Shown here: piece by piece, positions 1 through 64,000 of the stretch
How positions within the stretch are numbered: position 1 is the first letter of the stretch
How the letters are laid out: the number at the start of each line of letters is the position of its first letter
Origin: Bacteroidota bacterium
Lineage (GTDB): Bacteria > Bacteroidota > Ignavibacteria > Kapaibacteriales > Kapaibacteriaceae
Assembly: GCA_018266735.1 (NCBI GenBank)
Contig: JAFDZT010000004.1
Location: 808,117-872,116, forward strand
Reading direction: 5' to 3'
DNA: 64,000 nt
The notes under the pieces: model-generated
Told to the model about the DNA's origin: nothing
Database searches by the model: none
The model's input: the letters and a program-made list of their open reading frames with translations, nothing else
Program-made: the position numbers and the translations under genes

Positions 1-509
1 TCTGCCTTCATAGCAGCACAGTTCTTGCGGATGCGCTCGGCCACAGTATCGGTGCTCCATTGCACGCCGTGGACAACGTCGATATGCGGTCCGCTGAAGC
101 CGATCAGATAGAAGCCGCCATCGGTGGCAGGCCCCATCACGACATCGGCTGTGTCGAGCGCTGCGTCGGCCTGCCGAAGGAGGTCGGCACGGAGATGCGG
201 CGTATCCGTCCCGATGATGATGACGCGATCGTCCTCATCAAAGCCCGTCATCATGGCATTCACGATGCGTGCTCCGAGATCAGGACCGCGTTGCGGAAAG
301 GTCGTTGCTCCGAGCCAGGCTTCGACGCGCTCGCATTCCTCGTCGATGTCGCAGGCGATCATGGCATCGAGTCCACTCTGCCCTACCACCTTCATCGTTT
401 CCTCTGCCAATCGACGGTAGACGGCGAGTGCGCGCTCATTGCCGAGGGTGGCCGCAAGGCGGGTCTTCACGTTGCCGAGAATGGGTGCACGTGCGAAGAC
501 CACGATCAT
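1..509 (-). CDS. TIGR04282-type arsenosugar biosynthesis glycosyltransferase (DUF2064), 3' end cut by window edge
   Basis: The minus-strand reading starts MIVVFARAPILGNVKTRL, the N-terminal pattern of the DUF2064/TIGR04282 nucleotide-diphospho-sugar transferase-like family. Further on it has GTDTPHLRADLL and GPATDGGFYLIG, which match conserved family blocks. About 169 codons are visible and the C-terminus lies left of the window. The start ATG (507-509) overlaps the ArsS stop as ATGA, so the two are probably translationally coupled. Family members sit in arsenosugar clusters and are thought to attach or process the sugar on the dimethylarsinoyl nucleoside. That role is inferred from context and family name; the exact reaction cannot be read from sequence. 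Confidence 0.85.
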   Translation of the reverse strand, partial: MIVVFARAPILGNVKTRLAATLGNERALAVYRRLAEETMKVVGQSGLDAMIACDIDEECERVEAWLGATTFPQRGPDLGARIVNAMMTGFDEDDRVIIIGTDTPHLRADLLRQADAALDTADVVMGPATDGGFYLIGFSGPHIDVVHGVQWSTDTVAERIRKNCAAMKA

Positions 510-1567
510 GCGATCTGTCCTCCGCACGACGAACCCGCTCCGGCCGTACATCCATAGCAATGTTGATTCACCACGATGGTGCGATCGCGGAGTGCTTCGA
601 GGTCGACGTTCAAGATCGAACGCGACGCTGCAACGGCCACCGGAAGATCGAGCATCTGATTGAAGTCGCAATCATACAATGCACCGTCCCACCCCACCGA
701 GAGCGTGTTCCGACACATCACGCCTGCTGCTGCCGCAGGGTTGAAGGCGTTGACGAGCTTTTCCATGTAGGCTTGGTAGTTGCCACTGTCGACAAGGAAT
801 TCGAGGAAACGCGAGATCGGCATGTTCGTGATGCAGATCAGATTGTTGAAGACCACGCCATGCTTGCGATGCAGTTCGCGCTTGAAGTCGGCCTCCAGAG
901 CCGCTTGCGGTCCGGGAAGCAGGGCGCCCACCGGATTATAGACAAGGTCGAATCGAAGTCCGCTCCCCTCCTGTCCGTACCCAACAGCATTGAGCATGGC
1001 CATGGCGCGCATGGAATCATCGTAGACCCCTGCGCCGCGCTGCCGATCGGTGTGGCGGGCATCGTAGAATGGAAGTGACGAGACCACGTGGACCTGATGA
1101 TCGCGGAAGAACTCCGGCAGATCGTGGTACTTCGGATTGGCCACGATGATCGTGAGGTTGCATCGCACCATGATCTTCTTGCCGAGGGCGTGGATCTCTT
1201 GCACGAACCATCGGAAGTCGGGATTCATCTCGGGTGCACCACCGGTGAGATCGACGGTGACGTCGCCAAGTGTTGCAAGTACGTCGAGACAGGCCTGCAT
1301 TGTGGCGCGCGTCATGATCTCCTTGCGGTCGGGACCAGCGTCGACGTGACAGTGTCTGCACGCCTGATTGCACATCTTGCCAAGGTTGACCTGGAAGATC
1401 TCCAGAGCCGTCGGGCGCAGCGGATACAGGTCGGCCTTGCGCAGTGCATCGGCAAAGCGCGGGAGTGCCGACGCGTCGGCGGTGGTGGTGTTCAAGACCT
1501 TGAGTTGGAGATCCGCATGGGAAAGGTCGTTCCCGCGGGATCGAAGAGACGTTGTTGCGAGTGCCAT
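506..1567 (-). CDS. arsS: Arsenosugar biosynthesis radical SAM protein ArsS
   Basis: This 353-residue protein has the radical SAM cluster motif CNQACRHC at about residues 68-75, followed by TGGAPEMNPDF, as in the ArsS/DUF3641 family. The C-terminal half has further cysteines (MCRNTLSVGWDGALYDCDF and the tail CYGCTAGAGSSC) typical of the SPASM-like extension of this family. ArsS uses SAM to join the adenosyl group to dimethylarsenite, giving 5'-deoxy-5'-dimethylarsinoyl-adenosine, the arsenosugar precursor. It lies 7 bases after the CMD-family gene and overlaps the glycosyltransferase start. No ArsM arsenite methyltransferase is in the window. Family call is firm; arsenic substrate in this organism is inferred. 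Confidence 0.92.
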   Translation of the reverse strand: MALATTSLRSRGNDLSHADLQLKVLNTTTADASALPRFADALRKADLYPLRPTALEIFQVNLGKMCNQACRHCHVDAGPDRKEIMTRATMQACLDVLATLGDVTVDLTGGAPEMNPDFRWFVQEIHALGKKIMVRCNLTIIVANPKYHDLPEFFRDHQVHVVSSLPFYDARHTDRQRGAGVYDDSMRAMAMLNAVGYGQEGSGLRFDLVYNPVGALLPGPQAALEADFKRELHRKHGVVFNNLICITNMPISRFLEFLVDSGNYQAYMEKLVNAFNPAAAAGVMCRNTLSVGWDGALYDCDFNQMLDLPVAVAASRSILNVDLEALRDRTIVVNQHCYGCTAGAGSSCGGQIA

Positions 1568-1574
1568 CGGTCCG

Positions 1575-1907
1575 TTACATCATGAGTTCTTTTGCCTTGT
1601 TCATCATCATCGTGCTGTGCACGAGCGACGCACCACCACGAATGGCGGCACCCACGTGCACGGCCTCCATCATCATTTCTTCCGTAGCGCCCTTCTCCAG
1701 CGAGTCGGTCGTATAGGCGTCGATGCAGTACGGACATTGCACCACGTGCGCCACGGCCAGGGCGATGAGAGACTTCTCGCGTTGCGTGAGCGCACCCTCT
1801 GCGAACACCGCACCATAATAGTCGAAGAACTTCTTCCCAAGCTCTTCTTGGAACTCAACGATGTTGCCGAATTTGGCCAGGTCTGCGGGGTTGTAATAGG
1901 ATGACAT
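1575..1907 (-). CDS. Arsenosugar-associated carboxymuconolactone decarboxylase / AhpD-like protein
   Basis: A 110-residue AhpD/CMD-fold protein with the redox-type motif CPYCIDAYT and the conserved stretch LTQREKSLIALAVAHV. This CMD subfamily is commonly found next to ArsS in arsenosugar loci and is presumed to act as a peroxidase-like or thiol-redox partner; its biochemical role is not settled. The start at MSSYYNP (1905-1907) is preferred because family proteins begin near this point and GAGG precedes it; an in-frame ATG at 1938-1940 would add 11 residues. It is the first gene of the cassette, with a possible -7 box (TATATTTG on the minus strand) at 1955-1962. Confidence 0.85.
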   Translation of the reverse strand: MSSYYNPADLAKFGNIVEFQEELGKKFFDYYGAVFAEGALTQREKSLIALAVAHVVQCPYCIDAYTTDSLEKGATEEMMMEAVHVGAAIRGGASLVHSTMMMNKAKELMM

Positions 1908-1954
1908 GCTGCCTCGAAATGGAAAGGTGATTGCGTGCATTCATGATCGAACAA

Positions 1955-1962
1955 CAAATATA
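1955..1962 (-). promoter_or_regulatory. Putative -7 box (TATATTTG) of the arsenosugar operon
   Basis: On the minus strand this reads TATATTTG, a full match to the Bacteroidota -7 consensus TAnnTTTG, 47 bases before the preferred start of the CMD-family gene. I found no TTG at the ideal 19-base spacing, so support rests on the -7 box and its position in the divergent gap. Confidence 0.45.
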
Positions 1963-2050
1963 TCCCTTCGAAGTTCCGCACTTGTAACCAACGTCGAAGG
2001 ACGGGAATATTGACCCGTTACGGCGCTTGGGGTTGTTGAACGGAGGACAC

Positions 2051-3631
2051 ATGGCAGCATTGGATACGTACACCGGTCCGTGGACGCGGCGAGAGGCCGC
2101 TCATTTGGTCCGGCGAACCATGTTCGGACTACGTCCGGAAGACGTCACCACGGCTCTCGCCGGAACCGTGAGCGAGGCCGTCGACAAACTCCTTGCCTCC
2201 TCGCCACCTCCCACGGACCCGATCGCCTATACCAATTCCGGGGCCGTCACAGCCGGGAATGAATGGATGAAGGCCTCGTACGATTCGGGCACGGATGCGC
2301 AACGCGTGACGTTCGCGCAGTCGTGGTGGATCGACATCATGCTGCAACAAGGTTTTACACTGCGTGAGAAGATGACACTCTTCTGGGCCAATCATCTTGC
2401 CACCGGCTCGAACACCGTCAAGGATGCGCGTTACATCGCCCAGCAGAACATCTATCTGCGAGCGAATGCCTTTGGCAACATCAAGACGATCGTTCGCGAC
2501 ATCACCTTCGACCCTGCCATGCTTCGCTATCTGAGTGGCAACACCAACACCAAGAAGCAGCCGAACGAGAACTATGCACGTGAACTCCAGGAACTCTTCA
2601 CCATTGGGAAGGGACCGGAGATCCAGCCAGGCAACTACACGAACTATACCGAAGCAGACGTGAAGGCCGCTGCCCGTGTGCTCACGGGTTGGACAGATGA
2701 TGCCACCACGCGGACGGCGAAGTTCAACGCAGGGAATCACGACACGTCCGACAAAACATTCTCAGCCGCCTACGGCAATACGGTGATCAAGGGCGGCAAG
2801 GATGAAGCGGGCGCACGACGTGAGATCGACGATCTGCTTGCCATGATCTTCGCACAACCGGCCACAGCGCTCTTCCTCGTTCGCAAGCTCTATCGGTTCT
2901 TTGTGGATTACAAGATCTCGGAGACAACGGAAGCAACGGTAATCGTTCCATTGGCCGATCTGCTTCGCAGCAACAACTACGATGTGAAACCGGTTCTCCG
3001 CGCACTGTTCACGAGCACGCACTTCTACGACACGGAACGCATTGGCTGCATGATCAAGCCACCTATCGATCTCGTGCTCGGCGTGGTGCGCACGTTCCAA
3101 CCACCCGATCTCTTCCCGGCAGAGAAGAACAAGATGCACTGGGCCTATCGCACGTTGCGCAAGACCATGGCCACAGCGCAACAGGACCTGTTCAATCCGC
3201 CGAATGTGGCCGGATGGCCCGCCTATTATCAGGAGCCGTTCTTCCACGAGATCTGGATCAATGCCGATACGTTGCAGAAACGCGTGAAGTACACGAACGA
3301 CCTGAGCTCTGACGGATACTTGCTTGACGAGGCCTATGAGAAAAGCTATATCGACGAGATCTATGCGGCATCGCTCGTGAGCGAGCCCGGTGTGATCACC
3401 ACGCTCATCACCGAATGGGCCTTCCTGCTCTTCCCTGTTCCGCTGAACGACAGTCAGATCGAGGCTTGCAAGAACGTCGTCCTCTCCGGTCTGCCGGACT
3501 ATGAATGGTCCGTCGAATGGGGCGACTACGTCAACGACCCGACCAACGACGCGAAGCTGCAGCCGGTGCGCACGAAGCTGCGTGCCCTTCTGCGTTTTAT
3601 GATGGGTATGGCCGAACATCAGATCTGTTAA
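2051..3631 (+). CDS. DUF1800 family protein
   Basis: A 526-residue protein of the DUF1800 family. It has WTRREAAHLVRRTMFG near the N-terminus, then LREKMTLFWANHLATG, a YARELQELFTIG block and ARVLTGWT, all typical of the family. The start ATG at 2051 is chosen over the upstream TTG at 2027 because GGAGG stands just before it. DUF1800 genes nearly always precede a DUF1501 gene, as here with a 10-base gap, so the two products are thought to work together at or outside the cell envelope. No obvious signal peptide is seen. The molecular function is unknown. Confidence 0.9.
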   Translation: MAALDTYTGPWTRREAAHLVRRTMFGLRPEDVTTALAGTVSEAVDKLLASSPPPTDPIAYTNSGAVTAGNEWMKASYDSGTDAQRVTFAQSWWIDIMLQQGFTLREKMTLFWANHLATGSNTVKDARYIAQQNIYLRANAFGNIKTIVRDITFDPAMLRYLSGNTNTKKQPNENYARELQELFTIGKGPEIQPGNYTNYTEADVKAAARVLTGWTDDATTRTAKFNAGNHDTSDKTFSAAYGNTVIKGGKDEAGARREIDDLLAMIFAQPATALFLVRKLYRFFVDYKISETTEATVIVPLADLLRSNNYDVKPVLRALFTSTHFYDTERIGCMIKPPIDLVLGVVRTFQPPDLFPAEKNKMHWAYRTLRKTMATAQQDLFNPPNVAGWPAYYQEPFFHEIWINADTLQKRVKYTNDLSSDGYLLDEAYEKSYIDEIYAASLVSEPGVITTLITEWAFLLFPVPLNDSQIEACKNVVLSGLPDYEWSVEWGDYVNDPTNDAKLQPVRTKLRALLRFMMGMAEHQIC

Positions 3632-3641
3632 GGAGCAACAC

Positions 3642-5213
3642 ATGAAACGCAGAGACTTCATCAAGGGCACGGCCCCTGCCGCCCTCCTTCCATTTCTGAT
3701 CAACGGGTATGCGGTGAGCGCCTACCGTCCATCACCCTTGCTGCAGGCACTTGAGCAATCGGCATGCGACGATCACATCCTCGTCCTCATTCAATTGAAT
3801 GGCGGCAACGACGGATTGAATACCGTGATCCCGCTCGACAACTATGCGCTCTACAATGCGGCGCGTACGAACATTGCCATTGCCGAGAACACCGTGTTGA
3901 AGCTCACGAACGAAGTGGGTCTCCATCCGCAGATGACGCAGATGCAACAGATGTTCGCCAACGGACAATTGCGCGTGATCAATGGCGTTGGCTATCCGAC
4001 GCCGAACTACTCGCACTTCCGATCAACGGATATATGGTTGACGGCATCGGACTATGACCAGGTGATCGAGACCGGTTGGATGGGACGCTTCCTCGACTAT
4101 CAGTATCCGGGTTTCCCTGAGAACTACCCGAATCCCGCCATGCCGGACCCGTTGGCAATACAGATCGGGTCGGTGATCTCGGGAGGGCTCGAAGGACCGA
4201 AGGCCAACATGGGTATGGCCTTCACCGATCCGACCACATACTTCAACATCGTGAACGGTCGCACGCCCGTGCCGATCGGACAACGCGCCGGAGAGGAGCT
4301 CGACTTCGTGCGCAAGATCGGCGTGCAGATCGAGCAGTTCGCCACTCCCGTGAAGGCAGCCGCTGCAAAGGCGAAGAACAAGAGCACGTTGTATCCGACG
4401 GCCAAGACCAATCCGCTGGCAGACCAATTGAAGATCGTGGCACAATTGATCGCAGGCGGATTGAAGACGCGCATCTATGTGGTGAATCTGAGCGGGTTCG
4501 ATACGCACTCGTATCAGACCACAGGCGGCGCCGGCAGCCCAACGCCGCATGGCACGTTGCTCAGTCAGCTCAGCGTTGCCGTGAATGCGTTTCAAGACGA
4601 CCTGAAGCTGCTCGGCATTCAAGACAGAGTGCTTGGCATGACGTTCTCGGAATTCGGTCGTCGCATCAAGAGCAACTCCAGCGGCGGCACCGATCATGGC
4701 GCGGCGGCTCCACTGTTCGTGTTCGGAACGAACGTTGTGAGCGGCGTGCTGGGCTCGACGCCCGACATTCCCACGTCGGTCTCTCCCGAAGACAACGTAC
4801 CGATGCAGTTCGACTTCCGATCTGTCTACGCTTCGCTGCTCAAGGATTGGTTCTGTGTTCCGCAACAAGCGATCTCGGATCTCTTGTATCGCGACTTCCC
4901 GCTACTCTCCATCGTGAAGGGTGGCTCGCCCACATCGATCTTCGATGAAGTGGTCGACCGACATGCCGGACTCACGGTATCACCACATCCGGTCGAGCAC
5001 TCGTGCACGATCTCGATGAACGCACCGCAAGGAGCCTACAGAATGTCGATGTTCGATGGAACGGGTCGCGAGATTGCTGTGATCTCGGAAGGCACTACTT
5101 CCGGAGGCGCTATGCAGCTACCGTACACGATGTCGGCATTCTCCTCCGGCACATACTACATCCGGCTACAGCACAGCAAGGGAGTGGCCATGCTTCCGGT
5201 GATCAAGCAGTGA
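3642..5213 (+). CDS. DUF1501 secreted protein with T9SS-type C-terminal domain
   Basis: A 523-residue partner of the preceding DUF1800 protein. The N-terminus MKRRDFIKGTAPAALL has a twin-arginine-like motif and a hydrophobic segment, suggesting Tat export. The body has family blocks such as IQLNGGNDGLNTVIP, GFDTHSYQT and FSEFGRRIKSNSSGGTDHG, recalling the sulfatase-like fold of DUF1501. The last 75 residues (CTISMNAP..YRMSMFDGTGRE..SGTYYIRL) look like a Por/type IX secretion sorting domain. The gene overlaps the convergent membrane-protein gene by 11 bases. Function beyond export is unknown. Confidence 0.9.
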   Translation: MKRRDFIKGTAPAALLPFLINGYAVSAYRPSPLLQALEQSACDDHILVLIQLNGGNDGLNTVIPLDNYALYNAARTNIAIAENTVLKLTNEVGLHPQMTQMQQMFANGQLRVINGVGYPTPNYSHFRSTDIWLTASDYDQVIETGWMGRFLDYQYPGFPENYPNPAMPDPLAIQIGSVISGGLEGPKANMGMAFTDPTTYFNIVNGRTPVPIGQRAGEELDFVRKIGVQIEQFATPVKAAAAKAKNKSTLYPTAKTNPLADQLKIVAQLIAGGLKTRIYVVNLSGFDTHSYQTTGGAGSPTPHGTLLSQLSVAVNAFQDDLKLLGIQDRVLGMTFSEFGRRIKSNSSGGTDHGAAAPLFVFGTNVVSGVLGSTPDIPTSVSPEDNVPMQFDFRSVYASLLKDWFCVPQQAISDLLYRDFPLLSIVKGGSPTSIFDEVVDRHAGLTVSPHPVEHSCTISMNAPQGAYRMSMFDGTGREIAVISEGTTSGGAMQLPYTMSAFSSGTYYIRLQHSKGVAMLPVIKQ

Positions 5214-5859
5214 TGCGTCGTGCAGTGGGACGTGTGAAGATCACGCCCACGAGCACGGCCAGCACTGCAGCGTCGACGAGCACAAGCCCGGGCATGCTGC
5301 CAACACTTGAGGTCACAGTGATCACAGTCGGATAGAGCACAAGGAGAATGGCGGCGAGGACGAAGCTTGCATAGCCGATCGTTGCCATGCGCCCAGATGC
5401 AACGCGTACTGTGTTTCGTGCCATGAGCAGGGCGGGAAGGGCGATGAAGTTCGCCACGGCGAATGCGTTCATGAGCACGAACATCGACCCGACCTCTTCG
5501 TTGTCGCGCAACATGATCGGCAGCCAATTCATGAAGATGCCCAGTGCACAGATCGCTGCAAGTACCAACCACAGACCCTGACTGAAGTACTTGCGCGTGA
5601 GCGCATAGCCCACCACACATCCGCACGTGCGGATCCACGCCACCCAGGCCATGTTGCCGGGAATGAACTGCATTCCCGCTTGTGTGTGCGCCCACTCCAG
5701 CACGGCCTGTCCGCCAACCACGAGGATGGCGGCCACGAGCAATGGGGTGTCCATCACGTCCACGGATCCTCGACGTCGCTGGAGCACGATGTAGCTTCCC
5801 AAGACCATGCCGAGGAGAGGTAGCAACACAATGACACCCACTGTGAACGCGATCATCAT
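5203..5859 (-). CDS. Multi-pass membrane protein, unknown function
   Basis: This 218-residue hydrophobic protein has roughly six or seven predicted membrane spans, for example at residues 3-24, 38-55, 98-115, 131-150, 162-182 and 190-210. I recognise no family motif and no enzyme signature. Its start overlaps the stop of the upstream CDF exporter gene by 4 bases (ATGA), so it is the last gene of a cdsA-CDF-membrane protein operon. The overlap with the exporter gene is suggestive of co-expression only; no functional link can be claimed. Confidence 0.7.
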   Translation of the reverse strand: MMIAFTVGVIVLLPLLGMVLGSYIVLQRRRGSVDVMDTPLLVAAILVVGGQAVLEWAHTQAGMQFIPGNMAWVAWIRTCGCVVGYALTRKYFSQGLWLVLAAICALGIFMNWLPIMLRDNEEVGSMFVLMNAFAVANFIALPALLMARNTVRVASGRMATIGYASFVLAAILLVLYPTVITVTSSVGSMPGLVLVDAAVLAVLVGVIFTRPTARRITA

Positions 5860-6779
5860 GTGCTACGCTCTTCACAGTTACCACAAGCATGGTCGAAGCC
5901 GGGAGACTCCACTTGTACGGTGGTGTGATCGATATCGAACTGCCTCTTCATCACCGATTGCACGGTGAGCACCACTTCGTCGCTCGGATGTTCGCTCACC
6001 ACATGCACAGTGGCCGTGTAGTCCTTCGATCCTAGCTGCCACACATGCACGTCGTGCACGTTGATCACGTTCGCCTCGCTCAACAATGCCGTGCGCACTT
6101 GCTCGGGCGAGATGTGCTCGGGTGCCGACTCCATCAGGATCACACTAGCGTTCTTGATCACTCGCACTGCACCTCGAATGATCACGGCAGCGATCAACAG
6201 CGAGATCAACGGATCGATCCATTGCCAGTCCGTCACCGAGAGGATGATGGCAGCGATGATCACGCCGGCACTCGAGAGCAGATCCGTCATCACATGCAGA
6301 TAGGCGCTTCGTGTGGTGATGTGCTCGCTGCGATGCAGATACAAGGCACTGATGCCATTGGCCACAAAACCAACAATGGCGATCACGAGCATCGAGTCGG
6401 CGTGCACATGCTCTGGCGACGCAAAACGACGCACCGCCTCAATGATGATGTAGACACAGATGCCGAGAAGGAGGAAGCCGTTGGTAAGGGCGGCAAGGAT
6501 CTCGATGCGCCGCATGCCGAAGGTGAATCGAATGTCGTTCTTCTCGCGCGCGCGGGCCGCAATGCGCAGTCCGGCAAAAGCGATCACGAGCGATGCGAGG
6601 TCCACGAACACATGTCCTGCGTCGGACAGCAGTGCCAACGATCCCGAGATGAATCCACCCACCACTTGCGCGATGAAGACCGTGCCCGTGAGAAGCATGG
6701 CAATGCGGAGTGGACGGATATCGCGGTGCTCGTGGACGTGTGCATGGTCATGTCCGTGATGATGATGATGTCCACTCAT
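5856..6779 (-). CDS. Cation diffusion facilitator, probable zinc/cadmium exporter (CzcD/ZitB type)
   Basis: A 307-residue CDF transporter. The N-terminal tail is very histidine-rich (HHHHHGHDHAHVHEH), then come six membrane spans. The metal-site pairs are visible as SDAGHVFVD in helix 2 and HVMTDLLSS in helix 5; this His-Asp/His-Asp arrangement is the zinc-selective type. The C-terminal cytoplasmic domain (VNVHDVHVWQLGS and a final region with HACGNC) is also typical. It exports divalent metal from cytoplasm to periplasm by proton antiport. Its start overlaps the end of cdsA by 4 bases. Confidence 0.92.
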   Translation of the reverse strand: MSGHHHHHGHDHAHVHEHRDIRPLRIAMLLTGTVFIAQVVGGFISGSLALLSDAGHVFVDLASLVIAFAGLRIAARAREKNDIRFTFGMRRIEILAALTNGFLLLGICVYIIIEAVRRFASPEHVHADSMLVIAIVGFVANGISALYLHRSEHITTRSAYLHVMTDLLSSAGVIIAAIILSVTDWQWIDPLISLLIAAVIIRGAVRVIKNASVILMESAPEHISPEQVRTALLSEANVINVHDVHVWQLGSKDYTATVHVVSEHPSDEVVLTVQSVMKRQFDIDHTTVQVESPGFDHACGNCEERST

Positions 6780-7654
6780 CGCAACGACGGCACCAATGTG
6801 AGGAGGGCTGCATAGATCACGAGCATCGGGGCAACGAAGAGCACACTATCGAATCGGTCGAGCACACCGCCATGTCCGGGGATCAGTTGCGAACTGTCCT
6901 TCACCTCGGCATCGCGCTTCAACCAGCTCTCGGCGAAGTCGCCAAGCTGTCCGCCCACGCCAACGATAAGACCACAGATCAAACCATGATGCAGTTCAAG
7001 AGAAGGCATGAACCACATGGCGCCGAACCCGAACGTTGCAATGCTGGCGATCATGCCGGCGATACTGCCCTCCCACGATTTCTTCGGACTCACGCGCGGG
7101 AAGATCTTATGTCGACCGATGGCCATTCCAACGAAGTAGGCCATCGAGTCGCACATCCACACGCTCACGAACATGATGGCGACGAAACGAAATCCGAGAT
7201 CGCCGGTAGTATCGATCGATAGTGTTCCGTCCAGTTGAAACTGTCGGAGATAGATCAATGAGGCAAAGCCCAGACCTACGTAGACGATCCCCATGAGCGT
7301 GGTGCTCACATTGTACAGAGCTTGCGGTTTGTTTCGCCACATCTCGATCATCAACGTCATCACCGACGTGGCCATCAGCGCGGGAACCATCAGCATGAGC
7401 CACCGTACGCTCCACGGTTGGGTCGGGTCGACGAACAACGATGCCAACAGCGTGACCGCTATACCACCCCCGACGCCCACGACCTTGTTCGGCGACGAGC
7501 CCTTGACGGTGCCAAGGTTGTAGAACTCCAGCAGTCCGGCAACACTCAGTGCCATCATCAAGAGGTTGAACACCCATCCGCCCAGGTACAGCGAACCCAG
7601 CATGAGCGGAATGGCCACAACGGCCGTGAGGATGCGAATGGTCATGTTCTTCAT
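6776..7654 (-). CDS. cdsA: Phosphatidate cytidylyltransferase
   Basis: A 292-residue integral membrane enzyme that converts phosphatidic acid and CTP to CDP-diacylglycerol, the branch point of phospholipid synthesis. It has multiple hydrophobic spans, the block SPKKSWEGSIAGM, and the CDS signature LKRDAEVKDSSQLIPGHGG followed by VLDRFDS. A -7 box (TAACTTTG on the minus strand) ends only 4 bases before the ATG, so the mRNA may be leaderless. The ATG at 7652-7654 gives MKNMTIRIL; a second ATG 9 bases in is an alternative. Confidence 0.95.
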   Translation of the reverse strand: MKNMTIRILTAVVAIPLMLGSLYLGGWVFNLLMMALSVAGLLEFYNLGTVKGSSPNKVVGVGGGIAVTLLASLFVDPTQPWSVRWLMLMVPALMATSVMTLMIEMWRNKPQALYNVSTTLMGIVYVGLGFASLIYLRQFQLDGTLSIDTTGDLGFRFVAIMFVSVWMCDSMAYFVGMAIGRHKIFPRVSPKKSWEGSIAGMIASIATFGFGAMWFMPSLELHHGLICGLIVGVGGQLGDFAESWLKRDAEVKDSSQLIPGHGGVLDRFDSVLFVAPMLVIYAALLTLVPSLR

Positions 7655-7658
7655 CCTG

Positions 7659-7666
7659 CAAAGTTA
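7659..7666 (-). promoter_or_regulatory. -7 box of cdsA (TAACTTTG)
   Basis: Minus-strand TAACTTTG matches TAnnTTTG and lies 4 bases from the cdsA start codon. It interleaves with the opposite-facing box at 7675-7682. Confidence 0.55.
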
Positions 7667-7674
7667 GCCTTTCC

Positions 7675-7682
7675 TATCTTCG
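7675..7682 (+). promoter_or_regulatory. -7 box (TATCTTCG) of the hydroxyacyl-CoA dehydrogenase-like gene
   Basis: TATCTTCG is a one-base variant (TTCG) of the -7 consensus and lies 3 bases before the ATG at 7686. Transcription would start at or within the start codon. Confidence 0.5.
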
Positions 7683-7685
7683 CAT

Positions 7686-8546
7686 ATGGCCATTTATGAA
7701 TTGAATCCCGATGCGCTGAATGTGTTGCTCACCGGCGAAGCCGACGTGGTCGTCGAGTTCGCCCATGTGCTCACCTCCCGCAACATTCCCTTCTCCATCC
7801 TCCCGCTCATGGACGAGATCGATGAGCTCGACATGGAGTTCCCCGATATGGACCTTGACGGCGAGGCGCTTGCATTCAATGCCGACGTTTTCGGTGCGTT
7901 CGCCTCGCGAGTGATCGAAGATCTTCGTGCGCAGCCCGGTGCCTTCACGCACATCATCGATCTCTCGTTCGTGAATCCGTTCGACCGAAAGATCACGCTG
8001 GAGATCGCCGCCTCGGTGAATCCGCGTGCCACCGTGCTTGCCTCGACCCTCACCGGTACGGCCACGGAGCTCGGCTTGATGTCGAACACGCCTACCCGCA
8101 TCGTCGGCATCGGCGTTGTGCCCTCGCTCATGTCGACCACAACGCTCATGGAGTACGCGCCCGGACTGAACACATCGGCAGAGCATACGGCACGCGCACA
8201 CACCTTCTTGCAAACGCTTGGCTATACACCCGAGCGCGTCGAGGACCGCGTCGCCCTCGTCCACATGCGCGTCCTTGCCACCCTCATCAACGAGGCCGCC
8301 TTTGCCGTGATGGAAGGTGTTGCTACACCGGCCGATATCGACCAGGCCATGAAGCTCGGCACCAACTACCCCAAGGGATTGCTGGAGTGGGCAGACGAGA
8401 TCGGCATTCCCATCGTCACCCTCGTCCTCGAATCGCTCTATCGCGAGTACCAACAAGAACGCTACCGCCCGTGCGTGCTCCTCAAACAGTACATGAGGGC
8501 AGGCTGGAATGGCAAGGCGGCAGGGAGAGGGTTCTACACGTATTGA
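7686..8546 (+). CDS. Degenerate 3-hydroxyacyl-CoA dehydrogenase-like protein
   Basis: The 286-residue protein aligns in architecture with 3-hydroxybutyryl-CoA dehydrogenases. The C-terminal helical domain is clear (VALVHMRVLATLINEAAFAV, GVATPADIDQAMKLGTNYPKG, GRGFYTY). The N-terminal part lacks the GxGxxG NAD-binding loop, and the place where active enzymes have a GxHFxNP block with the catalytic histidine reads GIGVVPS. It is therefore probably not a dehydrogenase by the usual mechanism. It may bind acyl-CoA or have a structural role; this is inference. The HAD phosphatase gene follows directly. Confidence 0.75.
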   Translation: MAIYELNPDALNVLLTGEADVVVEFAHVLTSRNIPFSILPLMDEIDELDMEFPDMDLDGEALAFNADVFGAFASRVIEDLRAQPGAFTHIIDLSFVNPFDRKITLEIAASVNPRATVLASTLTGTATELGLMSNTPTRIVGIGVVPSLMSTTTLMEYAPGLNTSAEHTARAHTFLQTLGYTPERVEDRVALVHMRVLATLINEAAFAVMEGVATPADIDQAMKLGTNYPKGLLEWADEIGIPIVTLVLESLYREYQQERYRPCVLLKQYMRAGWNGKAAGRGFYTY

Positions 8547-8548
8547 GC

Positions 8549-9250
8549 GTGCGCCTCTACATCGACTTCGACAACACCATCTCCATCGGTGATGTAGGTG
8601 ATGAGCTTGTGCGAACATTCGGTTCGTTCGAGCCATTGCATACAGAGCTTCATCGTGGAGACTTCACGGTGGCCGAGTACTACCGTCGCGCCGTGGCCAC
8701 GTTCCGTGCAGATGCCACGCCGGAGTCGATACGCGCGTGGACGTTGAACGTCGAGATCGACCCATCCTTCGTCACGCTTGCAACATGGTGTCGGAACAGC
8801 AACATCACCCTTACGGTGGTGAGCGACGGATTCGACATTTACATCGAACCACTGTTGCAGCGCATCGGTCTTAATGAGCTCACTGTGCACTGCAATCGAC
8901 TCGAGATGACGGAGAAAGGGTGGACGTTGCAGTTCCCCGGTGCATCGGAATCGTGTTCATGTTTCTGCGCATCGTGCAAACGCAATGCGCTGTTGCGAAC
9001 GGCAGCCGATGAAGATGTCATCATCTACATCGGCGATGGGATGAGCGACACGTGTGCGGCAGAGCATGCCGACGTGGTGTTCGCAAAAGGAACACTTGCT
9101 GCGTACTGTACGGCGAATGGGATTCCGCATCATCACTTCCGAACGCTCGCAGATGTCGTGCACGTCTTGCGATCCGTGACGCAAAAGCAGGGGTTCCGGC
9201 AACGCCGACAAGCCCAACTCGCACGCAAGCGCGCCTTCGAGCGAGAGTAG
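8549..9250 (+). CDS. MtnX-like HAD-IB family phosphatase
   Basis: A 233-residue HAD phosphatase. Motif I is IDFDNTIS at the N-terminus, motif II is VVSDGFD, and motif III/IV is GDGMSDTCAA. A cysteine-rich stretch CSCFCASCKRN in the middle resembles the Cx2C region of MtnX-like proteins, which dephosphorylate a methionine-salvage intermediate. No other methionine-salvage gene is in the window, so the substrate is unknown. The start is taken as GTG 8549; a TTG at 8543 that overlaps the previous stop is also possible and lies at a better distance from GGGAGAGG at 8524-8531. Confidence 0.8.
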   Translation: MRLYIDFDNTISIGDVGDELVRTFGSFEPLHTELHRGDFTVAEYYRRAVATFRADATPESIRAWTLNVEIDPSFVTLATWCRNSNITLTVVSDGFDIYIEPLLQRIGLNELTVHCNRLEMTEKGWTLQFPGASESCSCFCASCKRNALLRTAADEDVIIYIGDGMSDTCAAEHADVVFAKGTLAAYCTANGIPHHHFRTLADVVHVLRSVTQKQGFRQRRQAQLARKRAFERE

Positions 9251-9330
9251 GCGTTGTTAAACCGACCGGATCAGTGGGTACACAAAGGCCGCGTACACAC
9301 CGTCGGTTTCCCACCTCGTAGGATCACATC

Positions 9331-10176
9331 ATGACACGAACACTGCAGTTCGCTGCGATCATCTTGATCTCGGCACTCGTTCTTCCCCTCCAGGCGCAAC
9401 AGCCCACGGCTGAGCAAAAGGCCGCCCGGAAGGAACTCCGCACATCGATGCGCACGTGGTTCACAACGTCTGTCCAACCAACGCTTTCCACATGGAAGCG
9501 CACGTACGATGCATCGCTGTCCCCCGCCGACCTTGCCACCTTGAACACGCTTCGCGCCGAAGCAGCAAGAATGCGCTCCACGATGAAGCAGGCTTCAAAG
9601 GAAGAGCGCCATGCTGCCATGCGATCCCTCATCGAGCGCGTCAAGCCCATTGCAAAGAACTCTAAGGAGTCCCTCACATCGATCTTCACCAATGGAAAGC
9701 AGCAGATCGAAACGTGGCGCGCCGAAGCAACATCGATCGTGAACCAGTGGAAGGCCGCCCACCCCGATGCACAGGCTCACGGTGGCATGCATCACATGAA
9801 GGGGCTCTTTGGCGGCGACGATGGAACCAAGATGAAACGCGCTGCACTGCGCTTCATGCTGTGGGATGGTTCGATCCCCGGAGATGATAGGGCAGAAGCA
9901 CCTCTCTTCGATATGGATAACGACAATTCCATGTCGCTTTCACCGGCACCGACCGATCACTCAACGGTGGTAAAGGTGGAAGGGCTGAACGACGGTCCCG
10001 CCACCATCGATGTCTACGACATGAACGGCACACTCGTTCGCAGCGTCCCTGCAACTGTCGTGAACGGCTCCATCGAACAACGTATCGACGTCAGCACACT
10101 GAATGCAGGCACCTACATGGCCAGCGTCAACACCGAACGCGGCAGACGCACAACACAGCTCGTTGTGCATCGGTAA
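9331..10176 (+). CDS. Secreted protein with T9SS-type C-terminal sorting domain
   Basis: This 281-residue protein begins with a clear signal peptide (MTRTLQFAAIILISALVLPLQA, cleavage near AQ). Residues 25-150 are charged and helix-rich, possibly coiled coil. The last 70 residues (VVKVEGLNDGPATIDVYDMNG..STLNAGTYMASV..TTQLVVHR) fit the type A sorting domain of type IX secretion cargo. I recognise no catalytic domain. It is followed by a strong hairpin terminator and appears to be a single-gene transcript. Confidence 0.8.
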   Translation: MTRTLQFAAIILISALVLPLQAQQPTAEQKAARKELRTSMRTWFTTSVQPTLSTWKRTYDASLSPADLATLNTLRAEAARMRSTMKQASKEERHAAMRSLIERVKPIAKNSKESLTSIFTNGKQQIETWRAEATSIVNQWKAAHPDAQAHGGMHHMKGLFGGDDGTKMKRAALRFMLWDGSIPGDDRAEAPLFDMDNDNSMSLSPAPTDHSTVVKVEGLNDGPATIDVYDMNGTLVRSVPATVVNGSIEQRIDVSTLNAGTYMASVNTERGRRTTQLVVHR

Positions 10177-10197
10177 GATCCCCTCCTCATCCTGAAG

Positions 10198-10229
10198 AGC
10201 CCGCCTCGTCCTCTGATGGCGGGCTTTTC
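10198..10229 (+). terminator. Rho-independent terminator
   Basis: An 8-base perfect stem (AGCCCGCC at 10198-10205 with GGCGGGCT at 10218-10225, 12-base loop) followed by a T-run, just after the secreted T9SS-cargo gene. Confidence 0.85.
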
Positions 10230-10250
10230 TATGTTCGTTCACTTTATGTG

Positions 10251-10280
10251 TTGCAACACACTTTTAATTCCCTATCTTCG
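10251..10280 (+). promoter_or_regulatory. Promoter TTG-N19-TATCTTCG for the FMN reductase gene
   Basis: TTG at 10251-10253 and TATCTTCG at 10273-10280 are separated by exactly 19 bases, the Bacteroidota spacing. The 58 bases from here to the start codon are almost entirely the heptamer repeat array. Confidence 0.7.
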
Positions 10281-10285
10281 TCCTT

Positions 10286-10338
10286 CACTTGTCACTCGTC
10301 ACTCATAACTTGTCACTTGTCACTCGTCACTCGTCACT
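10286..10338 (-). repeat. Heptamer tandem array 1 (CACTYGT on +, GTGACRA on -)
   Basis: Seven heptamers (CACTTGT, CACTCGT, CACTCAT, AACTTGT, CACTTGT, CACTCGT, CACTCGT) plus a final CACT end immediately before the ATG at 10339. The array thus forms nearly the whole 5' leader of the FMN reductase gene. The same unit recurs at 30131-30231, 38898-38929 and 40809-40855. Confidence 0.95.
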
Positions 10339-10902
10339 ATGACTAGAATCCTCGCCATCTCCGGCTCCCTTCGCCGCGACTCCATGAACACCAAACTCTT
10401 GCGGACGGCACAAACGCTCGTTCCGGAAGGTGTGGTCGTGGAGTTCGCTGACCTTTCCTCCATTCCCATGTTCAACCAGGACGTTGAAGCAGAGGGCATC
10501 CCTGCCGCCGTGCAGATCTTGAAGGACCAGATCGCTGCGGCCGACGGAGTGCTCATCGCCACGCCGGAGTACAGTCGCAACATTCCCGGCATGTTGAAGA
10601 ATGCGTTGGACTGGGTCTCACGCGGACCGGTACGTCCACTCGTTGGCAAGCCCGTGGCCGTGGTGAGCGCCAGTGGCAGCATCTATGGAGGCATTCGTGC
10701 GCAAACGGAGTTGCGACAGTTGCTCACACACCTCAGTGCAGGAGTGCTCCATAGTCCGGAGGTTGCCGTCGGTCAGGCCACACAGAAATTCAACGAGCAA
10801 GGTGAATTCATCGACGAGGCCGGACTGCGCTTCTACACAACACTGCTTGGCAATCTCCTACTCAAGATCGAACTTGAACAACGTCTCAAAGCACTTGCCT
10901 AA
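10339..10902 (+). CDS. NADPH-dependent FMN reductase (ChrR/YieF-like flavoprotein)
   Basis: A 187-residue flavodoxin-fold oxidoreductase. ISGSLRRDSMNTKLLR is the FMN phosphate-binding N-terminal loop, and TPEYSRNIPGMLKNALDWVSR is the highly conserved second FMN block of the family. Such enzymes reduce quinones, chromate, azo dyes or flavins with NAD(P)H in the cytoplasm. The ATG directly follows the heptamer array, and no standard Shine-Dalgarno is seen apart from repeat sequence. The pirin gene follows after 9 bases, so both are probably one transcript, perhaps for electrophile or quinone stress. Confidence 0.9.
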   Translation: MTRILAISGSLRRDSMNTKLLRTAQTLVPEGVVVEFADLSSIPMFNQDVEAEGIPAAVQILKDQIAAADGVLIATPEYSRNIPGMLKNALDWVSRGPVRPLVGKPVAVVSASGSIYGGIRAQTELRQLLTHLSAGVLHSPEVAVGQATQKFNEQGEFIDEAGLRFYTTLLGNLLLKIELEQRLKALA

Positions 10903-10911
10903 GGATCGACC

Positions 10912-11622
10912 ATGACCACGACCCTCTACACGGCCGACTCGCGCGGCTATAACGATCTTGGTTGGCTGCGTTCTCATCACACGTTCTCATTCGGACATTA
11001 CTTCGATCCCGATCGCGTGCACTTCGGTGCGCTGCGTGTGTTCAACGATGATACCGTGCTCGGCGGTCGTGGCTTCGGCACGCATCCGCACGACAACATG
11101 GAGATCATCTCCATCCCGCTCGAAGGAACGCTCATGCATCGCGACAGTATGGGGCATGAGCAAGGTCTTCGGCCCGGTGATGTGCAGGTGATGAGCGCGG
11201 GCACAGGCCTGACGCATTCCGAGTTCAATGGTTCTGCCGATGCCGACCTGAAGTTCCTACAGATATGGGTGATCCCGAAGCTGCGGAACGTCGAACCACG
11301 CTACGACGAGGTGCATCTTGCGGACACAGACGGAGCAGGTGCATTTCACACGGTCGTCGGTCCGCAAGGAAGCGGCTACCCGCTCTTCATCCATCAAGAT
11401 GCCTACGTGAGCATCGCTCGTTTGGAGGCAGGCGCTTCGACGCGCTATACGCTACATGATGAGAAGAACGGCACGTTCACCTTCGTGATCGAAGGTGCCG
11501 CATCCGTCAGCGGGAATGCATTAGCACGACGTGATGCCATTGGCATCACGGATGTTGCATCGATCGATGTGATCGTATCGGTGCCTACCACCGTGATCAC
11601 GATCGAAGTGCCCATGCTCTGA
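10912..11622 (+). CDS. Pirin family bicupin (YhhW-like quercetin 2,3-dioxygenase homologue)
   Basis: The 236-residue protein starts with the pirin pattern DSRGYNDLGWLRSHHTFSF. It continues with GFGTHPHDNMEIIS, whose histidines and glutamate form the metal site of the N-terminal cupin, and SAGTGLTHSEFN. Homologues bind iron or other metal and some oxidise quercetin in vitro; physiological roles are uncertain. AAGGA precedes the ATG. The 3' end overlaps the convergent P-type ATPase gene by 26 bases. Confidence 0.92.
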   Translation: MTTTLYTADSRGYNDLGWLRSHHTFSFGHYFDPDRVHFGALRVFNDDTVLGGRGFGTHPHDNMEIISIPLEGTLMHRDSMGHEQGLRPGDVQVMSAGTGLTHSEFNGSADADLKFLQIWVIPKLRNVEPRYDEVHLADTDGAGAFHTVVGPQGSGYPLFIHQDAYVSIARLEAGASTRYTLHDEKNGTFTFVIEGAASVSGNALARRDAIGITDVASIDVIVSVPTTVITIEVPML

Positions 11623-14287
11623 TCTTCTTTTCGATGGTGATCAACACAAGTACCGCAACACCTGATACTGTCACATAGGCCCACTCCGTCCAACCGAGTG
11701 GTGCCGTGTGGAACCACGCCTGCATGAACGGCGCATACGTGTACAGCAGTTGTAGCGCCATCATCAACACAGCGGCACCCCAGACGTAGATGTTGCTGAA
11801 GTAACCGACCGTACGCACCGGCTCGACGAGCGTTCTGCACGAGAACACATAGAATGTGCTCATCACCACAAAGGCATTGGACGAGGCCGTGCGTGCAAGG
11901 GCAAGTGATTCGCCGTGCGACAGCTCGAACAGGAAGATCGAGAACGAACCAAGCAACAAGAGCAGACCAACGAAGATCGTTCGCAGCAATAGTGCACGTG
12001 AGAGTAGTGGCTCGTTCCGTCCCCGCGGCCGCTTCCGCATGGCATTGGGCTGCAATGGTTCAAAGGCAAGCGGAAGACCGAGGATCACGGCCGTCGTCAT
12101 ATTGATCCATAGGATCTGGACAGGAAGGATCGGCAAAGCAACGTTCATGGCAATGGCAGCAACGATCACCAAGCCCTCGCCGATGTTCGTCGGGATCGTC
12201 CACACGATGAACTTCAGCAGATTGTCGAACACGGTGCGTCCTTCTTCCACGGCATGCACGATGGTGATGAAGTTGTCATCTGTGAGCACCATGGCGGCGG
12301 CATCCTTCGCAACATCCGTACCGTTGCGTCCCATGGCAATGCCGATGTCGGCCTTGCGCAGTGCGGGCGCATCGTTCACGCCGTCGCCCGTCATCGCGAC
12401 CACATGACCATCGGCCTGTAGCGCTTCGACCAGACGGAGCTTCTGTTCGGGCGACACGCGCGCGAATACGGCCACATCACGCGTTACGGCTGCGAACTCC
12501 TCTGCATTCATGGATGCCAGCTCTTTGCCGGTGACGGCAACGAGGGCATCGCCATTCCGTCTGCCCTGTAGTCCAAGCTGTCGCGCGATCGTTGCTGCCG
12601 TTGCCGCATGATCGCCTGTGATCATCTTCACGGAGATGCCTGCCTGAATACACTCGGCAATGGCGGCCGTTGCTTCTTCGCGAGGTGGATCCACCATGGC
12701 CACGAGTCCAAGGAACGTCATTCCCTCTTCGACCATCGATGCATGCAATGCATGCAGTCGCACATCGGAGCGTTTCTCTGCAAAGGCCAACACACGCAGA
12801 CCACCACCACTAAGTGCCAGCACCGTGTCCATCACGGCGTCACGGTCCACCGTTCCGGAACACCGTGCGATCACCGCCTCCACGCTGCCTTTCATGGCCA
12901 CATAGGACCCTGATCCCTCGTCGTGCAGCGTGGCCATGAACTGTTGTTCGGAAGAAAATGGAATGGCGTCGACGTGCGGTCGATCGATCAGTTCGTTCGT
13001 GCGCACCATGGAGCACTTCATGCCAAGCACGATAAGTGCTGCCTCTGTTGGATCGCCGATGGCCGTCCACTCTCCATCCACCCGACGCACGTCGCTCGTG
13101 TTGCAAAGGATGGCGCTGCGGATCAATGCGCGCAACGCATCGTGCGGCTCCATCACTTCGCCCTGTGCATCGATGATGCTTCCTTCCGGAAAGTATCCTG
13201 TGCCGCTCACCACCAACACTTCGTTGCCCGTGAACACATTCACAACGGTCATCTGATTTTGTGTGAGGGTACCGGTCTTATCGCTGCAGATCACCGTCGT
13301 GCTTCCCAGTGTCTCAACAGCAGGAAGCTTGCGAATGATGGCGCGACGTTTGGCCATGCGTGCCACGCCAATGGCAAGGATGATCGTCACGGCGGCCGGG
13401 AGTCCTTCCGGAATGGCGCCAACACTCAATGCTACGGCAGCGAGGACCATGTCGACCAATGCCTCACCACGCAGCATCCCCACCGTCATCGTGACGGCTG
13501 CAAGGGCAAGGATGCCGATCAGAAGGCGTCGGGAGAATTGTTCAATGGTCTGCGTGAGCGGCGTGGTCAGCGAGACGGTGTTGGCGAGGAGGATGGAGAT
13601 CGTGCCCACTTCTGTGCGAGCACCTGTTGCGACCACCACACCAACGGCCGTTCCTGCCACAGCGATCGTTGACGCATAAGCCATGTTGGTACGATCTGCG
13701 AGCACGGCATCGGTAACGATCGGTGTCGTGCCCTTCTCAACGGCCACGCTCTCACCCGTGAGCGCCGCTTCGGCGATCATGCATTCATGCACACGAAGGA
13801 GTCGTAGATCGGCCGGGATCTTATCACCCGCTTCGATCTCGACGATATCGCCTGGGACGAGCTCTGTACTCGGGATGCGAAGGCGCACACCCGTGCGGAT
13901 CACGGAGCAATCCGTGCCGATGCTCGACGAAAGTGCCGTGAGTGCTTGCACGGCCTTGCCTTCTTGCACAAAGCCGATGATGGCATTCAACAACACCACA
14001 CCGATGATCACCCCTGCATCCGTGATGCCACCGAGCACGGCAGAGACGCCGCCGCTCACGAGCAGAATGATGATAAGGGGATTATTGAATTGCTGCAGGA
14101 AGCGAAGGAGGGAGGAAGGCGGCGGGGCATGTGGGAGGACGTTCGCGCCATGGAGCGCTCGACGTCGTTGCACCTCGTCGGGGTCGAGGCCACGTGCAGG
14201 GTGGACATCGAGAGACGTGATGATGTCGTCGACCGACCGTGCATGCCATGGCAATGCCGACGTCACAGTTCGGTCATCGCCACTCAT
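11597..14287 (-). CDS. P-type cation ATPase (P2 type, CtpF/Ca2+-ATPase-like)
   Basis: An 896-residue P-type ATPase. It shows the actuator motif TGES, the helix-4 motif PEGLP, the phosphorylation site SDKTGTLTQ, the hinge MTGDGVNDAPALRKADIG, and about ten membrane spans. PEGLP and the helix-6 block NMTTAVILGLPLAFEP resemble CtpF-type and calcium-type pumps rather than heavy-metal (CPx) pumps, since no CPC motif or metal-binding N-domain is present. It probably exports calcium or another cation, but the ion is not certain. Its ATG overlaps the hutH stop (ATGA), so it is cotranscribed with hutH, an unusual pairing. Confidence 0.9.
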   Translation of the reverse strand: MSGDDRTVTSALPWHARSVDDIITSLDVHPARGLDPDEVQRRRALHGANVLPHAPPPSSLLRFLQQFNNPLIIILLVSGGVSAVLGGITDAGVIIGVVLLNAIIGFVQEGKAVQALTALSSSIGTDCSVIRTGVRLRIPSTELVPGDIVEIEAGDKIPADLRLLRVHECMIAEAALTGESVAVEKGTTPIVTDAVLADRTNMAYASTIAVAGTAVGVVVATGARTEVGTISILLANTVSLTTPLTQTIEQFSRRLLIGILALAAVTMTVGMLRGEALVDMVLAAVALSVGAIPEGLPAAVTIILAIGVARMAKRRAIIRKLPAVETLGSTTVICSDKTGTLTQNQMTVVNVFTGNEVLVVSGTGYFPEGSIIDAQGEVMEPHDALRALIRSAILCNTSDVRRVDGEWTAIGDPTEAALIVLGMKCSMVRTNELIDRPHVDAIPFSSEQQFMATLHDEGSGSYVAMKGSVEAVIARCSGTVDRDAVMDTVLALSGGGLRVLAFAEKRSDVRLHALHASMVEEGMTFLGLVAMVDPPREEATAAIAECIQAGISVKMITGDHAATAATIARQLGLQGRRNGDALVAVTGKELASMNAEEFAAVTRDVAVFARVSPEQKLRLVEALQADGHVVAMTGDGVNDAPALRKADIGIAMGRNGTDVAKDAAAMVLTDDNFITIVHAVEEGRTVFDNLLKFIVWTIPTNIGEGLVIVAAIAMNVALPILPVQILWINMTTAVILGLPLAFEPLQPNAMRKRPRGRNEPLLSRALLLRTIFVGLLLLLGSFSIFLFELSHGESLALARTASSNAFVVMSTFYVFSCRTLVEPVRTVGYFSNIYVWGAAVLMMALQLLYTYAPFMQAWFHTAPLGWTEWAYVTVSGVAVLVLITIEKKIRAWALRS

Positions 14288-15789
14288 AGTGGAACTCCGA
14301 CAGCCGCATTGATGGCGTCTTCCAGGAGGAGCGCATGCACGGCATTCATGTCCACATGCAAGATCCTGTCCTCCGACGCAAACGGCACCCGTGTTCGAAT
14401 GCAGGCGATCACGCGCTCCAGTGGTTCACTCGATGTGAGCGGACGGAGGAGGTCGATACCCTGCGCGGCACAGAGAAGTTCAATGGAGATCACGCGTTCG
14501 ACGTTCTGTACGATATGCCACAGTTTGCGCGCACCGATGCTGCCCATGGAGTTGTGATCTTCTTGATTGGCCGATGTTGGAATACTATCCACCGACGCGG
14601 GATGCGCATACACTTTGTTCTCGCTCACCATCGCCGCGGCCGTGTACTGTGCGATCATCATGCCCGAGTGCAGACCGCCGTTCGGTGTGAGGAATCGCGG
14701 CAATCCCCCGAGAGCATGGTTCACCATGCGTTCGGTACGACGTTCCGAAATGCTCGCCAACTCAGCAATGGCAATGCCAAGGAAGTCCAGCACAAGTGCA
14801 ACGGGCTGCCCGTGAAAGTTCCCACCCTCAACGTGCGTGTCATCATCGGCAAAGATCAGCGGATTGTCCGTCGCAGAGTTCATTTCGCGCTCGATCACCG
14901 TCGCACAATACTCCACGGAATCACGAGTGGCACCATGAACCTGCGGCATGCAACGCAATGAGTAGGCGTCTTGCACTTTGTCGTCGCCCTCGCGATGCGA
15001 CGCGCGAATGGCGCTGCCATGCATGAGCGTGCGAAGATTGCGCGCGGAACGAAGCTGACCGGGATGCGGACGTGCTTCATGCAATCGTTGATCGAAGGCA
15101 TTATCGGTTCCGCGCAATGCATCGGCGGACAGAGCGCCGGCGATATCGGCCGCATCGCACAACCGTCGAGCACGATGCACGGCCAGCGCGCCATAGGCGC
15201 ACATCATCTGCGTGCCGTTGATAAGTGCCAGGCCTTCCTTGGCAGCAAGACGAACAGGCTCGATGCCATGCTCACGCAACACGTCGGCGGCCGGTCGACC
15301 GTTGATCTCTCCCTTGCCGATCAGTGCCAAGGCCAGATGGGCCAAGGGTGCGAGGTCTCCACTACTGCCAACACTGCCTTGTTCGGGAATCGTCGGCGTG
15401 ATGCCGGCATTGATCATAGCGACCAGTGTGTCGAGCGTGGACAGGCGAATGCCCGACAGTCCTTTGGCTAATGCATTCACGCGTAGGATCATCATGGCGC
15501 GTACAACGGCATCGGGCAACGGATCGCCCATGCCGGCGCTGTGACTGATGATCAGATTCTCTTGCAGAAGCTCAACGTGCTCCGTTGGAATGAAGACGTT
15601 GGCGAACTCGCCAAAGCCCGTGGTCATTCCATACACGATGCGCCCCTCGGCGATCCATCGCTCGACGGCGTCCCGTGCTGATTGTACACGTTCGCGTGAT
15701 CCGGGTGTAAGGCCGATCTGTGATGTTGGATCGAGGGCGGCCGCGGCCAGCGCATCGATCCCGAGTGAGGAGCCATCGAGGTAGAGCAT
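14284..15789 (-). CDS. hutH: Histidine ammonia-lyase
   Basis: A 501-residue aromatic amino acid lyase of normal HAL length that deaminates histidine to urocanate. The MIO-forming region reads GSVGSSGDLAPLAH, so the usual Ala-Ser-Gly triad is Ser-Ser-Gly here. Other HAL blocks are present: YGMTTGFGEFANV, REGDDKVQDAYSLRC, ATDNPLIF, GGNFHGQP and TSANQEDHNSMG. No other hut gene (hutU, hutI, hutG) is in the window. A -7 box (TAATTTCG) lies 3 bases before the ATG, so a leaderless mRNA is likely. Confidence 0.93.
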   Translation of the reverse strand: MLYLDGSSLGIDALAAAALDPTSQIGLTPGSRERVQSARDAVERWIAEGRIVYGMTTGFGEFANVFIPTEHVELLQENLIISHSAGMGDPLPDAVVRAMMILRVNALAKGLSGIRLSTLDTLVAMINAGITPTIPEQGSVGSSGDLAPLAHLALALIGKGEINGRPAADVLREHGIEPVRLAAKEGLALINGTQMMCAYGALAVHRARRLCDAADIAGALSADALRGTDNAFDQRLHEARPHPGQLRSARNLRTLMHGSAIRASHREGDDKVQDAYSLRCMPQVHGATRDSVEYCATVIEREMNSATDNPLIFADDDTHVEGGNFHGQPVALVLDFLGIAIAELASISERRTERMVNHALGGLPRFLTPNGGLHSGMMIAQYTAAAMVSENKVYAHPASVDSIPTSANQEDHNSMGSIGARKLWHIVQNVERVISIELLCAAQGIDLLRPLTSSEPLERVIACIRTRVPFASEDRILHVDMNAVHALLLEDAINAAVGVPL

Positions 15790-15792
15790 CTG

Positions 15793-15800
15793 CGAAATTA
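15793..15800 (-). promoter_or_regulatory. -7 box of hutH (TAATTTCG)
   Basis: Minus-strand TAATTTCG lies 3 bases upstream of the hutH ATG and overlaps the stop codon of the LuxR-type gene. Confidence 0.45.
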
Positions 15801-16232
15801 CAACGCAGGTCCGAGCGCTTCGAGGAATTCCTGGATGTCGGCCTTTGACGAGAGGCCCAGCTTCAGTCGGATGGACTTCCGGTGCTTCTCAATGGCACGT
15901 GTGGTCACGCATTGCACCGTGGCGATCTGCGAGATGTTCAGGCCGGCGTGGATGTAGATGCAGATGCGTACTTCAGTGACCGAAAGCTCCGGATAGTTCT
16001 TCCGGAGCTTTCGGGAAAAGTCACTGGTGTATTCCTGCACCTGCTGCTCAATGGTCGTGAGTCGATCGAAGTCTCGGATCTTCGACCGGATCTCGCGTGG
16101 CAATTCTGCGAGCTCTGCAAGGATCTCTTTCGGAGATTGAAATCGCAGATCGTCCAGCTTGTCGGCGATCGTCAACAGGAACTCGCGTTTCCGTTGAATG
16201 TGCAGGGCAAGCAATAAGCGGTCGTCGCTCAT
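15798..16232 (-). CDS. LuxR-type HTH transcriptional regulator without receiver domain
   Basis: A 144-residue protein. Residues 1-75 are charged and probably coiled coil (KLDDLRFQSPKEILAELAEL). Residues 82-140 form a LuxR/GerE-type HTH (LSVTEVRICIYIHAGLNISQIA, then TTRAIEKHRKSIRLKLGL). There is no phospho-receiver or obvious ligand domain. Starts upstream of MSDDRLLL are rejected because they would lie inside the ATP-grasp gene; the chosen ATG overlaps that gene's stop (ATGA). It probably acts on DNA as a dimer with the ATP-grasp enzyme as partner or output; target genes are unknown. Confidence 0.8.
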   Translation of the reverse strand: MSDDRLLLALHIQRKREFLLTIADKLDDLRFQSPKEILAELAELPREIRSKIRDFDRLTTIEQQVQEYTSDFSRKLRKNYPELSVTEVRICIYIHAGLNISQIATVQCVTTRAIEKHRKSIRLKLGLSSKADIQEFLEALGPAL

Positions 16233-17176
16233 TTTTTCTTGTTGTTCGTCGGACCCTTGATCAAAGAACTCCACGAATATTCCTGCGGGATGGCGCGGCC
16301 CTGCTTGGCGCAGTCGATCAGGAAGGTTGCCGTGGTATCGAGCACCCATTCGAAGTTCTCTTCTTGTACGGAAGAGCGTTCTGCATCCGGTGCACAGTTG
16401 AGATAGTCGATGGCGTACGGAATGCCGTCGCGCACGGCGAACTCGATGGTGTTGAAGTCGTACCCGAGCATCGTGCAAATGCGCAGACAGAGGTCCTTCA
16501 GCGTGGCCTCCATGGCGGGCGACAGTGTGAAGTCGGCCTGATAGCGCAAGTGATGCGGATTGCGCGGCTCATACGGCATGATGTGCACGTACTTGCGTCC
16601 GATGCAGTAGCAACGATAGTATTCCGTGAACTCAATGCCCTCTTGCAAGGTCATCACAATGTTCGAGGTCTCTGCATAGGCAGCAAAGAACTCGTCGACG
16701 TTGTTCACTTTATACACGTGCTTCCAACCGCCACCATCGTAGGGCTTGAGATACGATGGGAAGCCAACATAGTCGAAGATCTCTTGCCAATTCAGCGGGA
16801 ACATCAGGTTGCGGAACGATTCTCCCGTCGTATCAGGTGGGTTCTCCTTGCTTGGCAGCAGCACCGTCTTCGGGACCGGAATACCGGCCTTATGGGCAAT
16901 GGCATAGTTGAAGAACTTATCGTCGGCACTCCACCAGAACGGATTGTTGATGATGCGCACACCATTCAGGGCGGCCACCTTCAGCATGGCGCGATAGAAG
17001 GGCACATCTTGCGAGATCCGGTCCAGGATCACATCATACTCGAAGAGCTGTTCCAACGTGATGCCACCGATCTTGACAAATTCGGCCATGACACCTTGAT
17101 CGCGACTGTTGATGGCCTCGACCAAGGCCGGTGGGAAGGTTTGTTCCATGCCGAACAGCAAGCCGATCTTTTTCAT
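16229..17176 (-). CDS. ATP-grasp family ligase, substrate unknown (RimK/glutathione synthetase-like)
   Basis: A 315-residue protein. The N-terminal third has a pre-ATP-grasp fold (KIGLLFGMEQTFPPALVEAIN; DVILDRISQDVPFYRA). FWWSADDKFFNYAIAHKAGIPVPKTVLL and FPSYLKPYDGGGWKHVYKV correspond to the ATP-binding lysine and glycine loop, and FNTIEFAVRDGIPYAIDYLN to the metal-binding acidic/Asn region. The fold ligates a carboxylate to an amine or thiol with ATP. Substrates cannot be told from sequence. A possible -7 box lies 57 bases upstream. It is coupled to the LuxR-type HTH gene. Confidence 0.8.
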   Translation of the reverse strand: MKKIGLLFGMEQTFPPALVEAINSRDQGVMAEFVKIGGITLEQLFEYDVILDRISQDVPFYRAMLKVAALNGVRIINNPFWWSADDKFFNYAIAHKAGIPVPKTVLLPSKENPPDTTGESFRNLMFPLNWQEIFDYVGFPSYLKPYDGGGWKHVYKVNNVDEFFAAYAETSNIVMTLQEGIEFTEYYRCYCIGRKYVHIMPYEPRNPHHLRYQADFTLSPAMEATLKDLCLRICTMLGYDFNTIEFAVRDGIPYAIDYLNCAPDAERSSVQEENFEWVLDTTATFLIDCAKQGRAIPQEYSWSSLIKGPTNNKKK

Positions 17177-17233
17177 TGTTACCCCAGGGAAATGCGAGAA
17201 AGCGCAGTTGAAAATCGTGTGTGGGAGGTGGTG

Positions 17234-17241
17234 CGAATATA
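17234..17241 (-). promoter_or_regulatory. Putative -7 box (TATATTCG) of the ATP-grasp gene
   Basis: Minus-strand TATATTCG lies between the end of lpxH and the ATP-grasp start. A CAA (TTG on the minus strand) stands 17 bases upstream, slightly short of the ideal 19. Confidence 0.4.
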
Positions 17242-17251
17242 GGCAGGATGG

Positions 17252-18049
17252 TCACGCACAAAGGTAGGTACGTACTGCAAGGAGCTCCATCTGCGACGTT
17301 GCCGTGGTGTAGGCGGCAAAGGTGGGGTCGGAACCAAGCCAATGGCCCAGGTTGACGTACAGGCCACGACCGATCTGCTCCTGTACGGCCACGTGCCGGT
17401 GCCCCATCACGACCACATCGTAGCCCTCGGCGATACGTGCTGCGGCAAAGTCACGTATGCCATCCGTGGCGCCATAGTCCTTCTTGTCCGTGTATTCCCT
17501 GCTGCCTTCCGACGTACCCGAAGCGAGCCCGATGCCGAGATCGGGGTGCAGCACCCGGTAGATCCATTGGGCCGCAGAGTTTCGCAGGACGGAGCGCAGG
17601 AGCAGGTAGCCGACGTCGTTATGCGCCTTACCGTCTCCATGCGAAATGTAGAACCGCTTCTCGCCCAGCTGCACTTCCACGTCTCCGGTGATCACGCGAA
17701 GGCCCAATTCCTCTTCGAAGTAGGTGTAATGACCGAAGTCGTGATTCCCCATCAGATACGTCATCGGAACACCGGCATCCCGAAGGTCATGGAGGGCGGC
17801 AAGGGTGCGCACATGGCGGCGGGGCACCACGGTCTTGTAGTCGAACCAGTAGTCGAACAGGTCGCCCACGATGAACAGATGCGCTGCGTCGGTCGCCATG
17901 CGGTCCAGCAGCCGTAGAAGCAGTCGCTCCCGCTCTCGGTCCGCCTCCGGACGTCCGAAGCCCAGATGGACATCGGAGAGGAAGTAGACCACGGGGCCGC
18001 GCGTCAGATCAAGACGGAGAGATGTAAGGGAAACGACCGGTTCAAGCAT
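17252..18049 (-). CDS. lpxH: UDP-2,3-diacylglucosamine pyrophosphatase (LpxH-type)
   Basis: A 265-residue calcineurin-like metallophosphoesterase. Metal-binding motifs are in order: [38 protein letters not shown] and [11 protein letters not shown]. This set, with GDLFDYW, fits the LpxH family, which hydrolyses UDP-2,3-diacylglucosamine to lipid X in lipid A synthesis. The start MLEPVV (18047-18049) is supported by a -7 box 7 bases upstream, which would make longer N-termini impossible to translate from that transcript. Divergent to panB. Confidence 0.88.
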
Positions 18050-18056
18050 ATGCCGA

Positions 18057-18064
18057 CGAAAATA
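18057..18064 (-). promoter_or_regulatory. -7 box of lpxH (TATTTTCG)
   Basis: Minus-strand TATTTTCG, 7 bases before the lpxH ATG; divergent from the panB box at 18107-18114. Confidence 0.5.
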
Positions 18065-18106
18065 TGCCCCTTTCCCCTTTCCTCTCTCACTTTCCTCCTT
18101 CACCTG

Positions 18107-18114
18107 TATCTTTG
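18107..18114 (+). promoter_or_regulatory. -7 box of panB (TATCTTTG)
   Basis: Exact TAnnTTTG match, 6 bases before the panB ATG at 18121. A start of transcription about 6-8 bases downstream would coincide with the ATG. Confidence 0.6.
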
Positions 18115-18120
18115 TTCGCA

Positions 18121-18933
18121 ATGAATCCCTCTCTTCGCAAACGGGTGACCACTCGCAGAGTGATCGAAATGAAGCGGGCCGGCGAACCGATCGCCTGCCT
18201 GACGGCCTACGATGCCATGACGGCAGCGCTGTTCGACACGGCCGGTATCGACGTGATCCTCGTGGGCGACTCCGTTGGGAACGTTGTCCAGGGTCACGAG
18301 ACCACGCTTCCGGTCACCCTCGAACACATGATCTACCACACCCAGGCAGTGATGCGTGGGAACCACCATGCCTTGATCGTCACGGATATGCCCTTTATGT
18401 CATACCAGGTCACTCCGCAAGAAGCCTTCCGCAATGCGGGAAGGATCATGAAGGAGGCAGGGAGCGGGGCGGTGAAGCTTGAGGGTGGACAGCGTGTGCT
18501 GGATGCTGTGCGGATGATGACAGAGAGCGGCATTCCCGTGATGGGACACCTGGGGCTCACGCCACAGAGCATCCATCAGTTCGGCTCGTACAAGCAACGC
18601 GGTACGTCGGAAGGAGAAGCAGATGCGATCAAGCGCGATGCCGTGGCATTGCAAGAGGCCGGAGCCTTTGCCGTGGTGCTCGAGAAGATCCCTGCCGCCC
18701 TTGCAGCAGAGGTCACGTCGATGGTGGACATCCCAACGATCGGTATCGGCGCCGGCAGTGCTTGCGATGGTCAGATCCTGGTGTGGACAGATATGTTGGG
18801 TATGAGCACGGAATTCCGTCCGCGATTCGTACGCCGCTATGCAGAGTTGCACGACGTGATCACGTCGGCCGTGGCCGCCTATGTGGACGATGTGCGCGAG
18901 CGCCGCTTCCCAGACACAGAGGAAAGCTATTGA
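18121..18933 (+). CDS. panB: 3-methyl-2-oxobutanoate hydroxymethyltransferase
   Basis: A 270-residue TIM-barrel enzyme that adds a hydroxymethyl group from methylene-THF to alpha-ketoisovalerate, the first committed step to pantothenate and CoA. Family blocks are plain: [58 protein letters not shown] and [15 protein letters not shown]. The start at 18121 removes the upstream in-frame TTG region, which would lie before the -7 box. Its stop overlaps the ATG of the following lipoprotein gene. CoaBC of the same pathway lies 9 kb away. Confidence 0.96.
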
Positions 18934-19325
18934 TGCGCTTTCTGTTGTGGGCTGGAACGTTGTGCACGATGTCGGGACTCATAGCGTGCACGTCGCAATC
19001 AACGATCTCCGATCCGTCGCAAGTGGTGTTCCCGGACAGTGCGGTAAGCTATCGCACATCGGTGCAACCCTTCATGACGGTGACGTGCGCGTTCTCGCAA
19101 TGTCATGGCGAGGTGAACCCCGCCGGCGGCGTGCGATTGAATGATTACACGGGGATCATGTTCAGTCGTGGTAATCTTGCCGTTCCCGGCAAACCGGACG
19201 AGAGCCTGATCATTCAAGTCCTCGACAAACGGATCGCCCACGCCGCAAGCGTGCTCGACCGCGTGAATGCGAACCACTATGCCGGAATGCGCCGTTGGAT
19301 CACCGAAGGCGCATTGAACAATTGA
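18933..19325 (+). CDS. Small lipoprotein with a possible CX4CH heme site
   Basis: A 130-residue secreted protein. The signal sequence ends in a lipobox-like LIACTS, so it is probably lipidated at the cysteine near residue 19. The mature part has TCAFSQCHGE, a CX4CH arrangement that can carry covalent heme in some cytochromes, followed by RLNDYTGIMF and a C-terminal MRRWITEGA block seen in short planctomycete-type cytochrome domains. It may be a periplasmic or surface electron carrier. The ATG overlaps the panB stop, but a functional link with pantothenate synthesis is not apparent. Confidence 0.65.
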   Translation: MRFLLWAGTLCTMSGLIACTSQSTISDPSQVVFPDSAVSYRTSVQPFMTVTCAFSQCHGEVNPAGGVRLNDYTGIMFSRGNLAVPGKPDESLIIQVLDKRIAHAASVLDRVNANHYAGMRRWITEGALNN

Positions 19326-19353
19326 GAACACAGATTTTTCTACGGAGCAATAC

Positions 19354-20373
19354 ATGAAGTCTCTACGATCGTTGGCCCTCCTTGCCACCCTCGCCCTCTT
19401 CGTGGTGTCGTGTGCAAAGCATGGCACACCAACGCCGGTGGACGGACTCACGGTGTACACGGATCAAGTGCGCGACTTTTCGGTGAAGACGCCAACGGGC
19501 TGGTTCACACAAAAGGTACCAGGCGAACTGATCGTGGTGCACTCTTCGAAGGAAGCGGCACGTCGGTTCATGAGCTATGGCAAGGGGCCTGCCGGATGTA
19601 AGATCGAGTATCGTGTGGTGCGGTTGGACTCGACGCGTACCATCGATACGGTGATCCAACGCAGCAAGCTTGAGTTCGAAGACAATCTGCAGCGCGGCAC
19701 GGTCACGTCGACGACGTTCGCCGGCTCGCCCGCGAAGAAGCTCACGCTGGAGTTCGAACAAGAGGATGGGACCTTCAAGTCGGAGACGTACTTCGTGCAG
19801 AAGGACACATTGGTGACGGTGCTGTACTTCGGTGCCTTTGGCGGAACGTATAAGGACTATGCGTCGACGTTCGACGAGATCCTGAAGTCGGCCACGATCG
19901 CCAAGGACCGTCCGAAGGTGGAAGTGAAGAAGGACACGGCCGCACCACGCGGACCGGAGCCACCATCGGATACGTTGCGGAACTACAGTGCTCCCGAGTT
20001 CTCGATGGATATTCCACAGAACTTCCAAGGCATGAAGTCGACCTCTGCCGGCGTGATCTCCTCGGTGAACATGGTGGGATCCCGCCTCGACTGCAACATC
20101 CAGGTGGACGTCTTCGATGCATCGAAGCAGAACAACCTGGACAAGATCATCGAGCAGAACAAGGCCAAGTATGGCACGTCGCCGAACTCCACCACGCTTG
20201 GCGGACAGAAGGCAGCCTACTTCTCGTATGGCGGCGGACAAGTGACAAGCCGTGCCTACTTCACGGTCAAGGGCAACCGCATGTACCGGGTCACCGTGAA
20301 CATCTACAAGCCCGACCAGGGCGTGTATCAACCGATCTTCGACAAGTGCCTTGGCTCCTTCAAAATGAAGTGA
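19354..20373 (+). CDS. Lipoprotein with two PsbP/MOG1-like domains
   Basis: A 339-residue protein with a lipoprotein signal (LALFVVSCAK). Two similar domains follow: residues 35-185 (VRDFSVKTPTGWFTQKVPG) and 205-339 (APEFSMDIPQNFQGMKS), joined by a charged, proline-rich linker. The pattern of a strand, a P-x-x-W/F block and a C-terminal helix recalls the PsbP/MOG1 fold, but this is a fold-level guess. Related domains occur in the proteins at 31949-33184 and 34350-34973. A hairpin terminator follows. Function unknown. Confidence 0.65.
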   Translation: MKSLRSLALLATLALFVVSCAKHGTPTPVDGLTVYTDQVRDFSVKTPTGWFTQKVPGELIVVHSSKEAARRFMSYGKGPAGCKIEYRVVRLDSTRTIDTVIQRSKLEFEDNLQRGTVTSTTFAGSPAKKLTLEFEQEDGTFKSETYFVQKDTLVTVLYFGAFGGTYKDYASTFDEILKSATIAKDRPKVEVKKDTAAPRGPEPPSDTLRNYSAPEFSMDIPQNFQGMKSTSAGVISSVNMVGSRLDCNIQVDVFDASKQNNLDKIIEQNKAKYGTSPNSTTLGGQKAAYFSYGGGQVTSRAYFTVKGNRMYRVTVNIYKPDQGVYQPIFDKCLGSFKMK

Positions 20374-20398
20374 TCTTCCGCACAATGATGTAACGAAA

Positions 20399-20437
20399 AA
20401 CGCCTCGTCGGTCTTTACTGGCGAGGCGTTATTCATT
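20399..20437 (+). terminator. Rho-independent terminator
   Basis: A 9-base stem (AACGCCTCG at 20399-20407, CGAGGCGTT at 20422-20430) with a 14-base loop, followed by ATTCATTTT. Confidence 0.8.
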
Positions 20438-20478
20438 TTGCATATTTGCCTCGCCGCCCATTCACCAACGACTCGACG

Positions 20479-21672
20479 ATGCAGCACTCCTTACGACGTC
20501 TTCTGTACGGTCTTCTCTTCCTGTCCGCCTCCGCCTCTGCCGTTGCCATCCCACAGTTCTCGCTGATCAGCGGTAACCGTTGTTCCGGATGTCACGTGAA
20601 CGTGCAAGGCTCCGGACTCCGCACCAACCTGGGTTGGTATTCCTACATGGATGTGAGCATGATCCCGCGCGAAGGCAGCTTCCTGAGCGGTCTCTACGCG
20701 GGCGATGAATCGAATCAGTTCCTCGACGACAAACTCACACTCGGACTGGATGTTCGTGTACAGAACACCCGTTCGTTCTACGATTCTGCCGCTCCGCGCA
20801 CGACCTTCCCAATGCAGGCCAACATCTATGCCTCCTACGACATCTCAAAGGAGTTCATGGTGGAAGGGTCGTTCAACTTCGCCGCCTTGCGCAAAGCGCC
20901 GAACTCCACCGAGGTGGTCCGGTATCCGGGACAGCGTGCCGGAACCTTGAGCGCCTACTTCAAACCGAGCGACTCGCTTCCGATGTTGCGCGTGGGTTTC
21001 TTCCGACCGGCCATCGGTCTGCGGTGGGACGATCACACGGCATTCACGAACTCGTATGTCACGGGCACATCCCGTCAGGCCTTGGTCGCCCCGATGTGGG
21101 CGGAGTACGGCGCAGAGATCAGCTATGAATCGTTGAAGTGGCTCACGGTCCAAGCCGGCGTGTTCGGCTCGTCGGGCCTCTCCGAGCTGAAGTTCAGTGA
21201 TGGGAAAGATCTCTATGCGGCCTTCTCCGGCAATGCGCCCACGTACACCGCTCGTGTGATGGTGTGGCCACGCGCTTTCGACGACAAGCTCAACATGTTC
21301 ATCGGGGCCTCGGGTCTTGTGAACTACAATCTTGGGATGGTGAATGCATGGGCCGGCGTCGGGCTCACCGATTGGCTTGCTTTGCAAGCAGAGTTCATGC
21401 ATCTGGATCGCGTGGGCGTCCTCCAGGCCAACAACATCACGGCAGAGCTCATGGTGCAGGTGTGGTCTCCACTTCTGCCCTATGTGCGCTTTGAACATGG
21501 CGAGACCAAACGAGCGCAAGTGGCAGATCTCGCAACCGTGAATAGTATCATTCTCGGCGCGCAGCTCTTTCCCATTCCCTACGTCGAGATCCGTCCGGAG
21601 TATCGCATTTGGGACACGGCGTTGCCGGGCTACACATCACGATGGAACGTACAGCTCCACATCTTCTATTGA
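20479..21672 (+). CDS. Outer-membrane beta-barrel protein with N-terminal CxxCH heme site
   Basis: A 397-residue protein with a signal peptide (LLYGLLFLSASASAVA). Directly after cleavage comes SLISGNRCSGCHVN, a c-type heme-binding motif. The rest is strand-rich with alternating hydrophobic residues and ends in NVQLHIFY, typical of an outer-membrane barrel with terminal aromatic. The fused layout, heme site first and barrel second, would place a heme at the periplasmic mouth of the barrel. It is followed by a small membrane protein and a Rieske protein, which suggests an electron-transfer unit. No exact family recognised. Confidence 0.7.
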   Translation: MQHSLRRLLYGLLFLSASASAVAIPQFSLISGNRCSGCHVNVQGSGLRTNLGWYSYMDVSMIPREGSFLSGLYAGDESNQFLDDKLTLGLDVRVQNTRSFYDSAAPRTTFPMQANIYASYDISKEFMVEGSFNFAALRKAPNSTEVVRYPGQRAGTLSAYFKPSDSLPMLRVGFFRPAIGLRWDDHTAFTNSYVTGTSRQALVAPMWAEYGAEISYESLKWLTVQAGVFGSSGLSELKFSDGKDLYAAFSGNAPTYTARVMVWPRAFDDKLNMFIGASGLVNYNLGMVNAWAGVGLTDWLALQAEFMHLDRVGVLQANNITAELMVQVWSPLLPYVRFEHGETKRAQVADLATVNSIILGAQLFPIPYVEIRPEYRIWDTALPGYTSRWNVQLHIFY

Positions 21673-21680
21673 GGTCGACC

Positions 21681-21992
21681 ATGCTCTGGAAACTCATCAT
21701 TGCCTTGTCGTGCGTGTCCATCCTTGCCGGTGGCATACTCTGGGTCAAGGACGGAACCATTCTCTTCCCGCACGATCGTGAGGAAGTGCGCACCACCGTT
21801 ACCGATCCACTCTTCGGCACCACCAAGGAAGAGATCACATGGAAGTCTGTTGAACCAAAGTTCGGCTTGCTACCGCAAGGCACAGACCTCGTCGACATTC
21901 CCCGTTCCTACATCTTTGTTGTGGGCGCCAGTGGTGCCTTTATCCTGCTTGCGTTGATCATGCGCAAGCGTCAACGAAACCAATCTGTCTAG
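21681..21992 (+). CDS. Small membrane protein of the Rieske operon
   Basis: A 103-residue protein with one membrane span near residues 3-21 and a second near residues 74-94, and a polar loop between them that would face the periplasm. GAGGT stands 6 bases before the ATG, and the gene starts 9 bases after the barrel gene. No family is recognised. Given position between the heme barrel and the Rieske protein, it could anchor or assemble them; this is inference only. Confidence 0.65.
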   Translation: MLWKLIIALSCVSILAGGILWVKDGTILFPHDREEVRTTVTDPLFGTTKEEITWKSVEPKFGLLPQGTDLVDIPRSYIFVVGASGAFILLALIMRKRQRNQSV

Positions 21993-21995
21993 AAC

Positions 21996-22484
21996 ATGAA
22001 GAACGAACATCACGACTGCTCCGCATCCCGTCGGGACTTTCTCTGCAGATCTGCTGCCGTTGGAGCGGCCATTCCCTTCATCACGATCTCATCGCTGATC
22101 GTTGCCTGCGAGAAGCAGGAAGGATCACCTACCAATTCAGGCGTCTTCGTAACCGTGGACATCTCCACGATCCCCGAACTGGCCACGGCACCGAGCATCA
22201 TCCTGACGAGCGTTTCTGGGTTGAACAACGGCGATCCGGTCTTCATCTCTCGCGTCACCTCCACGTCGTTCAACGTCTTCACGGGCATTTGTACTCATAG
22301 CGGCAATCCGATCAATCCACCGGATGCATCGATCGCTCGCCTCGAATGTCCGTTCCACAACGCAGAGTTCTCGAAGACCGATGGAACCGTGCAGAAGCAG
22401 CCGACCTCGGGCTCCGCTCGCAACCTTCCCACCTTTGTCAATACCTTCGACGCCGCGAAGAACATCCTGTCGATCACGCCCTGA
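21996..22484 (+). CDS. Rieske [2Fe-2S] protein with Tat signal
   Basis: A 162-residue protein. The N-terminus SASRRDFLCRSAAVG is a twin-arginine signal, followed by a hydrophobic stretch and a lipobox-like IVACEK. The Rieske ligands are visible as CTHSGNP (C-x-H) and CPFHNAEF (C-x-x-H). It is a periplasmic or membrane-anchored iron-sulfur electron carrier. No cytochrome b subunit is nearby, so this is not a standard bc1/b6f operon; the adjacent heme barrel is the probable partner. Its stop overlaps the start of the methyltransferase gene. Confidence 0.88.
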   Translation: MKNEHHDCSASRRDFLCRSAAVGAAIPFITISSLIVACEKQEGSPTNSGVFVTVDISTIPELATAPSIILTSVSGLNNGDPVFISRVTSTSFNVFTGICTHSGNPINPPDASIARLECPFHNAEFSKTDGTVQKQPTSGSARNLPTFVNTFDAAKNILSITP

Positions 22485-23473
22485 TGCAGATGCTCGACCT
22501 TGCCTTCGATGCCGTCGTTGAACGCGGGAAACATCTCTCGTCGGTCCTCGCAGCGCTCTTTGCCCAGATCAAACCGGATCAAGAAGAAGCAACGGCCATT
22601 CGGCACGAACTCTACCAGCGAGTACGCGCTCTCGGCATGCCGACGTTCTTGCGTACTCGCATCGAAGATGCCTACGGTCCATCCGTTGCCGAGGCCATCA
22701 TTGCCGCAAGCATGCAGGATGCACCGGTCTTCATCCGACCGAACACCTTGCGTGCATCGGCGGCCGACGTGCAACGCGCTCTTCCCGGCTCCATCCTTCG
22801 TACCGATTTCGGATTCGAGGCGCTCGAGATCCCCGAGGCATATGGTCTCTTTCGGACACAAGCCTATCTCGACGGTTGGTTCGAGCAACAGGACCTTGCC
22901 TCGCAACGCGTGTCGATCACGCTCCGTCCGCAGCCCGGCATGCGCGTCGTGGATGCCTGCGCCGGCGCGGGTGGCAAGTCGTTGCACATCGCTGCCCTCA
23001 TGAAGAACACCGGTCGCATCATCGCTCTCGATGTGGCCGAAGACAAACTCAATACGTTGCGGAAACGCGCCGCGCATGCCGGCGTGTCGATCATCGATGC
23101 ACGACCGATCATCTCCACCAAGATCATCAAACGATTAGCCGATTCGGCGGATCGCGTTCTGCTCGACGTGCCCTGCACCGGAACCGGTGTGCTCCGTCGC
23201 AACCCCGATATCATGATCCACATGAGCGAAGCGTCGTTGCTGGAACTGCAAGAGATCCAGGCCGACATACTTCGACGTCATGCACGCAGTGCAAAGCCCG
23301 GTGGATTGGTCTGCTATGCGAACTGCAGCGTGTTGCCCGACGAGGGCCGCCTACAGGTACAGCGGTTCCTACAAGAAAGCGGCAATGCCTTCACGCTTCT
23401 GGAAGAGTGGCAGACATTGCCGCATGAAGTGGATTGCGACGGATTCTATGTTGCGCTCATGCAACGATCATGA
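22484..23473 (+). CDS. RsmB/NOP2-family RNA (cytosine-C5) methyltransferase
   Basis: The 329-residue protein has the SAM-binding block VVDACAGAGGKSLHIAALM, then IIALDVAEDKL, the catalytic motif LLDVPCTGTGVLRRNPD, and YANCSVLPDEG, in which the second conserved cysteine forms the nucleophile pair of m5C methyltransferases. The N-terminal 100 residues fit a PUA/NusB-like substrate-binding region in part. It probably methylates rRNA, as RsmB or RsmF do, but the site cannot be assigned. The ATG overlaps the Rieske gene stop; the 3' end overlaps the convergent gene by 6 bases. Confidence 0.88.
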   Translation: MQMLDLAFDAVVERGKHLSSVLAALFAQIKPDQEEATAIRHELYQRVRALGMPTFLRTRIEDAYGPSVAEAIIAASMQDAPVFIRPNTLRASAADVQRALPGSILRTDFGFEALEIPEAYGLFRTQAYLDGWFEQQDLASQRVSITLRPQPGMRVVDACAGAGGKSLHIAALMKNTGRIIALDVAEDKLNTLRKRAAHAGVSIIDARPIISTKIIKRLADSADRVLLDVPCTGTGVLRRNPDIMIHMSEASLLELQEIQADILRRHARSAKPGGLVCYANCSVLPDEGRLQVQRFLQESGNAFTLLEEWQTLPHEVDCDGFYVALMQRS

Positions 23474-24181
23474 GACGAGATAGCGCATCAGTTTGCGCTT
23501 CGCCACCGGCAGGATGGTGGCCTCGAACGAAAAGTCCAGGTCCGTATCACAGATGAACGTTGCCGGATTCGGCAACTCCTTGTTCACGGCAACGAGCTCC
23601 AACTTCACATCTTCAGGAGCCCGCAGTACCGTATCCTCGTTGAGCGTGTCGATCTCCACCGTGCGCATGGCACGATACTGTTCATCCTCTGCCGTGAACA
23701 GCGACAGTTCATAGCGCAACACATGGAACAACTGCACACGATGTTCGGGGATGAGCACGTATCCTTCGTCGCGATACAGCGGCACGATCCCCACTTCACC
23801 GATCTTCATGTGCTCGTTCACAAACTCATACATGGCCGCCCCTTCCTCCTTCAGCGCCTTCAACTGAGGAAGTGCCCATGTGATCAGGGCGAACATCTTC
23901 TCGACGGACTCCGAATCGGCGGCTACAGTGTCGAAGATCAAGGCGTTCTTCTCAAGGTCCACACCCTTGAGTGTTCGTGGTGCATGCGTACGGAACTGCT
24001 CACCCAATCGAACGATGGTGTCGAGCATGTTCGTCAGTTCCACCACGTTGGCAAGATCCGGATACAGCTTGCTGTGCCGAAGATTCTGTGTGGTGGCTTG
24101 GAGGGCGGCGAGGATGCGGTACTGACCTGCTTCAACGTCAGTGCCTGCCTTGGTGAAGAGCTCAAGATCGAGTGGCGTCAT
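23468..24181 (-). CDS. Conserved-looking hypothetical protein
   Basis: A 237-residue soluble protein with no signal peptide or membrane span. I recognise no domain. The N-terminal half is helix-rich (LTNMLDTIVRLGEQF) and the C-terminal half has alternating strands (YVLIPEHRVQLFHVLRYELSLF, ending FEATILPVAKRKLMRYLVS). GGAGG stands 5 bases before the ATG. It is transcribed alone, convergent with the methyltransferase gene and divergent from the large T9SS cargo gene. Codon use is like its neighbours. Confidence 0.7.
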   Translation of the reverse strand: MTPLDLELFTKAGTDVEAGQYRILAALQATTQNLRHSKLYPDLANVVELTNMLDTIVRLGEQFRTHAPRTLKGVDLEKNALIFDTVAADSESVEKMFALITWALPQLKALKEEGAAMYEFVNEHMKIGEVGIVPLYRDEGYVLIPEHRVQLFHVLRYELSLFTAEDEQYRAMRTVEIDTLNEDTVLRAPEDVKLELVAVNKELPNPATFICDTDLDFSFEATILPVAKRKLMRYLVS

Positions 24182-24251
24182 TGGATCCTCCAGATACGGT
24201 CGTGATACACCTTCATAACAATTCTCCCTCCAACTTTGTTACATTTCGGGC

Positions 24252-26411
24252 ATGCACACACTGTACCTCTCGCTCTTCCTCGCCTTCTTCGTCGTTACAA
24301 CGCAAGCTCAACAATGGCAACTCGGCTCGCATACGAATGGCATCACGGCCATCACGTCGGTGCCCGGCACGCCCACGTTCGTCACCATCGGCAACGACGG
24401 CGTGCTGCATTCGTGGCATGAACGAACCGGTGTTCCGATCGCAACAAGGGCGCTCTCCGTCGACCCGTCGCCGATCGGAAGTTACTTCATGCCGCTGTTG
24501 TATGCACGCACCGACAGTGCACTGCTCTATGTGGTCACAGCCCAGCGCGTGACCTGCGTTCAGGCAGACCTGGGTGCCGTGGTGTGGACGCTCGATCTTG
24601 AACAGGGGTCGCTGCAAGACCTGGGGATGACAACGGTGATCACCGACACGATGATCTATCAGGACCAGATCCTCTCGACCGTCTTCATCGACCTTCGAAC
24701 AGGCATTCGCACAACGTCACCCGTGGGTGGACTTCCACAACCGGCGCTGTCAAGCTGTCTACGCGTTGTTGCCGATAGCGTGTTTCGCATTCGATACGAG
24801 GATGGCGTGGTACTCGACACGCTTGTGATGCCGAAGTCCATCAAGGCGTTCGATGCAACACCTAGCGGCACGCTGATGGCCGTGGCCACGGACGAGCGCA
24901 TGTATGTTCTTGCCGCGGACTCGTTGCAAGTGATCGACAGTATTGCCGTTCCCAACTACTTCGGTGAGAAGATCTTGATCTCGCCCACCGGAGGTCGTGT
25001 GGTGAACGCCCGCGGGATCCTCTGGAATCGCGCCACCAAAACGAAGTACTCGTTCGATAACGACGACAATGCACCATCGTCCGATCTGCTCACGCACATC
25101 GCATGGTCTGCCAACGAGAGCATCGTAAGCGGTGTGGCCAAGCTGCCATGTTCGAACGGCATGGCATGCAAGGGCGGGTGGATGACGATCTTCAATGCCG
25201 ACAACGGAACCATCCTTGTCCATCCGATCGGAACCGTGGGTACGTCGTTCGATGCATCGATCACGGATGATGGCACCTATGCTGTCCTTGCATCCACCGG
25301 ACTCGTATCGTTACGTCGTGTGGTCGATGGTCACGTGGTCTTGAACCGCTGGCCATTGTCGACGCAGATGTTGGGCGGCGCCACGTCGCCAACAGCCCAG
25401 TATGGCATGTATGTACATTTCGATGCCGACACCGGAGGCATCGATCCGATCCCGATGACGACGCTCCTTGCCCCTTCCCCGTCGCAGGCCACCATCACCT
25501 TCTCCGTTCCTGTTGCCGCACCTGTTTCGCCGCTGTTCGTGACGGACCGCATGACGTTCACAACGAATGCCACGTACATCGTCGATGTCCTCAACGGAAC
25601 GTTGCGTGTGGTGAATGTTGCAACGGGTGCGCAGTCGGATCTTTCCGTCGAAGCGCGTGCGGCCATTCGTTGCACTGGCTCTGTCGTGGCCACCATGGTC
25701 GGCAGATCCACCGTAAGCATTATCGACTGTGCATCGCTGCAGAATGTTGGTGGATTCACGCTCACCGATTCCATCGTCGCCATCGCCGCCGTTCGCGGCA
25801 CATCATGGCTCGTGGCCACAACGGCAACGCAACACGTTGTGTACGACATGGCAACGAAGATGGCCATCGACACCATCGACCTTGGTGTGGACGATGTTGG
25901 CAAGGCTCTTCGCACGAAGCACTTCATTGAGAAGACCGGCGTGTATGTGTCGTCGCACATGCTCGCTCCCGATTCGCACGAGCTCATTGCCACACGTTTG
26001 CGTGATGGGGTGATCATCCGTCGGGGCGATACCGTGCGCACCGATATTGCCGATCTCTGCGTATCCCCCAACGGATTCGCCGTCGTGGCCGTTGCATCGG
26101 ACGGACGGGTGACAACAACGCGCGGGTTCACAGGCATCGACACACTTGTCGTCGACACGACCACCACGTCCATTGCGGGCGATCCGGTGGAAGCCGATGC
26201 TGAGATCTCCATCGCCCAAAGCATCCTCCATGTTCGGTCCACCGATGCCACGCCTGTGCGTGTGGACGTGGTCGACGTGGTCGGCCGCATCCTACACAGC
26301 GCCATGGCCGAGGAGCACGCCGTCTCCCTTGCCGCCTTCCCACACCAAGCCCTGTATGTGCGCGTCGTTGGTCGCACTCGATCATGGACGCAATCGATCA
26401 TCGCACCATAG
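24252..26411 (+). CDS. Large secreted beta-propeller-like protein with T9SS C-terminal domain
   Basis: A 719-residue exported protein with signal peptide (LYLSLFLAFFVVTTQAQ). Residues 25-620 show repeated strand-rich units with phrases like TFVTIGNDGVLHSWHERTG, TLMAVATDERMYVLAAD and CTGSVVATMVGRSTVSI, resembling WD40 or PQQ-type propeller blades. The C-terminal 80 residues (VEADAEISIAQS..VDVVDVVGRILHSAM..ALYVRVVG) fit a type IX sorting domain. It is probably displayed at or released from the surface. The stop overlaps the next gene by 28 bases. Confidence 0.75.
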   Translation: MHTLYLSLFLAFFVVTTQAQQWQLGSHTNGITAITSVPGTPTFVTIGNDGVLHSWHERTGVPIATRALSVDPSPIGSYFMPLLYARTDSALLYVVTAQRVTCVQADLGAVVWTLDLEQGSLQDLGMTTVITDTMIYQDQILSTVFIDLRTGIRTTSPVGGLPQPALSSCLRVVADSVFRIRYEDGVVLDTLVMPKSIKAFDATPSGTLMAVATDERMYVLAADSLQVIDSIAVPNYFGEKILISPTGGRVVNARGILWNRATKTKYSFDNDDNAPSSDLLTHIAWSANESIVSGVAKLPCSNGMACKGGWMTIFNADNGTILVHPIGTVGTSFDASITDDGTYAVLASTGLVSLRRVVDGHVVLNRWPLSTQMLGGATSPTAQYGMYVHFDADTGGIDPIPMTTLLAPSPSQATITFSVPVAAPVSPLFVTDRMTFTTNATYIVDVLNGTLRVVNVATGAQSDLSVEARAAIRCTGSVVATMVGRSTVSIIDCASLQNVGGFTLTDSIVAIAAVRGTSWLVATTATQHVVYDMATKMAIDTIDLGVDDVGKALRTKHFIEKTGVYVSSHMLAPDSHELIATRLRDGVIIRRGDTVRTDIADLCVSPNGFAVVAVASDGRVTTTRGFTGIDTLVVDTTTTSIAGDPVEADAEISIAQSILHVRSTDATPVRVDVVDVVGRILHSAMAEEHAVSLAAFPHQALYVRVVGRTRSWTQSIIAP

Positions 26412-26797
26412 TCATCTTCGACGGGGTCTGCAGTTTGTGCAACGCCTCGGTGGATCTCTTGATCCGCGCTGACAGAACGTCGTCGATCCTCTTTGCCTCC
26501 CTTCAAAGTTCGGCTGCGAAGAAGCTGTTGGCCGGACACGACGTGCATGAAGAGCCGGATTCCATCATTGTGCTCCATAAGGGTCAGATACTGACCGAGA
26601 GTCAGGCCGTTTTGACTCTGCTGCCCTTCCTGTCCTTCCCCTGGCCCCTGTTTGGCGTGTTCCGCCTTGTTCCGCGCTTCCTGCGCGACCCGGTGTACCG
26701 GCTGATCGCCCGAAACCGGTACCGGTGGTTCGGGAAACGGTCGACGTGCCGGATCCCCACGGCCGAGGAGCGATCGCGGTTCCTTGAAGAGCTCTGA
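26384..26797 (+). CDS. DCC family (DUF393) thiol-disulfide oxidoreductase-like protein
   Basis: A 137-residue protein with IVIFDGVCSLCNASVDLLI, the DxxCxxC motif that names the family, followed by the AxLQS block (ILFASLQSSAAKKLL) and FRLVPRFLRDPVYRLIARNRYRWFG. The family is thought to have thioredoxin-like redox activity, but substrates are unknown. The start ATG lies 28 bases inside the 3' end of the T9SS cargo gene, so expression may depend on translation of that gene. Confidence 0.88.
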   Translation: MDAIDHRTIVIFDGVCSLCNASVDLLIRADRTSSILFASLQSSAAKKLLAGHDVHEEPDSIIVLHKGQILTESQAVLTLLPFLSFPWPLFGVFRLVPRFLRDPVYRLIARNRYRWFGKRSTCRIPTAEERSRFLEEL

Positions 26798-26830
26798 CCA
26801 GATCGGCTAGTATTTATCCCCAATTCGTCC

Positions 26831-26838
26831 TATCTTTG
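26831..26838 (+). promoter_or_regulatory. -7 box of rpoZ (TATCTTTG)
   Basis: Exact TAnnTTTG match, 36 bases before the ATG of the RNA polymerase omega gene; gives a short leader. Confidence 0.55.
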
Positions 26839-26874
26839 TGGCCCTTTTGTCGGTTACCTCCACATGGAGTCCAA

Positions 26875-27186
26875 ATGAGCACCTACATCGTCAATCCAGT
26901 TGAAGTCCGCGCAGATGAGTCCTCCAAGGGAAGCATCTACAAGTCGATCGTTGCCATGGGCATGCGCTCACGTCAGATCAACGATCAGATCAAGACGCAG
27001 CTCACGGAGCGTATGGCAGACGTGATCGTCGACACGGAAGAGACCGATACTCCGAACTACGATCAGATCGCGATCAGCCGCGAGTTCGATTCGATCCCGA
27101 AGCCCACCTTCCTTGCCATGCGCGAGAAGATGGATGGTAAGATCCACGTCAAGATGGGCGAAGTGCCCGCTCCTACGCAGGAATAA
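26875..27186 (+). CDS. rpoZ: DNA-directed RNA polymerase omega subunit (Rpb6-like)
   Basis: A 103-residue protein. The conserved core is SIYKSIVAMGMRSRQINDQIK, the omega/Rpb6 signature helix that clamps the beta' C-terminus, followed by an acidic stretch and a C-terminal extension as in Bacteroidota omega proteins. It stabilises assembly of RNA polymerase. CoaBC follows at 58 bases. The rpoZ-coaBC order is common across bacteria and supports both calls. Confidence 0.88.
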   Translation: MSTYIVNPVEVRADESSKGSIYKSIVAMGMRSRQINDQIKTQLTERMADVIVDTEETDTPNYDQIAISREFDSIPKPTFLAMREKMDGKIHVKMGEVPAPTQE

Positions 27187-27244
27187 CGAAACCAACGCAA
27201 CCACTTCGAGCCATCCGGTCATTCCGCGATGGCTCGTCCTTTTT

Positions 27245-28495
27245 ATGAACGTTCTTCTGGCCATCACAGGAAGCATCTCGGCGTACAAGACGCCGTGGCT
27301 TGTGCGCGACCTCCGTCGTGCCGGCCACAGTGTGCGCGTCGTGATGTCGGCCTCAGCCACGCACTTCGTTGCGCCATTGGCGCTCGAGAGCGTCTCGATG
27401 CAGCCGGTGATCGTCGACCCGTTCGATCCGACCATTCAAGACCGCGGCTCGTGGCATGTACACCTGGCCCGCTGGGCCGATGTGATGCTTATCGCACCGT
27501 GTTCGGCCTCCACCCTTGCTCGTCTAGCCAACGGACTGTGCGATTCCGCTGTGATGACCGTGGCCTGTTCATTGCCGTCGACCACGCCGCTCTTGGTCGC
27601 TCCGGCCATGGACACCGACATGTGGCAACACACGGCCGTACAGCGCAACGTGCAACGCGTCCAACACGACGGTGCCATCATCATCCCTCCCGAAGAAGGT
27701 GAGTTGGCGTCAGGGTTGCAAGGGGCAGGGCGGCTTGCCGAGCTTGGTACGATCGTTGACGCCGTTTCGCGCATGCGCGCGGAGAACTCCGGCGAACGAA
27801 CGATCCCCGCGGCAACACATCCGACCGGTTTGGCCGGCCGGCGTGTGGTGATCACAGCAGGTCCAACGCATGAGGCCATCGACGATGTGCGCTACATCGG
27901 GAACCACTCGACCGGCACCATGGGCTTTGCGCTGGCCGAGGCGGCGCGAGATCGCGGTGCCCTTGTGACGCTGATCGCAGGTCCTGTTCACCTCCCCACC
28001 CCCGTCGGTATCGAGCGCATCGATGTAACGAGTGCGGTCGAGATGCACGAGCGCACCATGGAACATGCGGACCACGACGTGGCCATTTGTGCTGCGGCCG
28101 TGGCCGACTTCATGCCGGTGGACCGCGTTGTTGGAAAGATCAAGAAAGACACCGTTGCAGCAACGGAACACACAACGCTCATACTGCAACGAACACCGGA
28201 CATCCTTGCTGCCCTTGGCGCACAGAAGCGACCGCAACAAGTGGTCGTGGGCTTTGCACTTGAGAGCACGGATCTCGTCGACTATGCAACATCGAAGCTC
28301 GAACGCAAGAATGCCGACATGATCGTGGCGAATCTTGCCGGAGGTCTGCAAAGCGGCTTCGGAACAACAGACAATACGATCACCCTCATCACCCGATCTG
28401 CACCGCCGGAGTCGTTCCCACCCATGTCGAAAGCGGCATGTGCGAACATCATCCTCGATGCGATCGAACGTCTTCTTCCTCCCTACGATCTGTAA
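27245..28495 (+). CDS. coaBC: Bifunctional phosphopantothenoylcysteine decarboxylase / phosphopantothenate-cysteine ligase
   Basis: A 416-residue fused enzyme of CoA synthesis. The CoaC part (residues 1-180) is a flavoprotein with LLAITGSISAYKTPWLVRDL, an APCSASTLARLANGL block and PAMDTDMWQ. The CoaB part (from about 200) has VVITAGPTHEAIDDVRYIGNHSTG and AAVADFMP, with IKKDT near residue 300. CoaB joins cysteine to phosphopantothenate with CTP and CoaC decarboxylates the product. The ATG at 27245 is the natural start; longer readings would run into rpoZ. With PanB this shows an active pantothenate-CoA route. Confidence 0.95.
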   Translation: MNVLLAITGSISAYKTPWLVRDLRRAGHSVRVVMSASATHFVAPLALESVSMQPVIVDPFDPTIQDRGSWHVHLARWADVMLIAPCSASTLARLANGLCDSAVMTVACSLPSTTPLLVAPAMDTDMWQHTAVQRNVQRVQHDGAIIIPPEEGELASGLQGAGRLAELGTIVDAVSRMRAENSGERTIPAATHPTGLAGRRVVITAGPTHEAIDDVRYIGNHSTGTMGFALAEAARDRGALVTLIAGPVHLPTPVGIERIDVTSAVEMHERTMEHADHDVAICAAAVADFMPVDRVVGKIKKDTVAATEHTTLILQRTPDILAALGAQKRPQQVVVGFALESTDLVDYATSKLERKNADMIVANLAGGLQSGFGTTDNTITLITRSAPPESFPPMSKAACANIILDAIERLLPPYDL

Positions 28496-28507
28496 CGGCC
28501 CTTCCTA

Positions 28508-30484
28508 GTGATAACACTCACGAACATTTCTGTCGACCTTGGCAACCGCATGCTCTTCAGCGGCGTGTCCTTCCTGATGCAACGCGGAGAGCGCATCGGT
28601 CTTGTCGGTCGCAACGGCGCCGGCAAGAGTACGCTCCTGCACATCATTGCCGGCGAGCGCAAGGCATCGTCAGGCGAGATCGCCAAGCAAACAGGCACCA
28701 CCATCGGCTTCCTCTCGCAGGACCTTACGCTCGACGTGTCGTTCACGCTTCGCGAAACGGCCATGCAGGCCTTCGATGAAGTGCTGGCACTGCAGGCGCG
28801 CATGGACGCCATGCATCACGAGATCATGACGCGCACGGACTATGAGTCCGACGACTACATGCGTCTCTTGCAAGACCAACACGATGCGCACGATCTCTTC
28901 GAGCGCAAGGGCGGGTCGACCATGCATGCCGATATCGATCGGATCCTCACCGGTCTTGGCTTCATGCCGGCCGAGTTCGATAAACCGCTTGCACAGTTCA
29001 GCGGCGGATGGCAGATGCGCGCCGAACTTGCGAAGCTTCTGCTCCGTCAGCCCGACTGTTTGCTGTTGGATGAGCCGACGAATCACTTGGACATTGACTC
29101 CGTGCAATGGCTTGAAGACTTTCTGCGCAACTACGACGGCGCTGTCGTCCTCGTCTCGCACGATCGGACCTTCCTCGATACGATCACGAAGCGCACCATC
29201 GAGATCACGCGCACCAAGATCTACGACATTCCGGCACCGTACTCGTTGTACGAAGAGATCCGCGCGGAGCGCATGGAACTGCAACGTGCAGCGGCTGCCA
29301 ACCAGCAACGCGAGCGCGAGCGGATCCAGAAGTTCGTGGACCGATTCCGCTACAAGGCATCGCTTGCCACACGGGTGCAGTCGCGCATCAAATCGCTGCA
29401 ACGGTTGGAAGAGATCGAGGTTGACGACGAAGACACGGCCTCCCTCCGCTTCCGCTTCCCGAATGCACCGCGCAGCGGTCGTGTTGTGGTGGAATGCATT
29501 GGCGTTGTCAAGAACTACGGCGAAAAGAAGGTTCTCAAGAACGTGAACTTCGTACTAGAGCGCGGAGAGAAGATCGCCTTCCTCGGAAAGAACGGCGAGG
29601 GCAAGTCGACGATGAGCAAGATCATCGGCGGACTCGAGACCCTTACCTCCGGCGAGCTCATCATCGGGCACAACGTGTCCATCGGATACTACGCTCAGCA
29701 TCAGGCAGAGCTCCTTGGTGGTCATAACACCGTGCTACAAGTGATGGAGAACGCCTCGCCGCCCGAAATGCGTCCACGCCTTCGTTCACTCCTAGGCGCC
29801 TTTCTCTTCAGTGGCGACGATGTGAACAAGAAGGTGGCCGTCTTGAGCGGTGGTGAGAAATCTCGCCTTGCTCTTGCTCGCCTCCTTCTCCAACCTTACA
29901 ACCTTCTCATCCTCGACGAGCCCACCAACCACTTGGACATGCTCGCCAAGGAAGTGCTCAAGCAGTCGCTCATGGACTACGACGGTTCCATGATCGTGGT
30001 CAGCCACGACCGCGACTTCCTCGACTCGCTCACCACCAAGGTGGTCGAGTTCCGTCACGGCAAGCTCCAGGAATTCCTCGGCGATGTGGACGACTACCTC
30101 AGAGAGGTACGGGAGGGAAGAAGGGCGGAAGTGAAAGTGACAAGTGACGAGGTACGAGTGACAAGTAAAGTGACAAGTAAAGTGACAAGTGACGAGTTAC
30201 AAGTGACGAGTAAAGTGACAAGTGAGAAGAAGCCGCTTGCGGGTGATGCGAAGAACGAAGCGAAGAAGCTTGCAAAGCGCTTGTCGGAGATCGAAGGACT
30301 TGTAGACACCTACGAAAAGAAGATCTCCGAGCTCGACCTTGCACTTGCCGATGGTGATCTGTACAAGGACGTTCCGAAGCAGAATGCCATTCTTGCAGAC
30401 CATGCCGAAACGAAGAACAAGCTCGATACGTTGTTGACCGAATGGACCACCATTACAGAACAACTCGAAGGCCTTCATCAATGA
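28508..30484 (+). CDS. ABC-F ATPase (Uup/YdiF-like) carrying an in-frame heptamer-repeat insert
   Basis: A 658-residue soluble protein with two ABC domains and no membrane span. Domain 1 has GRNGAGKSTLLH, QFSGGWQMRAELAKLL and LLLDEPTNHLDID; domain 2 has GKNGEGKSTMSK, VLSGGEKSRLALARLLL and LILDEPTNHLDM. The inter-domain linker is charged (RFRYKASLATRVQSRIKSLQRLEEIE). ABC-F proteins act at the ribosome. Residues of about 542-575 come from the heptamer array (VTSDE, VTSK units) between domain 2 and the C-terminal coiled coil. The start is GTG at 28508. Confidence 0.93.
   Translation: MITLTNISVDLGNRMLFSGVSFLMQRGERIGLVGRNGAGKSTLLHIIAGERKASSGEIAKQTGTTIGFLSQDLTLDVSFTLRETAMQAFDEVLALQARMDAMHHEIMTRTDYESDDYMRLLQDQHDAHDLFERKGGSTMHADIDRILTGLGFMPAEFDKPLAQFSGGWQMRAELAKLLLRQPDCLLLDEPTNHLDIDSVQWLEDFLRNYDGAVVLVSHDRTFLDTITKRTIEITRTKIYDIPAPYSLYEEIRAERMELQRAAAANQQRERERIQKFVDRFRYKASLATRVQSRIKSLQRLEEIEVDDEDTASLRFRFPNAPRSGRVVVECIGVVKNYGEKKVLKNVNFVLERGEKIAFLGKNGEGKSTMSKIIGGLETLTSGELIIGHNVSIGYYAQHQAELLGGHNTVLQVMENASPPEMRPRLRSLLGAFLFSGDDVNKKVAVLSGGEKSRLALARLLLQPYNLLILDEPTNHLDMLAKEVLKQSLMDYDGSMIVVSHDRDFLDSLTTKVVEFRHGKLQEFLGDVDDYLREVREGRRAEVKVTSDEVRVTSKVTSKVTSDELQVTSKVTSEKKPLAGDAKNEAKKLAKRLSEIEGLVDTYEKKISELDLALADGDLYKDVPKQNAILADHAETKNKLDTLLTEWTTITEQLEGLHQ
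30131..30231 (+). repeat. Heptamer array 2, inside the ABC-F gene
   Basis: GTGACAA and GTGACGA heptamers (with variants GGTACGA and GTTACAA) alternate with GTAAA pentamers. The whole keeps the reading frame and encodes six VTS triplets separated by K, DE, DEL and similar. The linker location, just after the second ABC domain, is variable in the family. Confidence 0.95.
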
Positions 30485-31188
30485 AGCTCATCCTGACCAT
30501 GGCAACGTTCACGTTGCTTGCACTGCACCTCTCCGCACAGGGATTCGACAACCGTCGCACCGTAACGGTGACAGGCGAAGCCGAGACTCGCGTTGTTCCT
30601 GACCGTGCCTCCATCACTCTTGGTGTGGAGACCGAAGGCAACGTTGTGGCCGACATCAAGCGCGACAACGACAAGAAGGTACGCGCCATGCTCAAGTCCA
30701 TTCAGGCCATCGGCATTCCGGAGAAGGACATTCAAACAAGTCAGCTCTCCATCGAACCGCGCTACAACTACAAGCAGGATGGAACGCGCGACTTCCTTGG
30801 CTATGTGATGCGCAACACCATCTACGTATGGATCAAGGACCTCACCAAGGTGGATGCCGTGATCGGCGCCAGCGTGGACCAAGGTTCCAACGTACTCAAC
30901 AGCATCGAATTCAACTTCAGCGAGACCAAGCGCGTTGCGGATTCGTTGCGCATTGCTGCTGCAAAGGACGCAAAGGTCAAGGCCGAAGCGTTGGCCGGTG
31001 CCGTCAATGCTCGCGTCACCCGTGTGATCACCATCAGCGAGTCAGGCTACCAGCAGCCGCCCATCCCCATGTACAACAAGGCCCCGGGAATGCTCATGCG
31101 CGCCTCGATGGATGAGGGCGCACCGACGGTCTCTGCAGGTCAGCTCATCATTCGTTCAACCGTGAACGCCGTCTTCGAAGTGGAGTGA
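30481..31188 (+). CDS. SIMPL domain (DUF541) exported protein
   Basis: A 235-residue protein with signal peptide (LILTMATFTLLALHLSAQG). The mature part begins with RRTVTVTGEAETRVVPDRASITLGVET, the hallmark of the SIMPL/DUF541 family, then IGIPEKDIQTSQLSIEPRYNYKQDG and a C-terminal strand IIRSTVNAVFEVE. Family members are periplasmic or outer-membrane-associated and form ring-like oligomers in known cases; exact roles are unknown. Start ATG overlaps the ABC-F stop, and its stop overlaps the GT2 start. Confidence 0.9.
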   Translation: MKLILTMATFTLLALHLSAQGFDNRRTVTVTGEAETRVVPDRASITLGVETEGNVVADIKRDNDKKVRAMLKSIQAIGIPEKDIQTSQLSIEPRYNYKQDGTRDFLGYVMRNTIYVWIKDLTKVDAVIGASVDQGSNVLNSIEFNFSETKRVADSLRIAAAKDAKVKAEALAGAVNARVTRVITISESGYQQPPIPMYNKAPGMLMRASMDEGAPTVSAGQLIIRSTVNAVFEVE

Positions 31189-31952
31189 TGCTCAACAACA
31201 AGAAGATCATCGTTGTCCTTCCCGCCTACAACGCATCGAAGACGTTGGAGATGACGTATCGCGAGATCCCCTTCGACATCGTGGACGATGTTGTGCTCGT
31301 GGACGACCACTCGCGCGACGACACGTCGCATGTTGCGCGTGAGCTCGGCATCACGCATGTGATCCGTCACGAGCAGAACAAGGGATATGGCGGGAACCAG
31401 AAAACGTGTTACGACACGGCCCTTTCGTTGGGCGCCGACATTGTGATCATGCTGCATCCCGACTATCAATACACGCCACTGCTCATTCCATCGATCGCCT
31501 CGATCATTGCCAACGACCTCTATCCGGTGGTCCTCGCATCGCGCATCCTTGGCAAGGGTGCGCGCAAGGGCGGCATGCCACTGTACAAGTACATCGCCAA
31601 CCGCGGACTCACCTTCGTGCAGAACATGCTCGTGGGATACAAGCTCAGCGAGTATCACACAGGGTATCGCGCCTTCTCGCGCGACGTGCTCGAAGGCATC
31701 GATTACCATCGGAACTCGGACGACTTCGTCTTCGACAATCAGATGCTCTCGCAGATCATCTATGCGGGGTTCGATATAGGAGAGGTCACCTGTCCGACGA
31801 AGTACTTCGAAGAAGCATCCTCCATCAACTTCCGTCGCAGCTCCATCTACGGCCTCGGCGTTCTTGCCACCAGCATCAAGCACTTCTTGCAGCGCATCGG
31901 CATCGGCCGATTCGCATTGTATGAACAACCATCTTCAAAGAACAGACCATGA
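31188..31952 (+). CDS. GT2-family glycosyltransferase (polyprenyl-phosphate sugar transferase-like)
   Basis: A 254-residue GT-A enzyme without membrane spans. KIIVVLPAYNASKTLEMTY and VLVDDHSRDDTSHVA bind the nucleotide sugar; IVIMLHPDYQYTPLLIP holds the DxD-like site; VGYKLSEYHTGYRAFSR is typical of dolichol/undecaprenyl-phosphate mannosyl- or glucosyltransferases. It probably charges a lipid carrier with sugar. ATG at 31188 is used, as the GTG at 31185 would lie just before it. Confidence 0.88.
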   Translation: MLNNKKIIVVLPAYNASKTLEMTYREIPFDIVDDVVLVDDHSRDDTSHVARELGITHVIRHEQNKGYGGNQKTCYDTALSLGADIVIMLHPDYQYTPLLIPSIASIIANDLYPVVLASRILGKGARKGGMPLYKYIANRGLTFVQNMLVGYKLSEYHTGYRAFSRDVLEGIDYHRNSDDFVFDNQMLSQIIYAGFDIGEVTCPTKYFEEASSINFRRSSIYGLGVLATSIKHFLQRIGIGRFALYEQPSSKNRP

Positions 31953-33184
31953 TGATCCGCGCGTTCCTCCTTTCCGCCCTCTTCTGCACCGGCGCCTTGT
32001 GCGCTGTGGCACAACAGCCAACGGAATTTCTGACGCAAGGCAACGACGCCTATCAGAAGAACGACTACAAGAAGGCCATTGAGCTCTACACCAGTGCCAT
32101 CAGTGGTTCTCCCTCGCTCACCCAGGCCTATTACAATCGCGGTCTCGCCTACATGCAAACGAAGCAAAGTGCCAACGCACTGCGCGATTTCAGCAAGGTG
32201 ATCGAGCTCGATCCCACGTTCAAGGATGCGTACTTGAACAGAAGCTTCATCAACATCGTCGAGCATCGCGTCAAGGAAGCCATTCCGGACCTGTCGGCCT
32301 ATCTCAAGATCGACGGTCTCAATGCAACAGCTTGGTTCAATCGCGGACAGGCCTATCAGGAATTGGGGAAGACGGACTCTGCGATGGCAGACTTCACGAA
32401 GGCGCTTTCCATCGACACGACCTTGATGAGCGCATATCTGGCCCGCGGCGTGATCTATGCACGCGAAGGCAAGACCGACCTTGCACTGAAGGACCTTCAG
32501 AAGGCCACAAAGCTCAATCCCGAAGAACCGCTTGGATGGCTGAACCTCGGGCAGGCCTACCTATCGTCCGGCAACGGCGATTCCGCCGGTGCTGCATGGC
32601 GCCGCTTCGTGACCATGGAGCGCGGCACCGATCGGTCGAAGCAGGTGGACACGATGCTCATCGAAATGTGCCAGGACAGCCGCGGCATGGTCGACAAGGC
32701 CTTCCAGGACACATCCAAGCTCGTCACCATCAAGCTGCCGCAGCACTGGTTCGCCAACACGCAGGATGATGGCAAGGTGTTCAACTTCTTCGTGTCCAAG
32801 GAAAAGATCGAGAAGCCGACGGACATGTATTCCAGCGGTGTGGCCGTGCACATGCTGCGAGATGTGGTGAAGAACTACAATCTCAAGGACAAGTCCGCCA
32901 AGGCCATCGTCAGCTTCTGGACGGCATTCCTGGACGATGCCTGTAAGGAATACGACGTGTACACCGTGAACAAGACCGAGCCCATCAAGGTGGGTGCTTG
33001 GACGGGCAGTATTCGCGACATCACGTTGCGCATCAAGAAAGAGTATTACACTGTTCACAAGTTCGAGGCAGTGGTCGCCAGCAAGGACAACGTTCTCTGG
33101 ATCACCGCCGAATGTCCGGCAGAACTATGGCCCGCATTCCGCGATCGCTATCGCAAGGCCATCGAAACCATGCGTCTTCCGTAG
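31949..33184 (+). CDS. Exported TPR protein with C-terminal PsbP/MOG1-like domain
   Basis: A 411-residue protein with signal peptide (FLLSALFCTGALCAVAQ). Residues 25-225 hold about five or six TPR units, for example GNDAYQKNDYKKAIELYTSA and AYYNRGLAYMQTKQSANAL. The C-terminal part (VTIKLPQHWFANTQDDGKVFNFFVSK) resembles the domains in the lipoproteins at 19354 and 34350. TPRs suggest protein-protein contacts in the periplasm. The start overlaps the GT2 stop; ATG at 31952 is an equal option. Confidence 0.78.
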   Translation: MMIRAFLLSALFCTGALCAVAQQPTEFLTQGNDAYQKNDYKKAIELYTSAISGSPSLTQAYYNRGLAYMQTKQSANALRDFSKVIELDPTFKDAYLNRSFINIVEHRVKEAIPDLSAYLKIDGLNATAWFNRGQAYQELGKTDSAMADFTKALSIDTTLMSAYLARGVIYAREGKTDLALKDLQKATKLNPEEPLGWLNLGQAYLSSGNGDSAGAAWRRFVTMERGTDRSKQVDTMLIEMCQDSRGMVDKAFQDTSKLVTIKLPQHWFANTQDDGKVFNFFVSKEKIEKPTDMYSSGVAVHMLRDVVKNYNLKDKSAKAIVSFWTAFLDDACKEYDVYTVNKTEPIKVGAWTGSIRDITLRIKKEYYTVHKFEAVVASKDNVLWITAECPAELWPAFRDRYRKAIETMRLP

Positions 33185-33193
33185 ATTTGACCT

Positions 33194-33748
33194 ATGATCC
33201 TTACCGACAAAGAGATCCTCGCAGGGATCGACAACGGCACCATCGTCATTGAACCGTTCGACCGTTCCTGCCTTGGTTCCAACTCGTACGACGTCCACCT
33301 CGGACGCACCCTGGCCACGTATGACAACGACGTGCTCGATGCCAAAGCGCACAACCGTATCACCACGTTCGAGATCCCGGACGAGGGCTACGTGCTCGAT
33401 CCCGGCAAGCTCTACCTTGGTGTAACGGAAGAGTACACGGAGTCGCATGCGCATGTGCCATTCCTTGAGGGCAAGAGCAGTGTTGGCCGACTTGGTATCG
33501 ACATCCATGCCACGGCCGGCAAGGGCGACATCGGCTTCTGCAATTACTGGACGCTGGAGATCTCGGTGAAGCAACCGGTGCGCGTCTATGCAGGCATGCC
33601 CATCGGTCAGCTCATCTACTTCCTCGTCCACGGCGATGTGATCAATCCGTACAATCGGAAGCCCAGCGCCAAGTACAATGACCGTGCCGCCATCCCCGTC
33701 GAATCGATGATGTGGAAGAACTTCCCCGAACACGAACGCATCGTATGA
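33194..33748 (+). CDS. dcd: dCTP deaminase
   Basis: A 184-residue trimeric dUTPase-superfamily enzyme. MILTDKEILAGIDNG and the block FLEGKSSVGRLGIDIHATAG contain the phosphate and substrate residues of Dcd. GKGDIGFCNYWTLEI corresponds to the conserved Gly-rich motif, and GQLIYFLV to the C-terminal core. It converts dCTP to dUTP for dTMP synthesis. Since dUTPase shares the fold, a bifunctional form cannot be ruled out. Its stop overlaps the DUF1684 lipoprotein start. Confidence 0.88.
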   Translation: MILTDKEILAGIDNGTIVIEPFDRSCLGSNSYDVHLGRTLATYDNDVLDAKAHNRITTFEIPDEGYVLDPGKLYLGVTEEYTESHAHVPFLEGKSSVGRLGIDIHATAGKGDIGFCNYWTLEISVKQPVRVYAGMPIGQLIYFLVHGDVINPYNRKPSAKYNDRAAIPVESMMWKNFPEHERIV

Positions 33749-34359
33749 TCCTTCGCATTCTTTCGTTCAGCCTTGCCGCCCTCCTGCTCCTTTCGTGTGC
33801 AGAAGAGGAAGAGGAGCGTCTGGACGAATCCGGTTTCGACGAGCAGACCATTCTCGACGAGCGTGCTGAAAAGGACAAGATGTTCGCATCGGCCGACGAT
33901 TCTCCGATCCCCGCTCCGCAGCGTGCATCATTCTCGGGTCTGGCCTACTATGCGCCCGACTCCAACTACTGCATCGATGCCGATCTCGTGTTGCTGTCAA
34001 CACCCGATACCATCTCCATGCAGACATCGGTTGCCAGTGATGTTCGCAAGGCCATTCGCATCGGCACGTTCAAGGGCACGGTGAAAGGTAGCAAGGTCTC
34101 GCTTGCAGCGTATACGTTCGCTGATGGTGATGCAGACCAGCTCTTCGTTCCATTCACCGACAAGACGAATGGCTTCGACACCTACGAGGCCGGTCGATAT
34201 CTCGATATTGTGCGCCACGATGACGAAGACTATATCCTCGACTTCAATCGCGCCTACAATCCGTATTGCGCCTATAACACACAGTACGCCTGTCCGCTCG
34301 TTCCGGCAGAGAACCGTCTCCCCATCTCGATCCGAGCCGGAGAGAAACGATGGCACTGA
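33745..34359 (+). CDS. DUF1684 family lipoprotein
   Basis: A 204-residue protein with lipoprotein signal (LSFSLAALLLLSCAE) and an acidic N-terminal mature tail. The core is the DUF1684 pattern: FSGLAYYAPDSNYCIDADL, FVPFTDKTNGFDTYEAGRY and DFNRAYNPYCAYNTQYACP with NRLPISIRAGEK at the end. The family is of unknown function and usually has about 170-300 residues. It overlaps dcd and the next lipoprotein gene by 4 and 10 bases. Confidence 0.9.
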   Translation: MILRILSFSLAALLLLSCAEEEEERLDESGFDEQTILDERAEKDKMFASADDSPIPAPQRASFSGLAYYAPDSNYCIDADLVLLSTPDTISMQTSVASDVRKAIRIGTFKGTVKGSKVSLAAYTFADGDADQLFVPFTDKTNGFDTYEAGRYLDIVRHDDEDYILDFNRAYNPYCAYNTQYACPLVPAENRLPISIRAGEKRWH

Positions 34360-34973
34360 CACTCCGTCGCACGCTTGCCATCTGGTCGCTTTGCCTTGTG
34401 GCCACCTCCTGTTTGTTCGTAAAAGCGCCTGAGCAAAAGGTCGTGGTCGAGAACGTTGCTCTGAGCCCGAAGCCAGAGATCGAAATGAGCGACGAGCTGG
34501 TGCGCACACGCACGGGCGACATGATCGCTCTGCTCCCAAAGGGTTGGTTCTTCCTCGACACGAAAGGACAGGAATCGTCCGACATCTTTGCCGTGGCCGT
34601 GAATCCCGAGTACACCGTGAGCGCCGTCTTCGCCTCGATCCCCAACAGCGAATCGTCGAAGGAGATGCTTGAAAAGGAAGGTGTTCTCGGTCTGGCACGC
34701 GCCTCGTTCAATAAGCATGCACGGAAGACGGCAAATTCCACGAAGCTCATCGGCACCTATTCCACAGCGGAACTTGGTCCACGTCGGTTCGGATGCTACG
34801 AGTTCTCGACGAGCGGCGGCGGCATGCGCACCCGTTGTGCCGTGTTCTCGTCCAGTCTGGGCAACCATTATGAGTTCGCCCTAGTGCCGATGACCGTGAG
34901 CGGCAAAGACCTGCTGCCCGACGCAGAGCAAGTGAAGATCTTTCGATCCATCCTCGCCACCGTACAGTACTGA
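34350..34973 (+). CDS. Lipoprotein with PsbP/MOG1-like domain
   Basis: A 207-residue protein with lipoprotein signal (LCLVATSCLF). The core begins VRTRTGDMIALLPKGWFFLDTKG, close in pattern to the domains of the lipoproteins at 19354 and 31949. No catalytic motif. The start lies 10 bases within the DUF1684 gene and its stop overlaps the next ATG, so all four genes are in one operon. Function unknown. Confidence 0.68.
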   Translation: MALTLRRTLAIWSLCLVATSCLFVKAPEQKVVVENVALSPKPEIEMSDELVRTRTGDMIALLPKGWFFLDTKGQESSDIFAVAVNPEYTVSAVFASIPNSESSKEMLEKEGVLGLARASFNKHARKTANSTKLIGTYSTAELGPRRFGCYEFSTSGGGMRTRCAVFSSSLGNHYEFALVPMTVSGKDLLPDAEQVKIFRSILATVQY

Positions 34974-35398
34974 TGCAACTCTCCGAAGACACCGAAGCGG
35001 TATTGGAATTCCTCGACACCACCATCGAAGGTGGCCTTCGCAAGCGCAACGATGTGGGTACCATTCTTGAACTTGGTGCCACCCATGGAGAGGCAGAGCT
35101 CTTCAACGCCATCTCGCGCACGGGCACCGGCATGTTCAAGGTATACGGAACACTTCGCCGCCTGCAGCAAGGGGCTGAAGGGTTCGCACAGCTCGAGCGT
35201 GAATTCGCCACCCAGATGAATCTCCTACGCGAACAGCTCGCCACACTCGTGCAGCATGCCGACGATGAAACGGCGCTGCGATTCGACGACATCTATTTCG
35301 GAATGTCGCAAGGTGTGATCCGCAACCTCGTAGACCTTGCCCATGATCTGGCCAAGATCAAGGGATTACAGAACGACGGTGCGACACCTCAATCTTGA
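34973..35398 (+). CDS. Small helical hypothetical protein
   Basis: A 141-residue soluble protein, mostly helical, with two or three amphipathic helices (VLEFLDTTIEGGLRKRND; LEREFATQMNLLREQLATLVQHADD). No signal peptide and no known motif. The ATG overlaps the lipoprotein stop; its 3' end overlaps the UbiA-like gene by about 20 bases. It may be a coiled-coil adaptor, but this is only shape-based. Confidence 0.65.
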   Translation: MQLSEDTEAVLEFLDTTIEGGLRKRNDVGTILELGATHGEAELFNAISRTGTGMFKVYGTLRRLQQGAEGFAQLEREFATQMNLLREQLATLVQHADDETALRFDDIYFGMSQGVIRNLVDLAHDLAKIKGLQNDGATPQS

Positions 35399-36191
35399 TA
35401 TCGTTCTTGGCATCATCTGTACCGAGCTTTTCGCTCAGGTCGTTCTCAACGTTCATGTTCGCCCCGCCTGGTGGTTCGTGGTCCCGGCAGCCGCATGGCT
35501 GATGTATACCGTTGACCGGTTGCTGGATGTTCGGAAGCAGGGCGGACAGTACGATACGCCACGTCATCGATTCCATCTTCGACACCAGCGCCTGTTGTGG
35601 GCCGCGGTATTCGTCCTTGCCCCCATCACCCTCGTCGTCGCCATCCTGTATCTCCTGCCCGATGTATGGATCGTTGGCGCCGTCCTTGGTTCGCTCACGC
35701 TCCTGCATGTGGCCACGCAGGGTCCGGGCCTTCGTCGATACCGCGGCGTGATCAAGGACGCCACCGTCGTGATCATCTACACCGCTGCCATATGGTCGGT
35801 ACCGTTGTTGCGCTGCGCCTCCCGTCCGCTTGGCATCTGGCTCTTCCCCGCCGCCTTCCTCCTCCTTGCCACACAGAATGTGGTGCTCTTCGGACTCATG
35901 GAAGTGCGCTCGGATGAAACGCTGGATCGGTCGTCGCTGGTGCGCACCGTCGGCATCCCGACATCGACCGTGCTGCTCCATGCTTGTACCATGCTCATCG
36001 GCGGACTTGCCTTGGCCATTGCATTGTCCGACGCACCGCATGCAAGCGTGGCGGCCATGATCATCGTGGTGATGACGATCACGCTCGAGTTGCTGTATGC
36101 GGCACGTCGAACAGTAGCAACGAATGAAGTGTATCGACTCGTTGGCGATGGGATCTTCTACTTGCCAGTGCTCATCCTCGCGGCATCATAG
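35379..36191 (+). CDS. UbiA-like prenyltransferase family membrane protein
   Basis: A 270-residue protein with about eight membrane spans. WLMYTVDRLLDVRKQGG resembles the first Asp-rich loop of UbiA-type enzymes (NDxxDxxxD) but has lost the first Asn, so activity is uncertain. It has no signal peptide. The GTG at 35379 (VRHLNLDIVLG) is preferred because the first membrane span starts there; an ATG at 35337 would lie deeper in the preceding gene. The 3' end overlaps the convergent sigma factor gene by 20 bases. Confidence 0.65.
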   Translation: MRHLNLDIVLGIICTELFAQVVLNVHVRPAWWFVVPAAAWLMYTVDRLLDVRKQGGQYDTPRHRFHLRHQRLLWAAVFVLAPITLVVAILYLLPDVWIVGAVLGSLTLLHVATQGPGLRRYRGVIKDATVVIIYTAAIWSVPLLRCASRPLGIWLFPAAFLLLATQNVVLFGLMEVRSDETLDRSSLVRTVGIPTSTVLLHACTMLIGGLALAIALSDAPHASVAAMIIVVMTITLELLYAARRTVATNEVYRLVGDGIFYLPVLILAAS

Positions 36192-36702
36192 CGCGGTCGA
36201 TGCCGAGCACACGACGTGCAAGTTTCAACGCCCGTTCATGTCGCTTGCGCATGCACACGCCGGACACTCCGATCTTCCGTGCCGCCTCTTCAAGTGTGAG
36301 TCCTTCGAGATAGTGAAGATTCAACACCTGAGCATAGTGCGACGGCAATCGGCGCAGCACGCCTTCGGTCTCCAAATGATCTTCCATGGTGTTCTCGGTG
36401 GAGATCGAACACTGTCGGGCCAACGATTCCTCGACCTGTGCCCATCCTGATTCGTCGTCGCTGGCATCCGGATACACGTGCTTGCGTTTACGCTTCGACA
36501 CGCGCATCAGGTAGCGCGACATGACACGGTATTCGAAGGCGGGCACGTCGTGCACCGGCTCGCGGGCCGCACGTACGGCATAGAGGGTGGCAATGGTGGC
36601 AGCGCTCTGCGCATCATCCACATCATCGGGTGAACACAAGGGAAAGTGACGTTCGTATCGGCGATACACGTCGGCTGGTTCCCGTTCCATGCTGATCTCC
36701 AT
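36172..36702 (-). CDS. Sigma-70 family RNA polymerase sigma factor (ECF-like)
   Basis: A 176-residue protein. The N-terminal half is a region-2-like helix set (FPLCSPDDVDDAQSAATIATLYAV; FEYRVMSRYLMRVSKRKRKH). Residues 115-165 form region 4: LRRLPSHYAQVLNLHYLEGLTLEEAARKIGVSGVCMRKRHERALKLAR split over the sigma HTH. Length fits an ECF factor. No anti-sigma gene is adjacent. Divergent from the Crp/Fnr gene at 36827. An internal ATG at 36688-36690 is an alternative start. Confidence 0.78.
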   Translation of the reverse strand: MEISMEREPADVYRRYERHFPLCSPDDVDDAQSAATIATLYAVRAAREPVHDVPAFEYRVMSRYLMRVSKRKRKHVYPDASDDESGWAQVEESLARQCSISTENTMEDHLETEGVLRRLPSHYAQVLNLHYLEGLTLEEAARKIGVSGVCMRKRHERALKLARRVLGIDRAMMPRG

Positions 36703-36826
36703 GAACGGTTGGTGAAAGTGATGCGAACATCACGCCACACTTGTCCGAGACCTATCACCGATGTATGAGCACGTCGTCACTACCAACAGAATCGCCGAAT
36801 CAACGGGCGTTCGTAGATTGGCCCGC

Positions 36827-37444
36827 ATGAACCCTCTCGCATTTCTGGGCTCCATCCCAACAACGCAGGTCCTGATGCCCGCCGGCACATGGGTGTTTCG
36901 CGAGAACGAAAGCTGCGGTCGCGTCGGCTTCGTCCTCTCCGGCACCATTCGCGTCTTCAAGGAACACGAGTCCGGCAAGAGCATCACGCTCTACCGCTTG
37001 GGATTTGGCGACTCGTGCATCCTCTCCATGTCGTGCGCACTCAGCAACCCGATCCACCAGGCATCGGCCATTGTCGAAGAGGATGCCGTGGTGCTCACCG
37101 TGACCACTGCCGAGTTTCGCACCCTCATGGACACGTCGCACGAAGCACGCGACTATGTGTTCAGCGCCTTTGCATCGCGTCTGACCGACGTGCTCATGCT
37201 CCTGGAAGAAGTGGTCTTTCGCCGCATGGATGCGCGTATAGCAGGCCTTCTGCTGGAGTACGCGGCACGCCACGGGTCCGACACCATCGAGATCACCCAT
37301 GAGCAATTGGCAGAGGAGGCAGGCACGGCCCGCGAAGTGGTCACCCGTCTGCTCCGAGAGTTCGTTGCCAACAAGTGGGTGAGCACAGCACGCGGCGCGA
37401 TCACGATCACGAACAAGGGTGCACTTGCAAAGGCTGTTGCGTGA
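36827..37444 (+). CDS. Crp/Fnr family transcriptional regulator
   Basis: A 205-residue regulator. Residues 10-120 form the cyclic-nucleotide-like sensor fold (VFRENESCGRVGFVLSGTIRVFKEHESGKSITLYRLGFGDSCILS). The C-terminal HTH holds EEAGTAREVVTRLLREF; its R-E-x-x-x-R pattern matches the GTGA-reading residues of E. coli CRP. There is one cysteine pair at CILSMSC that could sense redox or sulfur, but this is a guess. The gene is followed by the operator at 37441-37454 and the CstB-like gene. Confidence 0.9.
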   Translation: MNPLAFLGSIPTTQVLMPAGTWVFRENESCGRVGFVLSGTIRVFKEHESGKSITLYRLGFGDSCILSMSCALSNPIHQASAIVEEDAVVLTVTTAEFRTLMDTSHEARDYVFSAFASRLTDVLMLLEEVVFRRMDARIAGLLLEYAARHGSDTIEITHEQLAEEAGTAREVVTRLLREFVANKWVSTARGAITITNKGALAKAVA

Positions 37445-37454
37445 CCTTGGTCAC
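37441..37454 (+). promoter_or_regulatory. CRP/FNR-type operator (GTGA-N6-TCAC)
   Basis: GTGACCTTGGTCAC is a perfect inverted repeat that overlaps the stop codon of the Crp/Fnr gene. It extends imperfectly to 37438-37457 (TGCGTGACCT/TGGTCACACA). Its centre is about 44 bases upstream of the start of transcription expected from the -7 box at 37479-37486, the class II activator position. Confidence 0.65.
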
Positions 37455-37478
37455 ACAGTCGATCGCTCCCCTTTTCCC

Positions 37479-37486
37479 TAGTTTTG
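37479..37486 (+). promoter_or_regulatory. -7 box (TAGTTTTG) of the sulfur operon
   Basis: Exact TAnnTTTG. No TTG lies at the ideal distance upstream, consistent with an activator-dependent promoter using the operator above. Confidence 0.55.
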
Positions 37487-37519
37487 ACATCGATCATTCA
37501 CAACACGAACTGCACGATC

Positions 37520-38929
37520 ATGTTCTTCAAGCAGATCTACGAGCCAGGCCTTGCCCACGCCTCCTACATGGTGGGCTGTCAGAAAACCGGTACCGTGATG
37601 GTGATCGACGCCAAGCGCGACGTCGACACGTACCTTGAGATCGCCCGCCAGGAGCGACTGCAGATCACGCATCTCACCGAAACACATATCCATGCCGACT
37701 TCCTCAGCGGCACTCGCGAGCTCGCCGAGCTCACCGGCGCAGAAATGCTGCTGAGTGATGAAGGTGGCGAGGAGTGGCAGTACGAGTTTCCGCACACCGG
37801 TCTCACCGACGGCGACGTGTTCATGGTGGGCAACATCAAGGTGCAGGTGATGCATACGCCGGGTCACACACCCGAGCACATCTCCTTCCTTGTCACCGAT
37901 ACACCGGCCATTGCCGACGTGCCGATCATGATGTTCACGGGCGACTTCGTCTTCGTTGGTGATGTCGGACGTCCTGACCTGCTTGAAAAGGCGGCGGGGT
38001 ATAAAGGAACGATGGAGATCGGTGCACGTCAGCTCTGGACGTCGCTCGAGAAGTTCCGCGACCTGCCCGACCATATTCAGGTCCACCCTGCCCATGGCGC
38101 AGGATCGGCCTGTGGCAAGGCATTGGGCGCCATTCCTTCGTCGACGGTGGGATATGAGAAGCTCGTGAACTGGGCCTTGCGTCACACCAACGAAGAGGAC
38201 TTCGTCCAGGAACTTCTCTCCGGTCAGCCCGAGCCTCCCTTCTACTTCGCACAAATGAAGCGCTTGAACAAGGTGGAACGCGGCCTCCTTCCCACCGTGC
38301 CTGAGCTTGCACCCCTCACGCTTGCCGATGTGGACGATGCATTGGCCAACGGACAGTTCATCATCGACACTCGGTCGAAGGTCTCGTTCGCCGGCGGACA
38401 TATTCCGAACACGATCAACATTCAAGACAACAAGGCCTTCTCCACATGGGCCGGATGGGTCCTCAACTACAACGAGCCCTTCATCGTGATCGCGTCTCCC
38501 GAACGGACCAATGAGATCATGCGAAAGCTCATGCGCATCGGTCTCGATTCCGTACGTGGCTATCTGCCTGACGTGGCGGCGTGGACGAATGCAGGTCGCG
38601 ACCTTGCCACCGTACCGCAGATCAACCTTGATGAACTTCAGCAGCGCTACGATCACGAGAACGTTGTGGTGATCGACGTGCGTGGAGCTTCGGAGTACGA
38701 TGGCGGACATATTCCGGGCGCTTGGAACATCCATGCCGGCTACTTGCCGCAGCAGTTCGCCGAGATCCCCAAGGACAAGATGGTGGTGATCTCCTGTCAG
38801 TCCGGAGACCGCTCCAGCATTGCCACATCCGTGCTCCTGCGCGCAGGATTCACGAATGTTGTGAACTTCCCGTTGGGATGGGCGGGATGGAGAGTAAGTG
38901 ACAAGTTACAAGTGACGAGTGACGAGTGA
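37520..38929 (+). CDS. CstB-like persulfide dioxygenase-rhodanese fusion
   Basis: A 469-residue protein in three parts. Residues 1-240 are an ETHE1-type metallo-beta-lactamase domain (THIHADF, HTPGHTPEH, FTGDFVFVGDVGRPD, HPAHGAGSAC). Residues 275-355 form a rhodanese-like domain without active cysteine (VIASPE). Residues 370-458 form a rhodanese with active cysteine (VISCQSGDRSS). This layout matches CstB, which oxidises persulfide to sulfite or thiosulfate. The last residues, VSDKLQVTSDE, and the stop come from the heptamer array. MFFKQIYEPG is the natural start. Confidence 0.9.
   Translation: MFFKQIYEPGLAHASYMVGCQKTGTVMVIDAKRDVDTYLEIARQERLQITHLTETHIHADFLSGTRELAELTGAEMLLSDEGGEEWQYEFPHTGLTDGDVFMVGNIKVQVMHTPGHTPEHISFLVTDTPAIADVPIMMFTGDFVFVGDVGRPDLLEKAAGYKGTMEIGARQLWTSLEKFRDLPDHIQVHPAHGAGSACGKALGAIPSSTVGYEKLVNWALRHTNEEDFVQELLSGQPEPPFYFAQMKRLNKVERGLLPTVPELAPLTLADVDDALANGQFIIDTRSKVSFAGGHIPNTINIQDNKAFSTWAGWVLNYNEPFIVIASPERTNEIMRKLMRIGLDSVRGYLPDVAAWTNAGRDLATVPQINLDELQQRYDHENVVVIDVRGASEYDGGHIPGAWNIHAGYLPQQFAEIPKDKMVVISCQSGDRSSIATSVLLRAGFTNVVNFPLGWAGWRVSDKLQVTSDE
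38898..38929 (+). repeat. Heptamer array 3 at the 3' end of the CstB-like gene
   Basis: GTGACAA, GTTACAA, GTGACGA, GTGACGA and a final GTGA, whose TGA is the stop codon of the CstB-like gene. It passes directly into the purine undecamer array at 38930-39018. Confidence 0.95.
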
Positions 38930-39018
38930 AGAAAGAAGGAAAAGAGAAGGAAGAAAGAAGGAAAGAAGAAGTAAAAGAGAGTGAAGAGAGAAGGAAAGGA
39001 GAAGTAAAAGAGAAGTGA
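38930..39018 (+). repeat. Purine-rich undecamer array A
   Basis: Degenerate units of about 11 bases of the form GAGAAGGAAAA and GAGAAGTAAAA with insertions and losses of one or two bases. It fills the gap between the CstB-like gene and the S51 peptidase gene and contains that gene's start codon and its likely ribosome binding sequence. Confidence 0.9.
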
Positions 39019-39731
39019 GACACAAACAGGTTATCGCACTTGGTGGTGGAGGGTTTTCCATGGAACCGGAGAATCCTGCGCTGGACCTGTACGTGCTGCA
39101 AGCAGCGGGTGTGGAGCGGCCGAAGGTGTGCTTTCTTCCGCATGCGTCGAGCGATGAGGCGCGATACTGTTTGAACTTCTTCACGGCATTTGCTCGATAC
39201 GACTGCACTCCGTCCACGATGTCCTTGTTCTCCACTCCACCGAAGGCCAACATGGAGGCGTTCTTGCATGCGCAGGACGTGATCTACGTTGGTGGCGGCA
39301 ATACGAAGTCGATGCTGGCAGTGTGGCGCGAATGGGAGCTCGATCGCATCTTGCGTTCGTGTTACGACCATGGCGTTGTGCTCGCCGGCATCAGTGCCGG
39401 TGCGAATTGTTGGTTCGATGCCTACATCACGGATTCTGCATCGCAGGAACTGGATGCACTCACGAACGGACTCGGTATTCTGTCCGGCACGTTCTGTCCG
39501 CACTACAGTGGCGAAGAACAACGTCGACCAACCTTCCATCGCCTCGTGGCCAACGGCACAGTTCCCGATGGCGTTGCCTGCGACGACGGTGTTGCCGCAC
39601 ACTACATCGATGGACACTTGCACACTGCTGTGGCATCGACCCCCTATGCACAAGCCTATCACGTCCGCAACACTCCCTCGGGAGTATCCGAAGAATCCAT
39701 TCCCACTCATCATCTCGAACCGACCACATGA
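39015..39731 (+). CDS. Peptidase S51 / cyanophycinase-like (peptidase E) protein
   Basis: A 238-residue serine peptidase-like protein. QVIALGGGGFSMEPENP and FLPHASSDEARYCLNFF match the family; VIYVGGGNTKSMLAVWR and LAGISAGANCWF hold the nucleophile-elbow serine (GISAGA); the C-terminal part has FCPHYSGEEQR. Peptidase E cleaves N-terminal Asp dipeptides, while other members act on cyanophycin. The start GTG at 39015 lies inside the purine array; AAAGGAG at 38995-39001 is the possible ribosome site, 13 bases upstream. Confidence 0.85.
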   Translation: MRHKQVIALGGGGFSMEPENPALDLYVLQAAGVERPKVCFLPHASSDEARYCLNFFTAFARYDCTPSTMSLFSTPPKANMEAFLHAQDVIYVGGGNTKSMLAVWREWELDRILRSCYDHGVVLAGISAGANCWFDAYITDSASQELDALTNGLGILSGTFCPHYSGEEQRRPTFHRLVANGTVPDGVACDDGVAAHYIDGHLHTAVASTPYAQAYHVRNTPSGVSEESIPTHHLEPTT

Positions 39732-40021
39732 GCACAGAGATCACACCGGAAGCATTGAAAGCACGTATCGCCGCAGGCGAGGACCTTGTTCTGCTCGACG
39801 TACGTCGACCCGACGAACATGCAGAGAAGAACATACCAGGCTCGCTCTTGATCACACTCGACGAGCTGGAAGATCGCCTCGATGAACTCGAACCGTTTCG
39901 CAACAAGGAGCTCATCGTGTACTGTCGTAGCGGCAACCGCAGCGCACAGGCATGCATGTTCCTCGACATGAGTGGATTCACCAACACCGTGAACTTGAAG
40001 GGCGGCATGTTGGCATGGTAG
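39728..40021 (+). CDS. Single-domain rhodanese
   Basis: A 97-residue sulfurtransferase. LDVRRPDEHAEKNIPGSLLI and the active loop VYCRSGNRSAQAC (nucleophilic cysteine of CRSGNRS) are clear. It moves sulfane sulfur between thiols and acceptors in the cytoplasm. The ATG overlaps the S51 gene stop, and its own stop overlaps the exporter start. Together with CstB and TauE/SafE it supports a sulfur-detoxification operon. Length is normal for a GlpE-size domain. Confidence 0.93.
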   Translation: MSTEITPEALKARIAAGEDLVLLDVRRPDEHAEKNIPGSLLITLDELEDRLDELEPFRNKELIVYCRSGNRSAQACMFLDMSGFTNTVNLKGGMLAW

Positions 40022-40806
40022 GCGCCGAGATCGTTGCCTATGTTGTTGCCGTTCTCATTGGTATCTCACTTGGATTGATCGGAGCGGGCGGCGCTATTGT
40101 TGCCGTTCCGCTCTTTGTGTATGTGCTCGGCATCCCGCCCGCGAGAGCAAGTGGGTATGCGCTCTTCGTGGTTGCCGTCTCGTCGATCTATGCCGTCGTC
40201 CAGCATCACCTTGCCCGTCGCATCGACTGGCGCGCCGTGATCGCCTTCGGTGCCTCAACGATGGTGTCGGTGTATCTCGTGCGCGCACTGGTGATGCCAT
40301 CCCTCCCTGCCACCCTCACACTCGGCCCTCTCACCATTGCGCGAGATCATGCGCTGATGATCGCCTTTGCAGGCGTTCTGTTCGCAGCGGCCATCGGCAT
40401 GCTGCGCTCGTCGGCGGAACCCGAAACAGCAACACAACCGCACGTGGCGCGGCTCACGGTCTTTGGCGTGGTCATTGGTGTGATCAGCGGTTTTCTTGGC
40501 GTGGGCGGCGGATTCTTGATGACGCCTGCACTTGTCCTGTGGGGCAAACTCGACATGAAGCGCGCCGTGGCAACGTCGCTCTTGCTGATCTGCGTGAACT
40601 CTGCTGTGGGTGTGATCGCCGACATGCGCGCCGGCCTCGACTACGATTGGCCCTTCGTGCTCACCTTCACAGCCCTCACGACGGCCGGCATCGTGATCGG
40701 CACCCTCCTCGGCAAACGCATTCATGCAACACATCTGCGTCAAGGATTCGGCTGGTTCGTCCTCATGATCGGTGTTGGTGTCCTCGTGCGCGAACTCTTC
40801 TTCTGA
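40015..40806 (+). CDS. TauE/SafE family sulfite/anion exporter
   Basis: A 263-residue protein with about eight membrane spans and the two internal TSUP repeats. The conserved Gly-rich loops are GISLGLIGAGGAIVAVPLF and VISGFLGVGGGFLMTPAL. In this operon it probably exports sulfite or a sulfonate made by the CstB-like enzyme. The start overlaps the rhodanese stop (ATG at 40015). Heptamer array 4 follows the stop directly. Confidence 0.9.
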   Translation: MVGAEIVAYVVAVLIGISLGLIGAGGAIVAVPLFVYVLGIPPARASGYALFVVAVSSIYAVVQHHLARRIDWRAVIAFGASTMVSVYLVRALVMPSLPATLTLGPLTIARDHALMIAFAGVLFAAAIGMLRSSAEPETATQPHVARLTVFGVVIGVISGFLGVGGGFLMTPALVLWGKLDMKRAVATSLLLICVNSAVGVIADMRAGLDYDWPFVLTFTALTTAGIVIGTLLGKRIHATHLRQGFGWFVLMIGVGVLVRELFF

Positions 40807-40808
40807 CG

Positions 40809-40855
40809 CACTTGTCACTCGTCACTTGTCACTCGTCACTTGTCACTCGTAACTA
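40809..40855 (-). repeat. Heptamer tandem array 4 (CACTYGT on +)
   Basis: Six perfect heptamers alternating CACTTGT and CACTCGT plus AACTA, between the convergent stops of the exporter and der genes. Its last bases form the der stop codon (TAG on the minus strand). Confidence 0.97.
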
Positions 40856-42172
40856 GTCTTCGTACTTGTCTTTATTCTTCGCCCGGAACAAAAAGCTCAC
40901 CGGCACACCTTCGAGATCGAAGTGCTTGCGGAGTTGACGTTCGATGAAGCGCTTGTAGGCTTCCGGGATCAGCTCGGGATGGTTGGCGAAGAAGGCGAAG
41001 AGTGGCGGGGCGGACTTCACCTGCGTGATATAGTTGATGCGTAGGTCGCGGCCCTTCACACTTGGCGGTGGTACACGCTCGAGTTCCGGCAATACCAGAT
41101 CGTTCAACTTGCTGGTGCTCACACGCATTGTGCGTCGCGCCTGGATCTCCTTGGCCATCTCCAGCAGTCGTGTCACGCGTTGCTTCGTCAGCGCGCTCAC
41201 GTAGACAACGGGCGCATAGTCCACCGTTGGAAGTTCTTCCTTGATCTTGCGGGTGAACTCTTCGGAGGTGTGTGTGTCCTTCTCGACCAGATCCCACTTG
41301 TTCACGGCAATGATGATGCCACGACGTGACTCTACCACTTGCGAGATGATGCGTTTGTCCTGTGCTTCCAGTCCCTGTGCCGCATCGATGACCACAATGG
41401 CAACATCGCATCGGTCGATGGCACGTGCGGTTCGCATCGTGCTGTACAACTCCACCTGCTCTTTGATCTGGCTACGGCGACGGAGACCGGCCGTGTCGAT
41501 GAGGACCATCTCTTCACCGTAGAACTTCACGGTACTGTCGATGGCATCTCGTGTTGTGCCGGCGATCGGCGTCACGATCATGCGCTCCTTGCCAAGCAGC
41601 ACATTCGTGATCGAGCTCTTCCCAACGTTCGGTCGACCCACGATAGCGATCTTCAACCGCTCATCTTCCACTTCGTGTTCGGTCGGCAAGGCACTGACAA
41701 TGGCATCGAGAAAGTCGCCGGTGCTTCGGCCGTTCAAGGCCGAGATCGGGTATGGATCGCCGAGACCGAGTGCATAGAACTCAGAAGCATTCAGATCGGT
41801 CTTCGCATTGTCGCACTTATTCACGACCAGGGTGACGGGCTTGTTCGAGGTGCGAAGCATCGTGGCGATCGCTTCGTCGATCGGCGTCATTCCGTCCACA
41901 CCGTCAACCACCATGATAATGGCATCCGCTTCTTCCACGGCCATCATCGCCTGCTCGCGGATCGCCTTGTCGAACAGCTCCATGCTCTTCGGCACGATAC
42001 CGCCGGTATCGACCAATTGGAACTTGTGTCCATTCCACTCGCCCACGGCATACAGCCGGTCGCGCGTCACACCGGGCTCCGACTCCACGATCGCGTGCCG
42101 TTCTTCGATGATGCGGTTGAACAATGTTGACTTGCCGACGTTAGGTCGGCCTACGATAGCTACGAGACTCAT
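40853..42172 (-). CDS. der: Ribosome-assembly GTPase Der (EngA)
   Basis: A 439-residue protein with two tandem GTPase domains: VGRPNVGKSTLFNRI and DTGGI plus NKCD in the first; VGRPNVGKSSITNVL, DTAGL and NKWD in the second. A C-terminal KH-like domain (RVPPPSVKGRDLRINYITQ) follows. Der binds the 50S ribosomal subunit during assembly and is essential in most bacteria. The stop codon is set in the heptamer array; the region upstream of the start is the purine array at 42188-42456. Confidence 0.96.
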   Translation of the reverse strand: MSLVAIVGRPNVGKSTLFNRIIEERHAIVESEPGVTRDRLYAVGEWNGHKFQLVDTGGIVPKSMELFDKAIREQAMMAVEEADAIIMVVDGVDGMTPIDEAIATMLRTSNKPVTLVVNKCDNAKTDLNASEFYALGLGDPYPISALNGRSTGDFLDAIVSALPTEHEVEDERLKIAIVGRPNVGKSSITNVLLGKERMIVTPIAGTTRDAIDSTVKFYGEEMVLIDTAGLRRRSQIKEQVELYSTMRTARAIDRCDVAIVVIDAAQGLEAQDKRIISQVVESRRGIIIAVNKWDLVEKDTHTSEEFTRKIKEELPTVDYAPVVYVSALTKQRVTRLLEMAKEIQARRTMRVSTSKLNDLVLPELERVPPPSVKGRDLRINYITQVKSAPPLFAFFANHPELIPEAYKRFIERQLRKHFDLEGVPVSFLFRAKNKDKYED

Positions 42173-42187
42173 GGTTAAAAATACGGG

Positions 42188-42456
42188 GAAAAGAGAGGGG
42201 GAAGGAAGAAAGAAGTAAAAGAGAATGAAAAGAGAAGGAAAAGAGAAGGAAGAAAGAAGGAAGAAAGAAGGAAAAAGGAGTGAAAAGAGAAGGAAAAGAG
42301 AAGCAAAAGAAAAGGAAAAGAGAAGGAAAAGAGAAGGAAAAGAGAAGGAAAAGAGAAGGAGAAGAGAAGGAGAAGAGAAGGAGAAGAGAAGGAGAAGAGA
42401 AGGAGAAGAGAAGGAGAAGAGAAGGAAAAGAGAAGGAAAGGAGAAGAAAAAGAGGG
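42188..42456 (+). repeat. Purine-rich undecamer array B, upstream of der
   Basis: About 270 bases of almost pure purine on the plus strand, made of GAGAAGGAAAA, GAGAAGGAGAA and related 10-12-base units, the latter repeated about seven times without change. It fills most of the 346-base gap between der and the four-helix-bundle gene; the remaining 62 bases (42457-42518) are unique and show no feature. Open frames within are repeat artefacts rich in Lys, Arg and Glu. Confidence 0.95.
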
Positions 42457-42518
42457 GAATGCGAGGGGAGAGGGTCGGCGGGACAAAGAAGGCGGACGTT
42501 GGTGTTCGGATCTCAGAA

Positions 42519-42881
42519 CTATAGCTTGCCTCTCGAGCGCAGGGTTCTGATCGACGCGTTGAGCATTAGGTACACTTCATTTGCCATGCCCCAGGCCGTT
42601 GCGAACTCGGAGAGAGACCGATAGAACTCGTCGTGTTTGAGGAGTTCCATCCAGTAGATCGTTTCACTCACCTCCTTTTGGGCGATCTTCAGTTTATGGA
42701 CGAAGTCCTTGGGACTCTCGGCAAAACGTGATTCTCGGATGTTCGCTCCGACGGAGGTTCCGCTTCGCAAGAGTTGCCGGAGCGTATCACGGTCGACAAT
42801 TCGGAACCAGCACAGTTTCACTAACTCGCGGGTCGCATGTGCCAGTTCGGTGGAACGATCGATCAGGATAGTGTTTCGCAT
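42519..42881 (-). CDS. Four-helix-bundle protein (TIGR02436, 23S rRNA intervening-sequence protein family)
   Basis: A 120-residue helical protein. LLRSGTSVGANIRESRFAESPKDFVHKLKIAQKEVSETIYWMELL is split into the family-defining segments: SGTSVGANIRES and KLKIAQKEVSETIYWMELL. Family members are found in rRNA intervening sequences and in many stand-alone loci, and they share their fold with the Avd accessory protein of diversity-generating retroelements; function is unknown. It lies between two repeat arrays in inverted orientation. MRNTILIDRS (ATG at 42879-42881) is the chosen start. Confidence 0.88.
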   Translation of the reverse strand: MRNTILIDRSTELAHATRELVKLCWFRIVDRDTLRQLLRSGTSVGANIRESRFAESPKDFVHKLKIAQKEVSETIYWMELLKHDEFYRSLSEFATAWGMANEVYLMLNASIRTLRSRGKL

Positions 42882-42980
42882 GGTGCCTCCACGCAATACG
42901 TGCAGGCCTCAGGGCCGTTCGTGACAACCCGCTTTGGCAGCGCGCACCTGTAGGTTGGCTTCGATCGACTACCAAACGCA

Positions 42981-43122
42981 CTTCTCTTTTCCTTCTCTTT
43001 TACTTCTCTTTTACTTCTCTTTTACTTCTCTTTTACTTCTTTCTTACTTCTCTTTTACTTCTCGTTTACTTCTTTCTTACTTCTCTTTTCCTTCTCTTTT
43101 ACTTCTCTCTTACTTCTCTCTT
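42981..43122 (-). repeat. Purine-rich undecamer array C (pyrimidine on +), inverted relative to array B
   Basis: About twelve units of CTTCTCTTTTA and close variants, the reverse complement of TAAAAGAGAAG. It fills the gap upstream of the four-helix-bundle gene and runs into the 3' end of the secreted protein gene, supplying its stop codon and last residues. Confidence 0.95.
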
Positions 43123-44009
43123 GAGTGCTGCAACCTCTCCATCAACACAAAATCATAACTCACCAGCATGGTCGATGCCGAGCCATGCATGCCGATGGTG
43201 ACAGCTTCTTTGTCGCCAACATTCCAGTAGACGTATTCTGATTCGACGACGGCGTGTGGACCGTAGTGGGAGATGAGGTCATCGACGAAGATCTTGGCCG
43301 CTTGTTCGCGTTGGGCCTTATCGCGAAAGGTATAGTAGAGCTCAGCCTTGAAGGCCCGGTTCTGTGCGTCGACATGAATGAGAAGCGAGTCGGCCATGAA
43401 GCCGTTGCGACTGTAATTCTTGAAGGCAAGAACGGACTCTTCGATGCGCTTCTTCACGCAGCCCGAGTCCTTCGCATAGTCCTCCACATCTTCGCGCGCT
43501 GTCTTGAGCGGTAGTGCCAGCGGCCACCGACGTACAGTGGTGGAATCGTTGAACACAAAGTTGTCGGGTGCGAACCGCACGGTCATCAGATCGTCTTCCG
43601 CCACCACGCCAATGCTCACGAGATCGCCATCATACCCTTCCCACCCTGCAAAGTCCTCGCCGAATCGCGACGGCTCACCAAGCTTCGTGGTCACGATGTC
43701 GGTAACGCGATCGAGCGTCTTCGCGCCATCGTAGGGGATGAACAGGGTGATGGCCGACATGGCGTTGTTGTTGTAGTGCACGTACACCGAATCGGTCTTG
43801 ATGCCTTCCCACGTATAGCCCGTTGCCTGCAGCACTTGTTCGGATCCCCAATCCATCAGACCATCGCGCACTGCAAGACCCTCCTTGGCCAAGACCACGC
43901 GCGCATTGTCGGCCGGTGCCATGTATGGCACGGTCGTTGGCCATCGATGCTGGGCCTGTGCAAGGGTCGACGTGATCAGGAAGGCGGCAAGGAGGAGCGA
44001 ACGGGACAT
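43110..44009 (-). CDS. Secreted protein, unknown function
   Basis: A 299-residue protein with signal peptide (MSRSLLLAAFLITSTLAQAQ). The mature part has strand-rich segments (KTDSVYVHYNNNAMSAITLFIPYDG; DLMTVRFAPDNF) but no motif I know. A GGAGG-like stretch precedes the ATG at 44007-44009, better than the longer reading from 44057, which would overlap the MoxR gene. The stop codon and last residues (SREK) lie in purine array C, so the natural C-terminus may have been altered by repeat growth. Confidence 0.7.
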   Translation of the reverse strand: MSRSLLLAAFLITSTLAQAQHRWPTTVPYMAPADNARVVLAKEGLAVRDGLMDWGSEQVLQATGYTWEGIKTDSVYVHYNNNAMSAITLFIPYDGAKTLDRVTDIVTTKLGEPSRFGEDFAGWEGYDGDLVSIGVVAEDDLMTVRFAPDNFVFNDSTTVRRWPLALPLKTAREDVEDYAKDSGCVKKRIEESVLAFKNYSRNGFMADSLLIHVDAQNRAFKAELYYTFRDKAQREQAAKIFVDDLISHYGPHAVVESEYVYWNVGDKEAVTIGMHGSASTMLVSYDFVLMERLQHSREK

Positions 44010-44053
44010 GGCAGTTCCTGCGCGAAGAGTGGATAGCTCCGATCGACCGTTGG

Positions 44054-45028
44054 TCACAACGCCTTGATCAGCTCGGCCACAATGGCCGATGGCGTCATGC
44101 CCTCTGCTTCTGCATTGAAATTCGTCACGATACGATGTCGGAGCACACTTGCGGCCACGGCGTTCACATCCTCGATGGACGGCGTGAACCGTCCAGCAAG
44201 GGCCGCGCGTGACTTTGCGCCAAGAACGAGATACTGCGAGGCGCGTGGTCCTGCTCCATAACTCAGGAAGTCGCGGACGATCTTGGCCGAGCTTGCTCCC
44301 GGACGTGTGTTGCGCACGAGTGTGACCGCATGCTGGATCACATTGTCGGCAACGGGTACTCTGCGCACAAGATCCTGGTAGGCGATGATGTCGGCAGCGC
44401 CGATCACACGTTGCAGTGTTGGCGTGCGCTCCACCGTGGTGCTTCGCACCACTTCCATTTCTTCTTCCATGCTTGGATAGTCAAGCCACAGATTGAACAT
44501 GAATCGGTCCAACTGTGCTTCGGGCAATGGATACGTTCCCTCTTGCTCGATCGGATTCTGCGTAGCGAGCACGAAGAAGGGTTCTTCGAGATGATAGGTG
44601 GTCCCCGCCGCCGTCACACTGTGCTCTTGCATGGCCTCGAGCAATGCCGCTTGTGTTTTCGGAGGTGTACGGTTGATCTCGTCGGCAAGGACGATGTTGG
44701 CGAACACCGGACCTTTGACGAAGCGGAAGGATTTATGTCCGGTGGTGATGTTGTCTTCGATCACTTCCGTACCCGTGATATCACCGGGCATCAGATCAGG
44801 CGTGAACTGAATGCGTGAGAACGAGAGGTCCATCGTTTGTGCCAGCGTGCGGATGAGCAAGGTCTTTGCAAGACCCGGTACGCCTACGAGCAAGCAATGT
44901 CCGCGCGCGAAGAGCGAGATCAGCAACTGATCGACCACATCTTCCTGCCCGACGATAACCTTCTGGATCTCCGTTTTAACGTTCTTGATGGCCGATGATA
45001 CGTGGTGTACGAGTTCTACGTCGTTCAT
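44054..45028 (-). CDS. MoxR-family AAA+ ATPase
   Basis: A 324-residue AAA+ protein. Walker A is GVPGLAKTLLIR, Walker B is IVLADEINRTPPKTQAALLEAMQE, sensor 1 is FVLATQNPIEQEGTYPLPEAQLDRFM, and the C-terminal lid follows. The spacing is that of MoxR proteins, which act as chaperone-like ATPases in metalloenzyme or envelope assembly, normally with a VWA/DUF58 partner. No DUF58 gene follows here, which is unusual. Its ATG overlaps the stop of the cysteine desulfurase gene. Confidence 0.93.
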   Translation of the reverse strand: MNDVELVHHVSSAIKNVKTEIQKVIVGQEDVVDQLLISLFARGHCLLVGVPGLAKTLLIRTLAQTMDLSFSRIQFTPDLMPGDITGTEVIEDNITTGHKSFRFVKGPVFANIVLADEINRTPPKTQAALLEAMQEHSVTAAGTTYHLEEPFFVLATQNPIEQEGTYPLPEAQLDRFMFNLWLDYPSMEEEMEVVRSTTVERTPTLQRVIGAADIIAYQDLVRRVPVADNVIQHAVTLVRNTRPGASSAKIVRDFLSYGAGPRASQYLVLGAKSRAALAGRFTPSIEDVNAVAASVLRHRIVTNFNAEAEGMTPSAIVAELIKAL

Positions 45029-46179
45029 GCTGGAACTTTCTCTGCGTTACGATAGGCCGATCGAACGTCGGCAAGCAGCCGATCGATCTCGGCATCGGTG
45101 GTGAAACGTCCGAAGGAAAAGCGTAGTGTGCATGCGGCGAGCTCCGGTGTGCGCCCCATGGCCACGAGCACATGCGATGGCTTCGGCTTTTCACTGGAAC
45201 ATGCACTGCCCTTGCTTGCACATACATCGGGCATGGCATTCAAGAGGATATCGGCATCGATGGATTCGAACGTGATGTTCGAGGTCGTCGAACTGCGCTT
45301 CAGACGATGTCCATTCACGTGCACACCCTGCAGCCCTTCCAACCCTTCTTCGAAACGGTCGCGGAGAGCGCGAATACGTGCAGCGTCCGACTCCATACAG
45401 GCATGGGCGATCTCGCCCGCTGTGGCAAGTCCGACGATGCCCGGCACATTCAACGTTCCGGAACGAATGCCTCGCTCCTGACCTCCACCGTAGAGCAACG
45501 GCTCCACATGGCAGGTGATCTCTTTGCGCGAGCGGATGAAGAGAGCGCCAACGCCTTTCGGACCGTAGATCTTGTGTCCGGAGAAGGTCATCAGATCGAT
45601 ACCGATCTCGTCGACATGCAACGGCATCTTCCCATAGGCCTGTGTGGCATCCGTCATGAAGAGGGCGCCGTTGGCATGGGCAATGGCGGCAAGGGGCTGA
45701 AGATCTTGATAGACGCCGGTCTCGTTGTTCACGGCCATCACACTAAGCATGAGCGTGTTGGAGTTGACGTGACGTCCGACCTCGTCGAGGTCGAGGCGAC
45801 CGAATTTGTCGACCCCAAGAAAGACCACATCCCAACCTCGCTCTTGCAGATACTTCGCAGCATCGATCACGGCTGCATGCTCTGTGGCCACCGTAACGAT
45901 GCGACGTCGCGTCGAACCACTGCGCTCTGCCTGTCGGGCTGCGCCGAGCATGGCAAGATTGATGGCCTCGGTTGCGCCGCTCGTGAAGACGATCTCGTTC
46001 ATCCGTGCACCGAGGTGCGCCGCCACTTGCATGCGCGCCTTCATCACGGCCTGTTGCGCCATCATCCCACCGGCATGATTGCTGGAGGCGTTAAAGTACA
46101 GGTCCCGCAGATACGGGAGCATGGCGTCGAGCACGGCCGGGTCGACCGGCGTGGTCGCTGCATTGTCTGCATAGATCAT
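45025..46179 (-). CDS. Cysteine desulfurase (NifS/IscS-like)
   Basis: A 384-residue PLP enzyme. MIYADNAATTPVDPAVLDAM starts the family; FTSGATEAINLAML binds PLP phosphate; TVATEHAAVIDA, AVNNETG and TFSGHKIYGPKGVGAL (PLP lysine in SGHKIYGPKG) are conserved; ASKGSACSSEKPKPSHVL holds the catalytic cysteine loop. It removes sulfur from cysteine for iron-sulfur clusters or thiolation. No IscU/SufU scaffold gene is adjacent. A -7-like sequence (TATTTTAG) lies 5 bases upstream. Confidence 0.94.
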   Translation of the reverse strand: MIYADNAATTPVDPAVLDAMLPYLRDLYFNASSNHAGGMMAQQAVMKARMQVAAHLGARMNEIVFTSGATEAINLAMLGAARQAERSGSTRRRIVTVATEHAAVIDAAKYLQERGWDVVFLGVDKFGRLDLDEVGRHVNSNTLMLSVMAVNNETGVYQDLQPLAAIAHANGALFMTDATQAYGKMPLHVDEIGIDLMTFSGHKIYGPKGVGALFIRSRKEITCHVEPLLYGGGQERGIRSGTLNVPGIVGLATAGEIAHACMESDAARIRALRDRFEEGLEGLQGVHVNGHRLKRSSTTSNITFESIDADILLNAMPDVCASKGSACSSEKPKPSHVLVAMGRTPELAACTLRFSFGRFTTDAEIDRLLADVRSAYRNAEKVPA

Positions 46180-46184
46180 GGCGG

Positions 46185-47507
46185 CTAAAATAGCATGCCA
46201 TACAGTATCACGCTCACGAGCGAGGCAAGCATGGGCCAGGTGGCAAGTTTGATGAGAGCGGCACTCTCCACCTCGGCCAGCGTTCCGGTGAAGAGGACAA
46301 TGGCGGAAACGGGCGACATGGTGCGACCGATGCTGGCCCCAATGGCGCCAAACGAGCCGAGCACAACGGCCTGAGCTTTGTCCGTGATGGCGAGTCCGGG
46401 AAGCATTGCCTGCGAGAAGGCCACGCTGGGAGCGGTGCCCGAGCCTGAAACGACGGCCAGACCGAACGTGAGGATCGGACTCATGATGGCGGCAAGGGCA
46501 AGGTTGTCGCGGAAGATGCCGGTGAGCGTGGCAATGGCGCCCACGGCCTCGAGTCCGGCAATGAAGCACGATGCGGCAATGATGAGCGAGATCACCTTCG
46601 TGAACCCAAAGCCCATGCCTTCGAAGAACGAGCCTGTCAGATCGCTGAAGTGCGTACGGTCCACGCGTGAGCCATGCATCGACGTGACGGCCATCACCAA
46701 GAAGGAACAGGCCAGCATGACGGTGCTCACATGGAGTCCGTTCGGATACATCCGAAACAGATCGGGCACAAGGTTCAGACTTGGCTGCAAAAGAAGGAGG
46801 AGGATCACGGGCAGCGGGACGAGGAGAGCACGACCGACGGAGACCGGTCGTTCGATCACTTCATTCACGGCCGCTTGCGCCACCGTGCTACCATGATCGT
46901 GCCGCTTGTACAACAGCACGGAGAGCACGGCAACGCCAACAACGAAGGAGATGATGTTCGGTACGAAGACAGCGCCAAGCACATGTCCGATGTCGGCTCC
47001 CGCATTCACATGCACGGCCACCACATCGGGTTCTCCGGGATTGAAGAGGTTCCCACCAACACTGCAACCCACAAGCAGTGTTGCGGCGGCGGCAAGGCGG
47101 GAGTGTCCGGCGGCGATGAGCAAGGGAACAAGGATCGGCCCAACGGCTGCAGCGGCAGCGGTCTGACTGGTGATGGCCATGTTCGTCACGAAGCCGATGA
47201 GTGCACCACCGGGAATGAGTGCCCATTGCAGTTTCCGGAGCGGCCGCATGAGCAACCGCACCATGTCCTGATCGCATCCCGTTTTCTTGACCACGAAGGC
47301 AAAGCCCATGGCAGAACAGATCGGACCGATGATGTCGCCCCTCCCTACCGCCTTCTGAAATGCATCGAAGACAGCCCATGGCTGCGCTGCGAGCGACGAG
47401 ATCACCAACCCGGCAAGGATCAGGATCAACCGTACATCGGCGCCGCGTTTGATAAGGAGAATGGCGGCAAGGGTGATGACCCCTGCGCCGATCACGGGAT
47501 AGTTCAT
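46185..47507 (-). CDS. DcuC-family anaerobic C4-dicarboxylate transporter
   Basis: A 440-residue membrane protein with about 12 spans. GCSVGGNLFNPGEPDVVAVH and FGLAVVSGSGTAPSVAFSQ are characteristic DcuC blocks. It probably exchanges or exports C4-dicarboxylates such as succinate. The ATG (47505-47507) overlaps the stop of the M16 gene, and it is followed after 5 bases by the cysteine desulfurase gene. Readings upstream of MNYPVIG lie in the M16 gene and are rejected. Confidence 0.88.
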   Translation of the reverse strand: MNYPVIGAGVITLAAILLIKRGADVRLILILAGLVISSLAAQPWAVFDAFQKAVGRGDIIGPICSAMGFAFVVKKTGCDQDMVRLLMRPLRKLQWALIPGGALIGFVTNMAITSQTAAAAAVGPILVPLLIAAGHSRLAAAATLLVGCSVGGNLFNPGEPDVVAVHVNAGADIGHVLGAVFVPNIISFVVGVAVLSVLLYKRHDHGSTVAQAAVNEVIERPVSVGRALLVPLPVILLLLLQPSLNLVPDLFRMYPNGLHVSTVMLACSFLVMAVTSMHGSRVDRTHFSDLTGSFFEGMGFGFTKVISLIIAASCFIAGLEAVGAIATLTGIFRDNLALAAIMSPILTFGLAVVSGSGTAPSVAFSQAMLPGLAITDKAQAVVLGSFGAIGASIGRTMSPVSAIVLFTGTLAEVESAALIKLATWPMLASLVSVILYGMLF

Positions 47508-48847
47508 TCGGGAAGCGAGAAGTCGATGATGGAATCTACCGATCCGCGAACGGCAGCGACGAGCACGTCTCGATCTCCACTTGCGCCGATCACCCATTGC
47601 GATGGGTCGAAGTAGCGTTGCTGCACGTCGAACAACGACTCCGACGTGAATCCTTGTAGAGCGGCGATGTACCGTTCGTAATACGTCTCGTCAAGGCCAT
47701 GCAGAATGCGCATCCACACCATGCCCGCCGTTTGTTGTGGCGTTTCGTTCGAACGTGCGAACTGACCGAGCATGTGCTGTCGGGTGTCGTTCAATTCTTC
47801 TGTGCCAACAGGCTCGGAATGCAGTCGCAGGAGTTCCTGCTTGATGGTCGCAATGGTATCGGCCGTGAAATCGTTGCCCACGCTGGTGACGATCTCGATC
47901 TGCTGACTTTGCAGACGCACATGCGGATAGGCATAGGCACCATACGTATAGCCCTTCTGCTCGCGAAGTACGGCGAACAGACGCGCCATGGTATATCCGC
48001 CGAGGATGGACGTGAGCAACTGCAAGGCAAAGGCATCGGGATGCAACAGGTTCACCATCGGCAGGCCGATGCGCAAGGCGCTCTGCACGGCATCGTCCTT
48101 TGCAGCGATGCAGGCCGTGCGATGCAACATCACCGGGGCCGGACGCACAACAGTGTGTGTCGCAGGCGTTGGTGAGGGCAACGTGCGCGTGCGTGCATCG
48201 AGCGCCGCAAGCAGAGCATGGCGATCGAAGGCACCGGTGAGCAACACCGTGCGACGTGCGCGAATGAACCGCTCATGCACATGGAGCATGCGCTCGCGTG
48301 TGATGGCGCGGATCGACGATGGACTTCCCTCGCGGTTCACAGCATACGGATGTCCGGAATAGGCGATCTGCGCTTCCGCACTCATGGCCAACCAATCGGG
48401 ATCCGAACGATTCATCGTGGCATCGGCGATGCGCACGGTACGTTGTCGTTCGATCTCCTGCGCATCGAAGCGCGGTGTGAAGGCACTGTCGTAGACGAGT
48501 TGGACAAGATCGAGGGCGTACTCTTTGAGTCCGACGCCAACGACCGACATGCTATCGCGATCGGCACTGCTCGAAACAGTACATCCGCGGTACTCCACCT
48601 CTTCGGCGAAGGCATCGGCGGACAGGCGTTCCGTTCCCCTGCTCATCATCGACGCGGCGAAGGCCGTTTCACCCGGGATCTCATCGTCGACACATCCCGT
48701 GTGAGCGATCACCGTGATGCTCATCATGTCTTCTTCGGGGCGGTGGATCAAATAGGCGACACTTCCGTCGGGCAGTTCGATCTGCTCCGTGGTCGGGAAG
48801 TGATATCGCAGTGGTTCGGTCGAGAGCGGAGGGGTAACGAGTGACAT
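47504..48847 (-). CDS. M16 peptidase homologue lacking the zinc site
   Basis: A 447-residue M16-fold protein. The HxxEH zinc motif, expected before SMMSRGTERL, is absent: the place reads DDEIPGETAFAAS. The second half has ILGGYTMARLFAVLREQKGYTYGAYAYP, the conserved R/Y substrate-binding block of M16 partner subunits. So it is probably the inactive half of a two-subunit M16B protease, or acts alone as a chaperone. No active M16 partner is within the window. A shared TAAATTA/TAATTTA sequence with the divergent SDR gene lies at 48853-48859. Confidence 0.85.
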   Translation of the reverse strand: MSLVTPPLSTEPLRYHFPTTEQIELPDGSVAYLIHRPEEDMMSITVIAHTGCVDDEIPGETAFAASMMSRGTERLSADAFAEEVEYRGCTVSSSADRDSMSVVGVGLKEYALDLVQLVYDSAFTPRFDAQEIERQRTVRIADATMNRSDPDWLAMSAEAQIAYSGHPYAVNREGSPSSIRAITRERMLHVHERFIRARRTVLLTGAFDRHALLAALDARTRTLPSPTPATHTVVRPAPVMLHRTACIAAKDDAVQSALRIGLPMVNLLHPDAFALQLLTSILGGYTMARLFAVLREQKGYTYGAYAYPHVRLQSQQIEIVTSVGNDFTADTIATIKQELLRLHSEPVGTEELNDTRQHMLGQFARSNETPQQTAGMVWMRILHGLDETYYERYIAALQGFTSESLFDVQQRYFDPSQWVIGASGDRDVLVAAVRGSVDSIIDFSLPE

Positions 48848-48864
48848 GTCCGTAAATTACACCT

Positions 48865-49626
48865 ATGAAGAATACCATCGTCTTGATCACGGGCGCATCC
48901 TCGGGCATTGGAGAGGCATGCGCAGAGACATTTGCCGCAGAAGGTGCACGGTTGATCCTATGGGCACGTCGCGCCGATAAACTGGACACCGTGGCCGCCT
49001 CGATCCGAGAGCGCTTTGCCGTTGACTGCATCACGCACGTGGTCGATGTTCGAGACCGCGATGCCGTGAACAAGGCCATAGCCGCCTTGCCACCCTCTTG
49101 GGCCCCGATCGACGTTTTGGTCAACAATGCCGGTCTGTCACGCGGCCTTGAGCCCATCCACGAAGGCGTCATCGAGAACTGGGAAGAGATGATCGATACG
49201 AACGTGAAGGGGTTGCTCTATGTGACGCGGGCCGTGCTTCCCACGATGGTGGCGCGGAAGAGCGGACATGTGATCAACGTGGCCTCGATCGCCGGCATGC
49301 AGGCCTATCGCGGAGGCAATGTGTACGGCGCCACGAAGGCGGCCGTGAAGATGCTGAGCGAGAACATGCAGGTGGACCTGAACGGAACGGGCGTGCGTGT
49401 GTGCACCATCGATCCGGGATTGGTGGAAACCGAGTTCTCCGTGGTACGGTTTCGCGGCGATACCGATCGCGCATCGACGGTCTATCAGGGATATCAGCCA
49501 TTGACGGCGCACGACGTGGCCGACACCATCCTCTACGTGGCCACACGTCCGGCGCACGTGAACATTCAGAACATTCTTCTCACGCCAACAGCACAGGCTT
49601 CGGCTACGGTGGTCCACAGAACATGA
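48865..49626 (+). CDS. Short-chain dehydrogenase/reductase (YdfG-like)
   Basis: A 253-residue classical SDR. LITGASSGIGEACAETFA is the nucleotide-binding loop, with arginines after the second strand (WARRADK) favouring NADP; NNAG, then the catalytic Ser-x11-Tyr-x3-Lys set (VASIAGMQAYRGGNVYGATKAAV). Homologues reduce 3-hydroxy acids such as 3-hydroxypropionate or serine. The acylphosphatase start overlaps its stop by 4 bases. Confidence 0.9.
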   Translation: MKNTIVLITGASSGIGEACAETFAAEGARLILWARRADKLDTVAASIRERFAVDCITHVVDVRDRDAVNKAIAALPPSWAPIDVLVNNAGLSRGLEPIHEGVIENWEEMIDTNVKGLLYVTRAVLPTMVARKSGHVINVASIAGMQAYRGGNVYGATKAAVKMLSENMQVDLNGTGVRVCTIDPGLVETEFSVVRFRGDTDRASTVYQGYQPLTAHDVADTILYVATRPAHVNIQNILLTPTAQASATVVHRT

Positions 49627-49895
49627 GCACAACGGTCCACTTCATCGTCGACGGCAAGGTCCAAGGCGTTGGCTTCCGTCGATTCGTCCTTCATGCCGCA
49701 AATCAACTCGACCTGAAAGGGTTTGTCACCAATCTCGAAGACGGAACCATCGAATGCATGGCACAAGGTGATGTGTCTGCCCTGACCGAGTTCGAAACGC
49801 TGCTCCGACAAGGTCCGCGGTTCGCCCTCGTGAACTCCGTGACGTGCACGGACGTTGAAGGCGGCAAACAATACACCTCGTTTCGCATAGTCTAG
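49623..49895 (+). CDS. acyP: Acylphosphatase
   Basis: A 90-residue protein, the standard length. VHFIVDGKVQGVGFRRFVLHAA holds the catalytic arginine in the VQGVGFR loop, and GFVTNLEDGTIECMAQGD the catalytic asparagine (residue N in VTNLEDG). It hydrolyses acyl phosphates in the cytoplasm. The ATG overlaps the stop of the first SDR gene; a second SDR follows after 9 bases. Confidence 0.95.
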   Translation: MSTTVHFIVDGKVQGVGFRRFVLHAANQLDLKGFVTNLEDGTIECMAQGDVSALTEFETLLRQGPRFALVNSVTCTDVEGGKQYTSFRIV

Positions 49896-49904
49896 GACGC
49901 CGCC

Positions 49905-50789
49905 ATGATCATCGATCGCTCTTCCGTTGTTCTTCTTACCGGTGCCAGTAGCGGCATTGGTGCATCGCTTGCCGTGATGTGCGGTGCGCGAGGTGCCACC
50001 GTCGTGCTCGTGGCACGCAGGGCGGATCGCCTTGCCACCGTTGCCGACGAGGTGCGCGCAGCAGGAGGCACACCCGTGGTGATCGTTGCCGATGTGAGCT
50101 CCGAGGCCGATTGCGAGCGCGTGGTCCGCACGACCATCGAGCAGGCCGGCACGGTGGATGTACTCGTGAACAATGCCGGACGTGGCAATTGCGCCAGCGT
50201 CGAAGACACGACCACCGAACAGTTGCAGAGCATCATGTCGCTCAACGTCAACGCTCTCTTTTGGCTGACCGGTCGTGTGCTCCCCATCATGAAAGCACGC
50301 AATTCCGGAAGCATCATCACCGTTGCCAGTGTGGCCGGTAAGATGGGATTCCCGTTCAATGCGGCCTATGTGGCCGCCAAGCATGCGGCCGTTGGATTCA
50401 CGGCAGGACTTCGTGCAGAGCTCATGGCAACGAACATTCATGCTACGGTGGTATGTCCGGATGGCGTGACCACCGAATGGGGCACGGCAACGGAGGGGTC
50501 ACCGATCGGCGACCTCTTCATGAAGGGCATTCGTGCATCGAAACGATATGCGCAGCAACTCGAACGTCCCCTTCCTCCCTTGAAGCGCATGATCTCTGCC
50601 GATGATGCAGCAAGTGTGATCCTTTCCGCCATCGAGGCCGGACGGTCGAACGATGTCTACACGCACGATGGTTCGTACGAGCAGATGCTGGCCGTTGCCG
50701 CCGACCGTATGGCGCAAGAAGATGCAATGGCACCGCTCTATCTGGGCATGATCGAAGCATATCAGGAGTTGACCCCTCAGCGTACATGA
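49905..50789 (+). CDS. Short-chain dehydrogenase/reductase
   Basis: A 294-residue SDR. LLTGASSGIGASLAVMC, ARRADRL, NNAGRGNCA and the catalytic block ITVASVAGKMGFPFNAAYVAAKHAAVGF (Ser, Tyr-x3-Lys) are seen. The tail of about 50 residues is longer than in the first SDR and includes RPLPPLKRMISADDAASVIL. Substrate unknown. The stop overlaps the start of the patatin-Omp85 gene, so these four genes form one transcript. Confidence 0.88.
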   Translation: MIIDRSSVVLLTGASSGIGASLAVMCGARGATVVLVARRADRLATVADEVRAAGGTPVVIVADVSSEADCERVVRTTIEQAGTVDVLVNNAGRGNCASVEDTTTEQLQSIMSLNVNALFWLTGRVLPIMKARNSGSIITVASVAGKMGFPFNAAYVAAKHAAVGFTAGLRAELMATNIHATVVCPDGVTTEWGTATEGSPIGDLFMKGIRASKRYAQQLERPLPPLKRMISADDAASVILSAIEAGRSNDVYTHDGSYEQMLAVAADRMAQEDAMAPLYLGMIEAYQELTPQRT

Positions 50790-53182
50790 AGCACGGCCTG
50801 CGCACCATCTCTCTCCTGCTGTTGAGCATTGCGACAATGTCGTTGCTGGCGGCCGCACCATCCGACCATCCGCGGTTGGCCCTGGTGATGAGTGGTGGCG
50901 GCGCACGTGGCATTGCACAGATCGGTGTGCTGAAGGAACTGGAGCGCGCGGGTATCAAGCCCGACGTGATCATCGGCACCAGTATCGGCGCCATCGTTGG
51001 TGGTCTGTATGCGGCAGGGTACACGCCCGAGCAGCTCGACTCGATCTTCATGCACACGGACTGGGAACAGATCCTCAGCATTGGTGGCGATACGAAGCGC
51101 GAACAGCTTTCGTTGTCGCAAAAACAGGAAGACGATCGGTCGCTGTTCACGCTGCGTTTCCGCAACTTCACGTTCATCGTCCCACAGGCCATTGGCGGCA
51201 GCGCCAAGTTCTCGGCGCTCCTGCAGAACATCCTGTGGGATGCGCCACTCAACACCGTCAACAACTTCGATTCCTTGCGCGTCCCTTTTCGCGCCATCAC
51301 CACCGACCTTTCCAACGGCCAGTGGCGTGCACTTTCGAGTGGCAACCTTGCAACGGCCTTGCGTGCGAGTGCAACGTTTCCGTTGCGGTACGCACCGGTG
51401 CGATTTCACGACACGGTGCTCGTCGATGGCGGACTCGTCGCCAACATTCCCGTCGAGGCCGCGCAACCGTTCCAACCCGGCGTCTTGGTGGTGATCAATA
51501 CGGTGAGCGACTACCTCACGCCCGACCAACTCACCACGCCATGGAACGTGGCCGACCAAGCGCTCACTGCGGCCATGAAGCAGCGCGATCAGGAACACTT
51601 GGATTCTGCCGATGTGGTGATCACGCCCGATGTGGGCTTCCACTCTACGTTCGACTTCACGAACATCCCCGCCCTCATCCGTGCCGGTGAACGCGCCGCG
51701 CATGCAATGCTCCCAACGCTGCGCGAGAAACTTGCGCACGTCCAGAACTCGACGGAAGCATCCCAGCCTCCCCTTGTGGAGGTCATCTCTGTGCAAGGCA
51801 TTCCCGACGTGATGGTGAACGTTGATGCTCCTTGCTCACGCTCACAGGCCCGCATTGCCGTACAACAACAGTTGCATCGACGCGGACTCGACTTTGCGTA
51901 CATCCGAAGTGAGCGTTACGATCCGGTCACACGCACGCTAACCATCGATGCCGATGATGGACGCGTGGTATCGTTCGGCATCGATCCACGGCGACCCATC
52001 GATTCGGCAACGGCTCGACGTGAGCTCACATTCGACATCGGCGATCGCATATCGGCAAGTGTGCTCGAACGAAGCGCACTCAACTTGCGTGCCTCGGAGA
52101 TGTTCGACGATGTCGACATCACCATTCGACCAAGCGCAACAGGGCATGGCATTCACGTAGAAGTGGGTGGCGCCGATCGCGGTAATCAGATGATCCGCGT
52201 TGGCGCACGCGTCGACAACGAACGGTACCTTCAAGGCGGTGCCGATCTCGTGGCCACGAACGTTGCGTTCACGGGGGTTCGTGCTGCGCTTCGCATTGCA
52301 GGCGGACAGCGCAACGGCGAACTTGCTCTCACACTCGAAGTGCCTCGCATTGCAGGATCGTTGTGGACTGCAAGCATGCGTGGATATTCCACGTTCCGTC
52401 ATGTATGGATCTATGGCGACGAACCCGGACGTCCCGTGACGGAGCCCGTGCGCACCAAGGTGGACGAATACTCCGAAGATCGCTATGGCTTTCGTGCAAC
52501 GGCCGGACGTCAGCTGGAGAAGAACGGCGTCATCCAAGGCGAGTTCCGCTACGAGCAGCAACGCTATCGTGACCTGCACGATAGTGTTGTACCGGCCTTT
52601 CAGCGCCTTGCCACCATCCGTGGCCTTGTGCGATGGGACGATCAGGACCGACTTGTCTTCGCGACCAAGGGACGCATCATCGATCTCTCGTTCGAGTCGA
52701 GTCTGCTCTCACTCTCCAACGGCCTGTCGTTCACCAAGATCAACTTTCTGTATCGCGGCTTCTTGAACATCGACCCCGTGGTGATCTCGCCCACGCTGCA
52801 TGTTGGCGCGGCCGACCTCACGCTGCCGTCACCCGAACTGTTCTCAATGGGCGGACAGGATGTGTTCTTCGGTATGCGGGAAGATGAACAGCGCGGACGT
52901 CAGATCGTGCGCGGCTCCATGGATGTGCGCGTTCATTCGCCGCTGTCCCTGTTCTTCGACACGTATGTGAGCGTTCGCTACGATGTGGGCGCCATCTGGG
53001 CAAAGCCCGACAACATCAAACTCTCCGATATGCAGCACGGTCTTGGTCTCACGCTTGGCGTCGATACGCCGGTGGGTCCTGCACTCTTGTCGATCGGTCG
53101 TAGATTCTACTTCCTCGAGTCCCCTGCCGCCATTGCGTGGGGACCCTTGCTTGGCTACTTTGCCATTGGTATACGCATCTAA
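50786..53182 (+). CDS. Patatin-like phospholipase fused to an Omp85 barrel (PlpD-like)
   Basis: A 798-residue exported protein with signal peptide. Residues 30-270 form a patatin domain: MSGGGARGIAQIGVL (oxyanion glycines), GTSIGAIVGGL (nucleophile serine) and VDGGLVANIPV (catalytic Asp). Next comes a POTRA-like segment (about 330-400) and a C-terminal outer-membrane barrel of the Omp85/BamA type from about 440 to the end. This matches PlpD-type proteins, where the barrel anchors or exports the lipase. It likely hydrolyses phospholipid at or outside the outer membrane. Confidence 0.9.
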   Translation: MKHGLRTISLLLLSIATMSLLAAAPSDHPRLALVMSGGGARGIAQIGVLKELERAGIKPDVIIGTSIGAIVGGLYAAGYTPEQLDSIFMHTDWEQILSIGGDTKREQLSLSQKQEDDRSLFTLRFRNFTFIVPQAIGGSAKFSALLQNILWDAPLNTVNNFDSLRVPFRAITTDLSNGQWRALSSGNLATALRASATFPLRYAPVRFHDTVLVDGGLVANIPVEAAQPFQPGVLVVINTVSDYLTPDQLTTPWNVADQALTAAMKQRDQEHLDSADVVITPDVGFHSTFDFTNIPALIRAGERAAHAMLPTLREKLAHVQNSTEASQPPLVEVISVQGIPDVMVNVDAPCSRSQARIAVQQQLHRRGLDFAYIRSERYDPVTRTLTIDADDGRVVSFGIDPRRPIDSATARRELTFDIGDRISASVLERSALNLRASEMFDDVDITIRPSATGHGIHVEVGGADRGNQMIRVGARVDNERYLQGGADLVATNVAFTGVRAALRIAGGQRNGELALTLEVPRIAGSLWTASMRGYSTFRHVWIYGDEPGRPVTEPVRTKVDEYSEDRYGFRATAGRQLEKNGVIQGEFRYEQQRYRDLHDSVVPAFQRLATIRGLVRWDDQDRLVFATKGRIIDLSFESSLLSLSNGLSFTKINFLYRGFLNIDPVVISPTLHVGAADLTLPSPELFSMGGQDVFFGMREDEQRGRQIVRGSMDVRVHSPLSLFFDTYVSVRYDVGAIWAKPDNIKLSDMQHGLGLTLGVDTPVGPALLSIGRRFYFLESPAAIAWGPLLGYFAIGIRI

Positions 53183-53193
53183 GGATCATGAGC

Positions 53194-54174
53194 ATGGAAA
53201 AGAACGTCTTTCAAAAGATCATCGATAAAGAGATCCCCGCCACCATCGAATACGAAGACGATCGTGTGATCGCCATTCGCGACATCGCACCGTCGGCTCC
53301 CGTGCACGTGCTGATCATTCCCAAGAAGTACATCACCAGCGCGCATGGCATCACAGTCGACGATGCAGATCTCATTGGACATGTCTATCTCGTTGCGCAA
53401 CAACTGGCCACTACGCTTGGCATCGATCAGAGTGGCTATCGAGTGGTCACCAATGTGAATGCCGACGGTGGACAGACCGTTTTCCATCTGCACTTCCATC
53501 TGCTTGGTGGTGAGCCACTCGGTCGCATGAATGCGGCACGGGTGGCATCAGGGAAGCATGGCGGAAGGGGCATCCTGCGCGAGGCGGGACTCATTGTTCT
53601 CTTTGCCATCGGTCTTGCGGCATTCTACAACGCCATGTCGCCCAAGCATCTCGAGTGGATCAAGCCAACGTATACGGCCGTGCCCGTGAATGACGATGCG
53701 ATCGACAAGCTCATCGCCACGGCGCCAACACCGACGCCAACGCCAACACCGCCTGCAGCTACGACAACAACAGCAGCGACAACGCCTGATCGTCCGCAAC
53801 GCACGGTCGACTCTCCCAAGACATCAACAGCCACGCCACCGCCACCGGCGGAACAGGCCGGCGCGGCGCGCTCCCTTACGCTTGCACAGTTCAAGAAGCT
53901 CATGGGCAAACCCAATGTGGTCCTCATCGATGCACGCTTGCAGGAGAAGTACGATCAAGGGCACATCGGCAATGCCATGAACATCTATGGCAGTGAGGTG
54001 GAGCAGCACATCCCTGAGCTCCTGGCCATTCCGCAGGACAAGATCGTCATCATCTACTGTGATGGCGGACATTGCGAACTGTCGCACCGCGTGGCCGATG
54101 TCTTCCTGCGATTCGGCTATCCGAACGTTTTCGTCTTCCTTGGAGGATGGGCAGAGTGGAGCGCACAGAAGTGA
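53194..54174 (+). CDS. HIT-domain / transmembrane / rhodanese fusion protein
   Basis: A 326-residue single reading frame with three parts. Residues 1-115 are a HIT (HINT-like) nucleotide hydrolase with VFQKIIDKEIPATIEYEDD, PVHVLIIPKKYI and the histidine triad HLHFHLLGG. Residues 127-150 (EAGLIVLFAIGLAAFYNA) form one membrane span, followed by a Thr/Pro/Ala-rich linker. Residues 230-326 are a rhodanese with IDARLQEKYDQGHIGNAM and the active loop IYCDGGHCELS. The HIT part would face the cytoplasm and rhodanese the periplasm. I know of no described protein with this order. ATG at 53194 has AAGGA 8 bases upstream. Confidence 0.85.
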   Translation: MEKNVFQKIIDKEIPATIEYEDDRVIAIRDIAPSAPVHVLIIPKKYITSAHGITVDDADLIGHVYLVAQQLATTLGIDQSGYRVVTNVNADGGQTVFHLHFHLLGGEPLGRMNAARVASGKHGGRGILREAGLIVLFAIGLAAFYNAMSPKHLEWIKPTYTAVPVNDDAIDKLIATAPTPTPTPTPPAATTTTAATTPDRPQRTVDSPKTSTATPPPPAEQAGAARSLTLAQFKKLMGKPNVVLIDARLQEKYDQGHIGNAMNIYGSEVEQHIPELLAIPQDKIVIIYCDGGHCELSHRVADVFLRFGYPNVFVFLGGWAEWSAQK

Positions 54175-55352
54175 CAACGACGAATGCAACGAAGCAAGTG
54201 CTCGCCCAGCTCGCCACACGGTTCGGTCTGGTAGGCGAGTCACCGTTGATGATGCAGGCCATTTCGCGTCTACTGCAGGTGGCACCGACCGATCTCACCG
54301 TGTTGATCACCGGCGAGACCGGTACCGGCAAAGAAGTGTTCGCCCACGCCGTTCACGAATTGAGTCAGCGCAAGAAGGCCCCGTTCGTGAGCGTGAACTG
54401 CGGAGCGATCCCCGAAACGCTACTCGAAAGCGAGCTCTTCGGCGCCGAGAAGGGCGCCTATACCGGCTCTGTGGAGCAGCGCAAAGGATTCTTTGAAACG
54501 GCACATAAGGGAACCATCTTTCTCGACGAGATCGGCGAGATGCCCATCGGAACACAGGTAAAGCTCTTGCGCATTCTCGAGAGCGGCGAGTTCTCGCGAC
54601 TCGGATCGTCCGACAATCTCAAGGTGGATGTGCGCGTGGTGGCGGCCACGAATCGCGACCTTTCGTATGAGGTACGACAAGGTCGATTCCGACAGGATCT
54701 CTACTTCCGGTTGAATTCTGTGAACATCGTCTTGCCTCCGCTACGCCAGCATCCCGACGATATTCCTCTCCTCGTCGAGCACTTTGCGCGCAAGGTCGCC
54801 GAGAAGAACAACATCGACTATCACGGCATCGACGCCGATGCTGCGATCGTGCTCGAGACCATGCCCTGGCAAGGCAACGTACGCGAGCTTCGAAACATCG
54901 TCGAGACCATGGTCACCTTGGAGCGTGGTGCGCGCATCACTGCCGAAATGATCCAGCGCTATTTGCCGCCTCCGCAGTCGTTCGAAGAACCACGCGCCTC
55001 GCAGGCCATCGTGCGCGTTGCAGACCAAGCATCGAACGTGCACGACCCCGACGCACAGATGATCTATCGATTACTGCTGCAACTCACGAACGATGTGAAC
55101 GACATGAAGACGGTACTCCGTCATCTCGTTGCATTAAGCATGGAATCCGTCACTCCCACGAGCACGGCCATCGTAAAGGCACCACAGGATCAACCTACTA
55201 TGCCGGTGGAGCTCAACCTCACGACACTCGAGCGCACGGCCATCGAAGAAGCGCTCCGAAGGTCAAAGGGCAATCGTCGAGAAGCCGCAGAGATGCTTGG
55301 CATCAGCGAGCGTACGCTCTATCGCAAGATCACAGAGTATCAGCTCGACTGA
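54171..55352 (+). CDS. Sigma-54-dependent transcriptional activator without receiver domain
   Basis: A 393-residue AAA+ activator. Walker A is ITGETGTGKEVFAH, the sigma-54 contact loop reads GAYTGS in place of GAFTGA, Walker B is GTIFLDEIGEMP, and the R-finger region is RFRQDLYFRLN. A Fis-type HTH ends the protein (NRREAAEMLGISERTLYRKI). No N-terminal receiver, GAF or PAS domain is present, as in PspF-type activators, which are often controlled by a partner protein. GTG at 54171 overlaps the fusion-gene stop (GTGA) and has GGAG 9 bases upstream; an ATG at 54147 is an alternative. Confidence 0.9.
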   Translation: MTTTNATKQVLAQLATRFGLVGESPLMMQAISRLLQVAPTDLTVLITGETGTGKEVFAHAVHELSQRKKAPFVSVNCGAIPETLLESELFGAEKGAYTGSVEQRKGFFETAHKGTIFLDEIGEMPIGTQVKLLRILESGEFSRLGSSDNLKVDVRVVAATNRDLSYEVRQGRFRQDLYFRLNSVNIVLPPLRQHPDDIPLLVEHFARKVAEKNNIDYHGIDADAAIVLETMPWQGNVRELRNIVETMVTLERGARITAEMIQRYLPPPQSFEEPRASQAIVRVADQASNVHDPDAQMIYRLLLQLTNDVNDMKTVLRHLVALSMESVTPTSTAIVKAPQDQPTMPVELNLTTLERTAIEEALRRSKGNRREAAEMLGISERTLYRKITEYQLD

Positions 55353-56092
55353 ACGAGAGGGAAGATGCACGGGCGCGATGGTGCGGCATCTCCATCGAAG
55401 GCAGGAGCATTGAACATCAACAGATAGTCGCCATCGGGGATCTCGTCGGCAACGAAGATCATCTCCGTGATCGTCCGCTCCGGTCGCGGCGCCTGCGGCC
55501 ATTGCCAGAACATCTTATGCGCTGCGAGCGCACCACTATCCTCTTCGCGATCCACCGACGGAAGATCGATCAGCACATGCTGTACGCCGAGCTCGTGCAG
55601 GTACTGCATTGCCTCGAGCTCCATGTAGGCAGGGTTCGATCCTGACCACAGACGTGTCTGCTTCGATGCGTCGTTCGGCGTGGTGCGGATCACCACGGCC
55701 GTCACATGCTCCGTGAGTGCACGTCGCATATCGGCGGCCATCACGAGGAGATCACCCGACGATGCCATGCGCAACGGAATGGTGATCACACGGGCATGCA
55801 CGAAGAGATCGCGCAGACAGTCCTTCAAGACGTACCGCTTCCCGGCAACATGTCCGATGCATTCCGTATGCGTTCCATTGCCGTGCGGTGCGATGGTAAC
55901 TACATCACATCGTACCGGTCCGCCCTCTTCGATGCTCCCCACGAACGTGCCTACGCGGAACGGCTCGAAGCGCGCATCCGGAAGGTGAAAGGCGTTCGGG
56001 AACTCCGCGTCGGAGATGGCGATGGACAGATCGAAGAACACCGTGTTGTTCCACGTCACCGTCTGCCCATTGATGGTCGCTGTGAGGTTCAT
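55340..56092 (-). CDS. Cyclase family protein (kynurenine formamidase-like)
   Basis: A 250-residue protein of the cyclase/KynB fold. FFDLSIAIS begins it; VTIAPHGNGTHTECIGHV corresponds to the metal-binding HxGTHxDxPxH motif, here with Glu for Asp and no following Pro; LIDLPSVDRE matches the C-terminal active-site block. Family enzymes hydrolyse N-formylkynurenine or related amides. The altered motif leaves the substrate open. It overlaps the 3' end of the activator gene by 13 bases (convergent). Confidence 0.8.
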   Translation of the reverse strand: MNLTATINGQTVTWNNTVFFDLSIAISDAEFPNAFHLPDARFEPFRVGTFVGSIEEGGPVRCDVVTIAPHGNGTHTECIGHVAGKRYVLKDCLRDLFVHARVITIPLRMASSGDLLVMAADMRRALTEHVTAVVIRTTPNDASKQTRLWSGSNPAYMELEAMQYLHELGVQHVLIDLPSVDREEDSGALAAHKMFWQWPQAPRPERTITEMIFVADEIPDGDYLLMFNAPAFDGDAAPSRPCIFPLVQSS

Positions 56093-56118
56093 GCTCACAA
56101 AAATGCGTAAATCGCAGC

Positions 56119-57993
56119 ATGAGAACGATCCTCCTTTCCGCCTTGCTCGCACTTGTCCTTTGTGCGACACCGACATTTGCCACGGTCACCACATGGCCAC
56201 TCGTCCTGAAGGGACAGAAGGGCACGGCCACTGTGTACACCCCACAAGTGGATTCATACACGAACGGACAGATCGAAGGTCGTGGCGCCGTGATGGTGCA
56301 GCCCGCCTCCGGTGGCGACCCCGTCTTCGGTGCGATCTCGTTCACCGCAACGATCCCTGCCGAGCACTCTGCGTCGGTGATCCCCATCGACAAGGTAACG
56401 GTCACCGATGCGAAGTTCCCGCCGTCCGTCACAACGGGTACGATCTCGTCGTTCAAGCAGGAACTCTCCGATCTTCTCACGGCGGCGCACATCACCATCG
56501 GCGCCGACCTCATCGATCGCGCCGAGAAGAACACACCATTGAAGACGGATCCTCCGACCATCCTTGTTCGCTATGCGCCCGCCATGCTCGTTCTCATCGA
56601 TGGCGAGCCACACTGGAAGAGCATCGACAACACGTCGATGGAACGCGTGGTGAACACTCCGTTCCTCCTCGTGCGCGAGCGCGGCACCACGACCATGTAC
56701 CTGTACGGTGCAACGAAGTGGTACAGTGCTGCAACGCTCGATGGATCATGGTCGGTGGTCAATTCGCCTTCGGCAACCCTCAAGGACCTCGAGAAGCAGA
56801 TGCTCGAACAGATGAAGAAGGATGGACGTGAAGCACCGACCACTCCGACCACCATGCCGCAAGTGGTGGTGAGCACCGCTCCTGCCGAACTCCTCTCGTT
56901 CAATGGCGAGCCTGCGTTCGATCCCATCACGGGCACATCCTTGCTCGGTGCCACGAACACGGAGTCGTTCGTCTTCATGGACATTGCCTCGCAGAAGTAC
57001 TTCACCGTGCTTTCGGGAAGATGGTATCGGGCCGTGAAGCCCGCAGGGCCATGGTCATATGTGGCGTCGACCGATCTGCCGGCAGACTTCAAGAAGATCC
57101 CCGAGGGTTCGAAGTACGATGCTGTGCTCGCCTATGTGAGCGGCACACCTGCAGCGAAGAATGCCATTCTCGATGCCACCGTCCCAACGACAACGGCCGT
57201 CGATCGCGCATCTGCCACGTGCAAGGTGGAATACGATGGAGAGCCCATCTTCAAGCCTGTTGATGGCACAACGATGCAGTATGCAACGAACACGGCGAGC
57301 ACCGTACTCAAGCAGGGCGATCAATACTTCTGTTGCGACAATGGAGTGTGGTTCGCCAGCACATCGGCAAAAGGTCCGTGGGTGGTCTCGGAGAAGCGGC
57401 CGGAGCAAACCGAGAAGATCGAACCATCGTCGCCGGTCTACAACACCAAGTACGTCTACGTGTATCAAAGCACACCAACTGTGGTGTACGTTGGCTACAC
57501 GGCCGGCTACATGGGAAGCTATGTGTACGGACCTACGATCGTGTATGGTACCGGCTACTACTACTATCCGTGGTATGGTGTGCACTACTATCCGCATCCG
57601 TACACATATGGATTTCACATGATGTACAGTCCATACATGGGATGGGGTGTGAGCGTTGGGTATTACGGACATTACCATGGCGGATACTGGGGTCCGCCCA
57701 TGTACCGTCCACCGTACTACGGATACCATCCTCCGTATGGACACTATGGCGGACGTCCGGTGAACATCAACGTGCACAACACCAACATCTACACGAATGG
57801 CGCACGTCCGGGCACACGTCCGATGGCAACACCGGCGCAACGTCCGAACACCATGCCAAGTGCGGCCACACGTCCGACGCAAATGCCGGCTCAGCGACCC
57901 AGCACCATGCAGAGTCCTTCCACACGTCCAACGCAGATGCCCGCACAACGTCCGAGCACCATGCCGCGTGGTGGTGGCGGTCGACGTCGGTAA
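56119..57993 (+). CDS. Secreted Tyr/Gly-rich repeat protein
   Basis: A 624-residue exported protein (signal MRTILLSALLALVLCATPTFA). Residues 25-430 hold repeated units with W-x-S/R-A and GPW-x2 ends (YGATKWYSAATLDGSWSVV; GRWYRAVKPAGPWSYV; NGVWFASTSAKGPWVV). Residues 440-570 are very rich in Tyr, Gly and Pro. The last 55 are Pro/Thr/Met/Gln-rich tandem units of the type RPTQMPAQRPSTM. It may be a cell-surface or matrix protein. No family is named with confidence. Confidence 0.8.
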   Translation: MRTILLSALLALVLCATPTFATVTTWPLVLKGQKGTATVYTPQVDSYTNGQIEGRGAVMVQPASGGDPVFGAISFTATIPAEHSASVIPIDKVTVTDAKFPPSVTTGTISSFKQELSDLLTAAHITIGADLIDRAEKNTPLKTDPPTILVRYAPAMLVLIDGEPHWKSIDNTSMERVVNTPFLLVRERGTTTMYLYGATKWYSAATLDGSWSVVNSPSATLKDLEKQMLEQMKKDGREAPTTPTTMPQVVVSTAPAELLSFNGEPAFDPITGTSLLGATNTESFVFMDIASQKYFTVLSGRWYRAVKPAGPWSYVASTDLPADFKKIPEGSKYDAVLAYVSGTPAAKNAILDATVPTTTAVDRASATCKVEYDGEPIFKPVDGTTMQYATNTASTVLKQGDQYFCCDNGVWFASTSAKGPWVVSEKRPEQTEKIEPSSPVYNTKYVYVYQSTPTVVYVGYTAGYMGSYVYGPTIVYGTGYYYYPWYGVHYYPHPYTYGFHMMYSPYMGWGVSVGYYGHYHGGYWGPPMYRPPYYGYHPPYGHYGGRPVNINVHNTNIYTNGARPGTRPMATPAQRPNTMPSAATRPTQMPAQRPSTMQSPSTRPTQMPAQRPSTMPRGGGGRRR

Positions 57994-58026
57994 CACCTGC
58001 GGTGTGAACCTCGCAGAAATTCCTTG

Positions 58027-58034
58027 TACCTTTG
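58027..58034 (+). promoter_or_regulatory. -7 box (TACCTTTG) of the small barrel-protein gene
   Basis: Exact TAnnTTTG, 30 bases before the ATG at 58065, where a good AAGGAAG ribosome site also stands. Confidence 0.5.
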
Positions 58035-58064
58035 CGTGAAAATTCACCACTACAAGGAAGATGC

Positions 58065-58694
58065 ATGCGACTTCGTACCGCTCTTGCATCCATCGCCATG
58101 ACCCTCGTGGTCACTGCCGGACTCCGCGCAGGCGATGGGAACATCGAACTCACACCTCAGGTTGGCTACCTCTTCGGAGCGAAGGCCTATAGCTACAACT
58201 ACGCCGGTGAATTCTACCTTGCTCCGAACATCTGGTATGGCGCATCGCTTGATTTTGCCGTGCGGCCTGGCCTGGAGATCGAGCTTAGCGGCACCTACAG
58301 TAAGACAGGCGTCACGTTGCAGAACTACAGTTCCTTGGTCCCCGATTCCAAGCTCTTCGACGTCACATCGCTCTACATCACCATTGGCGCTTTGCACGAG
58401 CAGCGCAGGGGCAAACTCCGTCCGTACATCGGCGGTGCCGTTGGCGTGGCCGTGTTCACACCCGACAATGTGCTCTACGAGACCCTCACCCGTATGGCCG
58501 TCGAGTTCAAGGGTGGTTTGAAGGCCGACGTGAGTGAGAAGATCGGCATCCGTTTGCAGGCGCGTCTGCTCGCTCCGCTGAGCTTTGCCGGACTTGGCTT
58601 CTGGTGCGGCTCCGGCGGCTGTAGCTCCGGTGTGAGCGCCGGCTCCACGTTCGCGCAGTTCGAGCTTTCCGGCGGTCTGTACTTCGTTCTGTGA
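58065..58694 (+). CDS. Outer-membrane beta-barrel protein
   Basis: A 209-residue protein with signal peptide (LRTALASIAMTLVVTAGLRA). Alternating strand segments (IELTPQVGYLFGAKAYSYNY; LEIELSGTYSKTG; KLRPYIGGAVGVAVF; FAQFELSGGLYFVL) suggest an eight-stranded barrel of the OmpA/OmpW-like size with a terminal aromatic-Val-Leu strand. It has a Cys-rich loop (WCGSGGCSSG) that may form a disulfide. Function unknown. Confidence 0.75.
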   Translation: MRLRTALASIAMTLVVTAGLRAGDGNIELTPQVGYLFGAKAYSYNYAGEFYLAPNIWYGASLDFAVRPGLEIELSGTYSKTGVTLQNYSSLVPDSKLFDVTSLYITIGALHEQRRGKLRPYIGGAVGVAVFTPDNVLYETLTRMAVEFKGGLKADVSEKIGIRLQARLLAPLSFAGLGFWCGSGGCSSGVSAGSTFAQFELSGGLYFVL

Positions 58695-58731
58695 TCACTC
58701 CCAACGATTCAACACAACCCACTTCACACCT

Positions 58732-59391
58732 ATGAACAACTACCTTCGAACACTCAGTGCAGCGGTCATCCTGACCGTGGTCGCACTCACGTCGTGGTCG
58801 TGTTACTACGACTACGGCCTGTCGATCTCGGACTACGATGCCGTGATCACATCACGCGATTCGTCCGTGACCAATTGGGGAACATTCAAGACCTACGTGA
58901 TGCCCGACTCCGTCGTCCACTATGTTGCTCCCGGCGAGCGCGACGATATTTCACGCGCCTACGATGCCACCATTCTGAACTCCATCGCTTCGAACATGAA
59001 TGCAATGGGCTACAAGCGCATCTACGACACAACGCAGACAAAGCCGGACGTGATCGTTACCCAAGGCATCACCTCCAAGGACTACACGGCCTACTACGGT
59101 GGCTGGGGCGGATACTGGGGCTGGTACGGATGGGGCGGTTGGTATGGATGGGGCGGCTACTATCCGCCATACTATCCTGTTGGTTCCTACACGTACACGC
59201 AGGGAACACTGATCGTTGCCATGTCGAGGGTGGAAGGGACGAAGGGTGTCGACGAGCGGATCCAGTCGATCTGGCTTGCCGGCGTGGCCGGACTCGTTTC
59301 CGAGACCGCTTCATCGAATGCCACGCGCATTCAGACCCTCATTCGCCAAGCGTTTGTTCAATCTCCTTACCTCATTCCGGAGACACTCTAA
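58732..59391 (+). CDS. DUF4136 family lipoprotein
   Basis: A 219-residue protein with lipoprotein signal (VALTSWSCYYDYG). The fold-defining parts are the N-terminal FKTYVMPDS strand and the region KPDVIVTQGI, as in DUF4136. The middle has a striking Trp/Gly/Tyr-rich run (GGWGGYWGWYGWGGWYG) probably forming a surface loop. The C-terminal part (RIQSIWLAGVAGLVS) is helical. Its stop overlaps the ATG of the following barrel gene. Function unknown. Confidence 0.82.
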   Translation: MNNYLRTLSAAVILTVVALTSWSCYYDYGLSISDYDAVITSRDSSVTNWGTFKTYVMPDSVVHYVAPGERDDISRAYDATILNSIASNMNAMGYKRIYDTTQTKPDVIVTQGITSKDYTAYYGGWGGYWGWYGWGGWYGWGGYYPPYYPVGSYTYTQGTLIVAMSRVEGTKGVDERIQSIWLAGVAGLVSETASSNATRIQTLIRQAFVQSPYLIPETL

Positions 59392-60035
59392 TGCGACTGA
59401 ACAACCTACGCTCCACATCCGTCGTCATCGCACTCGTCCTTCTTGGTATGGTCTCCGGCGGCACATCGGCCTCGGCACAGCAGCGATACCTCACATCGTT
59501 GAACTGGTCGATCGGTTTCCCAACAGGAAATCTCGACAACTATACACCGAGCACGTCCTTCTCGGGATTCTCGGCAGACCTTCGATTCCTTCAGCCGGAC
59601 CGGACCTTCTTTGGTGTATCCGGCGGATGGAACTACTTCAGCGATCTGCTTCGCAACGCAACGGTCTCCGTCGAGAACGGCGCCATCTATGGTACACAGG
59701 TTCGCACGGTGAATGCGATCCCGCTTCTTGCATCGGCCGGCATGTTCTTCGACGACGGGACCTCGAACATGCACCCGTATGCTGCCATCAATGTGGGTGC
59801 GTACTCGGTGAATCAACGCGTTGAGATCGGCCTTGTCCAGATCAACAACAACAACTGGCATTTCGGTGTGGCGCCGGAAGTTGGACTGATGATCGACCTT
59901 GAGCGCACGACAGCCTTCAATGCCCAAGCCCGCTACAACCGCGCTCTCAGCTCGGGAACAGCGCTCAACGGCAGTTCGGATAACAGCTACGGCTGGTGGA
60001 GTTTGAACCTCGGATTCACATTCACCGGCTGGTGA
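59391..60035 (+). CDS. Outer-membrane beta-barrel protein
   Basis: A 214-residue protein with signal peptide (VVIALVLLGMVSGGTSASAQ). Strand-rich throughout (LNWSIGFPTGNLDNY; FGVSGGWNYFSDLL; MHPYAAINVGAYSV; WSLNLGFTFTGW) and ends in an aromatic residue, as outer-membrane barrels do. It is cotranscribed with the DUF4136 lipoprotein gene (1-base overlap), so the two may form an envelope complex. Confidence 0.78.
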   Translation: MRLNNLRSTSVVIALVLLGMVSGGTSASAQQRYLTSLNWSIGFPTGNLDNYTPSTSFSGFSADLRFLQPDRTFFGVSGGWNYFSDLLRNATVSVENGAIYGTQVRTVNAIPLLASAGMFFDDGTSNMHPYAAINVGAYSVNQRVEIGLVQINNNNWHFGVAPEVGLMIDLERTTAFNAQARYNRALSSGTALNGSSDNSYGWWSLNLGFTFTGW

Positions 60036-60072
60036 TGTCACGAAGCACCATGGTGACGGAACAAGTAGGGTG

Positions 60073-60102
60073 TTGCGCATGAGTTCGCAATTCCTATTTT
60101 CG
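60073..60102 (+). promoter_or_regulatory. Promoter TTG-N19-TATTTTCG of ssb
   Basis: TTG at 60073-60075 and TATTTTCG at 60095-60102 with exactly 19 bases between; 26 bases from the box to the ssb ATG. Confidence 0.7.
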
Positions 60103-60128
60103 TTCACCACAATCAGGTAGGTGGGGGT

Positions 60129-60542
60129 ATGTCTCGAACATTGAACAAGGTCATGCTGATCGGCAACGTCGGCAAAGACCCCGAAGTGAACTTCACGCCG
60201 AGTGGCGTGAAAGTGGCACAGTTCCGTTTGGCCACGTCGGAGACGTGGAAAGACAAAGAAGGGTCGCTGCAGGAACACACCGATTGGCATACGGTGATCG
60301 CATGGCGCGGACTGGCGGATGTGGTCGAAAAGCTCGTCCGTCGCGGATCGCGCGTCTACGTTGAGGGCAAGATCCAATCGCGCACCTTCGAAGATCGCGA
60401 AGGCAACAAACGATACGTCACCGAGATCGTGGCGGACAATTTGTTGTTGCTCGATGCGAAGCGCCCCGATCAACCGGGTGGTCACAGCGAAAGCGAGCAT
60501 GCCGAATCCTCATCTGCCAACTCCGACGAGATCCCGTTCTAG
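60129..60542 (+). CDS. ssb: Single-stranded DNA-binding protein
   Basis: A 137-residue OB-fold protein. MSRTLNKVMLIGNVGKDPEV starts the family; FRLATSETWKDKEG, HTVIAWRGLADVVEKLVRRG and VYVEGKIQSRTFEDREGN follow. The tail is polar and acidic and ends DEIPF, the tip that recruits replication and repair proteins. A hairpin terminator follows. Confidence 0.95.
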   Translation: MSRTLNKVMLIGNVGKDPEVNFTPSGVKVAQFRLATSETWKDKEGSLQEHTDWHTVIAWRGLADVVEKLVRRGSRVYVEGKIQSRTFEDREGNKRYVTEIVADNLLLLDAKRPDQPGGHSESEHAESSSANSDEIPF

Positions 60543-60570
60543 GAGTGCACACCACCGTCGATCACGAATG

Positions 60571-60605
60571 AAAGGGCGTCCATTGGGACGCCCTTTCTTA
60601 TTTTG
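60571..60605 (+). terminator. Rho-independent terminator after ssb
   Basis: An 11-base perfect stem (AAAGGGCGTCC at 60571-60581 with GGACGCCCTTT at 60586-60596), 4-base loop, then CTTATTTTG. Confidence 0.9.
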
Positions 60606-60610
60606 CACCC

Positions 60611-61555
60611 ATGGAAGTTTCCCGCAGTACAGAGATCAAGGTTGGGATCGTTACCCTTGCCGCCCTTCTCCTTGCCCTTGGTGGGTTCATGGTTGGAAAG
60701 GGGATCAGCTTTTCGCCGAACGAGAAGATCGTGATGTTCCGCCTGCCAACGTCGGGCGGACTCGACAACAGTTCGCCGATCGTTGTGAACGGCGTGACGC
60801 GTGGCAAGGTGAAGGAGATCAAGAATGAGAACGGCAGCGTTTTGGTGTTCGCCTCGGTGAACGATGTGAGCGACCTTCACGCCGATGCCACCGCACGTGT
60901 CTCCATCCTGGAGATCACGGGCGGCAAGAAGGTCGAGATCCATCCCGGCACCGACGCAGCCCCGCTTGATCTCTCGAAGGAGATCCCGGGCGTGGTGGCT
61001 GCCGATATCGGAAGCTTGGTGGGTATGCTCGGCGACGCTGGCGATGATGCGAAGCGCGTCCTCCGTCGCGTCGACACGATCACGGCGGCCCTCACCGCAC
61101 TTCTCTCCGACGGCACCGTGATCGCCAACGTGAAGACAATGGCCGACGATGGTGCTGTGGCTCTCCACAATGCACGTCTGTTGCTTGAAGACAATCGTGC
61201 AGATCTGAACGTGGCCGTGAAGAATCTCCGCATGATCAGCGAAGACGTGCGCCGCATCATCGACAAGAACGATCCGAAGCTCACAGCCCTGCTCGACAAG
61301 CTCGATCGGACGATCTCCAGTGCCGATGGGACCATTGCACGTGCTGATGGCGCCATCATCAAGGCCGACACCCTGCTCAAGAACGTGAACGATGTGATCG
61401 TCTCCGTAAAGACCAACGACGGTCTGGTCCACCGCATCCTCTACGATACCGTGTTCGCCAACCGACTCGACACCACCATCTATTCCCTGCGCAAGTTCAT
61501 CAATGGTGCACGTGCCAATGGTGTGAACGTGAACGTTGGGATCGGACACAAGTAA
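60611..61555 (+). CDS. MCE/MlaD-family lipid-transport protein
   Basis: A 314-residue protein with one N-terminal membrane span (VGIVTLAALLLALGGFMVG) and then the MCE domain (GLDNSSPIVVNGVTRGKVKEI; ATARVSILEITGGKKVEIHPG). The remaining part is a long helical region (RVDTITAALTALL, LDKLDRTISSADGTIARAD). MlaD-type proteins carry lipids between membranes with an MlaEF transporter. No mlaE or mlaF gene is in the window. The O-methyltransferase gene begins directly at its stop. Confidence 0.88.
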   Translation: MEVSRSTEIKVGIVTLAALLLALGGFMVGKGISFSPNEKIVMFRLPTSGGLDNSSPIVVNGVTRGKVKEIKNENGSVLVFASVNDVSDLHADATARVSILEITGGKKVEIHPGTDAAPLDLSKEIPGVVAADIGSLVGMLGDAGDDAKRVLRRVDTITAALTALLSDGTVIANVKTMADDGAVALHNARLLLEDNRADLNVAVKNLRMISEDVRRIIDKNDPKLTALLDKLDRTISSADGTIARADGAIIKADTLLKNVNDVIVSVKTNDGLVHRILYDTVFANRLDTTIYSLRKFINGARANGVNVNVGIGHK

Positions 61556-62227
61556 GTGGCCACGAACAGCACGTTCCTCACCGAGGATTCCAACTCCTAC
61601 ATCACCGAGTTGTTCTCGACCGAGGATGCATTCCTTCGTGACCTGAACGCACAAGCCTGTGCGCAAGGCATTCCCGCCATCTCCATCTCTCCGGAGCAAA
61701 CGGGATTCCTGCAAGTGTACCTGCGGTCGATGCAGGCACGACGCGTGCTCGAGATCGGTTCGCTGGCCGGCTACAGCGCCATCACCATGGCACGAGCTCT
61801 TGCGGCGAACGGCAGTGTCGTATGCTGCGAGCTCATGTCGGAATGGGGAGACTTCATCGAGAAGAAGGCACGTGAAGCAGGACTCGGCAGCGTGATCTCC
61901 GTGCAACGAGGGCCGGCCCTTGCCACCCTCCAACGCCTTTGCGACGAGGGCACCGAACCGTTCGACGTGATCTTCATCGATGCCGATAAACCCAACTACG
62001 TGAACTATGTGCAGGCCGCATGGCCGCTCTTGCGTGTTGGTGGCGTGATCATCGGCGACAACGCCCTGGCCTGGGGTCATGTGACGAACGAAAACACTGA
62101 ATTCGAGCCGCACAACGTCAGAGGCATTCGGGCCTTCAACCATTTCATGGCCCACCACGCCAAGCTTCAGAGCACACTCGTACCGCTTGGCGATGGAATG
62201 ACGATCGGGATCAAACTGGAGCACTAG
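61556..62227 (+). CDS. Class I SAM-dependent O-methyltransferase (catechol/caffeoyl-CoA type)
   Basis: A 223-residue enzyme. VLEIGSLAGYSAITMARAL binds SAM; FDVIFIDADKPNYVNYVQA holds the metal-binding Asp-Ala-Asp-Lys; VIIGDNALAWGHV and VRGIRAFNHFM match the family end. It methylates a hydroxyl of a catechol-like small molecule with a divalent metal. The GTG start follows directly after the MCE stop. Substrate unknown. Confidence 0.92.
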   Translation: MATNSTFLTEDSNSYITELFSTEDAFLRDLNAQACAQGIPAISISPEQTGFLQVYLRSMQARRVLEIGSLAGYSAITMARALAANGSVVCCELMSEWGDFIEKKAREAGLGSVISVQRGPALATLQRLCDEGTEPFDVIFIDADKPNYVNYVQAAWPLLRVGGVIIGDNALAWGHVTNENTEFEPHNVRGIRAFNHFMAHHAKLQSTLVPLGDGMTIGIKLEH

Positions 62228-62231
62228 ACCA

Positions 62232-63632
62232 ATGCGTTTCTTCGTCGGCGTTCTGCTTGCATGCACGATCCTCGTTGGATGCAAGAGCACGCACTCGCTC
62301 GATACATCGTTCGACCTTCGCGAAGGCAGCGAACGCATGAAGCAATTGGTCTTCACCACCACACGCAACATCGACTCGGTGGACGTGCAGAAGCTGATGG
62401 TGGATGTGTGGAAGGTGGAACACTATGCGTATCCCGATACCATCAAGCTCTTCGTGCGTGTGCTCGACAGTACGGGCAATGTGATCACACACATGGCCCA
62501 GCCCTATGCCAAGCCGGGAGCGCCGAACTACTTCTCGCATCTGCGCGAATCGCTCGGTGCGAAACGTCGCAAGAAGATCGTCGACGTGTCGCCATTCACC
62601 GTACGCGAGTTCGGCGAGCAAGACTCCATTCCGACCTCCATCGCACTGGCCGTGGACTACAGCGGTTCGATGAAGGGCGTGCTCTCGTGGATCGAACAAG
62701 GCACGGAGATCTTCATCTCGCTCATGCGTCCGTGCGATCGCATCTCGCTCACGACGTTCGCCAAGGACATCACGCCGGTCTTCCCGCTCACGTCCGACAC
62801 TTCCGCAATGCTGCGTGCCTATCGCGAGCATCGAAAGAAAGCGCCCGGCATGTACACGTCGTCGATCGACGGCTTGATGAAGGCCCTCACGTCGCTGGAC
62901 ACCGTCCCCATCGAGCAACCCAAGGTGTGCGTCTTCTTCACCGATGGCGACGAGAACACATCGTTCGCCAAGATGTCCGACATCTTCGACTACGCCGTGA
63001 AGAAGAACATCAGCATCTACTGTGTGGGCTTCGGCTATGCACAGGATGAGCCGCTCGAAGCACTGTCGCTCTACACCGGCGGCAAGTACTATCACGCCTA
63101 CTCGAAGGCCGAGCTCAATCAGATCTTCATGGACATCTATCGGTCACTCCGCAACTACTACCTTATCACGTATCACCCTCCGCAGTACGATGGTCTGCAC
63201 GTTGCAGAGCTCAGTATCACGGTGCCGGGAAGGGATAGTATGGTGGCAAGGGCAACGTATGATAAGACGCCATTGAATCCATTGTCACCCACCGATGAGT
63301 TCACGAGAGGGATCCTCTTCGCCTACAACAAGGCAGACATCGATTCCACTTCGCTCCATATCATCGACGAGATCGCCGATGCACTCGAGCGCTTTGAGCG
63401 CGTCGAGCTTGAGATCCAGGGACATACCGACAACATCGGTGGCGAAGAGTTCAATGCCAAGCTTTCGTTGGCGCGGGCAGAGGCCGTGAAGTCGGCCCTG
63501 ATCTCCCGTGGCATCGAAGAACGCCGACTTCGTACGAAAGGCTACGGCTTTATGCTCCCCGTGGCATCGAACGAGACAGAAGAAGGTCGCGCCCAAAACC
63601 GTCGAACCGTCTTTAAGATCCTGCGCAAGTAA
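62232..63632 (+). CDS. Lipoprotein with VWA and OmpA domains
   Basis: A 466-residue protein with lipoprotein signal (LLACTILVGCKS). Residues 130-310 form a von Willebrand A domain with the metal site DYSGS and FFTDGDENTS. Residues 350-466 form an OmpA/MotB peptidoglycan-binding domain (FAYNKADIDSTSLHIIDEIA; IQGHTDNIGGEEFN; AQNRRTVFKIL). It links an adhesion- or assembly-type domain to the cell wall. AGGAGCAC-like sequence before the ATG is weak. Confidence 0.9.
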   Translation: MRFFVGVLLACTILVGCKSTHSLDTSFDLREGSERMKQLVFTTTRNIDSVDVQKLMVDVWKVEHYAYPDTIKLFVRVLDSTGNVITHMAQPYAKPGAPNYFSHLRESLGAKRRKKIVDVSPFTVREFGEQDSIPTSIALAVDYSGSMKGVLSWIEQGTEIFISLMRPCDRISLTTFAKDITPVFPLTSDTSAMLRAYREHRKKAPGMYTSSIDGLMKALTSLDTVPIEQPKVCVFFTDGDENTSFAKMSDIFDYAVKKNISIYCVGFGYAQDEPLEALSLYTGGKYYHAYSKAELNQIFMDIYRSLRNYYLITYHPPQYDGLHVAELSITVPGRDSMVARATYDKTPLNPLSPTDEFTRGILFAYNKADIDSTSLHIIDEIADALERFERVELEIQGHTDNIGGEEFNAKLSLARAEAVKSALISRGIEERRLRTKGYGFMLPVASNETEEGRAQNRRTVFKILRK

Positions 63633-63637
63633 CAGCG

Positions 63638-63645
63638 TATCTTTG
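63638..63645 (+). promoter_or_regulatory. -7 box (TATCTTTG) of the FAD oxidoreductase gene
   Basis: Exact TAnnTTTG, 3 bases before the ATG at 63649, so a leaderless transcript or use of the next ATG (63655) is likely. Confidence 0.5.
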
Positions 63646-63648
63646 CGC

Positions 63649-64000
63649 ATGGCCATGTCCCCTATCATGTCGCTCTTCAAGCGTGCGATCGCCCGATACA
63701 ATGGCGACACGCCGATGAGTGATACGCAACGTTCCCGACGTGCCTTCCTCGGTGCAGCTGCGACCTCCGTTGCCATTGTCTCTTGTAGCAAACCATCGGA
63801 GATCTTTGCTCCCGGCATTCGTATCGCCATTGTTGGTGGTGGCCTTGCCGGTCTGCATTGCGCATGGCAGTTGCAACGCAAAGGTCTTCGGGCCGATGTC
63901 TACGAAGCGTCGATGCGAACAGGCGGACGGATCCTGACCGGTCGTGATATCATTGCTCCGGGCTCGATCACGGAACTCGGTGGAGAGTTCATCGACACGG
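63649..64000 (+). CDS. FAD-dependent amine oxidase-like protein, Tat-exported, 3' end cut by window edge
   Basis: 117 codons are visible and the frame stays open to the window end. The N-terminus has SRRAFLGAAATSVAIVSCS, a twin-arginine signal with a lipobox-like end. After that, IRIAIVGGGLAGLHCAWQL is the FAD-binding GxGxxG loop; DVYEAS and RTGGRILTG are the next two FAD-contact blocks of the monoamine oxidase family. Starts at 63649, 63655 and 63715 are all possible. A substrate cannot be assigned from this part. Confidence 0.8.
   Translation, partial: MAMSPIMSLFKRAIARYNGDTPMSDTQRSRRAFLGAAATSVAIVSCSKPSEIFAPGIRIAIVGGGLAGLHCAWQLQRKGLRADVYEASMRTGGRILTGRDIIAPGSITELGGEFIDT

What the first reader, a model, noticed from the sequence alone, without database searches (positions are those of the whole stretch)
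42188..43122. Four-helix-bundle gene flanked by inverted purine/pyrimidine undecamer arrays
Array B (purine on +, about 270 bases) and array C (pyrimidine on +, about 140 bases) lie on either side of a TIGR02436-type gene in opposite orientation. A transcript across the region could form a long imperfect stem with the gene in the loop, and the homopurine tracts could form triplex DNA. The protein family is known from rRNA intervening sequences and shares its fold with Avd of diversity-generating retroelements, yet stand-alone copies have no known job. Repeat arrays in inverted flanking positions make this a candidate mobile or repeat-handling unit. No reverse transcriptase or transposase is seen here.
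Basis: partly seen in the sequence, partly recalled or inferred. Interest (0 to 1): 0.75.

Follow-up and report, generated by a model that had tools for sequence, protein, structure and literature searches.

The report
Miniature repeat-bounded mobile gene element
The gene is the only gene of a tiny element (about 0.4-1 kb, present in many bacterial phyla) bounded by inverted arrays of short repeats; it looks mobile although it encodes no known transposase, and it offers a testable source for the seven-base repeats that are common and unexplained in bacterial genomes.

Summary
The window gene (TIGR02436/PF05635, "S23"/23S-rRNA-IVP four-helix bundle, 4HB) lies between inverted 11-mer arrays. Two of the three other family genes in this genome lie between different inverted arrays (7-mer, 12-mer). 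Over 153 family genes from many phyla, 112 have inverted flanking arms, against 11 of 729 control ORFs (p ~1e-92). The unit is usually 7 bp and differs from gene to gene, but both arms of one gene match. Sister genera lack gene and arrays together, so the unit is an insertion. Nostocales plasmids at 97% identity show a clean 428-bp insertion with a 5-bp target duplication. AAGTGAC arrays reach hundreds of hits only in the four of 61 genomes that own a 4HB gene with AAGTGAC-type arms; a same-genus genome without the gene has none. Arm mismatches show no G-U excess, which argues against selection for an RNA stem. Some Xanthomonadales genes carry the unexplained GGGNATC repeat as arms. Best reading: a transposase-less miniature mobile element whose protein recognises its own repeat and helps spread it in cis and trans. 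Protein-repeat binding and the cutting enzyme are not shown.

The parts
42188..42454 (+). Array B: downstream arm of the element (relative to the gene), 11-mer GAAGGAAAAGA, purine on +
   Evidence: sequence; TRF 42201-42454, 23 copies, 90% matches
42519..42896 (-). Four-helix-bundle gene (TIGR02436/PF05635); TTG start at 42896, first ATG at 42881; HMM match 42540-42860
   Evidence: AF2 model pLDDT 92; Foldseek 2rld, 2gsc, Avd
42920..42926 (-). TGTCACG motif between upstream arm and gene, shared by many elements of this order (promoter or operator candidate)
   Evidence: TGTCAC in 17 of 36 spacers of the order (1.2 expected), 0 of 76 elsewhere
42980..43119 (-). Array C: upstream arm of the element, 11-mer, purine on the gene's strand; inverted relative to array B
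   Evidence: TRF, 12.7 copies, 88% matches; inverted flank score 182
43110..44057 (-). Upstream neighbour (315 aa, no Pfam family); its reading frame ends inside array C
   Evidence: homologue adjoins engA without element in G002, G004, G007
40853..42172 (-). Downstream neighbour engA/der GTPase; marks the other side of the insertion site
38896..39015 (+). Array A: adjacent AAGTGAC 7-mer and 11-mer arrays without a 4HB gene; read here as a gene-less derivative

Best explanation
Stand-alone S23/IVP four-helix-bundle genes are the single genes of a widespread miniature mobile element. Shown: the element is [tandem array] - 4HB gene - [inverted array]; the unit is mostly 7 bp, longer in some protein clades; gene and arms are present or absent together at compared sites; one insertion has a clean 5-bp target duplication; gene-less inverted pairs and single arrays of the same unit are scattered over the genome; the one unit surveyed across genomes (AAGTGAC) is amplified only where a 4HB gene with cognate arms is present (one genome has a handful of extra hits). 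Inferred: the protein, probably a pentamer like 2rld/2gsc, binds its own repeat as DNA, its geometry setting the unit length, and directs copying or insertion of segments bounded by that repeat, often at the stop codon of a gene. Cutting and joining must come from a host or unknown enzyme, because the element encodes no recognisable nuclease, transposase or reverse transcriptase. Not shown: binding, catalysis, present-day movement.
For: Enrichment: 112/153 genes with inverted arms vs 11/729 control ORFs; 99/133 non-redundant, and 4/206 for small control ORFs; tandem arrays on both sides 31/41 vs 3.7% and 42/77 vs 6.6%. Insertion as a unit: sister genera lack gene and arrays at the window site; nuoC-nuoD sites filled and empty; L118 against L116/L121; plasmid insertions of 428 and 414 bp with TSD GTAAT. 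Same element at different loci: L113 vs L103/L105 share the element but not the flanks. Gene-less derivatives: L044, L046, L349. Cognate dispersal: AAGTGAC arrays 262, 215, 172 and 150 hits in G000, G008, G010, G022, which own genes with such arms; 10 in G020; 0 in the other 56 genomes including same-genus G001 (arms). Protein-unit link: arm similarity follows protein similarity in three sets (p 0.003, 0.001, 0.0005) and unit-length class is shared with the nearest protein in 34/36. DNA rather than RNA level: 142 G-U type vs 156 A-C type mismatches.
Against: No catalytic domain in the only gene. Only one clean TSD; L344/L357 needs a 1-nt difference and L345, L347 show none. Five identical Calothrix copies ride in an ISL3-like transposon and do not prove own mobility. 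41 of 153 genes lack arms at the threshold, and C1:15260 in this genome has none. G020 has 10 AAGTGAC hits without a known cognate gene. Protein and arm similarity could also correlate through shared descent of whole elements. Cognate dispersal was tested for one unit only.
Confidence: 0.68

Rival explanations
1. RNA-stem model, as in 23S rRNA IVS: the arms are kept because the transcript folds into a stem with the gene in the loop, cut by RNase III; spread is through RNA with a reverse transcriptase acting in trans, as with Avd in DGRs.
For: The window transcript folds with z -13.9; the Coxiella IVS with S23 ORF has a 28-bp terminal stem and heptamers and is cut by RNase III in vitro (PMC4990558); same fold as Avd.
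Against: Arm mismatches show no G-U excess, 142 vs 156; no RVT_1 in this genome; 17 of 64 elements with two called neighbours lie antisense to both.
Confidence: 0.12
2. Passenger model: the arms are ends mobilised by an unrelated host transposase in trans, and the 4HB gene is cargo with another job (for example regulation of its own arrays or DNA protection).
For: No catalytic domain; Calothrix copies in an ISL3-like transposon; TSD of a type made by DNA transposases.
Against: The same gene family sits between arms in many phyla with differing units, and units follow the protein; a cargo gene would not be expected to define the ends.
Confidence: 0.13
3. The arrays are autoregulatory binding sites for the 4HB protein and are not ends of a mobile element.
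For: Conserved TGTCACG motif and arm upstream of the gene in this order; protein-unit link.
Against: Arms lie on both sides and arrays are amplified at many gene-less sites; empty sites and a TSD.
Confidence: 0.05
4. The arrays arise in place by replication slippage and template switching around an ordinary gene; nothing moves.
For: Arms change copy number (L215 against L340) and differ in unit at one site in concert, as slippage and template switching could do.
Against: Empty sites lacking gene and arrays together, one TSD, same element at unrelated loci, dispersed arrays of one unit almost only with the cognate gene. These processes may still explain how arms evolve after insertion.
Confidence: 0.02

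Closest known systems
23S rRNA intervening sequences with an S23p/IVP ORF (Leptospira, Coxiella; PMC4990558)
   Same: Same gene family; terminal inverted repeats; tandem heptamers beside the ORF in Coxiella; similar size (428 nt); called selfish, with a mobile origin proposed before.
   Different: Here the element lies between protein genes, in many phyla, with arms of varying unit, gene-less derivatives and genome-wide dispersal; a 5-bp TSD seen once; no evidence that RNA excision matters.
REP/RAYT systems and REPINs (PMC2817692, PMC3116915)
   Same: A gene flanked by inverted copies of a repeat that is also dispersed genome-wide, apparently in trans, with gene-less derivatives.
   Different: RAYTs are Y1/HUH transposases and REPs are palindromes; here the protein is a four-helix bundle without nuclease motif and the repeat is a tandem array whose unit varies between elements.
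Avd of diversity-generating retroelements (4dwl, 8ub7)
   Same: Same fold: Foldseek hits with TM about 0.7; bAvd in Pfam matches a relative weakly.
   Different: No reverse transcriptase in this genome.
Heptamer tandem repeats without known role: GGGNATC in Xanthomonas, GGGGA(C/T)T in Nostoc (PMC4692102), TAACTGA in Beggiatoaceae (PMC4679880), survey PMC6344855
   Same: GGGATTC/GGGAATC arms flank seven Xanthomonadales 4HB genes; GGGGATT units flank a Planktothrix gene; about four copies; next to stop codons.
   Different: Those papers do not mention the gene family in the passages read; a link for TAACTGA was not established here.
Insertion sequences and MITEs
   Same: Terminal inverted repeats, small size, target duplication in one clean case, gene-less copies.
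   Different: No transposase; ends are tandem arrays that differ between elements.

Membership tests
TIGR02436 / PF05635 (S23, 23S_rRNA_IVP four-helix bundle) | Sequence match above curated cut-off and four-helix-bundle fold | tested here: met
   77.6 bits vs cut-off 24, 58.3 vs 33.8; AF2 model and Foldseek to 2rld/2gsc
23S rRNA IVS element | Lies inside an rRNA gene | tested here: not met
   No Rfam hit in the window; neighbours are engA and a protein gene
23S rRNA IVS element | S23 ORF between terminal inverted repeats | tested here: met
23S rRNA IVS element | Excised from RNA by RNase III | not testable with these tools
   Only the fold was computed
Diversity-generating retroelement (Avd) | Reverse transcriptase with template and variable repeat | tested here: not met
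   0 RVT_1 matches in the genome; the repeat pair was not searched
Insertion sequence / DNA transposon | Encodes a transposase or nuclease | tested here: not met
   The only ORF is the four-helix bundle
Insertion sequence / DNA transposon | Terminal inverted repeats | tested here: met
   112/153 vs 11/729; as tandem arrays
Insertion sequence / DNA transposon | Target-site duplication | tested here: inconclusive
   Clean 5 bp GTAAT at one plasmid site, three empty records; TTCTA with a 1-nt difference at another; none clear at two; not determinable at the window site
REP/RAYT | Y1 tyrosine transposase gene | tested here: not met
REP/RAYT | Repeat dispersed only where the cognate gene is present | tested here: met
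   For AAGTGAC: hundreds of hits in four genomes with cognate gene, 10 in one without known cognate gene, 0 in 56 others

The most novel reading that the evidence does not exclude
A new class of mobile element that moves without its own nuclease: an oligomeric four-helix-bundle protein recognises inverted arrays of a short tandem unit, spreads its own gene and any segment bounded by that unit, and is the source of most heptamer repeats in bacterial genomes; rRNA intervening sequences are the same element that landed in rRNA.
Probability: 0.45. Interest if true: 0.95.

Novelty: categorically new. Interest (0 to 1): 0.9.

Why it matters
It would give a job and a genomic setting to a protein family known for decades only as "S23/IVP, function unknown", suggest how rRNA intervening sequences arose, and give a testable cause for the heptamer tandem repeats that a survey found to be the most abundant tandem repeats in prokaryotic intergenic regions without any clue to their function (PMC6344855; PMC4692102). 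If the element really moves without its own recombinase, the mechanism itself would be new. The novelty rating rests on a search of an open-access library only; preprints and most subscription papers are not held there.

Tried and rejected
(1) RNA stem as the selected feature: rejected as the main force because G-U and A-C mismatches are about equal. (2) Reverse-transcriptase dependence in this genome: no RVT_1. (3) Triplex DNA from homopurine arms: not general, as most arms are mixed sequence. (4) Multi-copy Calothrix genes as proof of transposition: set aside because they sit in an ISL3-like transposon (the transposon was recognised by eye, not by a profile search). (5) Phage carriage: no match in 50,697 phage records with one query. 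(6) Stop codons at the arm start as proof of targeting: weakened, because arms often carry stops in all three frames (50/112, 17 expected), so ORF ends are pulled there; nuoC ends in element-free relatives and the TSD case still place insertions at true stops. (7) Failed or unusable calls: whole genome as file, five-word paper term, broad alignment A1 as scan query, 'of' with a locus id, an alignment with a stop codon, the Elhai 2008 paper not held, a first report with the wrong format. (8) Control ORFs that scored high were checked: two top ones in the first set are family genes by position, L179:2751 is a family gene and L091:9874 a GIY-YIG gene with palindromic flanks.

Full report
Observation. 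Window 42188-43122 holds an 11-mer array, purine on + (42201-42454, 23 copies), and the inverted array (42980-43119, 12.7 copies) on either side of ORF 42519-42896 on the minus strand. The protein is TIGR02436/PF05635. Its model (pLDDT 92) is a four-helix bundle closest to 2rld and 2gsc, then to the Avd structures 8ub7 and 4dwl; 2rld and 2gsc each hold five chains.

Same genome. There are four family genes. Three lie between inverted arrays, each with another unit: 11-mer (window), AAGTGAC-type 7-mer (L050) and a 12-mer such as ACTGCGTGGGAC (L051). The fourth (C1:15260) has none. Arrays of the 11-mer and 7-mer are scattered over the genome, some as gene-less inverted pairs: L044 with a 137-bp centre and L046 with a 255-bp centre. 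11-mer arrays also lie nested between 7-mer arrays.

Relatives and other phyla. Three sets were used: 43 genes from the order including this genome, 80 named loci from many phyla and 30 Xanthomonadales genes. For each gene the left flank was aligned to the reverse complement of the right flank (inverted) and to the right flank itself (direct, an internal control). Inverted beats direct in 139 of 153. A score of 32 or more is reached by 112 of 153 genes, against 11 of 729 neighbouring ORFs (p 1e-92). At least one of those 11 is itself a family gene. After removing proteins over 70% identical the count is 99 of 133; against small ORFs only (4 of 206), p is 3e-50. Target flanks were shorter than control flanks (300 against 400 bp), which works against the finding. 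The cut-off of 32 was chosen after seeing the first sets; the 99th-percentile and TRF comparisons do not depend on it and agree. The best period is 7 bp in 86 of 111 armed genes, otherwise 6-25 bp. Median arm length is 33 bp. Read from outside inward, the arm has more G than C in 106 of 110. Only 1 of 64 elements with two called neighbours lies between divergent genes.

Insertion as a unit. At the window site G002, G004 and G007 have the homologue of the 315-aa gene within about 17-58 bp of engA, without any array. At nuoC-nuoD in Alphaproteobacteria nine loci hold an element, each with matched arms but different units (GTGAATG, GTGAGTG, GTGAGCC, GCAGTCG, GTGAGTA, TAGGCAA, GCGAATA and others), while about 25 others have no element. 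Whether those nine are one old insertion or several was not resolved. Within one genus-level group, one site carries 13-mers in one species and 24-mers in another, an element is inverted in place, and an empty site is seen in two species. On Nostocales plasmids at about 97% identity, L215 has 428 bp more than L337 and L338, and L340 has 414 bp more than L336, with GTAAT on both sides of the insert and once in the empty site. L339 keeps a relic of about 130 bp. L344 against L357 suggests TTCTA with a 1-nt difference; L345 and L347 show no clear duplication. L349 holds a gene-less pair of arms at the site where L343 holds the full element.

Protein and repeat belong together. AAGTGAC arrays (21 bp, up to 2 mismatches) occur in 5 of 61 genomes: 262 hits in G000, 215 in G008, 172 in G010, 150 in G022, 10 in G020; 0 in the same-genus genome G001, which has no family gene. 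G000, G008, G010 and G022 are the genomes whose 4HB genes L050, L113, L105 and L103 have AAGTGAC-type arms. The reversed control pattern hits only G016, which owns L111 with arms holding AGTGAAC. Arm similarity follows protein similarity in three sets, and unit-length class is shared with the nearest protein in 34 of 36.

Level of action. If the arms were kept as an RNA stem, mismatches between them should favour G-U pairs; there are 142 of that type and 156 of the A-C type. The arms therefore behave as DNA repeats, although the transcript can fold. No reverse transcriptase is found in the genome.

Known repeats. Seven Xanthomonadales genes have GGGATTC/GGGAATC arms, the repeat that Rehm et al. 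2015 found enriched with an unknown role (PMC4692102). A Planktothrix plasmid gene has GGGGATT units, the cyanobacterial version. The Coxiella 23S IVS, with its S23 ORF, has terminal inverted repeats and GACAGAT heptamers (PMC4990558). Paper searches found no text joining these facts, but preprints and most subscription papers are not in the library.

Mechanism. Shown: architecture, insertion as a unit, one clean TSD, gene-less derivatives, co-occurrence of one amplified unit with its cognate gene. Inferred: the protein binds its repeat as DNA and brings ends together; a host or unknown enzyme cuts; slippage and template switching between arms then change the unit in concert. The catalytic step is the main gap.

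Noticed in passing
window 10285-10338, 30129-30229, 38896-38929, 40809-40870: Further AAGTGAC-type heptamer arrays without a 4HB gene, in intergenic positions; read as solo arms of the L050-type element.
   Followed up: partly
window 42920-42926 (-); L092, L095, L097, L101-L103, L105, L107 and others: TGTCACG motif between upstream arm and gene in 17 of 36 elements of this order (1.2 expected), in none of 76 elsewhere: candidate promoter or operator.
   Followed up: partly
L091 9874-10179: A GIY-YIG nuclease gene flanked by inverted copies of a palindromic repeat (GATGCCGACCTGCGTCGGCATGACA); perhaps another small gene-plus-repeat element.
   Followed up: partly
L278, L282, L286, L290, L294 (Calothrix sp. 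PCC 7103): Five near-identical 4HB copies within what looks by eye like an ISL3-like transposon, one heptamer arm still visible: a 4HB element carried as cargo.
   Followed up: partly
L304 (Calothrix sp. PCC 7103): The same stretch of about 25 bases lies inside both heptamer arms in inverted register, as if one arm had been copied from the other.
   Followed up: no
L107 13591-14216 against L114 13744-14367: A whole 4HB element is inverted in place between two species, the flanks being collinear.
   Followed up: partly
L199 8583-9134: A weak Y1_Tnp (IS200-like) match in a control ORF that also has inverted flanks: possibly a RAYT with its REPs, an unplanned positive control.
   Followed up: no
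window 57806-57965: Three copies of a 54-bp tandem repeat; not examined.
   Followed up: no
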